Source of the DNA: Desulfarculaceae bacterium
GTDB taxonomy: Bacteria > Desulfobacterota > Desulfarculia > Desulfarculales > Desulfarculaceae
DNA: 64,000 nt
Direction: 5' to 3'
Assembly (NCBI GenBank): GCA_020444545.1
Contig: JAHLKT010000006.1
Coordinates: 1-64,000 of the forward strand
A program made the position numbers and the translations under genes. Positions within the stretch are counted from its first letter, which is position 1. Every line of letters begins with the position of its first letter. Positions 1 through 64,000 of this stretch are shown here, one piece after another. The notes under the pieces are model-generated. The model was not told the DNA's origin and made no database searches. It saw nothing but the letters and a program-made list of their open reading frames with translations.

Positions 1-85
1 CGCCACCGGGGTCACCATCGACGAGCTGCCCATCACCCCGGAGCGAGTGCTCATGGCCCTGAAACGCAAAAAACAGGAAGAATGA
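1..85 (+). CDS. Molybdenum hydroxylase large subunit, C-terminal end (partial)
   Basis: Only the last 27 codons are in the window (reading frame begins at base 2, TGA at 83-85). The tail, ending in DELPITPERVLMALKRKK, has the form seen at the extreme C-terminus of xanthine dehydrogenase / aldehyde oxidoreductase-type molybdopterin-binding subunits, where a T(E/D)LPITPE(R/K)V segment precedes a short basic end. Such subunits bind the Mo-cytosine-dinucleotide cofactor and hydroxylate aldehydes, purines or aromatic acyl-CoAs. Substrate cannot be inferred from this fragment. The identification rests on one short motif, so it is tentative. Confidence 0.55.
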   Translation, partial: ATGVTIDELPITPERVLMALKRKKQEE

Positions 86-164
86 TGAACCCAGGCGCCG
101 CGCCCCCCAGGCGCGGCGCCATCTTGGCAAGGGAAGCGGCCCCCAGGGGCCCGGACGAAAACCA

Positions 165-350
165 GTGGCAAGTTTGCAAGAAAAGGGGGCAGCGGCCAAG
201 GCCCGCGAGCCCCGCTACCAGCCAGTCAAGTTCGAGGTATACGGCGTGGAGATCGTGGAGAAGCAGGTTGCGGCCAGCGGCAAGAGCGGCCGGGTCTACC
301 TTCCCATGGAATGGCTGGGCAAGAGGGTGAAGATAGTCCGGGTGGATTGA
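165..350 (+). CDS. DUF2080-type small protein
   Basis: A 61-residue protein starting at GTG 165, 79 bases after the molybdenum-hydroxylase stop and on the same strand. Its C-terminal half (YGVEIVEKQVAASGKSGRVY followed by a PxEWxGK motif and a VKIVRVD end) matches the pattern I know for DUF2080, a short basic beta-rich family often labelled 'transposon-encoded' in archaea and Desulfobacterota. No transposase is visible beside it, so a transposon link is not supported here. The start is uncertain: no clear ribosome-binding site precedes GTG 165 and the N-terminal 18 residues look unconserved. Function unknown. Confidence 0.55.
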   Translation: MASLQEKGAAAKAREPRYQPVKFEVYGVEIVEKQVAASGKSGRVYLPMEWLGKRVKIVRVD

Positions 351-400
351 GCCCGCCGGCGTTACAAAAGTGGCCCCTCAGACCTGGCCCCTCCACGATT

Positions 401-1537
401 TCAAGAGCCCGCTTGGCCCATTGCGCGCAGCCAGCGGTAATGGGCCGCAATACCTGACCAGAACGACTGGTGCTCCTTGAAGGCCAAACCATGGTCCCGG
501 CAGGTTTGCTCCACGATGCCGGTGATCGCGGGGTAATGAATGTGGCTGATGGTGGGGAACAGATGATGCTCCTTGTGGAAATTCAGGCCTCCGAACAGCC
601 AGGTGGCGATGGGGCCGCGGCGGGCATAGTCCACGGTCACGGCGGCCTGGTGATCCGCCCAAGGCTTGTCCATGCGCCCCGTGTCCCGGCGGGGTAGGGG
701 AAACTCCGCCTCGGCCACGCAATGGGGCAGTTGGAACACGATGCTCAGGAAGCCACCCAGCACCAACACCCCGATGCCGTAGTAAAAAAGGACCGCATAC
801 CAGGGGTGGAATATCCAGGGTATCAACAGGGCCCAGGCGAAAAAGACGGCCTTGCCGGCGATGAAAACCACCAGGTCTTGGGTGGTGGGCCGGGGAAAAC
901 GGTGCTTGCCCACGCCTCCCATGATCATTTTTTGAAAATCGCCCACAAACTCCCACTGGATGGCCAAAAAGCCGTAGACGAACCAGAGATAGAAATGCTG
1001 CCAGCGGTGAAAGGGCAGCCGCTTCTGGTGGGGCGACAGCCGCCCCAGGACGCCCAGGTCGATGTCCGTGTCATACCCGGTGATGTTTACATAGCGGTGA
1101 TGAACCACGGCATGTTTCCAAAACCACATGTAGGAGCTGCCTCCCATCAGGTCCATGGTTGCGGCCATTGTCCGGTTCACCCAAGGCGTCTGGGAGAAAG
1201 CCTTGTGCCCCGCGTCGTGGGCTATGTTGAACCCGATGCAGGCCGTGGACAGCCCGAGCAGGATGACCAGGAATAGGCCCTGCCAGAGGGTTTGGGCCGC
1301 GAACACCAGCAGCAGATAAGAGGCCGCGAAGCAGGCCAGGATGATCGCGGTCTTCAGGTGCAGCCTCCAATCGCCCTTTTTTGAGCGCCCGGGTCCCTGC
1401 TGAAAATACTGGTCCACCCGCTGGCGCAGGTCTTTTTCAAAGGCCTGGTCTTGGCCGAACTCCAACTTCAGGATAGATCGGGGTTGGGTGCCCGACCGGC
1501 TTGTGCTTGCCGTGGATGAGGCCGGGGGCGTGGTCAT
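401..1537 (-). CDS. Membrane fatty acid desaturase
   Basis: A 378-residue membrane di-iron desaturase that would introduce a double bond into a fatty acyl chain using O2. All three histidine boxes are present and in order: HDAGH (107-111), HAVVHH (142-147) and, after the second pair of membrane spans, HKEHH (321-325) within GGLNFHKEHHLFP, the form typical of the linoleoyl-CoA / DesA3-like acyl-lipid group (COG3239). Hydrophobic segments lie at about 61-103 and 221-268. The start at 1537 was chosen because GGAG lies five bases upstream; the frame stays open further back but without a site. Transcribed away from the kinase gene. An O2-dependent enzyme is unusual if the host is a strict anaerobe. 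Confidence 0.9.
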   Translation of the reverse strand: MTTPPASSTASTSRSGTQPRSILKLEFGQDQAFEKDLRQRVDQYFQQGPGRSKKGDWRLHLKTAIILACFAASYLLLVFAAQTLWQGLFLVILLGLSTACIGFNIAHDAGHKAFSQTPWVNRTMAATMDLMGGSSYMWFWKHAVVHHRYVNITGYDTDIDLGVLGRLSPHQKRLPFHRWQHFYLWFVYGFLAIQWEFVGDFQKMIMGGVGKHRFPRPTTQDLVVFIAGKAVFFAWALLIPWIFHPWYAVLFYYGIGVLVLGGFLSIVFQLPHCVAEAEFPLPRRDTGRMDKPWADHQAAVTVDYARRGPIATWLFGGLNFHKEHHLFPTISHIHYPAITGIVEQTCRDHGLAFKEHQSFWSGIAAHYRWLRAMGQAGS

Positions 1538-1745
1538 GTGATCTCCGTTGGTGAACCGCGTGGTAAAGGGAAGGGGGGGCAACTCGGGAGCTGGTCCCAG
1601 TCCGTATCCGAAACAAAAAATTCCCTAAAAACAGTATGAGGCAAAACCGGGAGGGAAATATTTGGCGCAGTCCGGGGCGGTCAACCGCGGGAGCGGGCGG
1701 GCCGGCTCGGACGAACCGTCTTGAATGGCGTGGGTGGATCGAAGT

Positions 1746-4001
1746 CTACTTGCCGTCCAGGAGAAACCGTACCTTGCCCAAGAGCTCGGTGAGGTGGAAG
1801 GGCTTGATGGCGTAGCCTACCGCTCCCGCCTCCATGGCCTCGCGCACCTGCGCCTCGGCGGCGTAGCCGCTGGCGATGAGCACCTTTGCCTTGGGGTTCA
1901 ACCCCAGGATGGCCTTCAGGGCATTGCGGCCGCCCATGCCGGGCATACCCAGGTCCAGGATAACCAGGTCTATCTCCTTGCCGCGCTCCCGGTACAGATT
2001 CAGGGCTTCCTCGCCGGAGGACACGGCCAGCACCCGGTAGCCCATGCGCTCGAGCTTCTGCGCCTCCACCTGGCGCACCGCGGCCACGTCGTCGGCCAAC
2101 AGGATGGTTTCGTCGCCCCTGAGGCCCGCTCCCTCGGGCATGGGCAGCTCCCGTTCCGGGCGCTCGGAGACCTCCTGATGGATGGGCAGGCGCAGCTCGC
2201 AGATGGTACCCCCTTCGGGCCGGCGCTTGAGCTCGATGGTCCCCCCGTGGTTGCGCATGATGCCATAGGCCACGGCCAGGCCCAGGCCGGTGCCCTTGCC
2301 CACCTCCTTGGTGGTGAAGAAGGGCTCGAACAGATGCGCCTCCGCGTCTTCGGACAGGCCGGCGCCGGTGTCGCTCACCGTGAGCAACACGTGGGGGTTG
2401 GGCAGCGCGTCATGCAACGAACCTCGCCGGGGGCCTTGCCCATGGGACAGGCGCGTGCTGATGCCCAAGGTGCCTCCCTGGGGCATGGCGTCCCTGGCGT
2501 TGGTGGCCAGGGTCATGATCACCTGCTCCATCTGGGTGGCGTCGGCCAACACCGGGGGCAGCTCCGGCGCCAGGTCGGTTTCAATGGAGATCATCTGGGG
2601 AAGCAGGCGGCGCAGCATGGCCAGGCTGGCACGGGTAACTTCGTTCAGGTCCAGGGGACTGAGCTCCGGCTCCTCCTTGCGGCTGAAGGCCAATATCCGT
2701 TGCACCAGCTCCTTACCGCGCCCAGCTGACTCCAGTATCTGGTCCAGATGGGCGGGATCGCTGTGCCCATTTTTGGCGTCTTCGCGGGCCAGCTCGCCGA
2801 AGCCCATGATCACGGCCAGGAGGTTGTTGAAGTCGTGGGCTATGCCGCTGGCCAGGGTGCCCACGGCCTCCATCTTCTGGGACTGCCTGAGCTGGGCTTC
2901 CAGCTTTTCCCGCTTCTCTTCGGCCAGCTTGCCGCTGGTTATGTCGCGGGAGAAGCAGGCCGCCTGGGCCACCTGGCCCTGGCTGTCCAGCACCGGGAAC
3001 AGGCGCACCGAGAAGTAGGCCGCGCCGATGCGCTCCTCGAAGTCCGTGGGCTGGCCCGTGGCGAAAACCTGGGCCAGGAAGGCCTCCCGCCGCTGGGCGG
3101 CGGAGCCCTCCAGGGACTCGCACCAGGAGCTGCCCGCCAGGGTGTCGGGGTGGGCGCCCCGGCGCCGGGCGCCGATGTGGTTGATGTAGAGGATGGTGCA
3201 GTCCGGAGCGAGCAGGAGGGCCGAGTCCGAGGTGGCGTCGAAAATGGCCCGCAGGCGGGCCTGGCTTTGGTTCAGCTCTTGTTCGTATTGCAGGCGGCCC
3301 TTTATCTCCCGGTTGAGCCGCACGATGAACAGGAAAAATACCGTCCCCGAGCCCAGAGCGAAAAGCCCGGCGAACGCGATAAGCGCGCCCATGGCCTCCC
3401 GGAGGGATTCGGCCATGCCGATGGCCCGGTGCATGGTCGCGTTCTGCAGGTCTATCTCCAGGGAGGCCAGCTGTACCGCCAGCTTGCGCACCAGGGAGGT
3501 TTGCTCGTGGTATTTGCCCAGGACCAGGGCGTCATCGGTCTCGTGATAGAGCCGCTTGGCGGCCATGGACTGGTCGTGCAGCCTTAGAATCTCCTGGCTC
3601 AGGGCGTCGGCCCGGTCGGCGGCCCGCGTCATGCCGGCCAGCAGCTCCCGGGCCTTGGGGTTATGGCTCCTCTTGTCGATGATGGCCAATTGCTGGCGCA
3701 GGGAGGCCATGCGGCGGGGCACCTTGATGCGGTCTATTTCGCGGTTGAGGGCCAGATACATGAGCAGGTGGCCCTCGGCCCGCTTGACATAGCTGCTGGC
3801 CTCGGTGGCCGCGGTGGCTATGGACCTGAAATGAACCTCGCCCCGCTTGAAGGACTGGATCAGGGCGTCGTTGGCCTTGAGGGTGTAGACCCCGATGGCC
3901 ATGAGCAGGCCGATGGAAAGCACGAACCCCACCGGGATGACCAGGCGCAGGATGCGCCAGGATTTACGGGGCAAGGGGGGTCGGACTGGACCGTGCTTCA
4001 T
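1746..4001 (-). CDS. Hybrid sensor histidine kinase with receiver domain
   Basis: A 751-residue inner-membrane signalling protein. Visible layout: transmembrane helix 17-40, a periplasmic four-helix-like region 41-203, second transmembrane helix about 204-227, PAS domain about 246-360, HisKA dimerisation helix with phosphorylated His389 in GIAHDFNN, HATPase with the N-box (about 497-505), a DTGAG box and GTGLGL (570-575), then a C-terminal receiver with acidic pair DD (637-638), phosphoacceptor Asp683 in ILDLGMPG and conserved Lys733. The AHDFNN-type H-box and fused receiver are typical of orphan hybrid kinases. No DNA-binding response regulator is adjacent, so the output partner is unknown and the sensed signal cannot be inferred. 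Confidence 0.92.
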   Translation of the reverse strand: MKHGPVRPPLPRKSWRILRLVIPVGFVLSIGLLMAIGVYTLKANDALIQSFKRGEVHFRSIATAATEASSYVKRAEGHLLMYLALNREIDRIKVPRRMASLRQQLAIIDKRSHNPKARELLAGMTRAADRADALSQEILRLHDQSMAAKRLYHETDDALVLGKYHEQTSLVRKLAVQLASLEIDLQNATMHRAIGMAESLREAMGALIAFAGLFALGSGTVFFLFIVRLNREIKGRLQYEQELNQSQARLRAIFDATSDSALLLAPDCTILYINHIGARRRGAHPDTLAGSSWCESLEGSAAQRREAFLAQVFATGQPTDFEERIGAAYFSVRLFPVLDSQGQVAQAACFSRDITSGKLAEEKREKLEAQLRQSQKMEAVGTLASGIAHDFNNLLAVIMGFGELAREDAKNGHSDPAHLDQILESAGRGKELVQRILAFSRKEEPELSPLDLNEVTRASLAMLRRLLPQMISIETDLAPELPPVLADATQMEQVIMTLATNARDAMPQGGTLGISTRLSHGQGPRRGSLHDALPNPHVLLTVSDTGAGLSEDAEAHLFEPFFTTKEVGKGTGLGLAVAYGIMRNHGGTIELKRRPEGGTICELRLPIHQEVSERPERELPMPEGAGLRGDETILLADDVAAVRQVEAQKLERMGYRVLAVSSGEEALNLYRERGKEIDLVILDLGMPGMGGRNALKAILGLNPKAKVLIASGYAAEAQVREAMEAGAVGYAIKPFHLTELLGKVRFLLDGK

Positions 4002-4785
4002 GGTCTTCGATTCGCCGAATATGAGCAGGCGCAGGTAACTATTGTTAAAGATTGTACCATTTCACGAGCAGAATGGTTTTGGGCGAACGCGATGCTCCAA
4101 GGGGCGGGCGAAGGCGGCTGCGGACCGTTGAGTCGCGCCACGCCAAAAAAAGAGGGCCTGCCTGATGCCGGGCCCCCTGGGGAGTTCTGGAGCGGGGCGA
4201 GAATTGAGGGCTCAGCAACCTCGGGTCGGTTCACTACGGAATGATGGCCGGAGGCGTTGAAGGCTGTGAGCATTAAGGTTGGATTGGCGAGGGTTAGGTT
4301 TTCGAGTAGCCAATTTTTTCAAGTTTCTAAGCAAGCCTGCCACCAAACCCATCCCCATTATGGGTGAAGATAGAATTTGTAAGTTGGAACCTTTTTGGCC
4401 GGGTCTGCTGCTCACATTGCTCGGCAACTGGGAATTGATCCAAGGACCGTAGCCCGGCAGCTAAATACAAGTCCATCGCCTAATTTTTAATCGAAGTTTG
4501 CGTAGTTGCGTTAAAAACTCTGTTCGGTTACGTCCATCTTGCAGCAGATATCCACACCGGTGCGCCGGCCCGGTCTACCAGAGGGCGTAGGCGATCTTCT
4601 CCCCCGTAAGCTTATATTTTTTGAACGCAGTCCTTCTCTCCGCAAATCGCGGCGGCACCTAAAGCCCAGCTCAATGTTCCGGGCCGGGATGCGATTACCA
4701 CAACAATTTTTCATGGCTTTTTAGTTTTTCCAAAAAGGCTTGACAGCCTAGGCACCGTAGTGGCAAAGTCCCCCTAGTGGTCGCT
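4002..4785. other. Gene-poor spacer left of the accessory region
   Basis: About 780 bases without a convincing gene. Near 4146-4178 the minus strand reads as a GC hairpin (GGGCC...GGCCC) followed by seven T, a terminator-like signal with no gene upstream of it in that direction. At 4201-4233 lies a 33-base repeat shared with 16481-16514. Base composition drops after about 4280. Short open frames here (minus strand 4212-4427 and 4511-4714) resemble nothing I recognise. The stretch may be scar tissue at the left edge of the accessory DNA. Confidence 0.5.
4201..4233 (-). repeat. 33-34 bp dispersed repeat, copy 1
   Basis: This segment matches 16481-16514 with one substitution and one single-base indel. 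Read on the minus strand it begins TGAACCG(A/C)CCCGAGG and ends CTCAATTC. A TGAACCGCCCC start is common at IS3-family element ends, so the two copies may be terminal remnants of one lost IS. The second copy sits exactly where the IstA remnant is cut off. Confidence 0.5.
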
Positions 4786-4810
4786 ATGCATATCATTGTT
4801 CGATATGCGT
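4786..4810. promoter_or_regulatory. Candidate operator upstream of the TAXI transporter
   Basis: Inverted repeat with nine-base arms, ATGCATATC and GATATGCGT (8 of 9 positions pair), separated by seven bases. It lies 103 bases upstream of the transporter start, in the only non-coding stretch before this gene set. The IclR-family gene at 10145 is the nearest regulator and the obvious candidate ligand-responsive binder, but that pairing is inferred from position only. Confidence 0.4.
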
Positions 4811-4913
4811 AACATTAAGCAGACAAGCGCGCGATGACAGACTTTAATGATCTGACCTTGAGAGAGGCAGTCACAAGTGGATTAACCCCACATATCAATT
4901 GCATGGAGGGACC

Positions 4914-5993
4914 ATGAAAAAGCAGCAATGGTCGCGGACCAAGTTCCACAAGGTAATCACCTTGTTCGCAGCGGTATTAATTCTTTCTTCCTTACTCGCC
5001 CCTCATTCTTTTGCCGCCAAAGTCCCTGATTTTCTTTCCATCTCCTCCTATCCCATAGGCGCGCATGGTGCATTCCTGGCCATGGTCTTCAGCGAGGCCA
5101 TCAGCAAGGAGACGGGCATCAAGACCCGTCCTCTGCCCGCCCCTGGCGACGTGGGCCGCTTCCTGGCCATCAAGCACGGCAATGCCGAGGTGGGCGTGTT
5201 CTCCGCCGCCAGCGTCTATGTGGCCAGCCACGGCCTGATGGAGTTCGAGAAATCCAAGCAGGGCCCCCAGAAGATCCGCAACGTCTTTGGTGGCGACACC
5301 CTGCCCCACGGCCTGATCGTCAAGGCTGATTCCGGCATCAAAACCTGGGCCGACTTGAAGGGCAAGCGGGTGGCCATGGCTCCGGGCCTCTTCTCCCTGA
5401 CCGTGCCCGCGTTTCTGGCCTATGGCGGGCTTACCCTGGACGACGTCACCCTGATCAGGGCCTCGGGCTATGTCTCGGCCATCAAAATGGTAATGTCTGG
5501 GGCCGCTGATGCCTGCCATGGCACGCCCATGACCCCGCTGATCAAGGAAATGGAGGCGGCTCCCTATGGCCTGCGCTTCATGCCCATTGACCCCAAGAAC
5601 AAGCAAGCGGTGGCGCGCATGCTCAAGGTCGCCCCGTTCCTTTCCAACATCGAGCTCATCAAGTTCGGCGCCCGTGGCGTAGGGGGTAAAGACGGCATCT
5701 ACCTGCCCGCCTACCCCTATGTGGTGGCCACCTATGCCTCGATGGACCCCTCTATTATCTACACGATCATCAAGGCGTTGGATGAAGGCCGCGATCTTTA
5801 CAAGAACGCCAAGCTGCCCTCCACCGCCCTTTTCACCATGCAAAGGACTTTTTCACTGAAGCTGCCCATCACCGTGCCTTTCCACGACGGGGCCATCAAG
5901 TACGCCAAGGAAAAGGGCCTCTGGACCGAGAAGCATGAAAAGTGGCAGGCCAACGCCCTGGCCGAAGAGGCCAAGAGGATGAAGGGCAAGTAA
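4914..5993 (+). CDS. TAXI-family TRAP solute-binding protein
   Basis: A 359-residue periplasmic binding protein for a TRAP transporter. Residues 1-34 form a signal peptide (basic MKKQQWSR start, hydrophobic core, cleavage near SFA-AK). The mature part has the TAXI features: an early SYPIGAHGAFLAMVFSEAI segment, a glycine-rich GDVGRFLAIKHGNAEVGV region and a LKGKRVAMAPG hinge strand. ATG 4914 is chosen over the in-frame ATG 4899 because GGAGGG lies directly before it. The fused permease follows after a 376-base gap containing strong hairpins. The ligand is unknown; TAXI systems commonly import carboxylates, and the neighbouring CoA-transferase points to an organic acid. Confidence 0.9.
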   Translation: MKKQQWSRTKFHKVITLFAAVLILSSLLAPHSFAAKVPDFLSISSYPIGAHGAFLAMVFSEAISKETGIKTRPLPAPGDVGRFLAIKHGNAEVGVFSAASVYVASHGLMEFEKSKQGPQKIRNVFGGDTLPHGLIVKADSGIKTWADLKGKRVAMAPGLFSLTVPAFLAYGGLTLDDVTLIRASGYVSAIKMVMSGAADACHGTPMTPLIKEMEAAPYGLRFMPIDPKNKQAVARMLKVAPFLSNIELIKFGARGVGGKDGIYLPAYPYVVATYASMDPSIIYTIIKALDEGRDLYKNAKLPSTALFTMQRTFSLKLPITVPFHDGAIKYAKEKGLWTEKHEKWQANALAEEAKRMKGK

Positions 5994-6075
5994 ATCCAAC
6001 GACGGCGAGGGCCGGGTCCCTGTTTGGCGAAAAAAAGTTTGCTTGATACAGCCAAGCCAAGGTTCCCCGGCCTAA

Positions 6076-6214
6076 GGCCCCGCGAGCAAAGGGGCCAGAA
6101 AACGCAAACGCGGAAAGAGGTTTGGCGAGAGTGGCTAAGCGTGAACCATCAGTGCATTCGCAGCGCAACGGCTTGCCGCCCATCGCCGGCCCCTTTCCGC
6201 GTATTGCGTTTTTT
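6076..6214 (+). terminator. Two stem-loops between TAXI binding protein and permease
   Basis: First hairpin: GGCCCC (6076-6081), nine-base loop, GGGGCC (6091-6096). Second: a long imperfect stem pairing 6098-6120 (GAAAACGCAAACGCGG and on) with 6191-6214 (CCGCGTATTGCGTTTTTTC), enclosing about 70 bases and ending in a run of T. Together they could act as a partial terminator or a 3' mRNA stabiliser, giving more binding protein than permease. The other three TRAP binding-protein genes in the window also have hairpins just downstream. Confidence 0.5.
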
Positions 6215-6369
6215 CTAAATCCGCATGACCAATATCAGGCCACAACTATATTGGCGAGGGGGTTATCGATAGTAAGGGGTGTGGTTTTTAACTGCGCGCG
6301 GTTTCAAAGGCCTAGGCAGAGGCTTTGCGGCTTGAACGCGAAGGCAATCCAAAGACAAGGGGAATCGGT

Positions 6370-8286
6370 TTGCAGGTGTTAAAAATCGAAGAATTGTCCA
6401 GCCTGGAACGAGGCATATCCATCGTTCTGGCCGCGGCAGGACTGCTTACTGCCTTTATCTACCTCTTTAACATTGGGGTGGGCTTTTGGGGGCAGTACAT
6501 TGTGGGCTGGGGCTACATTTATGCCGTGCTGGCATTTTTCATCCCCCAGGTATTTATCTACTATCCCCTGGGCCGCGGGTTGAAATTCAGGGTCCTGGAC
6601 TACCTGGCTGTTATTCTCTTCCTCATAACCATGGGCTATTTCATCATCCATGGCGAAGATATCATTAATTTCGCCTGGGAGTTGAGCCCTCCCCCCCTGG
6701 CTCTCATTATGGGAGGCATCGCCAGCCTGTTGGCTCTGGAGGCGTGCCGGCGTAGTGTTGGCTACGTGTTCTTCTTCATCTGCATCTTCTTTTTCTTCTA
6801 TCCGCTCTTTGCCTCCTATATGCCCGGCCCCTTGTTTTCCAGGGCCTTTTCCTTCTCCCGCCTGCTGGGCTTCCATGTAATGGGTCCGGACAGCATGGTC
6901 GGCGTGCCCACCAAGGTTCTGGGCAACCTGTTCATCGGCTTCTTGTTCTTCGGAGTGGCGCTGACCGAATCAGGGGCTTCCAGGTTTTTTCTCAACCTGT
7001 CGCTTTCCCTGCTGGGCCATGTGAGGGGAGGGACGGCCAAAGTATCCATCCTCAGCAGCGCCCTCACCGGATCCATCAGCGGCAGCGTGGTCACCAACGT
7101 GGTCACCACGGGTTCCTTCACCATTCCGGCCATGAAGAACTCGGGATATCCTTCCTTCTATGCCGCGGCCATCGAGACCTGCGCCTCCTCGGGAGGCGTG
7201 CTGATGCCGCCTATCATGGGGGCGGCCGCTTTCCTCATGGCCTCCATGCTGGATATCTCCTACGCTTCCGTGGCCTATGCCGCCATTTTGCCGTCCGTGC
7301 TGTTCTATATCGGACTGTTCATCCAGGTGGACGGCTTCGCGGCCAAGAACAACTTAAAGGGTTCGCCCAGGGAGGAGCTGCCCAAGTTCCTGGATACCCT
7401 AAAAAGCGGTTGGTACTATCTCATCTCCTTCGCGATCTTGATCTATGTCCTGTTTGTTTGGCGCCAGGAGGCCCAGGCTCCTTTTTACGCGGGCTTCTTC
7501 ATTCTGGGCCTTTACATCATCAAGGAAAAAATCTATCTGCGCCCCAAGAGAATCGGTGACATCTTTCTGAAGACCGGGGCCACCATCGGCAACATCTCGG
7601 CCATCCTGTGCGCGGTTGGTTTTCTGATCGGCTCGCTGCTGTTGACCGGGGTAGCCCAGACCCTTTCTTCCGAACTGATCGCCATCGCGGGCAACAACGT
7701 TTTCGTCCTGGTGTGCATGGGGTTCGTGGCCAGCTTTGTCCTGGGCACCGGTTTGTCGGTGACGGCCTGCTACCTTCTCTTGGCGGTTCTGCTGGCTCCC
7801 GCCTTGATCAGGGTCGGCCTGGACCCCTTGGCGGTCCATATTTTCATCATCTACTGCGGAACCTTGTCCTTTATCACTCCGCCGGTGGCCATCGCGGCTT
7901 TTGCCGCCGCTTCCGTGGCCAATGCCTCGCCGTTCAAGACCGCCAAGCAGGCGGTTCTCCTGGGTACGATTCTGTTCTGCATACCTTTTTTCATTGTTTT
8001 CGACCCCGCCTATATTCTCAAGGGATCCGTGCTTGAGGTCTTGCTGACCGTTGTGGGCGGTATTTACGGGGTTGTTCTCCTGGCCTCGGCCATTGAAGGC
8101 TACCTGGTCTTTTGCGGCAGGCTGAAGCCGGTGGGCAGGGTCTTGGCCGCTGCCAGCGCAATCTGCATCCTGGCCCCGGAGCTTGGGCTTGCATATGTCT
8201 TGGCTGGCATAGGCGTTTCTCTACTCATTTTCGCCAGCTATAAATTGCCGGTCCTGGCCAACCTCTTTGTCAGGGAGCAGGTTTAA
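6370..8286 (+). CDS. TRAP transporter fused 4TM/12TM permease
   Basis: About 638 residues, almost wholly hydrophobic, with more than a dozen membrane segments. It is the DctQ-DctM fusion type that partners TAXI binding proteins. The DctM half shows the conserved LTGSISGSVVTNVVTTGSFT loop, SSGGVLMPPIMGAAAF (about 275-290) and, near the C-terminal re-entrant loop, the GTLSFITPPVAIAAFAAASV segment. It couples substrate import to the Na+ gradient. I prefer TTG 6370 (AAGGGGA upstream); the frame is open to TTG 6325 but without a site, and GTG 6376 is also possible. It ends 78 bases before the CoA-transferase genes, so co-transcription is likely. Confidence 0.9.
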   Translation: MQVLKIEELSSLERGISIVLAAAGLLTAFIYLFNIGVGFWGQYIVGWGYIYAVLAFFIPQVFIYYPLGRGLKFRVLDYLAVILFLITMGYFIIHGEDIINFAWELSPPPLALIMGGIASLLALEACRRSVGYVFFFICIFFFFYPLFASYMPGPLFSRAFSFSRLLGFHVMGPDSMVGVPTKVLGNLFIGFLFFGVALTESGASRFFLNLSLSLLGHVRGGTAKVSILSSALTGSISGSVVTNVVTTGSFTIPAMKNSGYPSFYAAAIETCASSGGVLMPPIMGAAAFLMASMLDISYASVAYAAILPSVLFYIGLFIQVDGFAAKNNLKGSPREELPKFLDTLKSGWYYLISFAILIYVLFVWRQEAQAPFYAGFFILGLYIIKEKIYLRPKRIGDIFLKTGATIGNISAILCAVGFLIGSLLLTGVAQTLSSELIAIAGNNVFVLVCMGFVASFVLGTGLSVTACYLLLAVLLAPALIRVGLDPLAVHIFIIYCGTLSFITPPVAIAAFAAASVANASPFKTAKQAVLLGTILFCIPFFIVFDPAYILKGSVLEVLLTVVGGIYGVVLLASAIEGYLVFCGRLKPVGRVLAAASAICILAPELGLAYVLAGIGVSLLIFASYKLPVLANLFVREQV

Positions 8287-8364
8287 TGAATGCTTTCTCA
8301 GTGATAATTAGCAGAGCTTAATCGCGGCAAGAGCGCCACTGGACTTGAGAAAGGTAATACATCG

Positions 8365-9324
8365 ATGACCGACAAGCTCATGTCAACTGCTGAAGCGGTG
8401 GATAAATACATTCACGATGGGGACCAGATTGCGATTGGTGGCTTTACCATCAACCGCAACCCCATGAGCCTGGCCCGGGAGATCGTCCGCCAAAAAAAGA
8501 AGGACCTTTATCTGGTGGTGCATTCCCAGGGGCAGGCCCTGGAGTTGTTGATCGGAGCCGGCTGCGTAAAACGCATAGAGCTGGCTTATGGCGGGGTCGC
8601 CAGGTTCGCCCCCACCGGGCAACGCTTTAAAAAGGCGTTTATGGAAAAGACCCTCGAGGTGGAGGATTACACCAATTACCAGATGACCCTGCGGTTCATG
8701 GCCGGGGCCATGAGCCTGCCCTTTATCGCCACCACCTCGGGCTTGCAAACCGACGTGGTGAACACCTCCGGTTTTTCCCGGGCCACCCGGGAACAAGACG
8801 ACGTTCCCAATGAGAAGGTCACCCTAATCAAGAACCCCCTTGATCCGGAGTCCGGGGATGTGGTCATCCTGCCGCCGCTTACTCCGGATGTCACCTTGCT
8901 CCACGCCCAGTATGCCGGCGATGAAGGCACCATCCGCCTGGAAGGGCTTTCCTTTGCCGACCTGGAGCAGGCCAAGGCGGCCAAACATGTGCTCGTCTCT
9001 TGCGAGCATGTTGTGCCGGAGGAAATTATTCGGCGCGAGCCGGACAAAAACTGCCTGCCGCCATTTTTAGTGGATGCCATTATTCCAACCCCCTATGGCG
9101 CCCATCCCACCGGTTGTCACATGTTTTATGATTATGATCCGGAGCATTTAAACTTATTCAAAAAAATGGCCCGGGACGATGATCTTTTCCAGCAATACCT
9201 CGACGAATGGGTTTTGCCCTTTGAGAGCCAAGAGGATTATCTGGAAAAGGTGGGCGGCTCCAGCCTGGTCAGAATCAAAGCCAACCCTTTCATCGGTTAC
9301 GCCCCCGGCATGGCCAGAGTTTAG
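8365..9324 (+). CDS. Class I CoA-transferase, alpha subunit
   Basis: A 319-residue alpha subunit of a two-component CoA-transferase, closest by eye to glutaconate / 3-oxoacid CoA-transferase subunit A. The N-terminal IHDGDQIAIGGFT strand-turn and the nucleotide-binding-like LVVHSQGQALELLIGAGCVK stretch are family signatures; the C-terminal PYGAHPTGCHMFYDYD region is typical of the GctA branch. With the beta subunit 11 bases downstream it would move CoA from an acyl-CoA donor to an imported carboxylic acid. Substrate is not deducible; context (TRAP upstream, acyl-CoA dehydrogenase and ETF downstream) suggests an acid that is then oxidised as its CoA ester. Confidence 0.88.
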   Translation: MTDKLMSTAEAVDKYIHDGDQIAIGGFTINRNPMSLAREIVRQKKKDLYLVVHSQGQALELLIGAGCVKRIELAYGGVARFAPTGQRFKKAFMEKTLEVEDYTNYQMTLRFMAGAMSLPFIATTSGLQTDVVNTSGFSRATREQDDVPNEKVTLIKNPLDPESGDVVILPPLTPDVTLLHAQYAGDEGTIRLEGLSFADLEQAKAAKHVLVSCEHVVPEEIIRREPDKNCLPPFLVDAIIPTPYGAHPTGCHMFYDYDPEHLNLFKKMARDDDLFQQYLDEWVLPFESQEDYLEKVGGSSLVRIKANPFIGYAPGMARV

Positions 9325-9335
9325 GTGGAACTGTC

Positions 9336-10109
9336 ATGGAACAAAAATACACTGCTAATGAAATAATGGCCCTTTGCGCGGGCCGATTGGTGCAGGACGG
9401 CGACATCCTCTTTGCAGGCACCGGCCTGAGCATGCTGGCGGCAACCGTGGCCAAGCAGATACACGCGCCTCGCTCCACGGTCTTTTTCGAAACCGGCGGG
9501 ATTGATCCCTCCCTGGATGAACTACCCCTGGGCGTGGCGGACTCCCGGGTTATGACCGGCACTTCGGTCAATAGCGGGCTGGCCGATGCCCTGAGCCTGC
9601 TGGGGCATCCCAGGCTCAAGACCATCGCCTTTCTGGGGGCCGCCCAAATCGATTGCCATGGAAATCTTAATTCGACTATGCTGGGCACCTATGACCAGCC
9701 TTTGCAAAGATTTCCGGGGTCCGGGGGAGCCTGTGACGCAGCCAGCCTGGCCTATGGCTATGTGGTTTTTATGAAACACGAAGTCAGGCGGTTCGTGAAA
9801 AAGGTGGATTACCTTACCGCTCCGGGCTGGCTCAATGGCGGCGACTCCAGAGAAAAAGCCGGCTTCAAAAGAGGCGGGCCCATCGCGGTGGTCACCAACT
9901 TGGGGGTGATGAAGTTCGATGATATAAGCAAAAAAATGTACGTTGCCGAATACTACAAGTTCACCACCCCGGAAAAGATCGCCGAGGCCACCGGGTTTGA
10001 GCTGGATATAACCAGGGCCCAACCGACCGTGGAGCCAACCGAACAAGAGCTGACTATCTTGCGGACCCAGGTGGACCCCCAGCGCCTTATCCTGGGGCCC
10101 AAGGCATAG
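9336..10109 (+). CDS. Class I CoA-transferase, beta subunit
   Basis: A 257-residue partner of the preceding gene, starting at ATG 9336 with GGTGGAA upstream. It has the beta-subunit layout of the glutaconate CoA-transferase branch: ALCAGRLVQDGDILFAGTGL near the N-terminus, then FFETGGIDP (about 50-58), where the Glu sits at the position of the catalytic glutamate that forms the CoA thioester in this class. A glycine-rich GSGGACDAASLAYG segment follows at about 129-142. Tight coupling to the alpha gene indicates a heteromeric enzyme. Confidence 0.88.
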   Translation: MEQKYTANEIMALCAGRLVQDGDILFAGTGLSMLAATVAKQIHAPRSTVFFETGGIDPSLDELPLGVADSRVMTGTSVNSGLADALSLLGHPRLKTIAFLGAAQIDCHGNLNSTMLGTYDQPLQRFPGSGGACDAASLAYGYVVFMKHEVRRFVKKVDYLTAPGWLNGGDSREKAGFKRGGPIAVVTNLGVMKFDDISKKMYVAEYYKFTTPEKIAEATGFELDITRAQPTVEPTEQELTILRTQVDPQRLILGPKA

Positions 10110-10144
10110 TCTTGAATCTATAACCTTTGCGACAAAAGAGCGGC

Positions 10145-10936
10145 ATGGTTTCCATATCCAAAGGCAACGAGAGCAGGGAGTTTCTCAGCACCCTGGCCAA
10201 TGGCATCAAGATCATAACTCTTTTTAACGGCCAAAACCCAGAGATGACCCTGAGCGAGCTGGCGGTCAAGTCCGGCATGCACCGGGCCACGGTCAGAAGA
10301 ATCATGGTCACTCTGGAACAATTGGGCTACGCCAAAAAGGCGCACAATGTATTTCGGTTGACCCCGGCCCTGCTAAACCTGGGATTCTCCTATCTCTCGT
10401 CCTTGCCGTTTTTCCATAACGCCCAGGACATCTTGTACGAGCTGAGCCAAAAGACCAAGAACGCCACCTCCATCGCGGTTCTCGACGGCCAGGACGTGGT
10501 TTATGTGGTCAGGTTCGCCGCCAAACGGATTCTCACCGTTACCCTGGAAGTAGGGGCCAGGCTGCCCGCGCATGCCACCAGCACTGGACACGTGCTTCTG
10601 TCGGCCTTGGGCAAAGAAGACCTGGAAGCTTATTTCCACAACTCGACCAGGGAAAGATATACCGACTTTACGATCACCAGCAGGGAAGAGCTGTTGGCAT
10701 CCTTTGAAAAGGTCAGAAAAGACGGCTACTGCCTGTCGGAACAATGGCTCGACGAGGGGTTGATCGCCCTTGCCCTTCCCGTGGTAACCCCCAACGGCAC
10801 CACCATCGCCGCCTTCAATCTTGTGTCCAATATAATCAAGACCAACCGAGAAAAGATGATGGACGAAATATTGCCCTTGATGAAAGAGGCGGTAAAAAAG
10901 ATTCAGGACACCATGACCTTTCAACAACTGATCTAG
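10145..10936 (+). CDS. IclR-family transcriptional regulator
   Basis: About 263 residues. N-terminal winged helix-turn-helix (about 14-70; MTLSELAVKSGMHRATVRRI is the helix-turn-helix) followed by the IclR effector domain, recognisable from GARLPAHATSTGHVLLSAL and the closing DEGLIALALPV strand. This is the PcaR/PobR-like group that usually senses small carboxylic acids. ATG 10145 was chosen because AAAGAG lies just upstream. It follows the CoA-transferase genes on the same strand and probably controls this set; inverted repeats at 4786-4810 and 10965-10982 are possible sites. Confidence 0.9.
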   Translation: MVSISKGNESREFLSTLANGIKIITLFNGQNPEMTLSELAVKSGMHRATVRRIMVTLEQLGYAKKAHNVFRLTPALLNLGFSYLSSLPFFHNAQDILYELSQKTKNATSIAVLDGQDVVYVVRFAAKRILTVTLEVGARLPAHATSTGHVLLSALGKEDLEAYFHNSTRERYTDFTITSREELLASFEKVRKDGYCLSEQWLDEGLIALALPVVTPNGTTIAAFNLVSNIIKTNREKMMDEILPLMKEAVKKIQDTMTFQQLI

Positions 10937-10964
10937 TTGACTCCCATACATAATGATCATCAAT

Positions 10965-10982
10965 CGTATCAATGCGCATACG
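10965..10982. promoter_or_regulatory. Weak inverted repeat before the flavin oxidoreductase gene
   Basis: CGTAT ... ATACG arms around an eight-base centre, 11 bases before ATG 10994. The half site shares the word ATGCG with the stronger inverted repeat at 4786-4810, so both might be read by the IclR regulator encoded between them. Low information content. Confidence 0.25.
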
Positions 10983-10993
10983 GGAGGATAGCA

Positions 10994-11974
10994 ATGCTGA
11001 AAACCCGCGCGACTGAAAAGCTAGGGATACGCTACCCCATAATCGGTGGCACCATGATGTGGATATCCAGCCCTGAGTTCGTGGCCGCCATCTCCGAGGC
11101 CGGCGGGCTGGGCATCTTGGCCTCGGCCATGTTTGACACCAAAGAGGGATTCGCCCAGGCCATAGACACCATCCAGGCCAAGACCGACAAGCCCTTTGCG
11201 GTGAATCTCAACCTTTTCCCCACGATCAGGCCGGTGAACAACCAGGAGTTTTTGGAAATCATCCTGGAAAAGGGCGTCAAGGTCGTCGAGACCTCGGGCC
11301 ATGCCGCCCCCACCGAGCTGTCGCAAGGCTTCAAGGACGGCAACCTCACCTGGATCCACAAATGCGTGGGAGTGCGCTACGCCCTCAAGGCCCAGAGCAT
11401 GGGGGCTGATTTCATAACCGTGGTTGGCTATGAAAACGGCGGGGCCACCGGCGTGCTGGATATTGGCACCCTGGTCCTGGTGCCCACGGTGGTGGACGCC
11501 GTGGACACTCCGGTTATCGGCGGAGGCGGGGTCTCCGACGGCCGCGGCCTGGCCGCCATCCTCGCCCTGGGCGCCGAGGCGGCCATCATCGGGACCGCCT
11601 TGCTGCTCACCCAGGAATGCCCCATCCACGACTACCTCAAGCAACACCTTCTCAAGGCCACCGAGTTGGACACCGCCCTGGTCATGCGCACCATCAAGAA
11701 CACCCACCGGGTGCTGAACAACGACGCGGCCAAGCAGTGCGCCGCGTTGGAGGCCGAGGGCAAGGGGCTGGAGGAGTTGATGCCGGTCATCACCGGTGAG
11801 CGCTCCCGCAAGATGTACCAGGAAGGCGACCCCAACCTGGGCATCGTTTCCTGCGGCCAGGGAGTGGGCATGATTCACGCCATCCCCAGCGTGGCCGAGA
11901 GGCTCGCCTCCATGGCCGAGCAGGCCGAAAGGACTATTGCTCGCTTGCACAACTCCGTGGTGGTGGCGAGCTAG
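10994..11974 (+). CDS. NAD(P)H-dependent flavin oxidoreductase, nitronate-monooxygenase fold
   Basis: A 326-residue FMN TIM-barrel of the 2-nitropropane dioxygenase / FabK superfamily. The YPIIGGTMMWISSPEFVAAI opening, SEAGGLGIL and the phosphate-binding VIGGGGVSDGRG (about 174-185) are clear. The family's usual EAGGHxG motif reads ENGGATG here (147-153), so the histidine that acts as base in nitronate monooxygenases and FabK is alanine. A true nitronate monooxygenase is therefore unlikely; an enoyl reductase or unknown oxidoreductase acting on the imported acid is more plausible. ATG 10994 has GGAGG eight bases upstream; the frame stays open to 10937. It converges with the EtfA-fusion gene. 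Confidence 0.82.
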   Translation: MLKTRATEKLGIRYPIIGGTMMWISSPEFVAAISEAGGLGILASAMFDTKEGFAQAIDTIQAKTDKPFAVNLNLFPTIRPVNNQEFLEIILEKGVKVVETSGHAAPTELSQGFKDGNLTWIHKCVGVRYALKAQSMGADFITVVGYENGGATGVLDIGTLVLVPTVVDAVDTPVIGGGGVSDGRGLAAILALGAEAAIIGTALLLTQECPIHDYLKQHLLKATELDTALVMRTIKNTHRVLNNDAAKQCAALEAEGKGLEELMPVITGERSRKMYQEGDPNLGIVSCGQGVGMIHAIPSVAERLASMAEQAERTIARLHNSVVVAS

Positions 11975-12059
11975 GCGGAAGCCAACCCTTCCTGGTGCCA
12001 AGAACCCAGAGAGCCACCGGCCGCAGGACAGGCCACGCTGATAGGATTAAACCCGGGAG

Positions 12060-12095
12060 CCAGGCGCATGGGGGTTAATGCCCCCTCCTGGTTTT
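12060..12095 (+). terminator. Terminator between convergent operons
   Basis: Stem CCAGG / CCTGG with an inner GGGGG / CCCCC stem around a TTAATG loop, followed by TTTT. It sits 86 bases after the flavin oxidoreductase stop, between two converging transcription units. Confidence 0.6.
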
Positions 12096-12192
12096 CCTGG
12101 CGAATTCCTGTGACCCACTAGTGCTATGGCGCTTGCTAGAAAGAATTGCCCAGATGGTCCCATTTTTGCGGGCTTAGCCGGATCAGCTGGGA

Positions 12193-13821
12193 TCAGAGGG
12201 TATAGAGGACCACCAGGCACCTAGTGGGCTCACTACTCTGGCTCTTCAGCTTGTGGGGTATATCAGAATTAAAGTGAATTGACTCACCGGCTTTGAGTTG
12301 CTGCACTTTTGAGCCCAGGGTGAACTCCAGTTCCCCCTCCATCACAAAGATGAATTCCTCACCCTCATGCTTGTAGGCCACGGGTTTGTGGGTCAAGTGA
12401 GGTTCGATGGTGATCATGAAGGCGCGCAGGTGACTGTTTTCGGCTTCCGGGGTCAGGGTGGTGTAATGATAGCTCTGGGTGCGCTGGCGGTAGGCCTTGG
12501 CGCGGCGATCGGTGATGGCGGCCTGCTCCTCGCTGTTGAGGAAAGTGCCCGGGTCCACCTCCATGACCTTGGCCATGCTGAGGATAAAGGCAACCGGCGG
12601 CGATAGGCGCTCTTCCTCGACCTGAGCGATGAAATCGGGGTCCTGGCCGGTTTTTCCCGCCAACTCGCTTTGGGTCCAATTGCGGGCGGCGCGGAACTGA
12701 GCCACGATCGCGCCGAACCCGCTGGGGGACATGTCCTCCTCCCCACCGATGGTGCCGGCTGAATCGGCCAGGCGGCGCAGAACCACCTGCTTGGCTTTCT
12801 GGGTCAACGCGGGTAAAAAAGTTTCAGCATCCGCCACGATGCCAATATCCGCCAAGTTGAAAATAGGGGCCGCGGCATCGCGGTTGATGGCCACGATGGT
12901 GTCGGCCTCCATTATGCCGGCCGTGTATTGCACGGCTCCAGAGGTGCCCACTGTAATCAAAAGCTTGGGCCGCACGGTTTTACCGGTCTGGCCGATGAGC
13001 CGCCCTTCCTCCACCCAGTGGTGCAGCACCGGCGGACGCGTGGCCCCCACCTCGGCGCCCAAGGCGGCGGCCAGATCACGAACTCGCCCGAATCCCCTGA
13101 TGTCGCCGAGGCCGGCGCCGCCCACCACCACGGTTTCGGCATCTTCAAGACGCCTGGTTTGCCGGGGCTCCCTGGTGCGCCGCTTCAATTGCAGCCCCTG
13201 GGAAGGCTCCACATGCTCCGGTTCGATCCACCCAATGGGCGCCTCTGTTTTGGGCTCGGTCTGGGCCGCTTCGGGGGCCCCCTGCGGCCGGACCGTGGCA
13301 AAGGCCAGGGGCCACCCCGGGGCCAGGGTGATATCGGCTAAAATCTCCCCTCCCCAGGCGGGACAACGGCCAGCCACCTGGCCGTCTTTCAGGAAGAGCT
13401 CCTCGCAATCCGCGATGAGCCCGGCCTGACAGCGCTGGGCGCCGAAAGCGGCAATCTCGCGGCCAAAGTCGTTGAGGCTGAACAGCACCACCCAGGGTTT
13501 ACGGGCCTGAACAAAATCCGCCAAAACGCGGGCGAAAATATCGCTGCGCGGGACGCCGAGCCGCGAATGCGCCAAGCAGAAAACTTCATGAGCGCCACCT
13601 GCTGCCGCCTGTTGGGCGGCTTGGGCCATGGGGACGCATTCGGCAAGGTCCATATCCTGGTTCTGTAAGCCATCGGGGTCCGGGGCGCCCATTAAAACCA
13701 TGGCCACCGGGGCTCCCGCCTCCTGGGCCAGGGGCAGCGCCTTGGCCAACACCTTGAGACTATCCCGCCAGAGGCGCTTGGTGCGCAAATCGCCGCAAAC
13801 CCATATGTAATTAGACTTCAT
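12193..13821 (-). CDS. EtfA fused to XRE helix-turn-helix and cupin domains
   Basis: A 542-residue three-part protein. Residues 1-345 are a complete ETF alpha subunit: N-terminal Rossmann-like domain, then the FAD domain with GAGLGDIRGF (235-244), GATRPP (259-264), GQTGKTV (277-283), VGTSGAVQYTAG (291-302) and AINRDAAAPIF (311-321). Residues 368-428 form an XRE-type helix-turn-helix (NWTQSELAGKTGQDPDFIAQ is the core). Residues 465-542 are a cupin with H485, E489 and H523 in metal-site positions. ETF alpha is normally about 320 residues and never needs a DNA-binding tail. The start overlaps the etfB stop (ATGA), and an acyl-CoA dehydrogenase lies upstream, so it should be a working ETF that might also act on DNA. 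Whether it does is inference. Confidence 0.9.
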   Translation of the reverse strand: MKSNYIWVCGDLRTKRLWRDSLKVLAKALPLAQEAGAPVAMVLMGAPDPDGLQNQDMDLAECVPMAQAAQQAAAGGAHEVFCLAHSRLGVPRSDIFARVLADFVQARKPWVVLFSLNDFGREIAAFGAQRCQAGLIADCEELFLKDGQVAGRCPAWGGEILADITLAPGWPLAFATVRPQGAPEAAQTEPKTEAPIGWIEPEHVEPSQGLQLKRRTREPRQTRRLEDAETVVVGGAGLGDIRGFGRVRDLAAALGAEVGATRPPVLHHWVEEGRLIGQTGKTVRPKLLITVGTSGAVQYTAGIMEADTIVAINRDAAAPIFNLADIGIVADAETFLPALTQKAKQVVLRRLADSAGTIGGEEDMSPSGFGAIVAQFRAARNWTQSELAGKTGQDPDFIAQVEEERLSPPVAFILSMAKVMEVDPGTFLNSEEQAAITDRRAKAYRQRTQSYHYTTLTPEAENSHLRAFMITIEPHLTHKPVAYKHEGEEFIFVMEGELEFTLGSKVQQLKAGESIHFNSDIPHKLKSQSSEPTRCLVVLYTL

Positions 13822-14597
13822 GATCCGATTTTACCTGCAAGGGTAAGCATCTCAAGCAACGCTTCCGCCTGCTCCCGAGGGTTGCCTTCAATAATTCTAC
13901 AGCTGCGGTCATGGGGTATTTTTTTCAGGTCGGCCACGCGGGTGGGTGAGCCGGTCAGCCCCACTTGTTCAGCCGTCAGGCCCAAATCAGCCACGTTCCA
14001 TTGCCGCGGCTTGGGCTGATCATAAACCTGGGACAGGCCCACCAGGCTCACGGGTCTGGGAATAAAAGCCCGGGGATCCATGGCAAGCGCCGCCGGAGTC
14101 TGAACCTGCCAGACCTCCTCCCAGGTATCGACGGCCCTGTGAACCTCCCAGCCACCACCCTGCAATTCCATCTTTTTGACGCCGCCCAAAAAAGGCAGGT
14201 CCAGCAGACTGGCGGTCTGAGGTCCGACCTGTCCGGTGTCGCTATCAGCGGTGCGGGTGCCGAAGAAAATAAAATCAAAAGCCCCGATTTTTTGCACCGC
14301 TTGGGCCAGCACCTTGGCGGTGACCAGAGTGTCCGACCCCGCCAGGGCCCGATCGCTGACCAGCACGGCCTCATCGGCCCCCATGGCCTGGGCTTCGGCC
14401 AGGGCCTCGGCACTGACCTCGGGCCCCATGGACAGCGCGATCACCGATGCGTTCATCGTGTCCTTGAGGCGGATGGCCGCCTCCAGGGCCGGACGGTCGA
14501 ATGGATTGAGCTCGCTGTTGCCCACGGCGCGCTGGGGCCCTCCGAGGTGGGAGGCCTTAAGGACCGATTTGATACAAACAATGATGCGAAGGGACAT
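13818..14597 (-). CDS. etfB: Electron transfer flavoprotein beta subunit
   Basis: A 259-residue ETF beta subunit that, with the alpha subunit, carries electrons from acyl-CoA dehydrogenases. Seen: IIVCIKSVL start, NPFDRPALEAAIRLKD (NP-D-ALE signature), ALSMGPEVSAEALAEAQAMG adenine-binding region, and GTRTADSDTGQVGP, the family's conserved GxxxxDxDTGQxGP loop. GGGAGGAATC precedes ATG 14597. It overlaps the alpha-fusion start by four bases and follows the dehydrogenase by 22 bases, so all three form one operon. Confidence 0.95.
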   Translation of the reverse strand: MSLRIIVCIKSVLKASHLGGPQRAVGNSELNPFDRPALEAAIRLKDTMNASVIALSMGPEVSAEALAEAQAMGADEAVLVSDRALAGSDTLVTAKVLAQAVQKIGAFDFIFFGTRTADSDTGQVGPQTASLLDLPFLGGVKKMELQGGGWEVHRAVDTWEEVWQVQTPAALAMDPRAFIPRPVSLVGLSQVYDQPKPRQWNVADLGLTAEQVGLTGSPTRVADLKKIPHDRSCRIIEGNPREQAEALLEMLTLAGKIGS

Positions 14598-14619
14598 GAT
14601 TCCTCCCAGGAGACGGCCG

Positions 14620-15771
14620 CTACAGGGTTTCCCGCAGCGCCTCGCGCGCGATCACCATGCGATGAACCTCTGAAGTTCCTTCATAGATGCGGGTTACCCT
14701 TGCATCGCGATAATAGCGCTCCACGGCATAGGCTTTGGAGTAGCCGTAACCGCCATGGATCTGCAAGGCCAGATCAGTGACTTTGCCGGCCGCTTCCGAG
14801 GCAAAAAGCTTGGCCTGAGCCGCGGCTTTGGTGACCGGCTGATTAGCATCTTTAATCCTGGCCGCGCGGTAAACCATCATGCGGGCCGCGTCCACTTGAG
14901 TGGCCATATCGGCTATCATCGTCTGAATCATCTGATGGTTCCCCAGGGGAACCCTGAACTGCTGCCGCTGGTTGGCATAGCGCACCCCTTCCTCCAGGGC
15001 GGCCTGGGCGATGCCCAGGGCCTGGGCCGCGATGCCGATGCGTCCGGTGTCCAAGGCCGCGAGACCGATCCGCAGACCCATGCCCGCCTTCCCCAACAGA
15101 TTAGCTTTGGGAAGGTGGCAGTCGTAAAGGCGGATGGAGGTCACCGGGTTGGCCCGCATGCCGCACAGGTCTTCCAGGTCCCCCACCACGAATCCGGGGG
15201 TGCCTCTTTCGGCCACCACCACGCTGACCTCTTTACGGCCGCCCCCCTGGCCGGTGTTGCAAAAAATCAGGCAAATATCGGCAATGCCTCCGTTGGTGAC
15301 AAACACCTTGTTGGCGTTGACCACCCAATCGTCGCCATCAGCCAGGGCGGTGGCGATGATCCCGCTGGCGTCGGAACCGGCATTTGGCTCCGTCAGGCAG
15401 AAGGCGCCGATTTTTTCACCTTTTGCCAAGGCCGGCACCCAGCGTTGATGCTGCTCGGGAGAGCCGAAGGCCACAATGGGATACAGGGCGACGCTGTTGT
15501 GCACGCTCAGACACAATCCAATGGCGGCGCTGACCCGTGAGACCTCTTCGATGGTAATGGCATAGCTGACCGTATCCAGCCCGGCGCCGCCCAGCTCCCG
15601 GGGGGCTTGAATGCCGAAATAACCCAGAGGCCCCATTTTCTCGGCCACTTCCCAAGGGAAACGCGCCTCCTGATCGATTTGAGCGGCTATGGGGCGCAGT
15701 TCCTTTTCACAAAAATCGCGGACACTGCGCCGCACTATGCGGTGTTTGTCGGTCAAAATTGGATCATGCAT
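14620..15771 (-). CDS. Acyl-CoA dehydrogenase
   Basis: A 383-residue FAD enzyme that introduces an alpha,beta double bond in an acyl-CoA and passes electrons to ETF. FCLTEPNAGSDASG is the FAD/substrate loop, LQIHGGYGYSKAYAVER the conserved C-terminal region, and the catalytic base is Glu364 in RIYEGTSEVHR, the position used by short/medium-chain enzymes. Length is standard. It is the first gene of the operon acd-etfB-etfA fusion; the start lies next to a broken integrase, so the promoter may lie within integration debris. Chain length and branching of the substrate are unknown. Confidence 0.95.
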   Translation of the reverse strand: MHDPILTDKHRIVRRSVRDFCEKELRPIAAQIDQEARFPWEVAEKMGPLGYFGIQAPRELGGAGLDTVSYAITIEEVSRVSAAIGLCLSVHNSVALYPIVAFGSPEQHQRWVPALAKGEKIGAFCLTEPNAGSDASGIIATALADGDDWVVNANKVFVTNGGIADICLIFCNTGQGGGRKEVSVVVAERGTPGFVVGDLEDLCGMRANPVTSIRLYDCHLPKANLLGKAGMGLRIGLAALDTGRIGIAAQALGIAQAALEEGVRYANQRQQFRVPLGNHQMIQTMIADMATQVDAARMMVYRAARIKDANQPVTKAAAQAKLFASEAAGKVTDLALQIHGGYGYSKAYAVERYYRDARVTRIYEGTSEVHRMVIAREALRETL

Positions 15772-15849
15772 GCAACATACCTATGCATCGGGCCTGAGAA
15801 CAGGCGCGAACTTGAGAGAATAAGGCGTTACGCTCACTATAGAGATAAA

Positions 15850-16181
15850 CCAGATGATCGCCTGCCCTGCCAGGTGAAAATGTCGTGCGCCCTGGCGGGG
15901 ACTCTGCGTGCCTGGCGCCGGATTCAAGGACCGGGCAATATGTATGTCTTCCCGCAGGAGGACAAGGCGGCGTTGCACCATGATGTGTGGGTGCGCAAGA
16001 ACCTGGCGGCCGCCTGCCGGCGCGCCGACGTCAGCTACCGCCCCCAGGTTGCCTCCGTCACTACCGGGCGTCCAAATGGGCCGACGAGGGCCGCTCCTTG
16101 ACCTGGATCCAGAACCGCCTGGGCCATTCCAAGCCCACCACCACGGACACTTATCTGCACGAGCTGGGCGTGAATGTTTAG
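15850..16181 (+). pseudogene. Tyrosine integrase, C-terminal remnant (frameshifted)
   Basis: Two frames together give the end of a phage-type tyrosine recombinase. The first frame reads MYVFPQEDKAALHHDVWVRK; after a frameshift near 16050 the second gives RHYRASKW (box II His), then SLTWIQNRLGHSKPTTTDTY with the box II GH and the nucleophilic Tyr, and ends LHELGVNV-stop. The N-terminal two thirds are missing. It abuts a partial tRNA-Gly copy (16253-16297), the position an integrase gene occupies next to its attachment site. The last nine codons are duplicated at 44471. Confidence 0.8.
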
Positions 16182-16297
16182 TTGCTTCCCACTATCTCCC
16201 GCTGAAAAAATGAAAGGGGGTTAGCCTCTGAGGCCAACCCCCCGAATAAACTTGGAGCGGGAGACGGGATTCGAACCCGCGACCCTCAGCTTGGAAG
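16155..16297. repeat. Left 143-bp direct repeat (att-like)
   Basis: Matches 44471-44613 at constant offset (28,316 bases) with only a handful of substitutions. In order it holds the last integrase codons (LHELGVNV-stop), a terminator hairpin (16215-16243) and the 3' 45 bases of tRNA-Gly. It starts immediately after the integrase Tyr codon and stops in the tRNA anticodon loop. Direct repeats that end in a tRNA 3' half are the classical product of tyrosine-recombinase integration. Confidence 0.85.
16253..16297 (-). pseudogene. tRNA-Gly(TCC) 3' half, attachment-site copy
   Basis: Identical to the 3' 45 bases of the intact tRNA-Gly at 44569-44646, from the anticodon loop (CTTCCAA) through the T arm, acceptor strand and encoded CCA. 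Beyond 16297 the match is lost, so the D arm and 5' acceptor strand are missing and no functional tRNA can be made. Interpreted as an att site created by island integration. Confidence 0.88.
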
Positions 16298-16480
16298 AGT
16301 CTCCAAAGCAGTTTTGTAACCATGGGAAACGGTTGCTGGAAAAGTTAAAAAGCTATTATTGCATCCTAAATGGCCAGGCGGCTTAGTCAGCTATGCCGGC
16401 CATGTCGTGATATCTCCCACTATCTCCCACCGGATATACATAAGAAATCTGCTCAACAAATAGAGTAGACTTCCTTTTAA

Positions 16481-16514
16481 GAATTGAGGGCTCAGGCAAC
16501 CTCGGGGCGGTTCA
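16481..16514 (-). repeat. 33-34 bp dispersed repeat, copy 2
   Basis: Second copy of the repeat at 4201-4233 (one substitution, one indel). On the minus strand it starts TGAACCGCCCCGAGG. It lies exactly at the point where homology to IstA stops, as if a second element inserted there or recombination joined two IS remnants. Confidence 0.5.
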
Positions 16515-16951
16515 AGAGCGTAGCCAAAATCAACCTGAGCCTCGCCCGGCCGATGAATCAGGGGCATGAGCACCTCGCGGTTCACCTGTTTGATCTCCTT
16601 GACCGCCTGCTTCACCTAGATGTAATTGGCCTGGTATCCCACCTCCTTCAGGCGACGGTAGATTCGCGTGGCTGTGTGGCGCTGCTTTTTGGGAACCGAC
16701 TTGCCGTCTTGTATGGTCTGGACGGTCGTCTCAAGGTAGGGGCCCAGCTTGGGCTTGGGACGGGAGGATGCCATCCGGTATTCGGGCGGTTCCGATTGGT
16801 CCACCAGTCCATTCCCTTGTACACCCTCTCCATGCCTCCCATAAAAATTCTCCAAATACCGAAGGACACTCCATGAGGGTGTCATGTTTTTCAAGCGCCA
16901 TTTACATTTTTGATGTCGCCGGCGGTACATTGATAGCCAGCCAGACAACAA
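16515..16951 (-). pseudogene. istA: IS21-family transposase IstA, truncated and interrupted
   Basis: On the minus strand the frame contains RPKPKLGPYLET, then VPKKQRHTATRIYRRLKEVG, an in-frame TAG stop near 16617, and after it VKQAVKEIKQVNREVLMPLI and GEAQVDFGYA. These are the conserved mid-region of IS21 IstA, including the first catalytic Asp of the DDE triad (QVDFG). Both ends are missing: the N-terminus is unrecognisable before the EPPEYRM segment and the C-terminus is cut at 16515 by a repeat. No IstB is present. The remaining spacer to 17206 is AT-rich from 16900 to 17050 and holds no gene I can support. Confidence 0.75.
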
Positions 16952-17206
16952 CTCAACAATAATATTGTAGATATATTAAAAATAAATTAATTATTGACAA
17001 CGTAAATTAAAAAATCTAATTTCATATAGCCAATAAGAAAAACGGCCAAATTTACTAAGCCCTGTAAAAAACTCTGCTTAGGGTGGGAGGCCGAACTGTG
17101 GCGAGGGAACGAACGGTTGAGCCGCGACACCGAGGGCCGGGCACCGGGCCGGCGGGGCTGTCCGGGCCCCAGCAAAGCGCAAGGAAACAACCCATGAAGG
17201 CGCCTT

Positions 17207-17611
17207 ATGTCCACTGAGCATTTGAAAACTGTTGAAATTGGGGAGGACCTGGGCCAGGTCGAGTACCGAATCACCGGGGAGGACGTGGATAGGTTCCTGG
17301 ACTCCATGGGCGGCTACGAGTTTGGCGGAAAGGCCCTGGGGCCTGAGGATTGCGTGCCTCCCATCATGATCGGCAACGACTACCTGAAGGTCTACAAGCC
17401 CAGGCACTCCACGGTGGGCGCCTTGCACGCGCGCCTAGAAATGGAGGCCCTGGGATGCATCCGTCGCGGGCAGCAGGTGATCACGCGGGGGAAAATCATC
17501 GATAAATACACCAAGCGCGGCAAGACCTCGGTGGTGATCGGCACCTTCACCTCGGACCAAGACGGCAATCCCCTGGTGAACTTCGTGGTCACCCTTACCT
17601 ACATTTTCTAG
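17207..17611 (+). CDS. Hot-dog fold dehydratase-like protein (FAS1/MaoC N-terminal type)
   Basis: A 134-residue single hot-dog domain resembling the N-terminal half of double-domain MaoC dehydratases: a YRITGEDVDRFLDSMG helix, VPPIMIGNDYL and a closing VNFVVTLTYIF strand. The D-x4-H dyad of active MaoC hydratases is not visible. It is followed nine bases later by a second hot-dog gene, so the two probably form a heteromer equal to one split two-domain enoyl/beta-hydroxyacyl-CoA (de)hydratase. First gene of a long + strand operon (17207-28496). ATG 17207 has GAAGG upstream. Confidence 0.7.
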   Translation: MSTEHLKTVEIGEDLGQVEYRITGEDVDRFLDSMGGYEFGGKALGPEDCVPPIMIGNDYLKVYKPRHSTVGALHARLEMEALGCIRRGQQVITRGKIIDKYTKRGKTSVVIGTFTSDQDGNPLVNFVVTLTYIF

Positions 17612-17620
17612 CCGGGCGGG

Positions 17621-18046
17621 ATGGAAGCATACATGGAAACGCAGGCCAGCACCTTTGAGCCGGGAAACCAGCTTCAGCCGGAAAGCCTGACCATCACCCT
17701 GGACCGCATGAAGGCCTACGAGAATTGGCCCCAGGAAAAGAACGTTCACTGCGACGAGGAGTTCGCCAAGAGTGTGGGCTTTGACCAGCCTATTTGCCGG
17801 GCGGTGATGTTCAGCGGTGCTCTGGACAAGATGCTCTACAAGGCCTTCGGTCCCGCCTCGCTCCAGCGCAACAACCTGCGCCTGAAATACCTGAAGATGA
17901 TGCTTCCCGGGGAAACCTGCGTGGCCCATGGGACCATCACCGAAAAACAGGAGCAAGAAAACCACATAGTTTATTCCCTGGAGGTGTGGCTGGAGAACCA
18001 GGAGCAAGAAAAGATAGCCGCCGGCACCGCCCGGGTAGAAATTTAA
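17621..18046 (+). CDS. MaoC-like hot-dog protein
   Basis: A 141-residue hot-dog domain. The NVHCDEEFAKSVGFDQPICR segment matches the MaoC hydratase motif region (H-x-D-x-x-FA-x4-G), but the aspartate normally five residues before the His is Gln, so half of the catalytic dyad appears replaced. Translationally close to the previous gene (nine bases) and to the CoA-transferase (16 bases after). A start at ATG 17633 is equally possible. Probably works with the preceding gene on an acyl-CoA; activity is uncertain. Confidence 0.72.
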   Translation: MEAYMETQASTFEPGNQLQPESLTITLDRMKAYENWPQEKNVHCDEEFAKSVGFDQPICRAVMFSGALDKMLYKAFGPASLQRNNLRLKYLKMMLPGETCVAHGTITEKQEQENHIVYSLEVWLENQEQEKIAAGTARVEI

Positions 18047-18062
18047 AGAAGCGTATCGAACC

Positions 18063-19256
18063 ATGCACAACGTTTTGTCTGGAATAAGGGTCCTGGATTT
18101 CGGCAGGCACATATCAGGGCCCATGGCCGCCCTGATGCTGGCCGACTTCGGGGCTGAGGTGATTCGGGTGGAGAGGCCCGGCGGCGAGGAAGACCGATTC
18201 ATGGGCCTGCCCTCGCAAAGCCAGGGCAGTTACTCCTTCATGAACTTCTCCCGCAACAAAAAGGCCATAACCCTGGATTACATGCGCAGCGAGGAGGGCT
18301 ATGCCATCCTCCAGAGGCTCATAGCCAAGAGTGACGTGGTGGTGCACAACTACTCTCCCGTGGCCGTGGAAAAAATGGGGCTGGGCTACGAGTCCCTGCG
18401 CGCGCTCAATCCGGGCCTGATCTACGTGGAGATAACCGGCTTCGGCAGCGACGGCCCCTATGCCCACCGCCTGGGCTTTGACCAGATCGCCCAGGCCATG
18501 TCCGGGGCCATGGAGATGACCGGGCAGCCCGACATGCCTCCCCAGCGCTCGGAGGTTCGCTACTGCGACTTCGCTACCGGATTTTTCGGGGCCTACGGGG
18601 TGGCTCTGGCCCTGCTGGAACGGGCCAAGACCGGCTTGGGGCAAAAGATCGAAACCAACCTGCTGCGCACCGGGGTGTTCATGAACGCCTCGCCGGTCAC
18701 CGAATACCGCGCCACCGGAAAGATCCGCGGCCGCCTGGGCAACCGCTCCTGGTACGCCGGAACCTCCGACCTGTTCAAGACCTCGGATCACAGGTGGGTC
18801 TACATCTCCACGGTCACGCGGGGCCTGTTCGTCAGGCTCTGCCGCCTGGTGGGCCGCGAGGACCTCTTGGAACGGCCCGACATCAAGACCGACTACGATC
18901 GTTTCGTGCACCGGGAAGAGCTGGACGCGGTGCTGGCCGACTGGGTGGCCGGGCACACCGGCCAGGAGCTGGCCGAAGCCTTTGAAGAGGCCCGCCTGCC
19001 CTACGGCTTTGTGGGCGATGCCACCCAGGTGGACACGGACCCCGGGGTCATTCACGAACAAATGCTGGTCAAGCAGAGCAGCTCCTCCGGCGAGGAGGTG
19101 GTGCTGGCGGGAGTGCCCTTTCAAATGAAAGGCAACCCGGGTGGGGTGCGCCTGGGGCCGCCGGCGGTGGGCGAGCACAACCAGGAAATCTACTCAGATG
19201 TGTTGGGCCTGTCCGAGGGGGAGCTGGCTCGTTTGCGGGAGAAAAACATCATCTAG
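18063..19256 (+). CDS. CaiB/BaiF-family (class III) CoA-transferase
   Basis: A 397-residue class III CoA-transferase, moving CoA between carboxylic acids through aspartyl-CoA intermediates. Signatures: VLDFGRHISGPMAALMLADF start, GAEVIRVERPGGE, NRKKAITLD-like segment (NKKAITLDYM), GFGSDGPYAHRLGFD, and YCDFATGFFGAYG, where the Asp occupies the catalytic position. Position in the operon (hot-dog pair upstream, TRAP genes downstream) suggests that it activates the acid imported by that TRAP system. Confidence 0.93.
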   Translation: MHNVLSGIRVLDFGRHISGPMAALMLADFGAEVIRVERPGGEEDRFMGLPSQSQGSYSFMNFSRNKKAITLDYMRSEEGYAILQRLIAKSDVVVHNYSPVAVEKMGLGYESLRALNPGLIYVEITGFGSDGPYAHRLGFDQIAQAMSGAMEMTGQPDMPPQRSEVRYCDFATGFFGAYGVALALLERAKTGLGQKIETNLLRTGVFMNASPVTEYRATGKIRGRLGNRSWYAGTSDLFKTSDHRWVYISTVTRGLFVRLCRLVGREDLLERPDIKTDYDRFVHREELDAVLADWVAGHTGQELAEAFEEARLPYGFVGDATQVDTDPGVIHEQMLVKQSSSSGEEVVLAGVPFQMKGNPGGVRLGPPAVGEHNQEIYSDVLGLSEGELARLREKNII

Positions 19257-19357
19257 CCCTCGCGGGAGGACTTTCAAGGTTTATGCGGTGTGAGGAGAAA
19301 AAAGTAAATCTTGGGGAGCGGATTGGGGCTACCCCATTTAATAACGGAGGGAGTCAA

Positions 19358-20392
19358 ATGTTACGCAAAAAGAACCTTTTGATCAGCATCCTGTGCGCGG
19401 CGATGTTGCTCGGCGGCGTAAGCCTGGCCAGCGCGGCCAAAACCGTTACCGTGGCCTTGTATCAGTCACCAACCCACGAGCTGAGCGTCTGGATCAAGGA
19501 GCTGGCGCCCATGCTGGCCCAGATGAGCGACAATCAGCTTCAGGCCAAGATTTATGACGCCGGCACCATCGCCAAGGGCAAGGACATGGTGGACGCGGTG
19601 CAGCGCGGCCTGGCCGACATCGGCTTCGTGTACCCGGGCTTCAACTCCGCCACCATGCCGGTGATGGAGGTGGTGGGCTCCATACCCTTCCTGTTCCGCA
19701 ACAACTACGAGTGGTGGAAGGCCTGGCCCAAGATCATCCCCGTGTTGCAAAAGGCCCTGGCGGACAAAGGCTACAGCAACATCATGGTGTGCGCGGTGCC
19801 TTATTACGGCGGTTGGTACAAGATCGGCACCAAGGGCAAGGTAGTGAAGGTGCCCAAGGACCTGGAGGGCATCAAGATCAAGGTCGTGGGCAAGGGTATG
19901 CGCGACTACGTGCAGCAGGTGGGCGGCAACGCGGTGGCCATGCCGACGTCCCAGGTGTACGAGGCGGCCAGCCGCGGCCTGCTGCAGGGCAGCTTGGGCG
20001 TGCACACCCACTGGACCGGCTGGAAGCAGATGGAGGTCCTGGACCATTTGCTGGACCTGCCCATCGCCCCCACCACCATGCTCTTCTACATCAACAAGAA
20101 TTCCCTGAAGAAGCTGGGACCCAAGCTGGCCCCCATCTTCTTGAAGTACTGCGAGTTCATGGCCGCGACCATCACCATCGACTCCATGGTCTCCGAGGTC
20201 AAGAACGAGATCATCGCTTCTTCCCGCATGAAGTTCTATCGTCCCACCGAGCAGGAGAAGGAGCTTTGGTACGGCCCGTCCAAGGCGGTCATCGCCGACT
20301 GGGTCAAGCGCTCCGCGCCCTATGGGCAGCAAATTGTGGATATCGTCGAAAAGGCGCGGACCTCCAAAAAGAAGAATTTTCTGAACTACTAA
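19358..20392 (+). CDS. TRAP transporter solute-binding protein (DctP family)
   Basis: A 344-residue periplasmic binding protein. Signal peptide 1-27 (MLRKKNLLISILCAAMLLGG, cleavage after ASA). Mature protein has the DctP pattern, including LKDLEGIKIKV-like PKDLEGIKIKVVGKGM (near 165) before the ligand-binding region, and a C-terminal helix-rich half. ATG 19358 with GGAGGGAG upstream is preferred over 19283. It is unusual in lacking the typical arginine-containing IRV(x)G form (IKVVGKGM instead), so the ligand may not be a simple C4 dicarboxylate. First of a PQM set. Confidence 0.92.
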   Translation: MLRKKNLLISILCAAMLLGGVSLASAAKTVTVALYQSPTHELSVWIKELAPMLAQMSDNQLQAKIYDAGTIAKGKDMVDAVQRGLADIGFVYPGFNSATMPVMEVVGSIPFLFRNNYEWWKAWPKIIPVLQKALADKGYSNIMVCAVPYYGGWYKIGTKGKVVKVPKDLEGIKIKVVGKGMRDYVQQVGGNAVAMPTSQVYEAASRGLLQGSLGVHTHWTGWKQMEVLDHLLDLPIAPTTMLFYINKNSLKKLGPKLAPIFLKYCEFMAATITIDSMVSEVKNEIIASSRMKFYRPTEQEKELWYGPSKAVIADWVKRSAPYGQQIVDIVEKARTSKKKNFLNY

Positions 20393-20414
20393 AGATTAAT
20401 AGCCACTGGGCGGA

Positions 20415-20444
20415 GGCATCGCCCCCCATGATAGGGGCGGTGCC
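20415..20444 (+). terminator. Stem-loop after DctP (1)
   Basis: Eleven-base stem GGCATCGCCCC / GGGGCGGTGCC (one G-U wobble) with an eight-base loop, 22 bases after the binding-protein stop and about 100 bases before dctQ. No U-run follows, so it is more likely an mRNA 3'-stabilising or attenuating element than a full terminator. Confidence 0.55.
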
Positions 20445-20546
20445 GCCACCCAGGGGCGGCGCGGTGGCCCCGGGCGAACCAAGACCCTCGGCAAAGCCGG
20501 GAGTTGGGGCCAGGCAAAAACCCGAATCAGCTTGAGGGGTGCGGCC

Positions 20547-21017
20547 ATGCGGACGATCAATGAGTGGATGGTGAAGATTACCTACGGGCTGATATCCGCC
20601 ATCGTGGTGGTGATCATGTGGGAGGTGATCGCGCGGTCTTTCTTTCATTCCCCGACCTCGTGGTACCTGGAGGTGGCCAGCCTGCTGGGGGCCTGCACCG
20701 CCACCCTGGCCGCGGCCTATGTCCTGCAGGAGGAGGCCCATTTGGGGGTCGATTTCATCATCGACCGCCTGCCCCCCAAATGGCAAAACGGCCTGCTGTG
20801 CGTCACCTCCATCTTCGGCGTGATCATAACCATGGTCATCGTGATCATGCTGGCCCTGGAAACCTCCTGGAGCATCTCGCTGCACCGCGTGACCGACAAC
20901 GCCATGCTTCCCGTCTTCCCGGTTCAAATCTTGAGCAACCTGGGGCTATTGCTCCTGGCGGTGCAGTTTGGAATCCGGGCCAGAAAACATTACGTGAAAT
21001 GGACTCAGGCCTCTTAA
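20547..21017 (+). CDS. TRAP transporter small permease (DctQ)
   Basis: A 156-residue protein with four predicted membrane helices (about 8-30, 43-62, 83-104, 122-143). It matches the DctQ family, with an AAYVLQEEAHLGVDFIIDRL loop of the (x)E-x-H-(I/V)-x-VD type. ATG 20547 was chosen over TTG 20532 because GAGGGG lies six bases before it. It pairs with the large permease that begins 66 bases downstream. Confidence 0.9.
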   Translation: MRTINEWMVKITYGLISAIVVVIMWEVIARSFFHSPTSWYLEVASLLGACTATLAAAYVLQEEAHLGVDFIIDRLPPKWQNGLLCVTSIFGVIITMVIVIMLALETSWSISLHRVTDNAMLPVFPVQILSNLGLLLLAVQFGIRARKHYVKWTQAS

Positions 21018-21083
21018 AAGAAATTTCGGCATTCGGGCCCGGCTGGGGCGCGGCGTAAAAGAAGTAGAAAGGAAGCGAACCCA

Positions 21084-22394
21084 ATGGAAGGCATGGCCTG
21101 GCAACTGATCCTGGTGCTTCTATTGCTAGCTGTGTTGCTTTTGTCCGGCATGCCCCTGGCTATCTCGCTGGGGGGCACTGGGATCGTGGGCATCATGTTC
21201 CTCAAGGGCCCGGACTATATCTTCAGCATGGGGTTCGTGGTTTGGGAAACACTATTTTCCTGGTCCATGATCGCCATCATCGGCTTCGTGCTGATGGGCT
21301 GTATTTTCAGCGAATTCGGCTTTGGCAAGGACATATACGACTTCGTTTACAAGTGGCTGGGTCACTTGCCGGGCGGCACGGTGATCAGTTCCATTGTCAT
21401 GTGCGCCCTGTTCGGCTTCATATGCGCCTCGGCCATGGCCGGCATCTCCACGGTGGGCAAGCTGGCGGTGCCGGAGATGGAGCGCCTCAAAGTTGATCGG
21501 CGATTATATAGCGGGGCCTTTGCCTTCGGGGGGACCCTGTCGGCCATCATTCCCCCCAGCATATGGATGATCATCTACTGCGGCCTGTCCGAGGCCTCTC
21601 TGGGCCACATGTTCTTCGGGGGCATCATACCCGGGCTGATCCTGGTCATTTTGGGCGCCGCCTATGTGTCCCTCAGGGTGGTGTTAAATCCCTCCCTGTC
21701 GCCCGCGCCCCCCCGCCGCTACAGCATGAAGGAAAAGACGGAGGCCCTGGTAAAGGTGGTTCCGGCCATCATCACCTTCCTGGTGGTGCTGGGCGGCATC
21801 TACCGCGGCTTCTTCTCGGCCATCGAGGCCAGCGCGGTGGGCGCGCTTATGGCGGCGGCCTGCGCCATGTTGTTCAGGAAGCGCCAGATGAGCCTGTTCA
21901 AGGGCGCCTTCCGGGCCACCGTGAAGATCTGCGTGATGATCTACGTGATCCTCATCGGGGCCATGCTCTTCAGTCACCTGATCTTCCTGTCGGGCCTCAA
22001 GGAGTTCATCGTCTCCCTGTTCATGGGCATCGACGTGCCCAACATGGTCATCTACCTCATGATCCTGGCCATTATCACCTTCCTGGGGTGCTTGATGGAC
22101 GTGCTGGCCCTGCTGGTGATCTGCGTGCCCATCTTCCTGCCCATCGTCGAGGCCATCGACATGAGCCCCATTCTGTTCGGCATCATCATGATCATTCAGA
22201 GTGAGCTGGCCGAGGTCACCCCGCCGGTGGGCCTGAACCTGTTCATCATCAAGGGAGTGTTGCCACCGGGCACCTCCTTGGGAAGCATAGCCCTGAGCGC
22301 TTTCCCCTTCGTGGTCATCGGGTGGATCGTATTTATAATGCTCTACCTGTGGCCGGGCATCTCCCTGTGGCTTCCCTCCCTCATAGCCAACTGA
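21084..22394 (+). CDS. TRAP transporter large permease (DctM)
   Basis: A 436-residue, roughly 12-helix Na+-coupled permease. Seen: MPLAISLGGTG near the N-terminus, the FGFICASAMAGISTVGKLAV loop, the first re-entrant hairpin around GTLSAIIPPSIWMIIYG-like sequence and the second around SELAEVTPPVGLNLFIIKGV. The DctM-typical paired proline motifs (IIPPS and VTPPVG) are both intact. Third gene of the PQM set. Confidence 0.95.
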   Translation: MEGMAWQLILVLLLLAVLLLSGMPLAISLGGTGIVGIMFLKGPDYIFSMGFVVWETLFSWSMIAIIGFVLMGCIFSEFGFGKDIYDFVYKWLGHLPGGTVISSIVMCALFGFICASAMAGISTVGKLAVPEMERLKVDRRLYSGAFAFGGTLSAIIPPSIWMIIYCGLSEASLGHMFFGGIIPGLILVILGAAYVSLRVVLNPSLSPAPPRRYSMKEKTEALVKVVPAIITFLVVLGGIYRGFFSAIEASAVGALMAAACAMLFRKRQMSLFKGAFRATVKICVMIYVILIGAMLFSHLIFLSGLKEFIVSLFMGIDVPNMVIYLMILAIITFLGCLMDVLALLVICVPIFLPIVEAIDMSPILFGIIMIIQSELAEVTPPVGLNLFIIKGVLPPGTSLGSIALSAFPFVVIGWIVFIMLYLWPGISLWLPSLIAN

Positions 22395-22407
22395 GGCAAG
22401 TAGCGAA

Positions 22408-23625
22408 ATGGAGTCGAAAGTAATGCGGGAAGTAGTGATAGTCGGTTATTTGCGCACCGCTCAGTCCAGATCCAAGCCCGACGATCCCAGCAAGGATTGG
22501 TTCGGCGGCCTGCGGGCCGACGACCTCATCGGCGAAGTGGTCCCCAAGCTGGTGGAGAAGGTGGGCCTCGACCCGGCCAGCATCGACGATTTCATCGTGG
22601 GCTCGGCGGTGGGGGTAGGCGAGAACTACACCTGGGGTGGCCGCTTCCCCTTGTTCCTGGCCGGGCTGCCCATCAGCGTGCCGGCCAAATTCGTGGACCA
22701 GCAGTGCGGCTCTTCCATGGCCTCGGTGCACATCGGCGCCATGGAGATCATGACCGGCTACGCCAAGACGGTGCTGGCCTGCGGCATGGACCACCTGACC
22801 CGGGTTCCCATGGGCCAGGCCCGCAAGAAGGACGGCATGGTCCGGGTGAACCCTAAGTTGCACGAGGAGCCCCGCTTCGACTCCCTGGACTTCCAGACCG
22901 CCCTGGCCATGGGCCTGACCGCGGAAAAGCTGGCCACGCTCAAGGGCATCGAGCGCCCGGCCATGGACCAGTGGGCCAAGCGCTCCCACGACCTGGCGGT
23001 GGAGGCCCAAAAACAAGGCTACTTCGCCGAGGAGATAGTGCCGGTGACCGGCTGGGACGCCGAGGGCAAAGATATGGTAGTTGACCGCGACCAGGCGGTG
23101 CGCGAGGGCGTGGCCCTGGAAAAGCTGGCTCAGTTGCGCCCGGTGTTCCGGGAGGACGGCCTGGTGACCGCGGGCAACGCCTCGCCGCTGAACGCCGGGG
23201 CCTCGGCCATCATCCTGATGGACAAGCAGACCGCCCTGGAGCAGGGCTTGAAGCCCCTGGCCACCATCCGCTCCATGGGCTTCACCGGGGTGGACCCCAG
23301 CCTCATGGGCGAGGGCCCGGTGCCCGCCTCGCGCATGGCCCTGGAGCACGCGGGCCTCAGCGCCCAGGACATCGACTATTGGGAGATCAACGAGGCCTTC
23401 ACCGTGGTGGTGCTCAACGCCATCCAAGAACTGGGCATTGATCCCTCCCGGGTCAACGTGCACGGCGGCGGCACGGCCATCGGCCATCCCCTGGGAGCCA
23501 CCGGCTGCCGCCTCATCGGCACCCTGGCCCGCATCCTAGAAGAGAACCAGGCCCGCTACGGCTGCGCCACCGCCTGCGTGGGCGGCGGCCAGGGCGTGGC
23601 CACCATCATAGAACGAGAAGCCTAA
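22408..23625 (+). CDS. Acetyl-CoA acetyltransferase / 3-ketoacyl-CoA thiolase
   Basis: A 405-residue thiolase. Nucleophile Cys100 in [12 protein letters not shown], His360 in [15 protein letters not shown] and the second active-site Cys390 in CVGGGQG are all present; the NEAF loop (INEAFTVVV) is intact. It would cleave a 3-ketoacyl-CoA to acetyl-CoA plus a shortened acyl-CoA, or run in reverse. It begins 13 bases after dctM and is followed by a 3-hydroxyacyl-CoA dehydrogenase, the normal beta-oxidation pairing. Confidence 0.95.
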
Positions 23626-23683
23626 AACCCAGGGCCTCGGGCCCTACATCCGGGGGCGTCCCCCGTGCATAGTGGAGACCAAC

Positions 23684-24586
23684 GTGGACATCAAGAAAAT
23701 ATTCGTGGCCGGGGCGGGCCTAATGGGTGGCGGCATCGCCCAGATATGCGCCACCAAGGGTTACTCTGTAGTCATTCGAGACATCTCCCCTGAGTTCGTG
23801 GAAAAGGGGATCGAGAAGGTGGCCTGGTCGGTGGAGAAGCTGGTATCCAAGGGCAAGGTGCCGGGCAGCGTCGAGGAGATTATGGGGCGCATCTCGGGCA
23901 CCACCGAGCTGGACGCCGCCGCCGAGGCCGACTTCGTGTTCGAGGCGATCATCGAAAACCTGGCCGCCAAGCAGGAGCTCTTCGGCGGCCTGGACGAGAT
24001 TTGCCCCAGCCACACCATCTTCGCCAGCAACACCTCGGCCATCCCCATCACCAACATCGCCGAGGCCACCAAGCGCCCCGAGCAGTTCGTGGGCACCCAC
24101 TTCTTCAGCCCGGTTCCCCTGATGAAGATCGTGGAGATCATCCGGGGCCTGCTTACCAGCGACGAGACCATGGACGCGGCCGAGGCCCTGTGCCAGGACG
24201 TGGGCAAGGAGACCATCCGGGTGAACCTGGACGTGGCCGGCTTTGCCCTGAACCGGATCAACTTCCCCAGCACCATCGAGGCCATCCGCCTGGTGGAGGC
24301 CGGTGTGGTCAGCGTGGACGACATCGACAAGGGCATGCGCTTGGGTTTCGGCCGCCCCATGGGCCCCCTGGAGACCTCGGACATGTCCGGGCTGGACATC
24401 GGCTTCAACGCCTACAAGGCAGTGTACGAGGAGACCAAGGACGAGAAGTTCTATCCGCCCATGCTCCTGCAGCGCAAGATCAAGGTGGGGCACTTGGGGC
24501 GCAAGACCGGCATCGGTTGGTACATCTATGATGAGCAGGGCCGCAAGCTCGGCCCCGCCCCTCTGGTGCATGACCGCAGGAAGTAA
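23684..24586 (+). CDS. 3-hydroxyacyl-CoA dehydrogenase
   Basis: A 300-residue NAD-dependent dehydrogenase of the HAD/PaaH type. The Rossmann motif GAGLMGGGIA is at the N-terminus, FEAIIENLAAKQELF and SNTSAIPITNIA follow, the catalytic His is in VGTHFFSPVPLMKIVEI, and the C-terminal dimerisation domain contains RPMGPLETSDMSGLDI. It oxidises 3-hydroxyacyl-CoA before thiolysis. GTG 23684 is preferred because GGAG is six bases upstream; GTG 23672 in frame overlaps that site. Followed by a strong hairpin. Confidence 0.94.
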   Translation: MDIKKIFVAGAGLMGGGIAQICATKGYSVVIRDISPEFVEKGIEKVAWSVEKLVSKGKVPGSVEEIMGRISGTTELDAAAEADFVFEAIIENLAAKQELFGGLDEICPSHTIFASNTSAIPITNIAEATKRPEQFVGTHFFSPVPLMKIVEIIRGLLTSDETMDAAEALCQDVGKETIRVNLDVAGFALNRINFPSTIEAIRLVEAGVVSVDDIDKGMRLGFGRPMGPLETSDMSGLDIGFNAYKAVYEETKDEKFYPPMLLQRKIKVGHLGRKTGIGWYIYDEQGRKLGPAPLVHDRRK

Positions 24587-24594
24587 TCTCGCTG

Positions 24595-24635
24595 GCGGCC
24601 CCGGACCGTTCCGCGCAAGGGCGGTCCGGGGCCGC
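24595..24635. terminator. Strong hairpin after 3-hydroxyacyl-CoA dehydrogenase
   Basis: Perfect 14-base stem (24595-24608 with 24622-24635; GCGGCCCCGGACCG and its complement) around a 13-base loop, nine bases after the stop. No T-run follows, so it may be Rho-dependent, a 3' stabiliser, or both. It separates 17207-24586 from the TetR gene and the genes after it. Confidence 0.6.
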
Positions 24636-24738
24636 GGAGGCGTCTCGGTTTGGGGCCGGGTGTCCGGTGGGGAAATATATTATAGTAAGTCTCTATTATT
24701 GAAGCTTTACTGATTATTTTCGGACAAGGGAGGTTCAA

Positions 24739-25383
24739 GTGGGAAAGAACCCGGGCAAGCGGCTGGCCATACTTAAAAGCGCGGAGTTGATATTCGCCCA
24801 GCGCGGTTTCCACGAAGCTACCATTTCCGAAATCGCGGCCGGCGCCAAGGTATCCGACGCCACCATCTACGAATATTTCCCCTCCAAGGAAGCCCTGCTT
24901 TTCGCCATACCCGCCGAGTACAGCCTGAAGTACCAGATGGGCAACCGGCACATCCTGAAATACATCAAGGGCAGCAAGAACAAGCTGCGCGCCCTGGTCT
25001 ACCGGCTGCTGGAGCTCTATGAGGACAATCCGGAGTATGCCAACGTCATCTCCATGATCCTCAAGACCAGCCGCAATTTCACCGAAACCGCCGAGTATCA
25101 GGTTATCCAGGAATCCGCCCGCATGATGCGCGAGGTAATCGAGCAAGGCATCGCCGACGGCGAGTTCCGCTCCGGCCTGAACCCGGTGATCGTGCGCAGC
25201 ATGATCATCGGCACCATCGACAACCTGGTGGTGAGAAAAGGTCTGTTGGGCAAGCCGCAAAACCTGATGGAAACGGCGGAGGGCATCATAGACGCACTAT
25301 TCAACGGGCTGTTGCAACCGCCGGAGGAAGAGGGCGTGAAAATACGCCTGACCTGGGACCAACCCCGCAAGGACGAGGCCTGA
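24739..25383 (+). CDS. TetR/AcrR-family regulator
   Basis: A 214-residue regulator starting at GTG 24739 with GGGAGG seven bases upstream. The N-terminal helix-turn-helix is clear: RLAILKSAELIFAQRGFHEA, TISEIAAGAKVSDATIYEYF and PSKEALLF (residues 8-58). The C-terminal ligand domain is of the FadR-like type that often senses acyl-CoA. It sits in an AT-rich promoter gap inside the acyl-CoA gene set and most likely controls it, but no convincing palindromic operator is visible upstream. Confidence 0.92.
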   Translation: MGKNPGKRLAILKSAELIFAQRGFHEATISEIAAGAKVSDATIYEYFPSKEALLFAIPAEYSLKYQMGNRHILKYIKGSKNKLRALVYRLLELYEDNPEYANVISMILKTSRNFTETAEYQVIQESARMMREVIEQGIADGEFRSGLNPVIVRSMIIGTIDNLVVRKGLLGKPQNLMETAEGIIDALFNGLLQPPEEEGVKIRLTWDQPRKDEA

Positions 25384-25441
25384 TCAGGCCCGCACCGGTT
25401 GGCGGTCGGTGGCGGCATGCAGGCCCGGGAGAACGCCACTC

Positions 25442-25888
25442 ATGTTCGATTCGCTTTACTTCGACGACTTCAGCCTGGGGCAAAAGTTCATCTCCAAGGG
25501 GCGCACGGTTACCGAGGCCGACTTGGTCAATTTCACGGCGGTGACTTGGGATCACAACAGCCTGCACACCGACGCGGAGTATGCCAAGCAAACCCCCTAC
25601 GGTAAACGCATAGCCCACGGCATCCTGGGCATCGCCATTCAGGCGGGGCTCACCTCCCATCTCACCGGCGACAGCATCCTCGCCCTTTTGAATGTGAACT
25701 GGAATTTCAAAAAACCCGTGTTCATAGGCGACACTCTGCACGTGGAGCAGTGGGTGAAGGAGATGAAGGCCCTGCCCGACGGCAAGCGGGGCGTACTGAC
25801 CTTTGAGAAGGAGATCATAAGCCAGGACGGCGAGGTGGTGCAGCAGGGCACGATAACCGTGATGCTGGCCCTCCGCCAGCCAGCCTAG
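25442..25888 (+). CDS. MaoC-family (R)-specific enoyl-CoA hydratase-like protein
   Basis: A 148-residue hot-dog protein with the full MaoC active-site pattern: VTWDHNSLHTDAEYA carries the D-x4-H dyad, followed by KRIAHGILGIAI, the usual substrate-tunnel helix. It would hydrate trans-2-enoyl-CoA or the reverse. ATG 25442 chosen (GGGAG upstream); the frame is open to 25409. Unlike the two hot-dog genes at 17207 and 17621, this one looks catalytically intact. Confidence 0.88.
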   Translation: MFDSLYFDDFSLGQKFISKGRTVTEADLVNFTAVTWDHNSLHTDAEYAKQTPYGKRIAHGILGIAIQAGLTSHLTGDSILALLNVNWNFKKPVFIGDTLHVEQWVKEMKALPDGKRGVLTFEKEIISQDGEVVQQGTITVMLALRQPA

Positions 25889-25968
25889 CGCCAGTAATTT
25901 TTCGTCCCCAAACCCCATGAAATTCATTAGCGCCCACCCAACCGGGTAGAGCTTGCTGGAGTTGCAAG

Positions 25969-27669
25969 ATGGACAACCCTTACGCCAATAAATTGTGGAG
26001 AGATAAGAACTGGCCCTCCGACTTTCCCCGGGAGTTGCGTTTCGCCCACGAAGGCCTGCCCCTGTCTGGATATTTGGAGAAGCACAGCCAGGACACCCCG
26101 CAAAAGGACGCCATGATTTTTCACGGGCGTCACATCTCCTACCAAGAGTTCAACGACAAGGCCGACTCCTTTGCCCAGTTCCTGCGCCAAGCCGGTATCG
26201 GCAAGGGCGACCGGGTGGCCCTGTTTTTGCCCACCTCGCCCAACTTCGCCATCGCCTACATGGGTGTGTCCAAGATCGGGGCGACCACCACGGCCTGCAG
26301 CCCCGCCTTCAAGGAGATGGAGCTGGAGTTCCAGCTCAACGATTCCCAGGCCAGGGTCCTGGTCTGCCTGGACGAGTTCCTGGAGGTGGCCAAGGCGGCC
26401 CTGCCCAATACTTCGGTGGAAACGCTGGTGGTGACCGGGCTCAGGGACCTGGCCGGCGACGAGAACCTAACCGGCAAGGAAGAGCCGCCGCTTAAGGAGC
26501 GGGTGTATTACGACCAGGCCGTGGAGCTGAGCGACATCTTTCGGGACTACGCCTCCGAGCCGTTGGGGGTGGAGATAGACCTGGAGCAGGACATCGCCCT
26601 GTTGCAGTACACCGGCGGCACCACCGGCCTGCCCAAGGGGGCCATCCACACCTACTTCAACGTGCTCTACAAGGCCGCCTGCCGGGCGGAGGTGTCCTTC
26701 CACGACCTGCGTGAGCAGTTCCAGGACATCGTCACTCTGCAGATGGCGCCGATCTATCACGTGGCGGGCCTGCTGCAGTTCAACGCCAACCTGTACGAGG
26801 GCATCACACAGGTGGTGCTCTCCCACTTCTCCCCCCTGGTGGTGCTGCGCACCATCGAGAAGTACCGGCCGCAGTTCCTGGCTTCCCTGACCAAGATGAA
26901 CCTGGCCATGATGGACATGCCCGGCTCGGAGGAGTTCGACCTGACCAGCGTGCGGAAGAACCTCATCACCTCGGTAGGCCTGCCCCTCAACCAGCAGATA
27001 GCCGAGCGCTGGGGTGAGCGCATCGCACCCGGCGCCAAGATCGCCGAGACCGCCTACGGCCTGACCGAGACCCACACTGGGGACACCTTCATGCCCCAGG
27101 ATCGCCCCGCCAAATACGGGCCCCTGGGGGAGACCTGCTGCGGCATACCCATCTTCGGCACCGAGTTCCGCATCGTATCCCTGGAAGACCGGGGGGTGAC
27201 CCTGCCCATCGGCGAGGTGGGCGAGATAGTCATCAAGGGACCGGCCAACTGCAAGGGTTATTGGAACAAAGCGGAGGAAACCGCCGAAACCATCGTTGAC
27301 GGGTGGCTCTACACCGGAGATACCGGCAAATTTGATGACGAGGGATATTTTTATTGGCTGGGCCGCAAGAAGGAGATGATCAAGGTCTCCGGGTACTCGG
27401 TGTTTCCCGACGAGGTGGAGATGTTTTTGAACACCCACCCGGCCATCGACTGCACCGGAGTAACCGGGGTGCCCGACGAAAACAAGGGCATGGTGATCAA
27501 GGCGGTGGTGGTGCTCAAGGAAGACCAGCGCGGTAAGGTCACTCCCGAGGAGATCATGCAGTGGGCCAAGGAAAAGATGTCCTTTTACAAGGTGCCCAAG
27601 GTGGTGGAGTTCCGGGAGGCCCTGCCGCGTAGCGGAGGCACCAACAAGATTCTGCGCCGCCTGCTCTAG
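25969..27669 (+). CDS. AMP-binding acyl-CoA synthetase
   Basis: A 566-residue ANL-superfamily ligase that makes acyl-CoA from acid, ATP and CoA. Visible: P-loop YTGGTTGLPKGAIHT (about residue 210), aromatic/acyl-pocket region around QMAPIYHVAGLL, the A5 motif YGLTETHTG, A7 GWLYTGDTG, A8 GRKKEMIKVSGYSVFPDEVE, and a terminal A10 Lys in GGTNKILRR. Close to the long-chain fatty acid-CoA ligase group, but substrate is not deducible. It gives this module an ATP-driven alternative to the CaiB-type CoA-transferase. Confidence 0.94.
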   Translation: MDNPYANKLWRDKNWPSDFPRELRFAHEGLPLSGYLEKHSQDTPQKDAMIFHGRHISYQEFNDKADSFAQFLRQAGIGKGDRVALFLPTSPNFAIAYMGVSKIGATTTACSPAFKEMELEFQLNDSQARVLVCLDEFLEVAKAALPNTSVETLVVTGLRDLAGDENLTGKEEPPLKERVYYDQAVELSDIFRDYASEPLGVEIDLEQDIALLQYTGGTTGLPKGAIHTYFNVLYKAACRAEVSFHDLREQFQDIVTLQMAPIYHVAGLLQFNANLYEGITQVVLSHFSPLVVLRTIEKYRPQFLASLTKMNLAMMDMPGSEEFDLTSVRKNLITSVGLPLNQQIAERWGERIAPGAKIAETAYGLTETHTGDTFMPQDRPAKYGPLGETCCGIPIFGTEFRIVSLEDRGVTLPIGEVGEIVIKGPANCKGYWNKAEETAETIVDGWLYTGDTGKFDDEGYFYWLGRKKEMIKVSGYSVFPDEVEMFLNTHPAIDCTGVTGVPDENKGMVIKAVVVLKEDQRGKVTPEEIMQWAKEKMSFYKVPKVVEFREALPRSGGTNKILRRLL

Positions 27670-27722
27670 GCGGCGGGGCCCGCGTCATAAGGTTTATTTA
27701 AAGCGAGCCAAGGGGCAAAGCA

Positions 27723-28496
27723 GTGAAAACTAACGATCTGGTTACCCTATCCATTGAAGAGCACATCGCGGTGATCACCCTGAACAACCCGCCGGCCAAC
27801 GCCTGGAGCTTGGCCCTGGCCGAGGCCTTCGAGGCCGCCCTGGATCAGGCCGAGGCCGATGACCAGGCGCGGGTGATCGTCATCACCGGGGGCGAGGCCA
27901 AGTGCTTCTCGGCCGGTTTTGATGTGAGCGACGCCAAGAACACCCCCATCACCAGCCCCAAGGTGCGGGCCATGTGGCGGCGGCTGGACCGCATGGACAA
28001 GCCGCTCATTGCGGCTATGAACGGCCACGCCCTAGGTGGGGGCCTGGAGCTGGCCTTGTCCTGCCACCTCCGGGTGATGACCGACAACCCCAAGGCCCTC
28101 CTGGGCCTCACCGAACTGAATCTGGGCATCATCCCCGGCTGGGGCGGCACCCAGCGCCTGGCCCGCCTGGTGGGGCGCTCCCAGGCCCTGGACATGATCC
28201 TATTCAGTAAACGGGTGGGCCCGGCCGAGGCCCTGGAGATGGGCCTGGTGGATCGGTTGGCCCCGGCGGAGGGCTTCATGGACCAGGTAATGGACATGGC
28301 CCGCACCCTGGCCGGGCGGGCGCCCATCGCGGTGCGCTGGGTGCTCAAGTCCTTCGCGGCCGGGCTCTACGAGGGCCTGGACGCGGGCCTGGACACCGAG
28401 GCCGAGGGCTCGGCCGTGGTGCGCGAGACCGAGGACCGCCAAGAGGGGTTCGCGGCCTTTTTGGAGAAACGCCAGCCCCAGTTCAAGGGCCGCTAA
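27723..28496 (+). CDS. Enoyl-CoA hydratase/isomerase (crotonase family)
   Basis: A 257-residue crotonase. Oxyanion-hole strands are seen at CFSAGFDVSD (after ITGGEAK) and NGHALGGGLELAL; LTELNLGIIPGWGGTQRLAR contains the conserved Glu and the GGTQRL loop. GTG 27723 has AGGGG upstream. It completes a beta-oxidation-like set (ligase, hydratase, dehydrogenase, thiolase); last gene of the + strand run. Confidence 0.93.
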   Translation: MKTNDLVTLSIEEHIAVITLNNPPANAWSLALAEAFEAALDQAEADDQARVIVITGGEAKCFSAGFDVSDAKNTPITSPKVRAMWRRLDRMDKPLIAAMNGHALGGGLELALSCHLRVMTDNPKALLGLTELNLGIIPGWGGTQRLARLVGRSQALDMILFSKRVGPAEALEMGLVDRLAPAEGFMDQVMDMARTLAGRAPIAVRWVLKSFAAGLYEGLDAGLDTEAEGSAVVRETEDRQEGFAAFLEKRQPQFKGR

Positions 28497-28799
28497 GGAA
28501 CCAAGATTCGGATTCGTCGCCCTCCCTCGAAGACGGCGCCTGGGGAGTGGCGAGCGAGTGCGGGCGCGTTTTCGCGCGGCAGTGGAGATGACCAAGGTCT
28601 TGGGGACACACCGTCCCCAAGACCTTTGACGATTCATCAGGCCGCTCCGCGCCCGGAACGCCTCACAAGATCGAGGGGTACGTCTGGGATAGCTTTTCCT
28701 GCCAAGTGTCGAACTTAATTTGACCGCATGTGCTGGTGATCTATTGCGGTGGCGACCTGCCCCGTGTGTGGGCCTTCCTTGGTAAGTACCTTAGGCAAA
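28497..28799. other. Convergent intergenic region
   Basis: About 300 bases between convergent units. Apart from the perfect hairpin at 28594-28626 I see no gene, tRNA or promoter. Confidence 0.5.
28594..28626. repeat. Perfect 14-bp hairpin, REP-like
   Basis: AAGGTCTTGGGGAC and its exact complement (28594-28607, 28613-28626) around the five-base loop ACACC. No T-run flanks it. Palindromes built on a TTGGGGAC / GTCCCCAA core are, from memory, often found as dispersed REP-like elements. It may serve as a bidirectional stop between the convergent operons. Confidence 0.5.
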
Positions 28800-29171
28800 T
28801 CAGCTGCGAGACGCTGTTGCTTTCGGAGGCGGCGCCGTGATTACCAACAGCCGCAAGCTCTCCGTACCGGTGGACAGAATGCGGTGGCGCGCGCCTCGGG
28901 GAATGAAGACGAAGTCGCCCGGGCCCAGGCGGCGCTCCTGTTGTTCCAGCCGGAAGAGGCACTCTCCGGCCAGCACGTAGAAGGCCTGGTCCGTGGTCGG
29001 GTGGTCGTGCTCCTCGGCCTCGCCGCCCGGCTCGATGTTGCCGTGCCAGATCGCCAGGTGCCGGGCCCCGTTGTCCGGGTGGGCCAGGTAATGATTCAGG
29101 GTTCCGGAATGCCCCGGCGGCGAGAAGGACGGCAGCCCGTTCAGGTCCTCCAGATTTATGAAGTTCCTCAT
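28800..29171 (-). CDS. Small cupin-domain protein
   Basis: A 123-residue single cupin barrel. The first cupin motif is EHDHPTTDQAFYVLAGECLF (two His and a later Glu-position), the second GPGDFVFIPRGARHRIL. These residues suit a bound divalent metal. It is the last gene of the minus-strand operon 35132 to 28800, 28 bases after dctM. Cupins in such operons can be isomerases, decarboxylases or sensors; no function can be assigned. Confidence 0.8.
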   Translation of the reverse strand: MRNFINLEDLNGLPSFSPPGHSGTLNHYLAHPDNGARHLAIWHGNIEPGGEAEEHDHPTTDQAFYVLAGECLFRLEQQERRLGPGDFVFIPRGARHRILSTGTESLRLLVITAPPPKATASRS

Positions 29172-29199
29172 CGCGTCCTCTCTCGCCTGGGGCCCCCGC

Positions 29200-30501
29200 C
29201 TACATCATGGTGGAGGGTAGCCACAAAATTATCTGCGGGAAGATTATAACCAGGGCCAATCCCACCGAATCCAAGAGCATGAAAGGAGCCGCGCCTATCA
29301 GGATGTCCTTCAAGGATACATTGGAAGGTGCGATGCCCTTGATGATGTAGAGATTCAACCCCAGGGGCGGGGTGATTTGGGCCATTTCGGTATTGACCAC
29401 GAACATGACCCCGAACCAGACCGGATCGAATCCCAGCGCCTTGATGATGGGCACGAAGATGGGGATGGTCACCAGCAGGATGCCCGCCGGATCCATGATG
29501 CAGCCCAGGAAGATGAGGATGATGTTGATGCCCACGATCACCAGCCAGGGCGATGCGGACTGCTCCACTAGCCACGAGGAGAGCTGCTGGGGGAGTTGCA
29601 GGTAGCTGAGTACGAAGCCGAACAACGAGGCAGCCACCAGCACCCAGCCGATGAAGCAGGTGATGCGGCAGGTGCTCAGGAAAGCGCCCTTGATGGCCTG
29701 CCAGCTCAGGCGGCGGTAGGCGAAGCCGATGACCAGGGCCAGGAAACAGCCCACGCCGGCGATCTCGGCCGGAGTGGCGATGCCCAGGTAGATGGACAGT
29801 AGCATGGCCATGGCCAGGAATAGGATGGCCCACACCTTGTACAGGGAGCGCCAGCGATCCCGCCAGGTGATGCCCTCCATGCGAGGGGCCAAGGCGGGAT
29901 TAAGGGCGCAGCGGATGATGATGTAGAGGATGAACATGCCGCTGAGCATCATGCCGGGAACCACCCCGCCCATGAATAGCTGGCCTATGGACTCCTCCAC
30001 CAGGGTGCCGTAGATGATCATGTAGATGCTGGGCGGGATGAGCGCGCCCAGGGCCCCGCCCGCCGCGATGGAGCCGCAGGACAGGCGCTTCTCATAGCCT
30101 CGGTTGACCATCTCCGGCACCGCGATGCGCCCCACCGCCGCGGCGGTGGCGGTGCTGGCCCCGGACACCGAGGCGAACAGGGTGCAGGTGAGCTGGCTGG
30201 CCACGGCCAGGCCCCCGGGCAGACGGCCGGTCCATTTGGAGAGCATATCAAAGGCGTCGGTGCTCACCCCGGAGTGCAGGATTATTTCGGCCATGAAGAT
30301 GAATAAGGGTATGGCCGCCAGGGCGAAGTTGTTTATCTGCCCAAAAGCCGTGGTGGCCACCAGCATCAGCTTGTCGGTGCCCAACATGATCAGCACCAGG
30401 GTGAGGGACAGGGCGCCCAGGCTGAAGGCGATGGGAACCCCGATGAAGATGAGCAGGAGCAGGCAAACCAGGATGATGCTTAGCAGGGCCCACCATTCCA
30501 T
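29200..30501 (-). CDS. TRAP transporter large permease (DctM)
   Basis: A 433-residue permease with the complete DctM pattern: FIGVPIAFSLGALSLTLVL, AIPLFIFMAEI, VSGASTATAAAVGRIAVPEM, GALGALIPPSIYMIIYG and TEMAQITPPLGLNLYIIKGI. The true start is ATG 30501, which shares its first base with the last base of the dctQ stop (TGATG), giving translational coupling. An in-frame extension upstream to 30735 is overlap with dctQ, not protein. The order within the operon is P, Q, M. Confidence 0.95.
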   Translation of the reverse strand: MEWWALLSIILVCLLLLIFIGVPIAFSLGALSLTLVLIMLGTDKLMLVATTAFGQINNFALAAIPLFIFMAEIILHSGVSTDAFDMLSKWTGRLPGGLAVASQLTCTLFASVSGASTATAAAVGRIAVPEMVNRGYEKRLSCGSIAAGGALGALIPPSIYMIIYGTLVEESIGQLFMGGVVPGMMLSGMFILYIIIRCALNPALAPRMEGITWRDRWRSLYKVWAILFLAMAMLLSIYLGIATPAEIAGVGCFLALVIGFAYRRLSWQAIKGAFLSTCRITCFIGWVLVAASLFGFVLSYLQLPQQLSSWLVEQSASPWLVIVGINIILIFLGCIMDPAGILLVTIPIFVPIIKALGFDPVWFGVMFVVNTEMAQITPPLGLNLYIIKGIAPSNVSLKDILIGAAPFMLLDSVGLALVIIFPQIILWLPSTMM

Positions 30502-31055
30502 CAGTGGCCGCCTTTCTGCGGGGAGAAGGGCTCGCCCTTGCCCGCGAGGTAGCGCAGGTTGCACAACATGCGCACCACCAAAAGCAGGATCACCAGGCCC
30601 GAGCCCAGAGGTACCAGCACCTGAAAGGGGAACAGGGGCCAGCGCACCCCGCCCGAGGAGACCTCGTTGTAGACCAGCGACTCCCAGGCCAGCCGCCAGC
30701 CTTGCCAGAGCATGATGGCCGCGTAGTAGATGCATACCGCGTCGATGAACAGATCAAGCTTGGCCTTGGCGCGGCCGGTGAAGCGGCCGTAAAAAAAGTC
30801 GGCCCGCACGTGGCCGTCGATGGAGGTAGTGTAGGCCGAGCCCAGGTAGACCATGCCCACCAACAGGAAGGCGTTCAAGTCCACCGCCCAGTCGGTGGGA
30901 GCATTGAAGAAGTAGCGGCCGCCCACCTCGCGCACCAGGGCCGCCATCATCACCACGGCCAGGGAGCCGGCCAACCAGCCGCTCTGCACGGACAGCCAGT
31001 TCACGCCGTCCATGAAGCGGTCGAACCTACTACGGGAAACCGGGTCGCTCATCAT
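30501..31055 (-). CDS. TRAP transporter small permease (DctQ)
   Basis: A 184-residue four-helix DctQ protein. REVGGRYFFNAPTDWAVDLN is the typical N-terminal loop (R-YFF-x-W), and TSIDGHVRADFFYGRFTGRA is the conserved xxHVRxDxxY loop. ATG 31055 lies just after a GGGGGTGA sequence; ATG 31052 is an alternative. Coupled to dctM by overlapping stop/start. Confidence 0.93.
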   Translation of the reverse strand: MMSDPVSRSRFDRFMDGVNWLSVQSGWLAGSLAVVMMAALVREVGGRYFFNAPTDWAVDLNAFLLVGMVYLGSAYTTSIDGHVRADFFYGRFTGRAKAKLDLFIDAVCIYYAAIMLWQGWRLAWESLVYNEVSSGGVRWPLFPFQVLVPLGSGLVILLLVVRMLCNLRYLAGKGEPFSPQKGGH

Positions 31056-31081
31056 TCACCCCCGCGGCCCTTGGGCCGGTC

Positions 31082-31118
31082 CCCGGGGCCGGAGGGGGCA
31101 GGCGCCCCCGGCCCCGGG
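31082..31118 (-). terminator. Stem-loop after DctP (2)
   Basis: Eleven-base perfect stem CCCGGGGCCGG / CCGGCCCCGGG, with a further G/C-rich inner pairing, starting eight bases beyond the dctP stop and before dctQ. No U-run. Placed like the hairpins behind the other TRAP binding-protein genes. Confidence 0.55.
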
Positions 31119-31125
31119 CCAGTGC

Positions 31126-32181
31126 TTACTTGCCTTGGTTGAAGCGGTCCAGGATCGCCTTCTTGACCTGTTTGGCCTCGGCGCCCAGGCCCTGCTTCTC
31201 GCACTGCTTCACGTACCAGTCCCACACCGGCTGGGTCTTCTTGTACATGATCTCGGCCTGGGCCGGCGGTAGGGTGTAGAACTGCACGCCGCGCTTCTTG
31301 GCTTCGGCGATGATGGGGCCGTCCTGGTCCTTTTCATAGATGCCCACCCACTTGGCCCAGAGGTCCTTGGCCCGGGCGGTCTTGATGATCATCTCCTGAA
31401 GGTCCTTGGGCAGCTTGCGCCAGGCCTTGTTGCTCATCCACAGGAAGCCGGCCGCATAGCCGATGAGCGGCGGGTTCACCACCTGGTCGGCCACTTCCCA
31501 CAGGCGGTACTGCTTGAGGGAGTAGGTGGTCATCAGGCCGGCGTCCACCACGCCCTTTTGCATGGCCTGGTAGTACTCGCCGCCGATGGTCATCACCGGC
31601 GAGGCGCCCAGCATCTTGATGGCGATGGAGGCCGAGCCGCCGGCCGAGCGGATCTTCATGCCCTCGAAGTCGGCGGTGTTCTTGATCTTCTTGGCCCGGG
31701 TGGCCACCTGGAAGTTGTAAGGCGCCACCGGGGTGCAGGTGAGGTACTTGACCTTGGCCACCCGGCTGTAGGCCTTGTCCATGATCTGGGCCACCACGCC
31801 GTTGACCCCCAGGGCCCAGCAGTCCTCCCAGCTCCGGAAGTTGGAGGGAAGCTGCTGCCAGTCGCCGATGGCGATCTTGCCGTCATAGTAGGTGGGGTAG
31901 GCCATGAGCAGGTCGATGACCCCGTTGCTCAGGGCGTTGAGGGCCTCCTTCTTGCTCACCGGCTCGCCGCCGTAGTGGCGCTCGAACTTAATGCGGCCCT
32001 TGGAGTTGGCCTCGATGCGATCCAGCAGGTCATCCACCACCAAAAAGCGCATGTGGCCCTTGGGGTAGACCGATTCATACACCAGCTTGAACTGGGGCTC
32101 GGCCGCTTGGGCCGGAGCGCCCACCGACAGGGCCATGACCAGAGCCAGGCAGGCCATTATCAGCCAATAGGACTTTTTCAT
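31126..32181 (-). CDS. TRAP transporter solute-binding protein (DctP family)
   Basis: A 351-residue periplasmic protein. Signal peptide 1-26 (MKKSYWLIMACLALVMALSV, cleavage after AQA). Mature part: GHMRFLVVDDLLDRIEANSK opening, FEGMKIRSAGGSASIAIKML, where the Arg after KI is the conserved carboxylate-binding arginine of the family, and MTIGGEYYQAMQKGVVDAGL. GGGAGGG precedes ATG 32181. It lies downstream of the CitE-like lyase, so the ligand is probably the acid processed by this operon. Confidence 0.94.
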   Translation of the reverse strand: MKKSYWLIMACLALVMALSVGAPAQAAEPQFKLVYESVYPKGHMRFLVVDDLLDRIEANSKGRIKFERHYGGEPVSKKEALNALSNGVIDLLMAYPTYYDGKIAIGDWQQLPSNFRSWEDCWALGVNGVVAQIMDKAYSRVAKVKYLTCTPVAPYNFQVATRAKKIKNTADFEGMKIRSAGGSASIAIKMLGASPVMTIGGEYYQAMQKGVVDAGLMTTYSLKQYRLWEVADQVVNPPLIGYAAGFLWMSNKAWRKLPKDLQEMIIKTARAKDLWAKWVGIYEKDQDGPIIAEAKKRGVQFYTLPPAQAEIMYKKTQPVWDWYVKQCEKQGLGAEAKQVKKAILDRFNQGK

Positions 32182-32257
32182 AGTTTCCCTCCCTTATTAA
32201 CGCTAGCGCGCCATGAACTCTCTCCCGCCCCGGCACCGCATGGCCGGGGCGCCATAT

Positions 32258-33139
32258 TCACTCGCCGGGCTTCAGACTGGCCGCGAAGTCCAGGATGTCA
32301 CGGGCGGTGTGGGCCATGGCGTAGTCAACCATGTCCCCCTCGTAGACCACCGCCGCATGTCCCTGGGCCTCGGCCTCGGCAAAGGCGGCCAAGAGGCCCC
32401 GGTAATAAGCCAGCTCCTGCTCGGTGGGGGTGAAGACCTGGTTGACCACGGCCACGTGGCTGGGATGGATCAGGGCCATGCCTTGATAGCCCAGGGAGCG
32501 GTTGAGCCCCGCGTCCCGGGCCAGGCCCTCCAGGTCGGCCACGTCGTACCAGGAGTTGATCAGCGGTTGGGCCCCGGCCGCCCGGGCGTCCAGCACCAGC
32601 TTGGAGCGCAGGTAGAGCGTCTCGGTGCCTTGCTTGCTCCACTGGTAGCCGATGGAGCGCTGGGCGTCGCCGCCGGGCCCGGCGGACATCAGGATGGTGT
32701 CCACCCGGGGGCTGGCCGTGGCGATCTCGTAGGCGTGCCGCATGCCCAGGGCGGTCTCCAGGAGCAGCGGCGCGGCGATGGAGCCGGGCTCCATGCCTCG
32801 CTCCAACTCCAGGACGCCCAGCATCCGGTCCACCTCGGCCAATTCGGCGGCCTGGTAAACCTTGGGCAGCATCACTGCGGCTAGGTTGGGGTGGACCACG
32901 GCATCCAGGTCGCCCTGGGTAAGCCCGGTGGCTAGGCTGTTGAGGCGCACGCAGTAGTAATCGCCCGGCCGGGCCTGCTCCAGCACCGCGCGCACCTCGC
33001 GGCGGGCGTCCTCCTTGGAGCTTTGGGGCACCGCGTCTTCCAGGTCCAGGATCAAGCCGTCGGGCTTCACCTTCCAGGCCTTGTCCACCCAGGAAGGCTT
33101 GTGCCCGGGCACGAACAACAGGGAACGCAGGGGTCTCAT
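32258..33139 (-). CDS. HpcH/HpaI-CitE-like CoA-ester lyase
   Basis: A 293-residue TIM barrel of the citrate lyase beta / malyl-CoA / citramalyl-CoA lyase family. LLFVPGHKPSWVDKA, the DLEDAVP metal/substrate strand, CVRLNSLATGL (conserved Arg), LLLETALG with the Mg-binding Glu, and SAGPGGDAQRSIGYQWS with the second acidic ligand are all visible. It would cleave a beta-hydroxyacyl-CoA (malyl- or citramalyl-type) to acetyl-CoA plus a 2-oxoacid. ATG 33139 chosen by family alignment; the ribosome-binding site is weak. It lies between a CaiB-type transferase and TRAP genes. Confidence 0.9.
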   Translation of the reverse strand: MRPLRSLLFVPGHKPSWVDKAWKVKPDGLILDLEDAVPQSSKEDARREVRAVLEQARPGDYYCVRLNSLATGLTQGDLDAVVHPNLAAVMLPKVYQAAELAEVDRMLGVLELERGMEPGSIAAPLLLETALGMRHAYEIATASPRVDTILMSAGPGGDAQRSIGYQWSKQGTETLYLRSKLVLDARAAGAQPLINSWYDVADLEGLARDAGLNRSLGYQGMALIHPSHVAVVNQVFTPTEQELAYYRGLLAAFAEAEAQGHAAVVYEGDMVDYAMAHTARDILDFAASLKPGE

Positions 33140-33161
33140 GGGCGGTTCCCAGTTTGCATAA

Positions 33162-34343
33162 TCATTCCTTTTCCGGCGCGGTGGCCGCGCCCGAGGCCAA
33201 AAGCGCCTCGATTTCATCAAGGCCGTAGCCCAGCTCGGCCAGCACCTGGCGGGTGTCCTGGCCGATGGCCGGGGCCGGGCTATGCACCTCGGGCATGTAA
33301 CCGTCGGCCGCGATGGGGGTCTTCACCTGGGTAATGGGCCCCAGGTCCGGATGCTCCAGGGTCTGCAATATTCCCCGCGCCTGCACGTGGGGGTCGTCCA
33401 GCACCTGGCCCACGTCCAGCACCGGCCCGCCGGGGATGCCCGCCCGGCGAATCTCGGCCACCACCTCGTCGCGGGTGCGCGAGGCCAGGGCCTGCTCGAT
33501 AAGCCCGGTGAGTTCGTCGCGGTGGGCCACCCGGTCCTGGTTGGTGATGAAGCGCGGGTCTTGGGCCAGCTCCGGCCTCCCCAGCACCCCCAGCAGCGAC
33601 TGCCAGAAGCGCTCGGTGGAGGCCCCGATGAACAGATAGCCGTCCGAGGCCTTGAACACCTGGTAGGGCGAGAAGGCGGGCAGGGCCGAGCCGGCCCGGA
33701 CCGGCAGGTCGCCGTTCATGGAATAGCGGGCGATCAGCGGCGACATCCACGACAGGGCGGTGTCCAGCAGGCTGATGTCCACCCGCTGGCCTTGGCCCGT
33801 CTCCTGGCGCTCCAACAGGGCCTTGAGCACGGCCAGGGCGGTGTACATGCCCGCGCCCGTGTCGATCCAGGAGGCCCCGATCCGCACCGGGGGGCTGTCG
33901 TCGTGGCCGGTGCAGAGCATGATGCCGCACATGGCCTGGGCCACCACGTCGTAGCCGGGCAGGTTGCTGTAGGGCCCGGTCTGGCCGAAGCCGGAAATGG
34001 AGCAGTAGATCAGGCGGGGGTTGATCTCCCGGGCCGCCTCCCAGCCCAAGCCCAGGCGATCCATGGCGCCGGGGGTGAAGCTTTCGACAAGCACGTCGGA
34101 CTCGGCTATGAGCTTCTTGACCACCTCCACCGCAGCCGGGTTCTTAAGGTCCAGGGAGATGTCGCGCTTGTTGCGGTTAGCCGCCGCGTGGTAGGCCCCG
34201 CCCAGCAGGGGACGGAAATGGTCGCCGTGGGGATGCTCCACCTTGAGCACCGAGGCCCCGAAGTCGGCCAGGAGCATCCCGCAGAAGGGGCCGGCCAGGG
34301 CGTGGCTCATGTCCAAAACCTTGAGTTCGGCGAACACCGACAT
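33162..34343 (-). CDS. CaiB/BaiF-family (class III) CoA-transferase
   Basis: A 393-residue class III CoA-transferase. VLDMSHALAGPFCGMLLADF start, NRNKRDISLDLKNP, ISGFGQTGPYSNLPGYDVV and SWIDTGAGMYTALAVL with the catalytic Asp are present. GGGAGAGCC precedes ATG 34343. Not a close copy of the 18063 gene, so probably serves a different acid. Between a crotonase and the CitE-like lyase, it fits activation of a dicarboxylate. Confidence 0.94.
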   Translation of the reverse strand: MSVFAELKVLDMSHALAGPFCGMLLADFGASVLKVEHPHGDHFRPLLGGAYHAAANRNKRDISLDLKNPAAVEVVKKLIAESDVLVESFTPGAMDRLGLGWEAAREINPRLIYCSISGFGQTGPYSNLPGYDVVAQAMCGIMLCTGHDDSPPVRIGASWIDTGAGMYTALAVLKALLERQETGQGQRVDISLLDTALSWMSPLIARYSMNGDLPVRAGSALPAFSPYQVFKASDGYLFIGASTERFWQSLLGVLGRPELAQDPRFITNQDRVAHRDELTGLIEQALASRTRDEVVAEIRRAGIPGGPVLDVGQVLDDPHVQARGILQTLEHPDLGPITQVKTPIAADGYMPEVHSPAPAIGQDTRQVLAELGYGLDEIEALLASGAATAPEKE

Positions 34344-34358
34344 GGCTCTCTCCCGCCG

Positions 34359-35132
34359 CTACTTTCCCTGCCAAACCGGGGGCCGCTTTTCGGCAAAGGC
34401 CCTGGGCCCCTCCTTGGCGTCCTCGGTGGTTTTCAAAAGCTCGAAGATGGTGGTCTCCAGGCGGATGCCCTCGTCCAGGCTCATGCTTTGGGAGCGCACC
34501 ACCAGCTCCTTTATGGCCTGCAAGGCCAGGGGCGGGCTGGCCGCCAAGGCCCGGGCGTACTCGTCGGCCGCCTCCATGAGCTTCTCGCGGGGCACCACCT
34601 TGTTGATCAGCCCGAAGCGCAGGGCCTCCTCGGCGCTGAGCCGCCGCCCCAGGAGCACCATCTCCATGGCCACGGCGTAGGGAAGCTGGCGGGCGATGCG
34701 CTGGGTGCCCCCGTTGGCCGGCAGGATGCCCCGCTTCACCTCGGGGATGGAGAACACCGCGTCCTCACAGGCCACCCGGATGTCGGTGGCCAGGAGCAGG
34801 GTCATGCCTCCGGCCAGGCAGTAGCCGTTGATCGCGGCCACGATGGGCTTCCACACCTCCAGGCCTCGGTTGAGGATCTGGTCCTTCTGGGTCTGCCAGA
34901 ACTCGTACTTCTCGGGCTGGCGGGGGATGGTGGTTTTGAGGTCCGCCCCGGCGGTGAAGGCCTTGTCGCCCGCGCCGGTGACCACTGCCGCCCAGATCTC
35001 CGGGTCGTCGCGCACCTGGCACCAAGCCTCGGAGAGCAGGTGATAGGTTTCCGGGTCCATGGCGTTCATCACCTCGGGACGGTTGATGGTGATGTGGGCG
35101 ATATGGTCTTCCACCGAGAAGAGAACCTTCAT
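34359..35132 (-). CDS. Enoyl-CoA hydratase/isomerase (crotonase family)
   Basis: A 257-residue crotonase, first gene of the minus-strand operon. ITINRPEVMNAMDPETYHLL, FTAGADLKTT and NGYCLAGGMTLLLATDIRVA form the oxyanion-hole region, and VKRGILPANGGTQRIARQLP the catalytic Glu/GGTQR region (one acidic position reads K-R-G-I, so compare carefully). ATG 35132 chosen because GGGAG lies about nine bases before it; two in-frame ATGs lie upstream. Likely hydrates an unsaturated acyl-CoA produced after the CaiB step. Confidence 0.92.
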   Translation of the reverse strand: MKVLFSVEDHIAHITINRPEVMNAMDPETYHLLSEAWCQVRDDPEIWAAVVTGAGDKAFTAGADLKTTIPRQPEKYEFWQTQKDQILNRGLEVWKPIVAAINGYCLAGGMTLLLATDIRVACEDAVFSIPEVKRGILPANGGTQRIARQLPYAVAMEMVLLGRRLSAEEALRFGLINKVVPREKLMEAADEYARALAASPPLALQAIKELVVRSQSMSLDEGIRLETTIFELLKTTEDAKEGPRAFAEKRPPVWQGK

Positions 35133-35210
35133 GAAGAGCATCTCCCGGGCAGGGTGGGCGGTCGGGGGAAAAGCGGCAGCTCGGGGCCGGCCGCGCATTG
35201 GTTTCCATGG

Positions 35211-35240
35211 TTGTTAGCAAATCGATTTTAAGCGTGTCAA
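35211..35240 (-). promoter_or_regulatory. Candidate promoter of the minus-strand TRAP operon
   Basis: On the minus strand TTGACA (35240-35235), 18-base spacer, then a TG-extended TAACAA (35216-35211). It lies about 80 bases before ATG 35132 inside an AT-rich divergent region (35215-35320). The -10 match is modest. Confidence 0.35.
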
Positions 35241-35342
35241 CAATATTATTTTAAATACATTTAATATTTTAGTTTTAATTAGTTTAACTATTGTGAATCA
35301 TTATTTTTATATTTAACCCCCCGGTCGAGGATAGGTGTTTCA

Positions 35343-35371
35343 TTGACAAAAAAGGCCCGGCATACTATGGA
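35343..35371 (+). promoter_or_regulatory. Candidate promoter of the XRE regulator gene
   Basis: TTGACA (35343-35348), 17-base spacer, TATGGA (35366-35371), 36 bases before TTG 35408. The AT-rich block just upstream could act as an UP element or regulator site shared with the divergent operon. Confidence 0.4.
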
Positions 35372-35407
35372 AGGAGCAAACACCACCAGCCGGGGAGTCG
35401 CTATACC

Positions 35408-36343
35408 TTGAACGACCGTCAACAGGCCAGCGCCGAGTACATCCGGGATCTGTTGGCCAAAAACCCCATGCCCCGCAACCAGGTCGCGGTGATATCCGGC
35501 CTGTCCAACACCTACATTCGCGACCTGGAGCAGGGCATCATCGCCAACGTGGCCCGGGACAAGCTCATCTCCCTAGCCGTGGCCCTGAACTTGAACCTGG
35601 GCGAGACCGACCAGATGCTCAACATCTTCGACCGGGCTCCCCTGTCCATGCAGGACATCCCCATATTCTTGGCCACCGCCGAGAAGGGCAACATCACCTC
35701 GGCCCTGCTGCCGGTGCGCGACCGCTACTCCCTGGACCTGATGATGCTCTCGGCCGAGCGCCTACCCGGCCGCCATGTGGTGGTCAGCTCCGAGCCCACG
35801 GTGTGCCTGCGGGCCGAAGGCCACCGCCTCTACTCCGAGCGGCGCCTGGCGGAGCAGCATCCTATATACGGCGAACTGGTGGAGACCATCGGGCGGGAGC
35901 GCCTGCGGGCCCTGGAGCGCAGCGCTGCGGCCCACCCGGTGGAAAACTACATCTGCCGCCACTGCCTGGAAGAGTACCTGCGCCACTGTGCGGACCCGGT
36001 GGAACGCGGCTGGCGCATCAAGCATCTGGAGCAAGTGCGCGACTTCCTCATGCGCTACGACAACTTCAAGTTGTTCCTGATCAACTCCTGCCCCACCTTC
36101 AGCTTTGTGCTGAAGATGCCTCTGCCCGAGACCGGCGAGAACGAGAAGCTGCTCATCACCCGCCTGCCTCCCCACCGCTTCCAGACCCCGCGCACCGGCA
36201 AGCTAACCGGCTTCACCACCGACAACCAAGTCGTGATCCAGAACTTCAAAGATGAGTTGCGTGGCTTAACCGCCACGGTGCATCAGGAGCTCCTCGACCG
36301 GGACAAGCTGCTGACCTATCTAGGCAGCCTGATCAACGGCTAG
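35408..36343 (+). CDS. XRE-family regulator with unrecognised C-terminal domain
   Basis: A 311-residue protein starting at TTG 35408 (GGGGAG upstream). Residues about 6-70 are an XRE-type helix-turn-helix (RNQVAVISGLSNTYIRDLEQ followed by ISLAVALNLNL). The remaining 240 residues match no family I can name; they contain a cluster CRHCLEEYLRHC (about 179-190) that could bind a metal or act as a thiol switch, and a YDNFKLFLIN strand. It is divergent from the crotonase/CaiB/CitE/TRAP operon, the usual place for its regulator. Confidence 0.78.
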   Translation: MNDRQQASAEYIRDLLAKNPMPRNQVAVISGLSNTYIRDLEQGIIANVARDKLISLAVALNLNLGETDQMLNIFDRAPLSMQDIPIFLATAEKGNITSALLPVRDRYSLDLMMLSAERLPGRHVVVSSEPTVCLRAEGHRLYSERRLAEQHPIYGELVETIGRERLRALERSAAAHPVENYICRHCLEEYLRHCADPVERGWRIKHLEQVRDFLMRYDNFKLFLINSCPTFSFVLKMPLPETGENEKLLITRLPPHRFQTPRTGKLTGFTTDNQVVIQNFKDELRGLTATVHQELLDRDKLLTYLGSLING

Positions 36344-36778
36344 ATTGCCGCGTTGGACTTCTAAAATTTCCGACGCGCTCGAAACCTGATGCGGTAATCT
36401 GCCACGAAGCTGAGCAGAATCATCTGATTCTGCTACAGCCCCCATCTTCGTCTTCCATGGTTTAAAAGCTTAGCCAAGAGAGGCGGACAGGACCTAATGA
36501 GGTCCTTTTGGATAGCAGCGCCTAGATCAAAAATGAACCGCCCCAGGATTGCCGGGGACTCCATTAATTGATGATGGAGTTATGCCCAAACAAACCAGAT
36601 AGTAGCATAGGTGGAAGACCTGAAACGAAAGCGCCTGTTGGGGATAGTGTTGGAAAAATAAAATTATGGCAAAAAAATGCTTAGGATAGCCCCTAATCCA
36701 GTAATAATATTTGGTGGGCGATGCGCGATTATAACGCGCAGTCTTTGTCTCCGGGGGGCGACGCTCTGTCTGGTAAAA
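36344..36778. other. Convergent spacer
   Basis: About 435 bases of lower GC between two convergent regulator genes. One small terminator-like hairpin lies at 36489-36509; otherwise no gene or RNA is visible. Confidence 0.5.
36489..36509 (+). terminator. Small terminator
   Basis: Stem AGGACC / GGTCCT with a six-base loop TAATGA, followed by TTT. About 146 bases after the XRE gene stop. Short stem, so modest confidence. Confidence 0.4.
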
Positions 36779-37576
36779 TCAATCAATTGTCACATCATAA
36801 CCAAGTAGTTTTGATACCTGCATTGAAGATTCGTTTAAGCGATACCGCATTTGGTATATAGCTGTTTTGGTCATTCTTTGGGTGGGGCCAGAAATACTTA
36901 GGGAGTAAACCGGTTTCTGGGTGTAGTCGAAAATAGGGACTGCGATGCATCGTATACCCTCGGCCCATTCTTCATCATCCACGGCGAAGCCTTGGGTTTT
37001 AATGTTTTTCAACTCTGCGCGAAATACCTTGATGGAAGAAATCGTATTGGGAGTCCTCTGCGTGAGTGTCCCATAACCTTTGATATAGGAAGAGACTGTT
37101 TCTTCATCGGAAAAAGATAAAATTGCTTTGCCGAGGGCAGTGGCGTGCGCAGCCCCTCGGCTACCGGGCGGCAACTCTGATTTAAGCGGCTTTTGGCTTT
37201 TGACCAAGTCTACTACCACCAATTCATTATTCTCAATGCAACCAAGATTAACCGTTTCACCGAATTCCGCACTGAGCTCCAACATGACATGCTTGGCCAG
37301 ATCTCGGATTTCCAGCCTGTCGACCACTAATCGCCCAAAGCTAAACATACGCAACGTAGTTCTGAATTTACCATCCCCCTCCTGAGCTACGTATCCTATG
37401 TCTCTTAACGTAGCGACAAAGCGATAGACGGCACTACGATTAAACCCCAGCAATTTGGCGAGTTGGGAAACAGTTAAGGGGCCTTGTAACGCCAACAACT
37501 CCAAAGCCATTAATCCTTTCTCCAAGGAACCAATTCGGTAATAGGGTTTATTTTTATCGGTTTCATTTTGATCCAT
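36779..37576 (-). CDS. IclR-family transcriptional regulator
   Basis: A 265-residue IclR protein. Winged helix-turn-helix about 15-75 (PLTVSQLAKLLGFNRSAVYR), then the effector domain with LPPGSRGAAHATALGKAIL and WAEGIRCIAVPIFDYTQ. ATG 37576 has GGGAG seven bases upstream; the frame continues upstream but without a site. Lower GC than its neighbours. It is divergent from panB, and a perfect palindrome overlaps the panB start region (38050-38072), so it probably represses or activates the PanB/TRAP/MBL operon in response to a small carboxylic acid. Confidence 0.92.
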   Translation of the reverse strand: MDQNETDKNKPYYRIGSLEKGLMALELLALQGPLTVSQLAKLLGFNRSAVYRFVATLRDIGYVAQEGDGKFRTTLRMFSFGRLVVDRLEIRDLAKHVMLELSAEFGETVNLGCIENNELVVVDLVKSQKPLKSELPPGSRGAAHATALGKAILSFSDEETVSSYIKGYGTLTQRTPNTISSIKVFRAELKNIKTQGFAVDDEEWAEGIRCIAVPIFDYTQKPVYSLSISGPTQRMTKTAIYQMRYRLNESSMQVSKLLGYDVTID

Positions 37577-38002
37577 AATATTACTCCCTTGCATGTAGCG
37601 TTTCGTTGAACTGTCAAAGGCGACTAAAAAAGAGAAAACAGTAGAACATCGGTGCGTTGCTATTTGTCGGGTACGTACTTCCTCAAGGTATAGCACGACC
37701 TGCAAGCCGGCTTGGGATGAGAAAACAATATAAAAACAGAATAAACCGCTAGAGCCTATATCAGAAGTTTGGCCTTGGCGTATACAAAAGTATAGTTTAG
37801 TCCCAATTTGGGGCCTTGCCGCCGAGAAGCGTCCGGGCCTTTGCTGTCATTTTAAGTGCACCAATTAAAAGCACCATCCATATTGTGAAATTGCCGATCA
37901 ATTTATAACCTTTAAAAATTGCTTTGTCAAACAAGCAAAAAACAGCTTATAAACCAATAAAATCGTATAGATAACAATTCAATCTCAATGTGATTTTGGA
38001 GA
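37577..38002. other. AT-rich divergent regulatory region
   Basis: About 430 bases, notably AT-rich (37700-37980), between the IclR gene and the panB promoter. No coding potential. It likely holds the IclR gene's own promoter and possibly more regulator sites, though I see no second copy of the 38050 palindrome. Confidence 0.45.
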
Positions 38003-38031
38003 TTGACACCATAATATATCTAGGCTATAAA
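38003..38031 (+). promoter_or_regulatory. Sigma-70 promoter of the panB operon
   Basis: TTGACA (38003-38008), exactly 17 bases, TATAAA (38026-38031): 11 of 12 consensus positions. Predicted start of transcription is near 38038, giving a leader of about 70 bases with the palindromic operator just downstream of +1. Confidence 0.75.
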
Positions 38032-38049
38032 AGTACCACATAATAAATG

Positions 38050-38072
38050 GTGTGTTCGCATTGTGAACACAC
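38050..38072. promoter_or_regulatory. Palindromic operator before panB
   Basis: Perfect eight-base arms GTGTGTTC and GAACACAC around a seven-base centre (GCATTGT). It lies about 12 bases downstream of the predicted transcription start and 36 bases before ATG 38109, the position expected for a repressor roadblock. The divergent IclR-family gene is the likely binder (inference). Confidence 0.65.
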
Positions 38073-38108
38073 TGCCCCACGGATACCATCGCGAAAGGAA
38101 TCGACAAC

Positions 38109-38954
38109 ATGGCCAAGCTTAGCCGAATTGATCTGCAGCGTATGAAAAATGAGGGAAAGGCTGTGGCTTGGGTGACCGCGTATGATTTCCCCACCGCCCA
38201 GTTCGCCGAAAAGGCTGGCATGGACATGCTCCTGGTCGGGGACTCCCTGGGTATGTGCGTGTACGGCTACGAGGGCACCATCCCGGTCACCGTTGACCAG
38301 GCAATCATGCACTGTGAAGCGGTGCGCAGGGCGGCGCCCAAGACCTTCGTCATCGGAGACATGCCTTTCCTTTCCTACCAGACGACCAGTTCGGATGCCG
38401 TGTTGAACGCGGGCCGGTTTTATAAAGAGGCCATGGTGGACGCGGTGAAGTTGGAGGGTGGGATAAGAGTTTGCGACCAAATCCGGGCCATCGCGGACGC
38501 AGGTATGCTCATCATGGGGCACATCGGACTTACCCCGCAGAGCTCCGGCCAACTGGGAGGCTTCAAGGCCCAGGGCACCACGGCGGCCTCGGCCATGGAC
38601 TTGATCCGCGATGCCGAAGCCATTCAAGAGGCCGGTGCTTTCTCGCTGCTGGTGGAGGCGGTTCCGCCGGAGGTTTGCCGGATCATCCGCGATCGGCTGG
38701 ATATACCGGTCTACAGCATCGGGGCCGGCATGCATGCCGATGGGCAGCTGATGATCTGCGCGGACATGTTGGGAATTTTTAAGGCGTTCACGCCCAAGTT
38801 CGTCAAAAGATATGCCAACCTTGGCGACCAAATTGTGGATGCTTTTCAGACCTACGTCAAAGAGGTTAAGGAAGTTGCTTTTCCCGCTGCGGAGCATTCT
38901 TACAATATGGTTTCCGGCGAGCTGGACAAGCTGAATCAGCTGCTAAACGACTGA
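38109..38954 (+). CDS. panB: PanB-type ketopantoate hydroxymethyltransferase
   Basis: A 281-residue TIM barrel of the PanB family, which adds a hydroxymethyl group from methylene-tetrahydrofolate to 2-oxoisovalerate. All expected active-site positions are present: Asp45 in VGDSLGM, Asp84 in IGDMPF, Lys114 and Glu116 in VKLEGG, His138 in GHIGLTPQ and Glu183 in LLVEAVP. The chemistry is therefore probably intact. However, panC and panD are absent and the gene leads an operon with a 2-oxoacid-type TRAP transporter under IclR control, so it may act in catabolism (for example retro-aldol of a 2-oxo acid) instead of pantothenate synthesis. The name describes the family, not a proven role. Confidence 0.88.
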   Translation: MAKLSRIDLQRMKNEGKAVAWVTAYDFPTAQFAEKAGMDMLLVGDSLGMCVYGYEGTIPVTVDQAIMHCEAVRRAAPKTFVIGDMPFLSYQTTSSDAVLNAGRFYKEAMVDAVKLEGGIRVCDQIRAIADAGMLIMGHIGLTPQSSGQLGGFKAQGTTAASAMDLIRDAEAIQEAGAFSLLVEAVPPEVCRIIRDRLDIPVYSIGAGMHADGQLMICADMLGIFKAFTPKFVKRYANLGDQIVDAFQTYVKEVKEVAFPAAEHSYNMVSGELDKLNQLLND

Positions 38955-39012
38955 TGCCAAGAATCCGATAGAGACGAAAAGGTACTGAACCTTTAAGCGG
39001 GATGCCGGCGAA

Positions 39013-39564
39013 ATGGAAGCTCACATCAATAGAACGAATTTCAATGGCTTAAAGAGAATTGTAACCGCTTTAAATTCAATAAATGAACGGGTAGGCCATT
39101 GGTCGTCATGGCTTACAACGCTTTTAGTAGGCGTTGTTTTCTGCGACGTGGTCATGCGCTACTTGTTCAATACCAGTTACGTCTTTATGCAGGAATTGGA
39201 ATGGCACGTTTTCGCCATGGCTTTCCTGTTTGGCGCCGGGTACACCCTTAAACGAGATAGTCATGTAAGGGTCGATATCTTCTATCAGAATGCAAGCAAG
39301 GAGAAAAAGGCCTGGATCAATTTGTTGGGCACGGTTTTCCTGCTAATTCCAGGATGCGTGATGATTATTTTGACTTCGTTGCCTTGGATATGGGAGTCCA
39401 TAAAAGTATTGGAGCACTCTCGCGATCCTGGAGGCATTCCGTTGAGATTTATCATTAAATCAACTCTGCCAATAGGGTTTTTATTTCTTTTATTGCAGGG
39501 CTTTTCTGTCGTTCTCTCAAGCATAGTAACCATATTTGGCGATGACAGCACTGAGGAGCAATAG
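39013..39564 (+). CDS. TRAP transporter small permease (DctQ)
   Basis: A 183-residue four-helix DctQ protein. DVVMRYLFNTSYVFMQELEW is the R-YLFN...QELEWH signature of the DctQ group that serves 2-oxoacid/mannitol-type TRAP systems, and TLKRDSHVRVDIFYQNASKE the conserved HVRVDxxY loop. Lower GC than the rest of the island. It is 58 bases after panB and six bases before dctM. Confidence 0.93.
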   Translation: MEAHINRTNFNGLKRIVTALNSINERVGHWSSWLTTLLVGVVFCDVVMRYLFNTSYVFMQELEWHVFAMAFLFGAGYTLKRDSHVRVDIFYQNASKEKKAWINLLGTVFLLIPGCVMIILTSLPWIWESIKVLEHSRDPGGIPLRFIIKSTLPIGFLFLLLQGFSVVLSSIVTIFGDDSTEEQ

Positions 39565-39570
39565 AAACTC

Positions 39571-40932
39571 ATGGAGTTCATAACCGAATATTTGGCGCTA
39601 TGGATGTTCGTGGTGCTCACTGTATTAATCCTCCGCGGGTACCCTGTCGCTTTCGGGCTCTTGGGGACTGCGCTGGTGTTTGGCCTGCTAGGCATATTTT
39701 TTCAAGACATCACAGGATTCAGATACCAAGAACTGCTAGCCATTCCGCTCAGGGCTTGGGGCACCATGACCAACGTGGTACTCATGGCGATCCCTCTGTT
39801 TATTTTTATGGGAATGGCCCTGGAGAGATCTGGGCTGGCCGAAGACCTACTGGAAACCATGGGGCTTTTGTTTGGCAAGCTCAAGGGTGGGTTGGCAATC
39901 TCGGTAGTGGTGGTTGGAGTTTTATTGGGCGCCTCCACGGGTATCGTGGGGGCGACTGTCGTCACTATGGGGCTCATTGCCTTGCCTGCCATGTTGAACC
40001 ATGGCTACAAACCTGAACTTGCCACCGGGACCATCATGGCCTCGGGTACCTTGGGGCAGATCATCCCACCTTCCTTAGTGCTGGTGGTGGTGGCTGACAT
40101 AATTCAAATCCCGGTGGGCGACCTTTTTATGGCCGCAGTTTTGCCCGGCCTGATACTATCCGGACTCTATATTATTTACATTATCATCTACTCAAATAAA
40201 GCCAAAGGTGTTGCCCCCGCAGTCGACCGGAGCAAGCTGGGGGTTAGCAATAATGCCGAAGTTTTTCAAAGAGTCCTAAAAACCCTTCTGCCGCTATTAA
40301 TCCTTATCGTATTGGTGTTGGGCTCCATTTTCGCAGGCATCGCATCACCTACGGAAGCCGCTTCGGTAGGTGCGGTTGGCGCTATTGTCCTTTCAATTAT
40401 AAACAAAAAATTCAGCTATAAAATGCTCAAAGAAGTCACGCTGGAAACCACGAATTTAACCTGCATGGTTTTCACTATAATTATAGGAGCTCGGGCATTT
40501 GGCTTGGTTTTCAGGGCCCTGAACGGGGACGAAATCCTCATGGATTTTGCTAGTCAAATAGTTGAGGCGCACTCTCGTTGGGTCTTCTTGGCCATTATCA
40601 TGGTCATAATATTCGTTCTGGGATTCTTTCTGGAGTTTATCGAAATATCCTTCATATTCTTGCCGATGCTGGCGCCCATGTTGATCTCGTTCGATTTCGA
40701 TCCATTGTGGATAGCTCTGCTTATTGGCTTAAACCTTCAGTGCTCATTTATGACACCTCCTTTCGGGTTCTCGATATTTTTCCTCAAAGGAGTCGCTCCT
40801 CCGGAGATTGACACCCTCCAATTATATAGAGGGGTGGTCCCTTTTATTGTCTTGCAGTTAATAGGAATAGCACTGGTTGTATTGATTCCGTCAATGGCTA
40901 CCTGGCTGCCTAAGGTTGTGTTCGGCCCCTAA
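39571..40932 (+). CDS. TRAP transporter large permease (DctM)
   Basis: A 453-residue permease. Full DctM pattern: RGYPVAFGLLGTALVFGLLG, MAIPLFIFMGMALERSGLAE, GASTGIVGATVVTMGLIALP, GTLGQIIPPSLVLVVVAD and LQCSFMTPPFGFSIFFLKGV. GAGGAG precedes ATG 39571. The MTPPFG and GTLGQIIPPS forms belong to the group paired with TakP-like binding proteins, consistent with the next gene. Confidence 0.95.
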   Translation: MEFITEYLALWMFVVLTVLILRGYPVAFGLLGTALVFGLLGIFFQDITGFRYQELLAIPLRAWGTMTNVVLMAIPLFIFMGMALERSGLAEDLLETMGLLFGKLKGGLAISVVVVGVLLGASTGIVGATVVTMGLIALPAMLNHGYKPELATGTIMASGTLGQIIPPSLVLVVVADIIQIPVGDLFMAAVLPGLILSGLYIIYIIIYSNKAKGVAPAVDRSKLGVSNNAEVFQRVLKTLLPLLILIVLVLGSIFAGIASPTEAASVGAVGAIVLSIINKKFSYKMLKEVTLETTNLTCMVFTIIIGARAFGLVFRALNGDEILMDFASQIVEAHSRWVFLAIIMVIIFVLGFFLEFIEISFIFLPMLAPMLISFDFDPLWIALLIGLNLQCSFMTPPFGFSIFFLKGVAPPEIDTLQLYRGVVPFIVLQLIGIALVVLIPSMATWLPKVVFGP

Positions 40933-41020
40933 AAAATATGGTCGAAACAGCCAACTCTTAACCTGTTGACCTTTAGCGTTAACAACATAGGCCTGAACCT
41001 ATAATGAGCAAGGAGCAGAC

Positions 41021-42166
41021 ATGACACGACGGAAAGAGGAAATCTCCAGCGAGAAAGGACAAAAAATGAACCGACGCCAAGCCCTAAAGAAGGTAGGAAT
41101 CGGTGCAGCCGCAGCGACTGGCGTCATTGTCGGAGCTCCTGCGGTACATGCCAAGAAGCGCTACCATTGGAAAATGGTGACCGCCTGGGGCCCCAACATG
41201 CCCTATCTGCAGACCGAGACAGAGGCATGGGCCAGGATGGTCGACAAGATGAGCGACGGCCGCCTGAAAATCAAAGTCTACGCCGCCAACGAGTTGGTCC
41301 CTGCCTTTGGTATTTTTGACGCGGTCTCAAGCGGCACCTATCAAGCCTTTCATTGCACGCCGTATTTCTGGGCCGGCAAGGTCCCCGCTTCCCAGTGGTT
41401 CGCGTGCGTGCCCTTTGGCCTCAACGCTCAGGGCATGAACGCCTGGCATTTTCATGGCGGCGGATTGCAGCTGTGGGAAGAGGCCTACAAGCCTTTCAAC
41501 TTGATTCCGCGCGTGGCCGGCAACTGCGGTTTCCAGATGGGCGGTTGGTTCCGGCGCAAGATCGAGACCATGAACGACTACAAGGGCCTCAAGATGCGCA
41601 TCCCCGGGCTGGGCGGCAAGGTGGTTGCCAAGGCCGGCGGCACCGTAACCCTAACCGCGCCTCCCGAAATCTTCACCAGCCTGGAGCGCGGCGTTATCGA
41701 CGCCGCCGAGTTCGTTGGCCCCCTGCTGGATATGAAAATGGGCTTGTACAAAGCGGCTCCTTATTACTACTACCCGGGGTGGCACGAGCCGGGCAGCGTT
41801 AGCGAGGCCACCTTCAACGCGGAGGCCTACAACTCGCTCCCCAAAGACCTGCAGGCCCTGCTTGACTACACTACCCAGACCCTGAACTTCCGCATGCTCA
41901 CGGGCTTTGAAGCCGACAACTCCGGGGCCTTGCGCAAGCTGGTGGAGGTCTACAAGGTCCAGCTCAAGGCCTTCCCGCCCGACGTCCTGCAGGGGCTAAA
42001 GGTGCTGGCCGACGAGGTCCTGGAGGAAGAGGCCGCCAAGGACCCCATGGCCAAGAAGACCCATGAGAGCTTCAAAAAGTTCCGGGACAAGATCGGCCCC
42101 TGGAGCATGGTGTCCGAGAAGGCCTTCTACGATCACCTTCTCAGGAACTACAAAGTAGCGTCATAG
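41021..42166 (+). CDS. TRAP solute-binding protein, TakP-like (2-oxoacid type)
   Basis: A 381-residue binding protein. Two starts are plausible: ATG 41021 (AGGAG five bases upstream) and ATG 41066 (AAAGGA upstream). The latter gives a compact Tat-like signal, MNRRQALKKVG, then an Ala-rich core and cleavage after VHA. The mature protein opens WKMVTAWGPNMPYLQTE and contains YYYYPGWHEPGSVSEATFN, which I know from the TakP group that binds monocarboxylic 2-oxoacids. Tat export would imply folding before transport. This is a QMP-ordered TRAP set with the binding protein last. Confidence 0.9.
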   Translation: MTRRKEEISSEKGQKMNRRQALKKVGIGAAAATGVIVGAPAVHAKKRYHWKMVTAWGPNMPYLQTETEAWARMVDKMSDGRLKIKVYAANELVPAFGIFDAVSSGTYQAFHCTPYFWAGKVPASQWFACVPFGLNAQGMNAWHFHGGGLQLWEEAYKPFNLIPRVAGNCGFQMGGWFRRKIETMNDYKGLKMRIPGLGGKVVAKAGGTVTLTAPPEIFTSLERGVIDAAEFVGPLLDMKMGLYKAAPYYYYPGWHEPGSVSEATFNAEAYNSLPKDLQALLDYTTQTLNFRMLTGFEADNSGALRKLVEVYKVQLKAFPPDVLQGLKVLADEVLEEEAAKDPMAKKTHESFKKFRDKIGPWSMVSEKAFYDHLLRNYKVAS

Positions 42167-42186
42167 GCCTTATCTAGCCATAGATC

Positions 42187-42222
42187 GCCAGCCGGGCGTG
42201 GGCAATGCGCCCGGCTGGCCTT
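42187..42222 (+). terminator. Stem-loop after DctP (3)
   Basis: Perfect 12-base stem GCCAGCCGGGCG / CGCCCGGCTGGC, nine-base loop, followed by CTTT, 21 bases after the dctP stop. A terminator or attenuator between the TRAP genes and the metallo-beta-lactamase gene. Confidence 0.65.
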
Positions 42223-42254
42223 TGGAGGCCATGTTTTAATCCGGAGGATGCAAG

Positions 42255-43202
42255 GTGGCTCAGATATTGCGGGGAATTGAAAAGATAGAAATATTGACCC
42301 TACTGGACAACTACGTGGACATGGTGGCCCAGGATAATAGCGATATGGTCCAAAGGGCCATGCCCCTGGATGACGGATATTTTCGCAAGAGCGTAGCCGC
42401 TGAACACGGATACTCCGCGGTGCTTTCCGTGGATGACGGTCAAACCTCTAGAAAACTCTTGTTCGACTTCGGCTTTTCCGAGCACGGTGCGGTGTACAAC
42501 GCCGAAATCCTCGGGGTCGATTTTGCTGAAATTGAATGCGTGGCGCTCTCTCACGGCCACCCGGATCATCTCGGAGGTTTCGCGGAAGTCGCCAAACTTT
42601 TAGGGAATGTGCCCATGGTGGTTCACCCCGCCGCCTTCATCAACAACCGGTATTTGAAGACCCCGGCCGGGACCCTGCTCCAATTCGCGCAGTTCACCGA
42701 GGAACAAGTAAGAGAAGCGGGGCTGCTGTTAATCAAGTCGGAGGGGCCATATCCTCTTCTTGACAAGACCATGCTCTTTTTGGGGCGGGTACCTCGCCAA
42801 GTTCCCTTTGAGACCGGTTTGCCCGGCTTTTGCCACCATGACGGCAACGAGGAACATCTGGACGCTATCGACGACGACTCGGGCCTGGTTTGCCATCTGA
42901 AAGGCAAGGGTTTGGTCATCCTGGCGGGGTGCGCTCATAGCGGAATCATAAATATGGTGAAGTGGGCCCGTGAGGTGACCGGGGTCAGTAAAGTCCATGC
43001 GATCATGGGCGGCTTTCATCTCTCCGGTGAATTTTTTGAACCGGTAATCGAACCGACTATCGAGGCCCTTAAGGAGATAGACCCAGACTATATCTTGCCA
43101 ACTCACTGCACCGGTAGAAAGGCCGCCATGCAAATTGAGGCCGCCATGCCCGATAAATTTATTCTGAATATGGCCGGGACCAAAATAACCTTCCAAGCAT
43201 AA
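42255..43202 (+). CDS. MBL-fold hydrolase, dihydropterin-type (COG1237-like)
   Basis: A 315-residue metallo-beta-lactamase-fold protein starting at GTG 42255 (GGAGG upstream). SHGHPDHLGG (99-108) is the HxHxDH metal motif, GCAHSGIINMVKW the second His region and the end IMGGFHLSG the third. The layout resembles COG1237, whose archaeal members make 7,8-dihydropterin-methyl-aminobenzene ribofuranosyl phosphate; bacterial members are mostly uncharacterised. Next to a PanB enzyme that uses a pterin C1 carrier this is suggestive, but function is unproven. Confidence 0.82.
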   Translation: MAQILRGIEKIEILTLLDNYVDMVAQDNSDMVQRAMPLDDGYFRKSVAAEHGYSAVLSVDDGQTSRKLLFDFGFSEHGAVYNAEILGVDFAEIECVALSHGHPDHLGGFAEVAKLLGNVPMVVHPAAFINNRYLKTPAGTLLQFAQFTEEQVREAGLLLIKSEGPYPLLDKTMLFLGRVPRQVPFETGLPGFCHHDGNEEHLDAIDDDSGLVCHLKGKGLVILAGCAHSGIINMVKWAREVTGVSKVHAIMGGFHLSGEFFEPVIEPTIEALKEIDPDYILPTHCTGRKAAMQIEAAMPDKFILNMAGTKITFQA

Positions 43203-43509
43203 TCGACGTCCCCCCCACAATCCAGGGAAGGGGGCCATAGGCTCCCGTTGGTAGGGGGGATTTTATTTGACCTGGTAGACAATCATCCCCCTATGAGGAG
43301 TCAGACTTCGCCGCACATTGATCATGCCGATTGTAGCTTTTTCTTGAGGACTTAGTAGGGGGTTTTCCCGAGCTAATGTCAAAAGTTGTATTTCGGCTTA
43401 GTCGGCTTTCCTCTCTTCCTTGATTCCATCCACGGATATGATTTTCTGGATCACCTCGGCCAGCCGCTTGGACCCATCTAGGCGGCGCAATTTTTCCCTG
43501 GCGCTCAGG
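43203..43509. other. Degraded region at the right end of the island
   Basis: About 300 bases. A possible terminator pairs a C-run (43210-43216) with a G-run (43254-43260) followed by ATTTTATTT. On the minus strand 43509 to about 43400 reads LRRLDGSKRLAEVIQKI and ends at a stop, which might be the tail of a lost transposase, but I cannot place it in a family. No intact gene. Confidence 0.4.
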
Positions 43510-44468
43510 TGACCTGCCCCCCTTAACCCGGTCCAATTTTTAAGTTAGGATTTTGGGCCGAGAAGGGAAACTTCTAAGCCCCCAGCGCCGCAGGCGATGC
43601 GTAGAGCGTTTGCAGCAGCGGCTGGGGGTTTCCCAGAGAAGGGTCTGTAGGGTAAATCGGCCAGTCCAGGTCCACCCAGCGGCTTGAGCCTAAGATCAAA
43701 GACGATGAAGAGGCCTTGCGTGGTGAGATCGTCAAGCTTGCCAGCAAGTATGGTCGCTATGGTTACCGTCGGATTACGGCACTTTTGCGGCGTGACGGCT
43801 GGCGGGTGAATCACAAGCGGGTGGAGCGCATCTGGCGCCAGGAGGGTTTGAAGGTGCCCCAGAAGCAGCCCAAAGGAGGCAGGCTATGGCTGACTGACGG
43901 CTCCTGTGTGAGACTACCATGTATGGTCTTATGACTTCGTGGCTGATCGCACCCATGATGGCCGCTCCTTGAAGATGCTTACGGTGATCGATGAGTACGA
44001 GCGGGGCAGCTTGGCTATTTTGACCAAGCGCAGGATCAGGTCGGACGACGTGCTCCACTGCCTGGCCGATCTTTATCTGAGGAATCCCCGATTACATCAA
44101 GAGCGACAATGGTCCTGAGTTTACGGCCAAGCAGGTAAGGAACTGGCTGCAACGAGTCGGGGTGAAGACCCTCTTCATCGAGCCCGGCAGCTCCTGGGAG
44201 AACGGCTATATCGAATCTTTCAACGGCAAGTTGAGGGATGAACTCCTGAATCGGGAGATCTTTTACACCCTCAGGGAGGCCCAAGTGCTCATCGATGACT
44301 GGCGGGTGGAGTACAATACCTTCCGGCCCACATGTCCCTGGGCTACCAGCCGCCTGCTCCGGAGGCCATCCTGCCAAAGGGCGGCCGGGCTATCTTCACC
44401 GGCCTTCTTAACCTGAAAAATAAAGAGGGCCTAACTCGAGAAATGGTACATTGATCGGGGGCAGGTCA
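43510..44468 (+). mobile_element. Degenerate IS3-family insertion sequence with matching ends
   Basis: Bounded by perfect 12-base inverted repeats, TGACCTGCCCCC at 43510-43521 and its complement at 44457-44468. Inside is a frameshifted IS3-type transposase. At about 959 bases it is shorter than a complete IS3 element because orfA and part of orfB are lost. No target duplication is visible. The right end stops two bases before the 143-bp direct repeat, so the IS sits inside the former integrase gene. Confidence 0.75.
43595..44440 (+). pseudogene. IS3-family transposase OrfB, frameshifted
   Basis: Pieced together from several frames: QQRLGVSQRRVCRV, then RYGYRRITALLRRDGW and NHKRVERIWRQEGLKVPQKQ (HTH_21 region), a break near 43916, YDFVADRTHDGRSLKMLTVI with the first catalytic Asp, a break near 44090, SDNGPEFTAKQVRNWL with the second Asp, GYIESFNGKLRDELLN with the catalytic Glu, a break near 44330, and LGYQPPAPEAILPKGG. 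Multiple frameshifts make it inactive. Confidence 0.85.
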
Positions 44469-44530
44469 TGCTGCACGAGCTGGGCGCGTATGTTTAGTTG
44501 CTTCCCACGATCTCCCGCTGAAAAAATGAA

Positions 44531-44559
44531 GGGGGGTTAGCCTCTGAGGCCAACCCCCC
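44531..44559 (-). terminator. tRNA-Gly terminator
   Basis: GGGGGGTT-GCCTC / GAGGC-AACCCCCC hairpin followed on the minus strand by TTCATTTTTT, ten bases beyond the tRNA 3' end. The copy at 16215-16243 differs by one base. Confidence 0.75.
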
Positions 44560-44568
44560 GAATAAACT

Positions 44569-46075
<1,507 letters not shown>

Positions 46076-46103
46076 TCCCCATCCGGCACAACGCCTGCTA
46101 TCA

Positions 46104-46134
46104 GGCCGGAGCCCACGCGGCTCCGGCCTTTTTT
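46104..46134 (+). terminator. purA terminator
   Basis: Perfect ten-base stem GGCCGGAGCC / GGCTCCGGCC, five-base loop, then six T, 29 bases after the purA stop. Confidence 0.85.
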
Positions 46135-46171
46135 GCGCCCCCTGGCGGGGCCAATCGCATAACATAGGGGC

Positions 46172-48115
46172 ATGGAACAGTTCCACTGGCAGCGCATCCT
46201 GGAGTTCGTGCGCGGGGTGAGCCCCTTTGACGGCCTGGACCAGGCCACCCTGGAGCGCATGGTTTCGGCCATGGAGGTGGCCTTCTATCCCCGGGGCCAG
46301 GTGATCCTGGAGCGGGGCGGCACTACCCCTGGCTACCTCTATTTCATCCAAAGCGGCTCGGCCCGGGTGAGCCTGCCCGACCCCGAGGCCGAAGGCGGCG
46401 AGCTGTTGGTGGACGAGCGCGGCGAGGGCGACACCTTCGGCGCCCTGTCCATGCTCCAGGGCGGCTCGGCCATGTTCCGGGTGAGCGCCCGGGAAGACCT
46501 GATCTGCTACCAGCTGCCCAAGGATGCTTTTCTGGCCCTGTGCGCCGAGCACCCGGAGATAAAGAGCCGCTACTCCGCCTCCCTGGCCAGGAATCTGCGC
46601 GCGGTGCGCGAGCAGGTGACCTGCGAGCTGCCCGCCGTGGCCGGCCTGGAAGGCCTGAGCCTCAGCGCGGCCCTGGTGCGCTCCACGGTGGGCGAGCTGA
46701 TGAGCGCCCATCCGGTGACTTGCGCGCCCATGATGCCGGTGCGTTCGGCGGCGCGCATCATGACCCAGCGCCAGGTGGGCTCCATCGTGGTGGCCGAGGA
46801 GGGCGGCCATCCCCTGGGCATCCTCACCGACACCGACTTCCGGGTGCGGGTGATGCTCAGGGCCCGCAGCCTGGACGACCCGGTGGCCGAGTTCATGTCC
46901 ACCCCACCCCACACCATCGCGCCGGACGCCTATGCCTTCCAGGCGCTGTTGGCCATGAGCCACCACGGGGTGCACCACCTGGTGGTCACCGAGGACGAGC
47001 GCGTGGTGGGGGTGCTATCCGACCGCGATCTCCAGGCCATGACCGGCTCTTCGCCCGTCGGAGTGGTCAGGGCTATCGACCACGTGGGCTCGGTGGACGA
47101 GCTGGTGCGCCTGCATCCCAGCATCGACCGGGTGGTGGAACTGCTGCTCAAAATGGGCGGCTCGGCCAAGGAGATGCTCCAGATCGTCACCGAGTTCAAC
47201 GACCGGGTCACGGTGAAGCTCATCGAGCTGATCGAGGAGGACATGGACAACCGGGGCCAGGGGCGGCCGCCGGTGCCCTATTGCTGGATGGCCCTGGGCA
47301 GCGAGGGCCGCCGCGAACAGACCCTGCGCACCGACCAGGACAATGCCCTGATCTTCGCCAACGTGCCCGAAAGCAGCGCCACCCGGGTCAAGGCCTGGTT
47401 CCTGGGCTTCGCCGAGCGGGTGGTGGAGGGCCTGGTGCGCTGCGGCTTCCCGCGCTGCACCGGCGGGGTGATGGCCTCCAACCCGGACTGGTGTCAGAGC
47501 GAGACCGGCTGGCGCAACACCTTCCTGCGCTGGGTGCAAGACCCCAAGCCCGCCACCCTGCGCCTGGGCAGCATCTTTTTCGACTTCCGTGAGATATACG
47601 CGGAGGCCGACTATTTGGAGGCCCTGGGCCTGGCCTTGCGCGAGGCCATCGAGGTGAACCGTCTGTTCCTCAGGCACATGGCGGCCAACTCCCTGTACAA
47701 CCGCCCGCCCCTGGGGTTCCTTAGGCAGTTCGTGGTGGAGAAAAGCGGCGAGCACGCCAACCAACTCAATCTGAAGCTTTCGGGCCTCACGCCCATCGTG
47801 GACGGGGCACGGGTCATGGCCCTGGATCTGGGCATCACCTCCACCAACACCCTGGAGCGCCTGGCGGCCATAGAGGCGCGGGGCATCATCAAACCCGAGC
47901 TGGCCGCGGACCTGAAAGAGGCCTTCAGCTTTATTACGCTGCTGCGCATCAGCCGGCACCTGGAGGCGCGGGCCGCCGGGAAGACCCCGGACAACTTCGT
48001 GGACCCGGAGAGCCTGACCAACTTCCAGCGCAAGATGCTCAAAGAGGCCTTCAAGGTGGTGAGCGAGTTGCAGAGCCTGTTGGAGCAGCGCTATCAAACG
48101 AGGCTTATCACCTAG
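46172..48115 (+). CDS. cNMP-binding/CBS/DUF294 nucleotidyltransferase-like protein
   Basis: A 647-residue soluble multi-domain protein: cyclic-nucleotide-binding domain about 17-135 (FGALSMLQGG is the cradle), two CBS repeats about 168-285, then DUF294 with the polymerase-beta-like GSEGRREQTLRTDQDNALIF motif (about 371-390) and the C-terminal DUF294_C helical domain. The G-S-x9-D-x-D pattern suggests an active nucleotidyltransferase resembling GlnD/GlnE. CBS domains normally sense adenine nucleotides. Its target is unknown. Downstream are a small membrane protein and a DnaQ-like exonuclease, a neighbourhood often seen for this family. Confidence 0.92.
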   Translation: MEQFHWQRILEFVRGVSPFDGLDQATLERMVSAMEVAFYPRGQVILERGGTTPGYLYFIQSGSARVSLPDPEAEGGELLVDERGEGDTFGALSMLQGGSAMFRVSAREDLICYQLPKDAFLALCAEHPEIKSRYSASLARNLRAVREQVTCELPAVAGLEGLSLSAALVRSTVGELMSAHPVTCAPMMPVRSAARIMTQRQVGSIVVAEEGGHPLGILTDTDFRVRVMLRARSLDDPVAEFMSTPPHTIAPDAYAFQALLAMSHHGVHHLVVTEDERVVGVLSDRDLQAMTGSSPVGVVRAIDHVGSVDELVRLHPSIDRVVELLLKMGGSAKEMLQIVTEFNDRVTVKLIELIEEDMDNRGQGRPPVPYCWMALGSEGRREQTLRTDQDNALIFANVPESSATRVKAWFLGFAERVVEGLVRCGFPRCTGGVMASNPDWCQSETGWRNTFLRWVQDPKPATLRLGSIFFDFREIYAEADYLEALGLALREAIEVNRLFLRHMAANSLYNRPPLGFLRQFVVEKSGEHANQLNLKLSGLTPIVDGARVMALDLGITSTNTLERLAAIEARGIIKPELAADLKEAFSFITLLRISRHLEARAAGKTPDNFVDPESLTNFQRKMLKEAFKVVSELQSLLEQRYQTRLIT

Positions 48116-48214
48116 GGGTTTTGAGTTGATCGTCAGCAGCCCCCTTAATCTCGCGGCGCATGATGCGCTATGCTGATATGCAGCCAATGACGACCTATAC
48201 AAGGAGCACCCGCC

Positions 48215-48421
48215 ATGACCGCCGACTATCTGGAGCCCCGAGAGCCCCGCGCCGGCAGCGCCAGCTTTCTGCTGATCCTGCTGGCCATCATCCTGCCGCC
48301 CCTGGCCGTGGCCCTGTCCTCCGGCCTGGGCGGCCGCTTCTGGCTAAACATCCTGCTCACCCTTCTGGGCTACATCCCCGGCCTGGTGCACGCCATCTGG
48401 GTGGTGGCCAAGACCGCCTAG
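48215..48421 (+). CDS. YqaE/Pmp3-family small membrane protein
   Basis: A 68-residue protein with two hydrophobic helices (about 18-36 and 41-64). ILPPLAVALSSGLGGRFWLN and LLTLLGYIPGLVHAIWVV match the Pmp3/UPF0057 pattern (IlPPl-v-l--G------ll-t-lGyiPGiihA-y), a stress-linked membrane family in bacteria, fungi and plants. AAGGAG lies before ATG 48215. Role here unknown. Confidence 0.85.
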   Translation: MTADYLEPREPRAGSASFLLILLAIILPPLAVALSSGLGGRFWLNILLTLLGYIPGLVHAIWVVAKTA

Positions 48422-48452
48422 GAAACCGGAACCTGCCCGTGGAGACCCGTCC

Positions 48453-49172
48453 TTGAGCCTGGTCAAGGCCCGGCTGGGGAACCTGCTGGCCCGGCAGCGC
48501 GCCCGGAGCCGCGGCTTGCACCCGCACGCCCAGGCCAACCTGGAGGCGCTGGAGGGGCTGGACCCCAGCACGCCGCTGGACCAGTGCCGCTTCGTGGTGC
48601 TGGACCTGGAGACCACGGGCATGGACCCGGAGCAGGACCGGGTGGTGAGCGTGGGCTCGCTGCGCATCGCGCAGGGCAGGGCGCTGTTGGGCGAGAGCTT
48701 TGCCGAGTTGGTGAACCCGGGGCGGGACATCCCGGCCGAGGCCATCAAGGTGCACGGCATCACCCCGGACAAGATCGCCCACGCGCGCCACGGGGCCGAG
48801 GTGTTCGAGGACTGGCTGGGATTTTTGGGCCGCGACATCCTGGTGGCCCATTACGCCCGCTTTGACCTGCACTTCATCAACCACGTGATGCGTGAGCGCT
48901 ACGGCTTTCCCTTGCAGAACCTGATCATCGACACGGTGCTCATGTGCCAGGCCATCGTGTTGCCCGGCGATCCCTACGGCATTGCCCGCCACCAGAAGGC
49001 CTGCCGTTTGGAGTCCTTGGCCGCGCGCTTCGGCATCCCCACCCCGGAGCGCCACACCGCCCTGGGCGACGCCTTGATAACCGCCATGGTCTTTCAGCGG
49101 ATGCTGGCCCGGTTGTCCGTGGTGGGACCGGGGCGGCTAAAGGATTTGATGCGGGTGGCGCAGTTGAAGTAG
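48453..49172 (+). CDS. DnaQ-like 3'-5' exonuclease
   Basis: A 239-residue DEDDh exonuclease. Exo I is VVLDLETTGMDPEQDRVVSV, Exo II VAHYARFDLHFINHVM and Exo III HTALGDALITA, giving the D-E-D-H-D metal/catalytic set. It resembles the epsilon proofreading subunit and the exonuclease that commonly neighbours DUF294 proteins. Start TTG 48453 has GGAG eight bases upstream. A single-domain enzyme, not fused to a polymerase. Confidence 0.9.
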   Translation: MSLVKARLGNLLARQRARSRGLHPHAQANLEALEGLDPSTPLDQCRFVVLDLETTGMDPEQDRVVSVGSLRIAQGRALLGESFAELVNPGRDIPAEAIKVHGITPDKIAHARHGAEVFEDWLGFLGRDILVAHYARFDLHFINHVMRERYGFPLQNLIIDTVLMCQAIVLPGDPYGIARHQKACRLESLAARFGIPTPERHTALGDALITAMVFQRMLARLSVVGPGRLKDLMRVAQLK

Positions 49173-49225
49173 GGGGTTTACGCGGCGAGGCCGCTTGGTA
49201 TAGCCTTGCCGCAAAGGGGTGCACA

Positions 49226-49639
49226 TTGCGGGAATCGCACACGCTCATAGCGGCCTGGGTGGGCCGCCGCCTCAAGCAGCTCCGGGGTGAACGGACCCAA
49301 AAGGAGTTCGCGGACCAGCTCGGCCTGAGCCAGGCCCAGTACAACCGCTACGAGACCGGCAAGCGCCTGGCCCACGACAAGGTGCTGGCCGGGGTGGCGG
49401 GCATCTGCGGCCTGAGCCCGGAGCAGGTGATCTGGGGCGACGAGCTGCCCGCCGGGGCCCAGCCCCAGGCCGAGGCCGCCCGCGACGTGGCCGAGCTGAT
49501 CGCCCTGCTGGACGACGAGGCCCGCGAAGACCTCTTCGTCTTCCTGAAAAACAAGACCGAGGACCTGGCCCGCAAGCGGCGCTCCGAAGCCCGCCACGCC
49601 CTGCGCGTTCTGCAGGGGCTTCAGAAGAAGGCCATCTAA
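49226..49639 (+). CDS. XRE-family helix-turn-helix protein
   Basis: A 137-residue protein starting at TTG 49226 (AAAGGGG six bases upstream). The N-terminal domain is a canonical XRE repressor fold: RLKQLRGERTQKEFADQLGL then SQAQYNRYETGKRLAHDKVL. The C-terminal half is charged and helical (RDVAELIALLDDEAREDLFV) and may be a coiled coil for dimerisation. It could be annotated with an earlier start because the frame is open into the exonuclease gene, but that part has no conserved character. Confidence 0.82.
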   Translation: MRESHTLIAAWVGRRLKQLRGERTQKEFADQLGLSQAQYNRYETGKRLAHDKVLAGVAGICGLSPEQVIWGDELPAGAQPQAEAARDVAELIALLDDEAREDLFVFLKNKTEDLARKRRSEARHALRVLQGLQKKAI

Positions 49640-49854
49640 CAATACCGGCCGGCTTCGCCAGACGCCGGCATACTGCGTTGCTGGCATCGCTCCAGCCTCG
49701 CCGTAGTTTCAGCTACGCCTCCGGCTGTCGCTCGCCAGACGCCTTGCCTGCCGCCGCCTGGCTGTGCCGGTGACCTGCCTAGTCTGGTTATTCCAAACCA
49801 CAAATTAATCTGATCGAAAAAAGATGAGTTTCGCGTAAAAAGACTGCGCAGGAC
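49640..49854. other. Convergent spacer with imperfect repeats
   Basis: GC-rich stretch with a CCGGC...GCCGG hairpin (about 49649-49668) and a TCGCCAGACGCC word present twice (near 49656 and 49732). It may be a decayed dispersed repeat. No gene visible. Confidence 0.35.
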
Positions 49855-50313
49855 TTATACGGGGAAGTCCACCTTTATCTTGTACATCTCCTTGGCGGGC
49901 ATGGAGCATATCTTGTCCACGCCCGTGTCCTTGGCGATCCGGGCCAGGTTGGCCTCGATGTCCTCCATGGACTCGGCGATGAAGGTAAACCACACGTTGT
50001 AGTCGTGGCCCCGGCGGTAATTGTGGGTCACCCCGTGGTAGGCGTTCACCGTGGCCACGAAGGCCTCGAACTTGTCCTCCGGCACCTGGGCGGCGCACAG
50101 GGTGGAAGCAAAGCCCAGGGCGGTGGAGGTGAAGTTGCCTCCAATGCGCCGGATGACCCCGCTTTCTTTCAGGGCGGCCAGGCGCTCCAGCACCTCGTCC
50201 TCGCTCAGGCCCAGCTCCTGGCCCAGCTTGGCAAAGGGGCGCTCATCAATGGGCAGGCGCGACTGCACCGCCCGCAGGATGGCCTTGTCCGTGTCGTCCA
50301 GGTGATGGCTCAT
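49855..50313 (-). CDS. Siroheme decarboxylase subunit (AhbA/AhbB family)
   Basis: A 152-residue Lrp/AsnC-like protein of the siroheme decarboxylase family, which removes two acetate carboxyl groups from siroheme to give 12,18-didecarboxysiroheme. N-terminal helix-turn-helix fold with LGLSEDEVLERLAALKESG, VIRRIGGNFTSTALGFAS, and HNYRRGHDYNVWFT, whose His/Arg/Tyr positions are typical of AhbA/B and not of amino-acid-sensing Lrp proteins. ATG 50313 chosen over upstream codons because conservation begins there. I cannot tell A from B with certainty (B-like by eye). Last gene of a five-gene operon led by the radical SAM enzyme. Confidence 0.88.
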   Translation of the reverse strand: MSHHLDDTDKAILRAVQSRLPIDERPFAKLGQELGLSEDEVLERLAALKESGVIRRIGGNFTSTALGFASTLCAAQVPEDKFEAFVATVNAYHGVTHNYRRGHDYNVWFTFIAESMEDIEANLARIAKDTGVDKICSMPAKEMYKIKVDFPV

Positions 50314-50320
50314 GTTTGGG

Positions 50321-50701
50321 TCACTTCCCCAGGGGAATGCTGGCCGTGCCGGTCCAGTGCAATACAAAGGGCCGCTTGGCGTCGGAGAATTGCCTGACCA
50401 GGGACACCAGCTCCTTGGTCAGGTCGCGGTCCGCGGCCACCAGGTAGGAGAAGTTGTCCTGGCGCTTGATTCCGCCAAGGTCCCTCACCGCGCCTTGGGT
50501 GGGGCCCCATTCGGTGTAGCCGCCAGCCAGCGTTACCAAACCCTTGCGGAAGCCGGCCATGTATTCCAGGGGGCTCATGCCCGGCCCGGGCTTGGGCGCC
50601 ACCACCACGAAATGGATGTGCGCGGTCTGGGCCAGGGCCGGGGCGGCCAGGCCGATGACCAGGGCCAGGGCCACCAGGACGAGGGCGATCTTGCGCGGCA
50701 T
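50321..50701 (-). CDS. Exported protein of unknown function in the Ahb operon
   Basis: A 126-residue protein with a clear signal peptide (MPRKIALVLVALALVIGLAA, cleavage after ALA). The mature part contains HIHFVVVAPKPGPGMSPLEY, a GYTEWGPTQGAVRDLGG segment and FVLHWTGTAS. I do not recognise the family. GGAGG precedes ATG 50701. It sits seven bases before the siroheme decarboxylase gene, so it is co-transcribed with heme synthesis genes; a link to heme or cytochrome handling outside the cytoplasm is only positional. Confidence 0.65.
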   Translation of the reverse strand: MPRKIALVLVALALVIGLAAPALAQTAHIHFVVVAPKPGPGMSPLEYMAGFRKGLVTLAGGYTEWGPTQGAVRDLGGIKRQDNFSYLVAADRDLTKELVSLVRQFSDAKRPFVLHWTGTASIPLGK

Positions 50702-50727
50702 GTTCCTTTGCCTCCCGTATTGGCCGG

Positions 50728-51000
50728 TCAGGGCCGGCAGACCTTGCAGGGCACGTAACCCGCCCGGATGGCTTGTTCCCGGCTGTTGAAGCGGGCCGTG
50801 CATCTCTTGCAATTATAATAGCGGCACTCGGGCCGGTGGAACTTATGCGAGCGCAGGTTGCCGTGGTACACCACGCTCGGCGCGGCTTGCCCGGCAGCCG
50901 TTTTGTCCGGCGGCGGGGCCGGGCGCTCGCCTTGGGCCCCGGCAACACCGGCCCAGAGCATGACCAGGAGCAGGGCGATCAGGGCGCGCCGGAGCCGCAT
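50728..51000 (-). CDS. Exported Cys-rich metal-binding mini-protein (Ada-like), copy 1
   Basis: A 90-residue protein with a signal peptide (about 1-22, cut near AGA). The mature end holds H-x3-C at HRPEC, RYYNCKRCTARF and AGYVPCKVC, a pattern like the zinc-binding N-domain of Ada. It is a tandem paralogue of the next gene (51011-51319). Being exported, it cannot be a DNA-repair domain; metal or heme-precursor binding in the periplasm is possible. Function unknown. Confidence 0.7.
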   Translation of the reverse strand: MRLRRALIALLLVMLWAGVAGAQGERPAPPPDKTAAGQAAPSVVYHGNLRSHKFHRPECRYYNCKRCTARFNSREQAIRAGYVPCKVCRP

Positions 51001-51010
51001 GATTCTCTCC

Positions 51011-51319
51011 CTAAGGCTTGCACACCTTGCAGGGCTTGTAGCCCGCGTCCAGGGCCTCCTGGCGCTCAGCGAACACGGCCGTACAGTCCGGGCTGTCGTA
51101 GTAGCGGCAGCCGGGCTGGTGGAAGGACTTGGACTTCACGTTGCCCTTGAGCGCGCCTTCCGGGGCCGGGGCGGCCTCCTGGGCGGGCGCGGCCTCGGCC
51201 TCGGCTTGGGGCTGGGGCGCGGGTTCCTCCGCGGGGGCGCTCTTGGTGCGCATCAGGGCCGGGGGGCCCAGGACCAGACTGAGACCGACCGCCCACAGCC
51301 AACCGTTCTTGCTTGCCAT
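51011..51319 (-). CDS. Exported Cys-rich metal-binding mini-protein (Ada-like), copy 2
   Basis: A 102-residue paralogue of the adjacent gene. N-terminal membrane segment about 7-20 (GWLWAVGLSLVLG), a Pro/Ala/Glu-rich linker (about 27-54), then the same domain: KSFHQPGCRYYDSPDC, EALDAGYKPCKVCKP. One Cys of the first copy (the NCKRC pair) is replaced, so metal ligation may differ. Start ATG 51319 lies two bases after the ahbD stop. Confidence 0.7.
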   Translation of the reverse strand: MASKNGWLWAVGLSLVLGPPALMRTKSAPAEEPAPQPQAEAEAAPAQEAAPAPEGALKGNVKSKSFHQPGCRYYDSPDCTAVFAERQEALDAGYKPCKVCKP

Positions 51320-51321
51320 GC

Positions 51322-52443
51322 TTAACTCCCTTGCTGTTGCGCGCGTGGTGGCTGATACAAGCACAGCGGCTCTTCGGCCAAATGGTCGCCGCTCACCTCA
51401 TAGGCTCGGGCCCGGCAGCCGCCGCATACCCTGCGGTATTCGCACAGGCCGCACTTTCCCTTGAGCAGGTCCGGGTCGCGCAGTTCCTTGAATAGTTGGG
51501 CCTCGCGCCAGATGGCGCTGAAAGGCTTTTGGCGTATGTTGCCCGCGCTCAGCTCCAGATAGCCGCAGGGCTGCACCTCGCCCACGTGGGAGACGAAGGC
51601 GAAGCCCTGGCCGCCCAGGCAGCCCTTGGTCACCGCGTCCAGGCCGTGGGTCTCGAAGCTCAGCTTCTCTCCGGTCTCCTTGGCCCGCTGACGGATGATG
51701 CGGAAATAGTGGGGCGCGCAGGTGGCCTTGAGCTCCAGGGGCACCTGGCCCCGCTTGTCGCAGAACCAGTTGAGCACGTCCTCGTACTCCTGGGCGCTGA
51801 TGATCTCTTCGGTGAGCGCCCGGCCCCGGCCGGTGGGCACCAGCAGAAAAATGTGGTGGGCCACCGCGCCCAGATCCACCGCGCTCTCCTGGATCGCCTC
51901 CACCTGGGGCAGGTTGCCCCGGGTGACGGTGGTGTTCATCTGGAACTCAAGGCCCGCCGCCGTGGCCGCTTTCATGCCTTCCAGGGAGCCCTGGTAAGCT
52001 CCGGCCTGGCCGCGAAACTGGTCGTGACTGGCCGCGTCCGGGCCGTCGATGGAGATGCTCAGGCGCTTGATGCCCGCCTCCTTCAGCTCGCGGGCCTTCT
52101 CCGGGGTGAGCAGGGTGCCGTTGGTTCCCATGACCATGCGCAGGCCCAGCTCGTGGCCATAGCGGGCCAGGTGCAGGATGTCCTCGCGCAACAGGGGCTC
52201 GCCCCCGGTCATGATCACGATGGGCTTGCCCATGGAGGCCAGGTCGTCCAGAAAGGCCTCGCCCTCGGCGGTGGTCAGCTCGTCGGGATAAAACTCGTTC
52301 TCGGCCCCGGCCCGGCAGTGCAGGCAGGAGAGGTTGCAGCGACGGGTGGTCTCCCAGGCCACCAGCCTGAGGGCCGGGGTGCCGTCGGCATAGGCGCCGG
52401 GCGGGGGGCCGCCGGGGTGGCCTTTGGCATGAGGATGGGGCAT
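51322..52443 (-). CDS. ahbD: Radical SAM heme synthesis enzyme, AhbD-like
   Basis: A 373-residue radical SAM protein with SPASM/twitch C-terminus. TRRCNLSCLHCRA carries the CxxxCxxC cluster motif; MTGGEPLLR is the SAM-binding strand; the C-terminal cysteines in CLGGQGFAFVSHVGEVQPCG and CGLCEYRRVCGGCRARAYE bind an auxiliary cluster. The last block with AEEPLCLY fits AhbD, which oxidatively decarboxylates Fe-coproporphyrin III to heme b; AhbC is a close relative and cannot be fully excluded. CAGGAG precedes ATG 52443. First gene of the operon; it implies the siroheme route to heme. Confidence 0.87.
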   Translation of the reverse strand: MPHPHAKGHPGGPPPGAYADGTPALRLVAWETTRRCNLSCLHCRAGAENEFYPDELTTAEGEAFLDDLASMGKPIVIMTGGEPLLREDILHLARYGHELGLRMVMGTNGTLLTPEKARELKEAGIKRLSISIDGPDAASHDQFRGQAGAYQGSLEGMKAATAAGLEFQMNTTVTRGNLPQVEAIQESAVDLGAVAHHIFLLVPTGRGRALTEEIISAQEYEDVLNWFCDKRGQVPLELKATCAPHYFRIIRQRAKETGEKLSFETHGLDAVTKGCLGGQGFAFVSHVGEVQPCGYLELSAGNIRQKPFSAIWREAQLFKELRDPDLLKGKCGLCEYRRVCGGCRARAYEVSGDHLAEEPLCLYQPPRAQQQGS

Positions 52444-52557
52444 GAGCGCTCCTGATGGGTGTGCGGGTTGCCCCAAGTGTAAAGCGAGCCTGGCCTGGGC
52501 GCAAGGATTCAGGGAGGCGCTTGCCCCACTAAACACTGGTGAATTGCGCTGAAGCCC

Positions 52558-53211
52558 CTAGAACAGGCCCAGCAGCTCCGAGGGGTGGGCTGCCGTGAAT
52601 TCCGGGCGCAGGCCGCGGCAGCGCCCGGCATCGCCGTAGCCGTAGGAGGCCCAGCAGGCGTGAGCCCCAACCGCGCGGGCGAACTCCAGGTCGATGTGGG
52701 TGTCGCCCACCATGATCGCTCTATGGCCCTCGTTCCGGCCGAAGCGGGGGTGGATCAGCTCTTGATACAGCCGGGGGTCGGGCTTGTTGGGGCCTTCATT
52801 GGTGTAGCCGTAGATCTCCTGCACCGTGTGGCTCAGGCCGAAGGACTCCAGGAGCACCCAGGTGTTCTCGGCCTTGCGCGCGCTGACGATCACCGTGGCC
52901 ACGCCTCGCTCGGCCAGGCCGGAGAGAAAGCCGGCCGCGCCGGCGAACAGGCGCATGCGGCCCATGCCCTCGGCCAGGAAGATGTCGCGGTAAGTCTGGG
53001 CCCAGTCCTGGCCCTCGGCGGGGGTGCCGTGGCCGCGCAGGAGCATGAGCGCCTCGGGCAGGGGGATGCCGATGGTGGCCCGGATGGCGGCTTCGGTGGG
53101 CGGCTGTTCGCCCCGGGAGCGAAAGGTGCCCTGGATGCAATGCACCACCGAGCCGGCCGAATCGGCCAGGGTGCCGTCGAAATCGAGCATGGCCAGGTCA
53201 TAGGTAGGCAT
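52558..53211 (-). CDS. HAD-superfamily hydrolase (phosphoglycolate phosphatase-like)
   Basis: A 217-residue HAD phosphatase with a helical cap. Motif I MLDFDGTLADS carries the nucleophilic Asp and acid/base Asp; motif II VIVSARK has Ser where Thr/Ser is expected; motif III is the Lys in NKPDPRLYQEL; motif IV MVGDTHIDLEFARA. Substrate could be phosphoglycolate or another small phosphate ester. ATG 53211 is where conserved sequence begins; an open extension upstream is unconserved. Confidence 0.88.
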   Translation of the reverse strand: MPTYDLAMLDFDGTLADSAGSVVHCIQGTFRSRGEQPPTEAAIRATIGIPLPEALMLLRGHGTPAEGQDWAQTYRDIFLAEGMGRMRLFAGAAGFLSGLAERGVATVIVSARKAENTWVLLESFGLSHTVQEIYGYTNEGPNKPDPRLYQELIHPRFGRNEGHRAIMVGDTHIDLEFARAVGAHACWASYGYGDAGRCRGLRPEFTAAHPSELLGLF

Positions 53212-53450
53212 TGCTGCGCTCCGGCGACGAGAAGGTGGGTGGGGCAGGGCGACCCGCGCTTGTTTGCTAAGTCTAAATGCGGGTGGGCCGGGGCGCAAGA
53301 CGGAGGCGGGACAGCTGCCTAAGCACGCGCTCGGAATCGGGGGCCAATGTTCAGTTTGGCGGCATTCGGCGGACGCATATAAGATTTTCACTGTAATGAT
53401 AGGTAGTTGTCAAGGTCGGTTAACTCCGGTTGAACAGGGTTAATTATTGC

Positions 53451-53500
53451 TTGACACATCCCCGCGAACCGGGTGATATTAAGCCTGAGCGAGCGCTCAG
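53451..53500 (+). promoter_or_regulatory. Promoter and TetR operator before the tetR-icmF pair
   Basis: TTGACA (53451-53456), 18-base spacer, GATATT (53475-53480), then the palindrome CTGAGC-GAGC-GCTCAG (53485-53500) lying on the predicted transcription start. A GAGC/GCTC-type palindrome overlapping +1 is a usual TetR-family autoregulatory site. The TetR gene begins 53 bases downstream. Confidence 0.6.
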
Positions 53501-53552
53501 TCGGAAGAGCGAACCCATCACACAGCAAGGCGCGCAACAGGATAGACGAACC

Positions 53553-54194
53553 ATGAGCCAGAACGAACCGCCCGCCCAGGGCAAAGACATCCCCACCGAG
53601 GTCAAGGACAACGACTTGGTGGCCCGCCGTCGGCGTCAGATCGTGGACGCGGCGGTGCATCTGTTCATCCGCAAGGGCTTCCACAAGACCACCACCCGCG
53701 AGATCGCCAAGGCGGCCGGTTTTTCCATCGGCACGCTCTATGAGTACGTCACCTCCAAAGAGGACGTGCTCTACCTGGTGTGCCAGGCCATCCACTCGGA
53801 GATGGAGCAGCGGCTCACCGCCCGCCTCAGGCACGGCATCAACGGCGCGCGGGACCTGGAGGCGGCCATCGGGGTGTACTTCACGGTGTGCCACCAGATG
53901 AGCGACCACATTCTCTTGATCTACCAGGAGACCAAGAGCCTTCCGGCCGAGAGCCGCCGTTTCGTCCTGGAGCACGAGCTGCGCATCACCGGGGTGTTCA
54001 AGGAGCTCTTGACTCGCGGGGTGAACGACTTTTCCCTGCGCCCCCTGAGCCCGCCAGAGACCGAGCTGGTGGCCCACAACATCATGGTGGTGGGGCACAT
54101 GTGGGCCTTCCGGCGCTGGGCCCTGGCCGATCATTTCAGCCTGGATCAGTACATCGAGCTGCAAAGCGACTATTTGCTGGGTGAGCTCACCTAG
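53553..54194 (+). CDS. TetR/AcrR-family regulator next to icmF
   Basis: A 213-residue regulator. Helix-turn-helix domain about 24-72: RRRQIVDAAVHLFIRKGFHK, TTTREIAKAAGFSIGTLYEY, VTSKEDVLY. The ligand domain resembles the acyl-CoA-responsive group. ATG 53553 is where conservation starts. The mutase gene begins 24 bases after its stop, so the two are co-transcribed; a palindrome at 53485-53500 suggests self-regulation, likely relieved by an acyl-CoA (inference). Confidence 0.92.
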   Translation: MSQNEPPAQGKDIPTEVKDNDLVARRRRQIVDAAVHLFIRKGFHKTTTREIAKAAGFSIGTLYEYVTSKEDVLYLVCQAIHSEMEQRLTARLRHGINGARDLEAAIGVYFTVCHQMSDHILLIYQETKSLPAESRRFVLEHELRITGVFKELLTRGVNDFSLRPLSPPETELVAHNIMVVGHMWAFRRWALADHFSLDQYIELQSDYLLGELT

Positions 54195-54218
54195 CCGGAT
54201 TGAACGAGGGGTAGTCCC

Positions 54219-57200
54219 ATGAGCTACGAGACCAAGCCATACAAGCCGGTAAACCCGGTGCGCGCGGTCACCGCCGCCAGTCTGTTCGACGGCCACGATG
54301 CGGCCATCAACATCATCCGCCGCATTTTGCAGGCCACGGGGGTCGAGGTGATCCACATGGCCCACAACCGGGCGGTGAACGAGATCGTGGACGCGGCCAT
54401 AGCCGAGGACGCCCAGGCCATATGCGCCTCCTGCTACCAGGGGGGGCACATGGAGTTCTTCAAGTACATGGTGGACCTCTTGCGGCAGAAGGGGCGGCCC
54501 GACATCCTGGTGTTCGGCGGGGGCGGCGGGGTGATCGTGCCCGAGGAGATCCGCGAGCTCATGGACTACGGCGTGGCCCGGGTGTATTCGCCCAACGACG
54601 GCCAGAAGATGGGCCTGCAAGGCATCATCAACGACGTGGTCAAGCAGATGGACGAGATGGCCGGAGACATGGCCGCCCAGGACGACCTGAGCGAGCTGGA
54701 CCCGGCCCACCCCCGCTTGGTGGCCCGGGCCATCAGCCTGGTGGAGCGGGCGGCCTTGGAGCGCGGGGACGATCTCAAGGCCTGGCGCGAGCGCCTGAAG
54801 GAGAAGCAGGGCGACAAGAGGGTGCCCGTGGTGGGGGTCACCGGCACGGGAGGGGCGGGCAAGTCCTCGCTCACCGACGAGCTCTTGATACGCTTCTTGC
54901 ACGACTTCCCGGACAAGACCGTGGCCGTAATCAGCGTGGACCCCACCCGGCGCAAGAGCGGCGGGGCGCTGTTGGGCGACCGCATCCGCATGAACAGCCT
55001 GGACAACGGGCGGGTGTACATGCGCTCCTTGGCCACGCGGGGCTCCTCCATGGAGATCAGCGGGGCCCTCGGCGATGTGATCAAGGTGTGCCAGGCCGCG
55101 GGGTATGACCTGGTGGTGGTGGAGACCGCGGGCATCGGCCAGGGCGACGCTGCGGTGGTGGACGTGGTGGACTCGAGCCTCTACGTGATGACCAGCGAGT
55201 TCGGCGCGGCCAGCCAACTGGAAAAGATCGACATGCTCGACTTCGCGGACCTGGTGGCCGTGAACAAGTTCGAGCGGCGGGGCTCCGAGGACGCGCTGCG
55301 CGACGTGCGCAAGCAGATGCAGCGCAACCTCAACGCCTGGACCACCAAGCCCGAGCAGATGCCGGTTTACGGCACCATCGCCAGCAAGTTCAACGACGAC
55401 GGGGTGACCGCGCTATATCTGGCCCTGTTGGCCGAGATAAAGGACAAGACCGGGGTGGAGCTGAAGAGCCCCAGGCCGCCGGTGAAGCTGACCCACTCCT
55501 CCAGCCGCACCATCATCGTGCCGCCGGAGCGCACCCGCTATCTGGCCGAGATCGCCGAGACCCTCCGGGGCTATCACCAGCGCACCCAGCAGCAGGCCGA
55601 CCTGGTGCGCCGGGTGTGGCAGATGAAGGAGACTCACGACGCCATGGCCAAGGCCTGGCAGGGCGACCCGGGCCTGGAGGCGGCGCTGGAGAAGCTACGG
55701 GCCGAGGTGCACCGCCTGGAGGAGGGCTACGACGAGCGCACCCACCGGCTGCTGGCCGAGTGGCCCCAATTGCAAAAGGCCTATCACGGCGAGGAGTACG
55801 TGTACAAGGTGCGCGACCGGGAGATCCGGGTGCCGCTGAACACCCGCTCCCTGTCCGGTACGGCCATCCCCAAGGTGTGCCTGCCCGACTGGCAGGACCC
55901 GGCCGAGGTCTACGCCTGGATGCGCCGCGAGAATGTGCCCGGCTCCTTCCCCTACACGGCGGGCGTGTTCCCCTTCAAGCGCACCGACGAGGACCCCACC
56001 CGCATGTTCGCGGGCGAGGGCGACCCCTTCCGCACCAACCGGCGCTTCAAGCTCTTGACCGCCGGGGCCAAGGCGGCGCGCCTCTCCACGGCCTTTGACT
56101 CGGTGACGCTCTACGGCTGGGACCCGGACGAGCGGCCGGATATCTACGGCAAGGTGGGCACCAGCGGGGTGAGCATCTGCACCCTGGAGGACATGAAGGC
56201 CCTGTACGACGGCTTCGATCTGGTGAACCCCAACACCTCGGTGTCCATGACCATCAACGGCCCGGCCCCGATCATGCTGGCCTTTTTCTTCAACACGGCC
56301 ATTGACCAGCAGATCGACAAGTTCATCTCCGAGAACAACCGCGAGCCCAGCCGCGAGGAGCGCAAGCGCATCAAGGACATGGTGCTGAGCAACGTGCGGG
56401 GCACGGTGCAGGCGGACATACTGAAAGAGGACCAGGGCCAGAACACCTGCATCTTCTCCATCGAGTTCGCCCTGCGCATGATGGGCGACATCCAGCAGTA
56501 TTTCATCGAGCGGGACGTGCGTAACTTCTACAGCGTGTCCATCAGCGGGTATCACATCGCCGAGGCCGGGGCCAACCCCATCAGCCAGCTGGCCTTCACC
56601 CTGGCCAACGGCTTCACCTACGCGGAGTACTACCTCTCGCGCGGCATGGACATCGACGATTTCGCGCCCAACCTGAGCTTCTTCTTCTCCAATGGCATGG
56701 ACATCGAGTACACGGTGATCGGGCGGGTAGCGCGGCGCATCTGGGCGGTGGCCATGCGCGAGATGTACGGGGCCAGCCCGCGCAGCCAGATGCTCAAGTA
56801 TCACATCCAGACCTCGGGGCGCTCGCTGCACTCCCAGGAGATCAACTTCAACGACATCCGCACCACCTTGCAGGCCTTGTGCGCCATCTACGACAACTGC
56901 AACTCCCTGCACACCAACGCCTATGACGAGGCCATCACCACGCCCAGCGAGGACTCGGTGCGCCGGGCGGTGGCCATCCAGATGATCATCAACCAGGAGT
57001 GGGGCCCGGCCAAGAACCAGAACCCGCTGCAGGGCGCCTTCATCGTGGAGCAGCTTACCAGCCTGGTGGAGGAGGCGGTGCTGGAGGAGTTCATGCGCCT
57101 GACCACCCGGGGCGGGGTGTTGGGGGCCATGGAGACCGGGTATCAGCGCTCCAAGATCCAGGAGGAGAGCATCTACTACGAGATGCTCAAGCACTCGGGC

Positions 57201-57503
57201 GAGCTGCCCATCATCGGGGTGAACACCTTCAAGAACCCCAACCTGGGCGAGGAGGAGGCCGAGTGCGCCGTGGAGCTGGCCCGGGCCACCGAGGAAGAGA
57301 AGCAGAGCCAGCTCAAGCGCCTGCGCGAGTTCCAGGACAAGCACGCTGGCGAGGCTGCGGCCGCTCTCAAGAAGCTGCAAAAGGTGGCCCTAAGCGGCGG
57401 GAACGTCTTCGCCGAGCTCATGGACACGGTGCGGGTCTGCTCCCTGGGGCAGATTACGCGGGCCTTGTATGACGTGGGCGGGCAGTATCGGCGAGGGATG
57501 TAG
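54219..57503 (+). CDS. icmF: Fused isobutyryl-CoA mutase (IcmF)
   Basis: A 1094-residue B12 enzyme, matching the length of IcmF. Order: B12 domain with DGHDAA (24-29), SCYQGG (71-76) and a GGGG loop (100-104); MeaI-type G-protein chaperone with Walker A GTGGAGKS (209-216); linker; mutase TIM barrel to the end. The two substrate-specificity positions read Phe597 (in RMFAGEG) and Gln741 (in GQNTCIF), the pair used for isobutyryl/n-butyryl-CoA; methylmalonyl-CoA mutase has Tyr and Arg there. It interconverts isobutyryl-CoA and butyryl-CoA, perhaps isovaleryl/pivalyl-CoA. The fused G domain protects the cofactor. Confidence 0.95.
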   Translation: MSYETKPYKPVNPVRAVTAASLFDGHDAAINIIRRILQATGVEVIHMAHNRAVNEIVDAAIAEDAQAICASCYQGGHMEFFKYMVDLLRQKGRPDILVFGGGGGVIVPEEIRELMDYGVARVYSPNDGQKMGLQGIINDVVKQMDEMAGDMAAQDDLSELDPAHPRLVARAISLVERAALERGDDLKAWRERLKEKQGDKRVPVVGVTGTGGAGKSSLTDELLIRFLHDFPDKTVAVISVDPTRRKSGGALLGDRIRMNSLDNGRVYMRSLATRGSSMEISGALGDVIKVCQAAGYDLVVVETAGIGQGDAAVVDVVDSSLYVMTSEFGAASQLEKIDMLDFADLVAVNKFERRGSEDALRDVRKQMQRNLNAWTTKPEQMPVYGTIASKFNDDGVTALYLALLAEIKDKTGVELKSPRPPVKLTHSSSRTIIVPPERTRYLAEIAETLRGYHQRTQQQADLVRRVWQMKETHDAMAKAWQGDPGLEAALEKLRAEVHRLEEGYDERTHRLLAEWPQLQKAYHGEEYVYKVRDREIRVPLNTRSLSGTAIPKVCLPDWQDPAEVYAWMRRENVPGSFPYTAGVFPFKRTDEDPTRMFAGEGDPFRTNRRFKLLTAGAKAARLSTAFDSVTLYGWDPDERPDIYGKVGTSGVSICTLEDMKALYDGFDLVNPNTSVSMTINGPAPIMLAFFFNTAIDQQIDKFISENNREPSREERKRIKDMVLSNVRGTVQADILKEDQGQNTCIFSIEFALRMMGDIQQYFIERDVRNFYSVSISGYHIAEAGANPISQLAFTLANGFTYAEYYLSRGMDIDDFAPNLSFFFSNGMDIEYTVIGRVARRIWAVAMREMYGASPRSQMLKYHIQTSGRSLHSQEINFNDIRTTLQALCAIYDNCNSLHTNAYDEAITTPSEDSVRRAVAIQMIINQEWGPAKNQNPLQGAFIVEQLTSLVEEAVLEEFMRLTTRGGVLGAMETGYQRSKIQEESIYYEMLKHSGELPIIGVNTFKNPNLGEEEAECAVELARATEEEKQSQLKRLREFQDKHAGEAAAALKKLQKVALSGGNVFAELMDTVRVCSLGQITRALYDVGGQYRRGM

Positions 57504-57523
57504 CTTAAAATAACATATTCTGG

Positions 57524-57558
57524 AAAACGTCTCGACTGATCATTGGCCGAGACGTTTT
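57524..57558 (+). terminator. icmF terminator
   Basis: Perfect 11-base stem AAAACGTCTCG / CGAGACGTTTT with a 13-base loop; the T-run is built into the stem end. It starts 21 bases after the icmF stop. Confidence 0.7.
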
Positions 57559-57627
57559 GCCTTTATATAGGCTTGTTTTGTGTGATAGATAATGAACAGC
57601 TATTAACCAGCCAAGGATATTTGCAGT

Positions 57628-58134
57628 ATGAAAATTCGTCTTCAAACATTTTCATATAGGTTTGCCGAGCAGGTATTAAACAGCAGATTGTATTTAAAGC
57701 AGGAAATTGAAGATGTACTCTATGATGCAAAATTTAAGATACCCGAATTGACTCGGCCAAATTTTAACAAGCTACTTGATGAGTCGTTCAGTGAAAAAGG
57801 ATGGCAATCTCAGCCGACCGTATTCAGTGATACGGCTGACCCATCTGCCAAAATGGATTTTTTAAAGGACAGGGTAGGTATAGAAGTTGAGTTCGGGCAC
57901 TCCTCCTTTTTGGGGATTGATCTGCTTAAATTTCAGGTTGCATCTTATTCTGGCTTAGACAAAATTGATGTTGCTGTTTACATTGTCACGACTCGTTCTT
58001 TTCAGAAGAGAATGAAGAATGAAGTAAACTTAAAATGGGACGGTAGCCTTAATTTTGAAAAGGTCATTAGATATCTTCCGCATTTTAAAAGTGCAATTCA
58101 GGTGCCGATATATGTGATCGGTATCGATATGTAG
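57628..58134 (+). CDS. BglII/BstYI-family restriction endonuclease-like protein
   Basis: A 168-residue protein in strikingly AT-rich DNA. The segment MDFLKDRVGIEVEFG places Asp77, Glu86 and Glu88 with the same spacing (9 and 2) as the BglII catalytic set Asp84-Glu93-Gln95, so Gln is replaced by Glu. The surrounding GHSSFLGIDLLKFQ and DVAVYIVTTRSFQKRM strands also fit the BglII/BstYI fold. No methyltransferase is adjacent. It is smaller than BglII (223 residues). Composition and lack of a partner point to recent transfer; it may be a solitary nuclease with a role other than classical restriction. Confidence 0.75.
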   Translation: MKIRLQTFSYRFAEQVLNSRLYLKQEIEDVLYDAKFKIPELTRPNFNKLLDESFSEKGWQSQPTVFSDTADPSAKMDFLKDRVGIEVEFGHSSFLGIDLLKFQVASYSGLDKIDVAVYIVTTRSFQKRMKNEVNLKWDGSLNFEKVIRYLPHFKSAIQVPIYVIGIDM

Positions 58135-58191
58135 CCTCAACACTAGCGATTATTACCTTTAAAACTCTTTTGCTACGGCTCCGTATAAAAA

Positions 58192-58229
58192 GCCCGGACG
58201 GCTGGCACCGCCCGGGCTTTTCTTTTTTT
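58192..58229. terminator. Bidirectional terminator
   Basis: GCCCGGACGG / CCGCCCGGGC stem (one mismatch), six-base loop, T-rich tail on the + strand and A-run on the other side. It lies between the BglII-like gene and the convergent FKBP gene and can serve both. Confidence 0.8.
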
Positions 58230-58251
58230 CAATACCAACTCTTAAGCGAGC

Positions 58252-58662
58252 TTACTCCACGATCTCCATGTCGAAGACCAGGGTCTGGCCGGCCAGGGGG
58301 TGGTTGGCGTCCACGGTGACCGCCTCGTCGCTCATGCCGGTCACGCGGACCATGACCTCGCCGCCGGGAGTGACCGCCTTGAACATGTCGCCCAGCTTGA
58401 CCTCGGGCGGGAAATGCTCTTTGGGCACCTCCTGCACCGCCTCGGCGTGGTGCTCGCCGTAGCCGTCTTCCGGAGCCACGGTCACGGTCTTCTTGTCGCC
58501 CACTTCCATGCCGATCACCGCGTTGGACACGCCCGGGATGAGCTGGTCGCTGCCCGCCTCGAACTCCAGGGGCTCCTTGCCTTCGCTGCTGTCCACGGCG
58601 GTGCCGTCTTCCAGTTTGGCGGTGTAATGCATCCGTACCTTGTCGCCGGCGCTTATGGCCAT
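58252..58662 (-). CDS. SlyD-like FKBP peptidyl-prolyl isomerase
   Basis: A 136-residue FKBP with the insert-in-flap domain of SlyD-type chaperones. VRMHYTAKLEDGTAVDSS and LEFEAGSDQLIPGVSNAVIG form the FKBP half; GYGEHHAEAVQEVPKEHFPP starts the flap insert; HPLAGQTLVFDMEI closes the fold. It lacks the long His-rich metal tail of E. coli SlyD. ATG 58662 has AGGAG upstream. Helps prolyl-bond-limited folding in the cytoplasm. Confidence 0.94.
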   Translation of the reverse strand: MAISAGDKVRMHYTAKLEDGTAVDSSEGKEPLEFEAGSDQLIPGVSNAVIGMEVGDKKTVTVAPEDGYGEHHAEAVQEVPKEHFPPEVKLGDMFKAVTPGGEVMVRVTGMSDEAVTVDANHPLAGQTLVFDMEIVE

Positions 58663-58871
58663 GGCTTGCCTGCTCCTTATATCCCGGATAAGTCGTTGGC
58701 GAGCCCGCTCGGCTCCAGGATCAAAAACGGCGGGACCGTAATGGATTGGGGCAACCCTATCAACTATGCTCCCACAAAACCACCCCCCAACCAAATTATG
58801 GGCCGTTGGTTTGACCCGCGCGGGGCCGTGTCCTACCATGGCCGGAACGACCCGGCGAGGGAGGCATCTTG

Positions 58872-59510
58872 ATGGATCGGCGTTTGTTGCGGACAACCGG
58901 CCTTTGCGGCCTGGGCGTGGCGGCCCTTATTGCGATGCTGTTCTGGCTGGTGGACCGGCCGGTGGATCTGGCCTGCCGCGATTTGGCCGGGGGCGGGCTG
59001 CACCAGGCGGCCACCTATCTGAGCCTGCTGGCGGACCACGATTTTTTCAATGTGTGGCTGTTCTGCGGCTTGGTGCTGGGCGGGGTCCTGGCCCTGGGGC
59101 GCGGGCTCACGCCCGGGGTGCGCGGCCTGCTCTACGTGTGCCTGGCCGTGGCGGCAACCATGCTCATCGGCGAGACCCTTAAGTGGTTCTTCGGCCGCCA
59201 TAGGCCGGTGATGCTCTTCGAAAAGGGGCTCTACGGCTTTTCCTGGTTCGCGACCAAGGGCTGGGGGCATTCCTTCCCCTCGGGGCACAACTTTCGCATC
59301 TTCGCGGCTCTGACCGCCCTGGGCATGCTCTGGCCCAAGGCGCGTTGGCCGTTGCTCACCCTGGCCGTCCTGGTGGGCGTCTCGCGGGTCATCGTGACCC
59401 GGCATTATCCCAGCGACATCGTGGCCGGGGCATTCCTGGGCATCGTGGGCGCGGTGTGGGCCTGGCGCATAGGCCAGGCCTGGTGGGCCGGGCAACAGGC
59501 CGGGGAGTAA
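58872..59510 (+). CDS. PAP2-family membrane phosphatase
   Basis: A 212-residue membrane phosphatase with about six helices. The three PAP2 motifs are intact: KWFFGRHRP (KxxxxxxRP), SFPSGH with the catalytic His, and SRVIVTRHYPSDIVAG (SRxxxxxHxxxD). Family members remove phosphate from undecaprenyl-PP, phosphatidate or lipid A. GGGAGG lies before ATG 58872; a TTG three bases earlier is possible. Convergent with the hydrolase gene. Confidence 0.92.
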   Translation: MDRRLLRTTGLCGLGVAALIAMLFWLVDRPVDLACRDLAGGGLHQAATYLSLLADHDFFNVWLFCGLVLGGVLALGRGLTPGVRGLLYVCLAVAATMLIGETLKWFFGRHRPVMLFEKGLYGFSWFATKGWGHSFPSGHNFRIFAALTALGMLWPKARWPLLTLAVLVGVSRVIVTRHYPSDIVAGAFLGIVGAVWAWRIGQAWWAGQQAGE

Positions 59511-59527
59511 GGCCAGCCCCTTCCAGA

Positions 59528-60817
59528 TCAGCGCGGTGCGGCCAGGGTGGTGTCCAGCCAGTCCAGGATGCGCTGGTTGGACACGGCCACGGCCCCCATC
59601 TGGCAGTGGGGGGTGGCGTCTTGTGCGGCGGTGAACTCCATCAGGGTCTTGGGGCAGGTCATGGCCTCGTAAAGGCGCTTCTGATCGTCATAGGACATGA
59701 AGTGATCGCCGTGGCTGGCGATGACCAGGCTGGTGGCGCGGATGCGCGCGGCCTGGGCCGGGGTGAGCTGGTAACGGGCAAACTGCTCCATGAACTCCAG
59801 GGGCGTTTTAACCCCCATGACAAACATGCCATTGCCCGCCAGCCAACGCCAGCCGATGGACTGGGCCATGCGCTCACGCATGATGCGGTTGGCGATGGCC
59901 GGATCGGAGCGCATCTGCTTCCATTGCTCGGCACTGGGACGCCGGCCGGCCATCATGTCCATGACCCCGGGGTTGGCCACCAGGGCGGCCAGACGGGGCT
60001 CATAGGCCGCGGCCCGGGCCACCAGGTAGCCGCCCATGGACAGGCCCATGAGGGCCAGGCGCCGGGGGTCCACCTCCGGCCGCGCCAGGGCCCAGTCCAC
60101 CACCGGGGTCACCACCTTTTCCCAGTCCGGCCGGAAGGCCAGGCCCTGGGCCCGGATCACGCCGCCCTGGCCCGGCCCCTCGAAGATGAGCACGTTGTAT
60201 CCCCGGGGCAGGGCGAAGAAGGCCGCCTCGAAGTAGAGCTCTTCGCCGGTGCCGTCAAAGCCGGTCTGCACGATCAGGGTCTTGCGGGGCTTGCCCGAGG
60301 CATCGGGCCGCAGGAAGTAGCCGGGCAGGGTGGTGTGCTCATAGGGGATGGCCACCACCTCCACCGGGTGGTCCATGAGCTTGGCCGCCTGGCGAAAGGT
60401 GTCGCGGCCCAGGCGCCAGGAAGTGCGGATGCGCGGGTCCTGGGGATGGTCGTGTAAAAAGAAGTCCGCCGGGCGGTAGTAGGCGCTGGCCCGGAGCAGG
60501 GCCTCGCGGGCCGAGACCCGGTGGCCCGAGGCCAGGCTGGCCAGGCCCAAGGCGCGGGTGCGCTGGGCCAGGTCGAACCAGGCCTGGTACCAGGAGTCGC
60601 CGTCCCCGGGCTGGATGCGCCGGGCCGCGGCCAGGGCCTCGTTCAAGTCCGCGCCGCCGGACAGGGCATAGCCCAGCACGCGGCGCAGCTCAAAGTCATA
60701 GGTCTGGTCGCTGAACACCACCGGGGCCGGGGTGGCGGTCCGGGGCGGGGCGGCTTGGGCCGTGGCGGCGGCCAGGCAGAGGCACAGGCACAAGGCCAGG
60801 CGCAGGCATAAGGGCAT
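59528..60817 (-). CDS. Exported alpha/beta hydrolase
   Basis: A 429-residue secreted or periplasmic hydrolase. Signal peptide 1-22 (MPLCLRLALCLCLCLAAATA). An N-terminal helical region (about 40-150) precedes the alpha/beta core, as in the 2,6-dihydropseudooxynicotine hydrolase / FrsA-like group. Nucleophile Ser in GLSMGGYLVARAAA, acid in SHGDHFMSYDD, and His in DATPHCQMGA complete a plausible triad; TGFDGTGEELYFEA is the oxyanion region. Substrate unknown. Confidence 0.85.
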   Translation of the reverse strand: MPLCLRLALCLCLCLAAATAQAAPPRTATPAPVVFSDQTYDFELRRVLGYALSGGADLNEALAAARRIQPGDGDSWYQAWFDLAQRTRALGLASLASGHRVSAREALLRASAYYRPADFFLHDHPQDPRIRTSWRLGRDTFRQAAKLMDHPVEVVAIPYEHTTLPGYFLRPDASGKPRKTLIVQTGFDGTGEELYFEAAFFALPRGYNVLIFEGPGQGGVIRAQGLAFRPDWEKVVTPVVDWALARPEVDPRRLALMGLSMGGYLVARAAAYEPRLAALVANPGVMDMMAGRRPSAEQWKQMRSDPAIANRIMRERMAQSIGWRWLAGNGMFVMGVKTPLEFMEQFARYQLTPAQAARIRATSLVIASHGDHFMSYDDQKRLYEAMTCPKTLMEFTAAQDATPHCQMGAVAVSNQRILDWLDTTLAAPR

Positions 60818-60881
60818 GAGGCTACTCCGGGTTGATGCTGCCCGGAATTATCTCACGTCGCCAGGGGCCGGTCAAAAGGGG

Positions 60882-61697
60882 CTATTTCTGGCAGCTGGGG
60901 CAGAAATGGGTGGAGCGGCCGGCCACCACGATGCGCTCGATGGGCGCGCCGCAGTTGGGGCAGGGCTGGCCGCCCCGCTTGTACACCCTATGTGCGTGCT
61001 GAAAGGTGCCGGGCCGTCCATGGGCGTCCACGAAGTTGCTCACCGAGGAGCCGCCCCGGGCCAGGGCCTCCTTCAGGATAATTTGCAGATGCTCGTGCAG
61101 ATGGCAGAGCTGCTCGTCGCTCAGGTCGCAGGGGCGCGACAGGGGGTGCAGCCCGGCCCGGTGCAGAGACTCGTCCGCGTAGATGTTGCCCACCCCGGCC
61201 AGGACGCGCTGGTCCAGAAGCAGGCTCTTGAGCTTGCCGCCCCGGCCGCCCAGGCGCTCCAGGAACACCGCCTGCTCCATGCCCAGGGCGTCGGGGCCCA
61301 TGTTGGCCAGGGGGCCGGCCAGGAGCGATTCGCGGTCCGGGCACCAGGCCATGAAGCCGAACTGGCGGGGGTCGCGGAAGTAGAGGTTGGGGCCCTCGTC
61401 CTCGAAGCTCACCGTGACGTGCACGTGCTTGACCGGCGGCTTGGCCTCGGCCAGGATCACCTGCCCGGTCATGCCCAGATGGATGGCCCAGACTCCGTAG
61501 TTGTCCATGCGAAGCATGAGCAGTTTGCCGTGGCGCTCCAGGCCGGTGATGCGGTGCCCCCGGATGCCGGCGGAGAGCTCCTTGGGGGTGGGGCGCACCA
61601 GCTTGGGCAGGCCCACCCGGAGGGTCTTGGGGGTGCGCTCCAGCAGGCCGGGGGCCAGGGTGCGGCGAACGCTTTCTACTTCAGGTAGTTCAGGCAT
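60882..61697 (-). CDS. mutM: Formamidopyrimidine-DNA glycosylase
   Basis: A 271-residue base-excision enzyme removing 8-oxoguanine. N-terminal PELPEVESVRRTL supplies the catalytic Pro and Glu; GLERHGKLLMLRM contains the beta-clamp Lys; SLLLDQRVLAGVGNIYADE is the H2TH motif; the C-terminal zinc finger is CPNCGAPIERI and HFCPSCQK. Full length. Confidence 0.97.
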   Translation of the reverse strand: MPELPEVESVRRTLAPGLLERTPKTLRVGLPKLVRPTPKELSAGIRGHRITGLERHGKLLMLRMDNYGVWAIHLGMTGQVILAEAKPPVKHVHVTVSFEDEGPNLYFRDPRQFGFMAWCPDRESLLAGPLANMGPDALGMEQAVFLERLGGRGGKLKSLLLDQRVLAGVGNIYADESLHRAGLHPLSRPCDLSDEQLCHLHEHLQIILKEALARGGSSVSNFVDAHGRPGTFQHAHRVYKRGGQPCPNCGAPIERIVVAGRSTHFCPSCQK

Positions 61698-61864
61698 GAA
61701 ATAGTAATAATTCCCTTTGGGGCGCTTGGCAAGGGCTATCCTTGCGAAATATGGCCGCCAACCCCATTATTTTGTGGTTGACTATAATTACCTAACTATA
61801 TAGAGTGGTTCCATAGGCTGGTGGGCCAGCGCAATGCATATTTTTTCAACCGGGAGCCCGTTTC

Positions 61865-62083
61865 GTGCCCAATTACGAAAAAATGAAGGAGGCTTGTCCC
61901 AACCTCAAGGCCAATTTGTCTGAATGTACGTGCTCTTACAGCGCGTGCGACAAGACGGGCCTTTGCTGTCAGTGCGTGGCCTATCATCGCCGTATGCGCC
62001 AGATACCGGGTTGTTTCTTCACCCCCGATGGAGAGCGCAGCTACGACCGGTCCTATGCCAAATTCCGCAGCGATTGCTGCTGA
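61865..62083 (+). CDS. DUF6485-type Cys-rich small protein
   Basis: A 72-residue cytosolic protein starting at GTG 61865 (GGGAG upstream). Eight or so cysteines in a conserved layout: LSECTCSYSACDKTGLCCQC, CVAYHRRMRQIPGCFF, and YDRSYAKFRSDCC. This matches my memory of DUF6485, widespread in anaerobes and of unknown role; zinc or Fe-S binding is likely from the Cys pattern. Overlaps the start of the GAF gene, so the two are co-translated. Confidence 0.8.
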   Translation: MPNYEKMKEACPNLKANLSECTCSYSACDKTGLCCQCVAYHRRMRQIPGCFFTPDGERSYDRSYAKFRSDCC

Positions 62084-63050
62084 GTCCGCGGCCGTGCCCG
62101 GCCGTATCCCCCCCCAATCCCGTCACGGGTTGCAGGACGCGGTTGACCTGTTGGCCAACCTGACCGAGGCGTCCACGGTGGCCCTGTTCCTGCGCGACCC
62201 CGGGGGCGAGCGCCTCCATGCCGCGGCCTGGCACACCCTGGCCCGCTCCTTCCGCTCCGACGACCCGGTGGAGGTAGGCGAGGGTCTGGTGGGCTGGGTG
62301 GCCAAGCACAAGCGGCCGGTGGACGTGGACCGCTACCAGCAGAGCTCCAGCGCCACGGGGCTCTACTATGACGACGAGGGCATTCGGGCCTTTTTGGGCG
62401 TGCCGGTGGGTGACTGGGGGGTTCTGGTGGTGGACACCAAGAACCGCCAGGTCTTCGGCGAACGCGAAAAGAAGATCATCCGGGACTTCGGGGTGTTCAT
62501 GGGTCAGATGGTGGCCCAGCAGGAGACCTGCGCCCGGGAGGCGCTCTACGGACGCATCCTGGATTTGCTCTATGACATTGAAAACGCCTCGCTGAGCTTC
62601 GCGGGCCGCCGCCAGCTCTACGACGAGGTGCTGGACGCGGGACGCCGCTTCACCGGTCTGGCCATGGGCTTTTTGTGCCTATTGCATCCGGGCCGCAAGC
62701 AGTTCTGGGTGGAGGCGGTGCAGGGCCCCAGCGTGGCGACCCTCAGGGGCCGCTCCTTCCCGGTGAGCCAGGGCCTGGTGGGCTGGATCATGCGCGAGGC
62801 GCGGCCTTTGTCGCACCTGCGGATGCGCCCCGGCCAGGGCAAGAGCTACCTCATCGCGCCCGACGAGCCGTTGAGGGGGTACAATGCCTTCTTGGGGGTG
62901 CCGCTTTTGGCCTGGCGCAGGCTGGTGGGGGTGTGGGCCTTTGCCGGGCAGACCGAGCGTATAATCGACGAAGAAGAGGAGAGGGCGCTGCAGCTAGCGG
63001 GCCACCGGGTGGCCGCCACCTTGGAACATTACCGGCTGGCGTCCTTTTAG
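62055..63050 (+). CDS. Double-GAF-domain protein
   Basis: About 331 residues with two GAF domains: one about 35-155 (GEGLVGWVAKHKRPVDVDRY, FLGVPVGDWGVLVVDTKN), one about 180-325 (SQGLVGWIMREARPLSHLRM, FLGVPLLAWRRLVGVWAFAG). No kinase, cyclase or helix-turn-helix output domain follows, so it may act as a sensor subunit for another protein. The start is uncertain: ATG 62055 overlaps DUF6485 by 29 bases; ATG 62028 is in frame too. Located just upstream of mreB. Confidence 0.82.
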   Translation: MPNSAAIAAESAAVPGRIPPQSRHGLQDAVDLLANLTEASTVALFLRDPGGERLHAAAWHTLARSFRSDDPVEVGEGLVGWVAKHKRPVDVDRYQQSSSATGLYYDDEGIRAFLGVPVGDWGVLVVDTKNRQVFGEREKKIIRDFGVFMGQMVAQQETCAREALYGRILDLLYDIENASLSFAGRRQLYDEVLDAGRRFTGLAMGFLCLLHPGRKQFWVEAVQGPSVATLRGRSFPVSQGLVGWIMREARPLSHLRMRPGQGKSYLIAPDEPLRGYNAFLGVPLLAWRRLVGVWAFAGQTERIIDEEEERALQLAGHRVAATLEHYRLASF

Positions 63051-63099
63051 AAGATAGCCCCGGCCCCTCCGGGGCGGGCGGAAAAAAGGCAGGTACGCA

Positions 63100-64000
63100 T
63101 TGCTTAGTAAACTTTTGGGGTTGTTCGCCAAGGATTTGGCCATGGACCTGGGCACGGCCAACACCTTGATCTTTATCAAGGGCCAGGGCGTGGTGCTCAA
63201 CGAGCCATCGGTGGTGGCGCTCAAGCGCGACACCGGCAAGCCCCTGGCCGTGGGCCACGAGGCCAAGCAGTACCTGGGGCGCACCAACCCCTCCATCATC
63301 GCGGCCCGCCCCCTCAAGGACGGAGTGATCGCGGACTTCGACATGACCCGCATCATGATCCGCGAGTTCATCCTCAAGGTGAAGTCGGCCACCGGGTTCA
63401 TGAAGCCGCGCATGCTCATCGGGGTGCCCAGCGGGGTGACCCAGGTGGAGAAGCGGGCGGTGATCGAGAGCGCGGAACAGGCCGGGGCGCGCGACATCTA
63501 CCTCATTGAGGAGCCCATGGCCGCAGCCATCGGGGCCGGGCTGCCCATCGACCTGCCCCAAGGCTGCATGGTGGTGGACATCGGCGGCGGCACCACCGAG
63601 GTGGCGGTGATCAGCCTTTACTCCACCGCCTACGCCGAATCGGTGCGCGTGGCCGGCGATGAGGCCAACGAATCCATCATTCGTTACGTTCAGAAGAAAT
63701 ATCAGGTCCAGATTGGCGAAAACACCGCCGAGCAGGTAAAGATATCTATCGGATCGGCTTTTCCCTTGGCCCAGCCCTTGTCCATGGAGGTCAGCGGCAA
63801 GGACCTGGTGGAAGGCATTCCGCGCACCATAACCCTGAGCGACGAGGAGGTGCGCGAGGCCATGGCCGAGCCGGTGGAGGTCATCCTGGAGAGCGTCAAG
63901 CGAGCCTTTGAAAAGACGCCTCCGGAGCTGGCCGCCGACGTGGCCGACCAGGGCATCATGCTTGCCGGCGGCGGGGCCCTCATCAGGGGCCTGGACGATT
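63100..64000 (+). CDS. mreB: Rod-shape protein MreB (3' end beyond window)
   Basis: The first 300 codons of the bacterial actin MreB, running off the window. TTG 63100 start with AAAGGCAGG upstream. Phosphate-1 loop LAMDLGTANTLIF, connect-1 and phosphate-2 MVVDIGGGTTEVAVISL, IEEPMAAAIGAGLP, the GEEAN-like GDEANESIIRYVQKKY helix, and the adenosine motif MLAGGGALIRGLD near the end are all typical. Directs cell-wall synthesis for rod shape; mreC/D probably follow outside the window. Confidence 0.96.
   Translation, partial: MLSKLLGLFAKDLAMDLGTANTLIFIKGQGVVLNEPSVVALKRDTGKPLAVGHEAKQYLGRTNPSIIAARPLKDGVIADFDMTRIMIREFILKVKSATGFMKPRMLIGVPSGVTQVEKRAVIESAEQAGARDIYLIEEPMAAAIGAGLPIDLPQGCMVVDIGGGTTEVAVISLYSTAYAESVRVAGDEANESIIRYVQKKYQVQIGENTAEQVKISIGSAFPLAQPLSMEVSGKDLVEGIPRTITLSDEEVREAMAEPVEVILESVKRAFEKTPPELAADVADQGIMLAGGGALIRGLDD

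Follow-up and report, generated by a model that had tools for sequence, protein, structure and literature searches.

What a PanB protein does at the head of a transport operon is the question raised by the window, a stretch of 64,000 nucleotides from contig JAHLKT010000006.1 of a Desulfarculaceae bacterium. A preliminary description of this DNA had proposed that PanB serves there in the catabolism or salvage of an imported 2-oxoacid, either branched or ketopantoate-like, with transfer of a one-carbon (C1) unit on a reduced pterin. The analysis presented here added comparative evidence for catabolism, from the branch in which the protein falls and from the gene contexts of that branch, and lent no support to the ketopantoate and pterin parts of the proposal.

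The operon and the second panB of the genome

The unit at 38109-43202 was composed of five genes on the + strand, encoding in order PanB, DctQ, DctM, a TakP-type DctP and a COG1237-like metallo-beta-lactamase-fold (MBL) protein, with an IclR gene placed divergently. All the operon proteins scored above their own Pfam cut-offs in Pfam/NCBIfam profile searches:

36779..37705, - strand: IclR-family regulator (PF01614, IclR_C, 155 bits; NF045644, 182 bits)
38050..38072, unstranded: candidate operator palindrome GTGTGTTC-N7-GAACACAC (core GTTC-N7-GAAC kept in the sister-species locus L093)
38109..38954, + strand: PanB paralog, 281 aa (PF02548, 341 bits against a curated cut-off of 28.7; TIGR00222, 290 against 207.55; NF001452, 336 against 272)
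39013..39564, + strand: DctQ, TRAP small permease (PF04290, 70 bits)
39571..40932, + strand: DctM, TRAP large permease (PF06808, 278 bits; TIGR00786, 326 bits)
41021..42166, + strand: DctP of the TakP (2-oxoacid) type, with a twin-arginine-like signal (PF03480, 156 bits)
42255..43202, + strand: COG1237-like MBL protein with the motif HGHPDH (PF00753, Lactamase_B, 35 bits)

The gene content given in the preliminary description was thus recovered, as was the lack of panC and panD in the operon, both of which sit on contig C7 of the same genome, side by side and in that order. Contig C4 carries another panB, which is followed immediately by panE and has a folD-like gene diverging from it. Therefore, the window PanB, 45% identical to the C4 protein, is a paralog. 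The preliminary description had considered both a sole panB and a second copy next to panC; a second copy does exist, but its neighbour is panE, and panC-panD lies apart from it. As to conserved panB-TRAP-MBL clusters, also raised there, the same gene order was preserved in a sister species (locus L093 of the Desulfarculaceae MAG G049), with 85-93% identity across six proteins (87% for IclR), but the pairing of PanB with MBL occurred nowhere else among the 71 members of its branch that had a gene context. The exact gene set was found only in these two species of one genus, and a plasmid search retrieved 649 records, every one below 60% identity and none a close relative. The window operon is, in short, an unusual assembly of ordinary parts.

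The IclR protein probably controls the PanB-TRAP-MBL unit. The end of the palindrome is 36 bases ahead of the PanB start, its core is similarly placed in L093, and the same IclR family (cluster c4) also precedes PanB in several of the ectoine operons described below. Among the 15 loci checked, no operator common to the operons was seen: the core of the window palindrome recurred in L093, and the ectoine loci L099, L100 and L102 had a palindrome of another, TGTCAC-type kind in a comparable position, which the others checked lacked. The listed start of the IclR gene is an upstream TTG, and the true start may be further in.

The branch of the window PanB and its substrate pocket

Among 63 genomes of the class, 25 places encoded proteins at least 57% identical to the window PanB, and the others among the matches listed reached at most 51%. 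A tree of 80 rows placed 60 of them, including the window PanB, on one branch with support of 100/100, and in a larger tree this branch comprised 72 rows (SH-aLRT 96); in both trees the window PanB had its own stem inside its subclade. The members came from Desulfobacterota, Halanaerobiales, Sporomusa, Sedimentibacter and others. Before counting, 21 duplicate PanB matches were dropped, followed by five duplicates in the larger tree, and five long-branch rows (L150, L151, L160 and two in L170) were assigned to neither group.

The six catalytic residues named in the preliminary description (D45, D84, K114, E116, H138 and E183) were all confirmed by alignment in the window PanB, and they were invariant in 60 of 60 branch rows and 16 of 16 others. 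These residues and the family itself are shared with PanB proteins recognized by TIGR00222 and with the solved structures 1m3u and 1oy0, from which the window PanB differs by its separate branch, its bulkier residues at positions 21, 181, 202, 214 and 216, and its lack of linkage to panC or panE. Position 21 was W or F in 72 of 72 branch rows versus 0 of 39 outside, and position 181 was L in 70 of 72 versus 0 of 39; moreover, branch members had Y, L, F or M in place of I at position 202, and often L and I in place of V at 214 and 216. At positions 21, 181, 202, 214, 216 and 218 the window protein reads WLYLIA, whereas rows linked to PanE or PanC mostly read MVI(V/I)V(H/N), and the W-L-Y-L-I pocket is common to the window PanB and most of the ectoine-linked rows. 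Some of these positions, namely 202, 214 and 216, presumably line the site of the methyl groups of the substrate (by alignment, window 181, 214 and 216 correspond to E. coli 179, 212 and 214). Judged from sequence, larger side chains there would favour a small product without branches, for example pyruvate. In line with this, V occupied 214 and 216 in both branch rows with PanE nearby (L092 and L156), as well as 181 in L156, but the pattern carries little weight because V214/V216 is common across the whole of a Sedimentibacter-type subgroup in which no PanE was seen.

Gene neighbourhoods of the branch and the ectoine operons

The surroundings of PanB differed inside and outside the branch. In the rows with context, which omit one row of the branch and nine outside, PanE or PanC lay within 8 kb in 2 of 71 branch rows and in 19 of 30 outside, and DoeA in 14 of 71 versus 0 of 30, comparisons that are descriptive only, because the branch loci were chosen by similarity to the window protein and the Fisher values treat related rows as independent. 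TRAP genes were about as common near PanB outside the branch (8/30) as inside (21/71), and therefore TRAP alone is no argument. One branch member, L137, adjoins a formate-THF ligase. DHAD beside PanB, considered as a sign of sugar-acid catabolism, was ambiguous because it also precedes PanB in ordinary pantoate synthesis and because TRAP, DHAD, PanB and PanE occur together in L169. In the operon maps, many genes were named after clusters of which a few members had been tested against Pfam and NCBIfam, and FolD, the AGCS carrier, GlyA, aldehyde dehydrogenase, alanine dehydrogenase, the PanC/PanD neighbours and LysR were named by eye.

Of 40 genomes searched for panC, 22 had it, although drafts and MAGs may miss genes. 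Halanaerobium sp. MA284 and two other Halanaerobiales genomes had two to three PanBs each and no panC found, and several Bacillota likewise had branch PanBs and no panC found, while five f3 genomes (G004, G008, G009, G011 and G013) had panC and a single PanB, of the window's branch. Therefore, some members may still make ketopantoate. The branch would be mainly, not only, catabolic, and PanB in the five f3 genomes may serve biosynthesis.

The 14 operons with DoeA occurred in three regions of the branch, made up of Desulfobacterota, of Halanaerobiales and of the f1/f3 genomes. They comprised an IclR or GntR regulator, PanB, a protein here called C5, and a class I/II transaminase or a GDH-like dehydrogenase; one of the latter two was present in all 14, although in L081 just as a 3′ end recognized by eye. 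They also carried one or two DoeA genes and a DoeB2-like M20 protein, EutA in some and EutB and RidA in many, together with a TRAP transporter or, in some Halanaerobiales, an AGCS-like carrier. The partner names derive from NCBIfam models, all matched below their equivalog cut-offs: ectoine hydrolase DoeA (TIGR02993, 470 bits), EutB (NF005680, 372) and DoeB2 (NF038260, 295). The known aerobic ectoine route passes through an aldehyde. No class-III transaminase or aldehyde dehydrogenase was recognized in the 14 operons, several of whose stretches end inside the operon. In independent agreement, passages of a 2026 study of ectoine clusters in Thermodesulfobacteriota (PMC13188858) report that these usually have two eutD homologs and that eutE and ssd are missing. 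The clusters described there include that of Desulfospira joergensenii, the source of our locus L100, and in the figure legends the additional genes are treated as being without demonstrated involvement; the main text of that article contains no instance of 'panB', 'pantothenate' or 'hydroxymethyltransferase'. A literature search among CC0, CC BY and CC BY-SA papers likewise found none that links PanB to ectoine breakdown.

This gene content suggests an anaerobic route for the salt protectant ectoine and for hydroxyectoine in which PanB would catalyze the last step. DoeA and the DoeB2-like deacetylase would yield diaminobutyrate or its 3-hydroxy form, and the alpha-nitrogen would then be removed by the class I/II transaminase, by the GDH-like dehydrogenase, or by EutB with RidA. 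Diaminobutyrate deprived of its alpha-nitrogen would become 4-amino-2-oxobutanoate, and EutB, acting with RidA on 3-hydroxy-diaminobutyrate by elimination, would arrive at the same compound. In the cleaving direction, PanB would convert a 2-oxoacid bearing CH2-OH or CH2-NH2 on C3 into another 2-oxoacid and methylene-THF, C4 substrates giving pyruvate. From 4-amino-2-oxobutanoate and tetrahydrofolate, it would thus release pyruvate, ammonia and methylene-THF, and we infer from the gene content that this cleavage operates in the ectoine operons, whose end products would be pyruvate, acetate, ammonia and C1-folate.

C5, the neighbour of PanB in 13 of the 14 ectoine operons, is a TIM-barrel protein in its AlphaFold2 model (mean pLDDT 78) and is without a place in the proposed scheme. 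It matched no family in Pfam or NCBIfam, a search of PDB sequences gave nothing, and structure matches were scattered over unrelated barrels with near-tied Z scores of 13-15, so that it could not be equated with a known enzyme. A relationship of C5 to a 420-aa family found next to other PanBs was not upheld (probability 26%).

Substrate of the window operon

Ectoine catabolism was rejected for the window operon. No DoeA was found in the operon or elsewhere in the window genome, where the best candidate was a 27% match to an M24 protein, and a search of the same genome, with no positive control in the same run, found no member of the C5 family. Therefore, what was deduced from the ectoine operons does not carry over directly. 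The TRAP transporter set of DctQ, DctM and a DctP similar to TakP is complete, and the solved chains nearest to DctP include 4pet, 5cm6, 7ug8 ('Ketoacid-binding protein') and 2hzk, which we take to be TakP. The similarity to TakP-type binding proteins covers nearly the full chain, and 2-oxoacid binding is accordingly predicted, while identity to the DctPs of the ectoine operons was 20-28% where a match was found. Most likely, the window operon imports a 2-oxoacid directly through its TRAP system and splits it as the PanBs of its relatives would, with 4-hydroxy-2-oxobutanoate or a near relative as the best guess. The methylene-THF released would enter the folate/Wood-Ljungdahl pool, and since CODH/ACS is encoded in the window genome, it would have a use.

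This chemistry has an engineered precedent. Passages of PMC6966089 describe the cleavage of 4-hydroxy-2-oxobutanoate by E. coli panB in an engineered C1 pathway, and the reaction also appears in those of PMC8719824. The synthetic HOB pathway (Bouzon et al. 2017), as these passages describe it, similarly transfers C1 from a 4-substituted 2-oxobutanoate to THF and releases pyruvate; it is presented there as engineered and non-natural, whereas the reaction of the window branch is proposed as native catabolism. The paralogy, the separate branch, the pocket changes and the operon contexts follow directly from the data, while direction, substrates and regulation are deduced from them. That the branch is mainly catabolic, and that its paralog in the window cleaves a 2-oxoacid with transfer of C1 to THF, has in our estimate an even chance of being correct. 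The wider proposal, in which a PanB branch of anaerobes natively performs the 'synthetic' C1 cleavage and completes an undescribed ectoine route, the window operon being its variant for an imported 2-oxoacid, falls slightly short of that.

The main rival to 4-hydroxy-2-oxobutanoate is ketopantoate, or another branched 4-hydroxy-2-oxoacid, which would enter through the TakP-type TRAP and be split into 2-oxoisovalerate and methylene-THF. A DctP of this type fits a 2-oxoacid, and two PanB loci look like pantoate/pantothenate catabolism, one with TRAP, PanE and PanB (L140) and the other with an S58 peptidase, PanE, a class-III transaminase and PanB (L156). However, their pockets, MIIVVH and WVYVVA, are canonical or partly canonical and differ from the WLYLIA of the window, whose operon has no PanE. 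The explanation is kept alive by L064, where a PanB from outside the branch has in its vicinity a TakP-like DctP 46% identical to that of the window. The branched or ketopantoate-like substrate of the preliminary description is disfavoured because the pocket differs, branch-wide, from that of PanE/PanC-linked PanBs and because the pathways of close relatives would yield C4 oxoacids, and we regard it as unlikely.

It is rather improbable that PanB works forward here, turning imported 2-oxoisovalerate or a related acid into ketopantoate for coenzyme A. The score above the TIGR00222 equivalog cut-off and the sole, branch-type PanB of the five f3 genomes with panC would agree with it, but the window genome already has its panB-panE and panC-panD, PanE or PanC is nearly absent around branch members, and the multicopy Halanaerobiales yielded no panC. 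To the same low degree, the genes might be mere neighbours without a common substrate, or an operon for an unrelated substrate with PanB as a spare copy, as the restriction of the exact gene set to one genus and the even distribution of TRAP genes would allow; the conservation of all six genes in the sister species argues against this.

The MBL protein resembles 2p4z, 3h3e (TM1679) and 7dck among solved chains, sharing the HxHxDH motif and similarity over most of the chain with the COG1237 proteins TM1679 and 2p4z. Archaeal relatives in COG1237 act in pterin synthesis. The preliminary description had noted both this and the reduced pterin that serves PanB as C1 carrier. A reading in which the MBL protein would synthesize or alter a pterin carrier used by PanB, making the operon a C1-carrier module, is very improbable, since in 6 of the 6 loci inspected its relatives (38-57% identity) had no panB nearby and no contextual connection to genes for pterin or folate, its sequence matched no NCBIfam pterin model, and only 2 of 71 branch rows, those of the window and of its sister species, combined PanB with MBL. 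A functional pair of MBL and PanB was therefore not upheld; within the preferred reading, import and cleavage of a 2-oxoacid, opening a lactone form of the imported acid would be a possible task for the MBL protein.

Taken at the level of sequence comparison, the contexts of the branch point to an unrecognized catabolic PanB reaction. If this is true, genes of sulfate reducers and Halanaerobium annotated as vitamin biosynthesis would encode catabolic, C1-releasing enzymes, and not every panB could be read as evidence of pantothenate synthesis. Moreover, a specific enzyme open to testing could be assigned to the missing steps of anaerobic ectoine breakdown, and one-carbon chemistry that has been presented as artificial would occur in nature.

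Probable catabolic gene cluster neighbouring the PanB operon

In the window, the gene cluster neighbouring the PanB operon looks like an itaconate/citramalyl-CoA-type catabolic unit, judging from the following genes:

29200-35198, minus strand: whole cluster, with TRAP genes, a CitE/RipC-like lyase, a CoA-transferase III and an enoyl-CoA hydratase
29200-30735, minus strand: DctM-like TRAP gene of this cluster
31126-32181, minus strand: DctP-like TRAP gene of this cluster

Protein families adjoining PanB

In the ectoine operons (branch loci with DoeA within 8 kb of PanB), PanB was directly adjoined in 13 of 14 cases by a member of the C5 family, proteins of about 315 aa predicted to form a TIM-barrel family, for which no match was found in Pfam or NCBIfam.

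L100:10849-11796 (Desulfospira joergensenii): C5 family member, with relatives at other loci

Another family, of 420 aa and without Pfam match, adjoined branch PanBs at L112 (3498-4760), L114, L137, L141, L142, L147 and L149, the last two being assigned by gene size and place only. A GDH-like gene accompanied this family and PanB at some of these loci, and a formate-THF ligase was also present at L137.

Other PanB contexts and a different pocket

The gene set of a Halanaerobiales locus looks like one for pantothenate catabolism:

L156:185-11080: PanB, PanE, peptidase S58, class-III transaminase and alanine-dehydrogenase-like gene

MttB-family methyltransferases occurred with PanB at L095, L097, L130 and L150, three of these four loci also carrying an EutA-like gene, and lactate-racemase-like LarA genes adjoined PanB at L134, L108, L158, L075 and L151. 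A genome belonging to the same genus as the window genome carried very divergent copies:

L170:4470-6199: two PanB-family genes in tandem, followed by ABC-transporter-like genes

Finally, another PanB group (L071, L072, L155 and L169), neighboured by LarA, DHAD or transporters, presented M-V-(I/M)-N-N-Y at the pocket positions (window PanB numbering 21, 181, 202, 214, 216 and 218), and perhaps represents a third substrate class.
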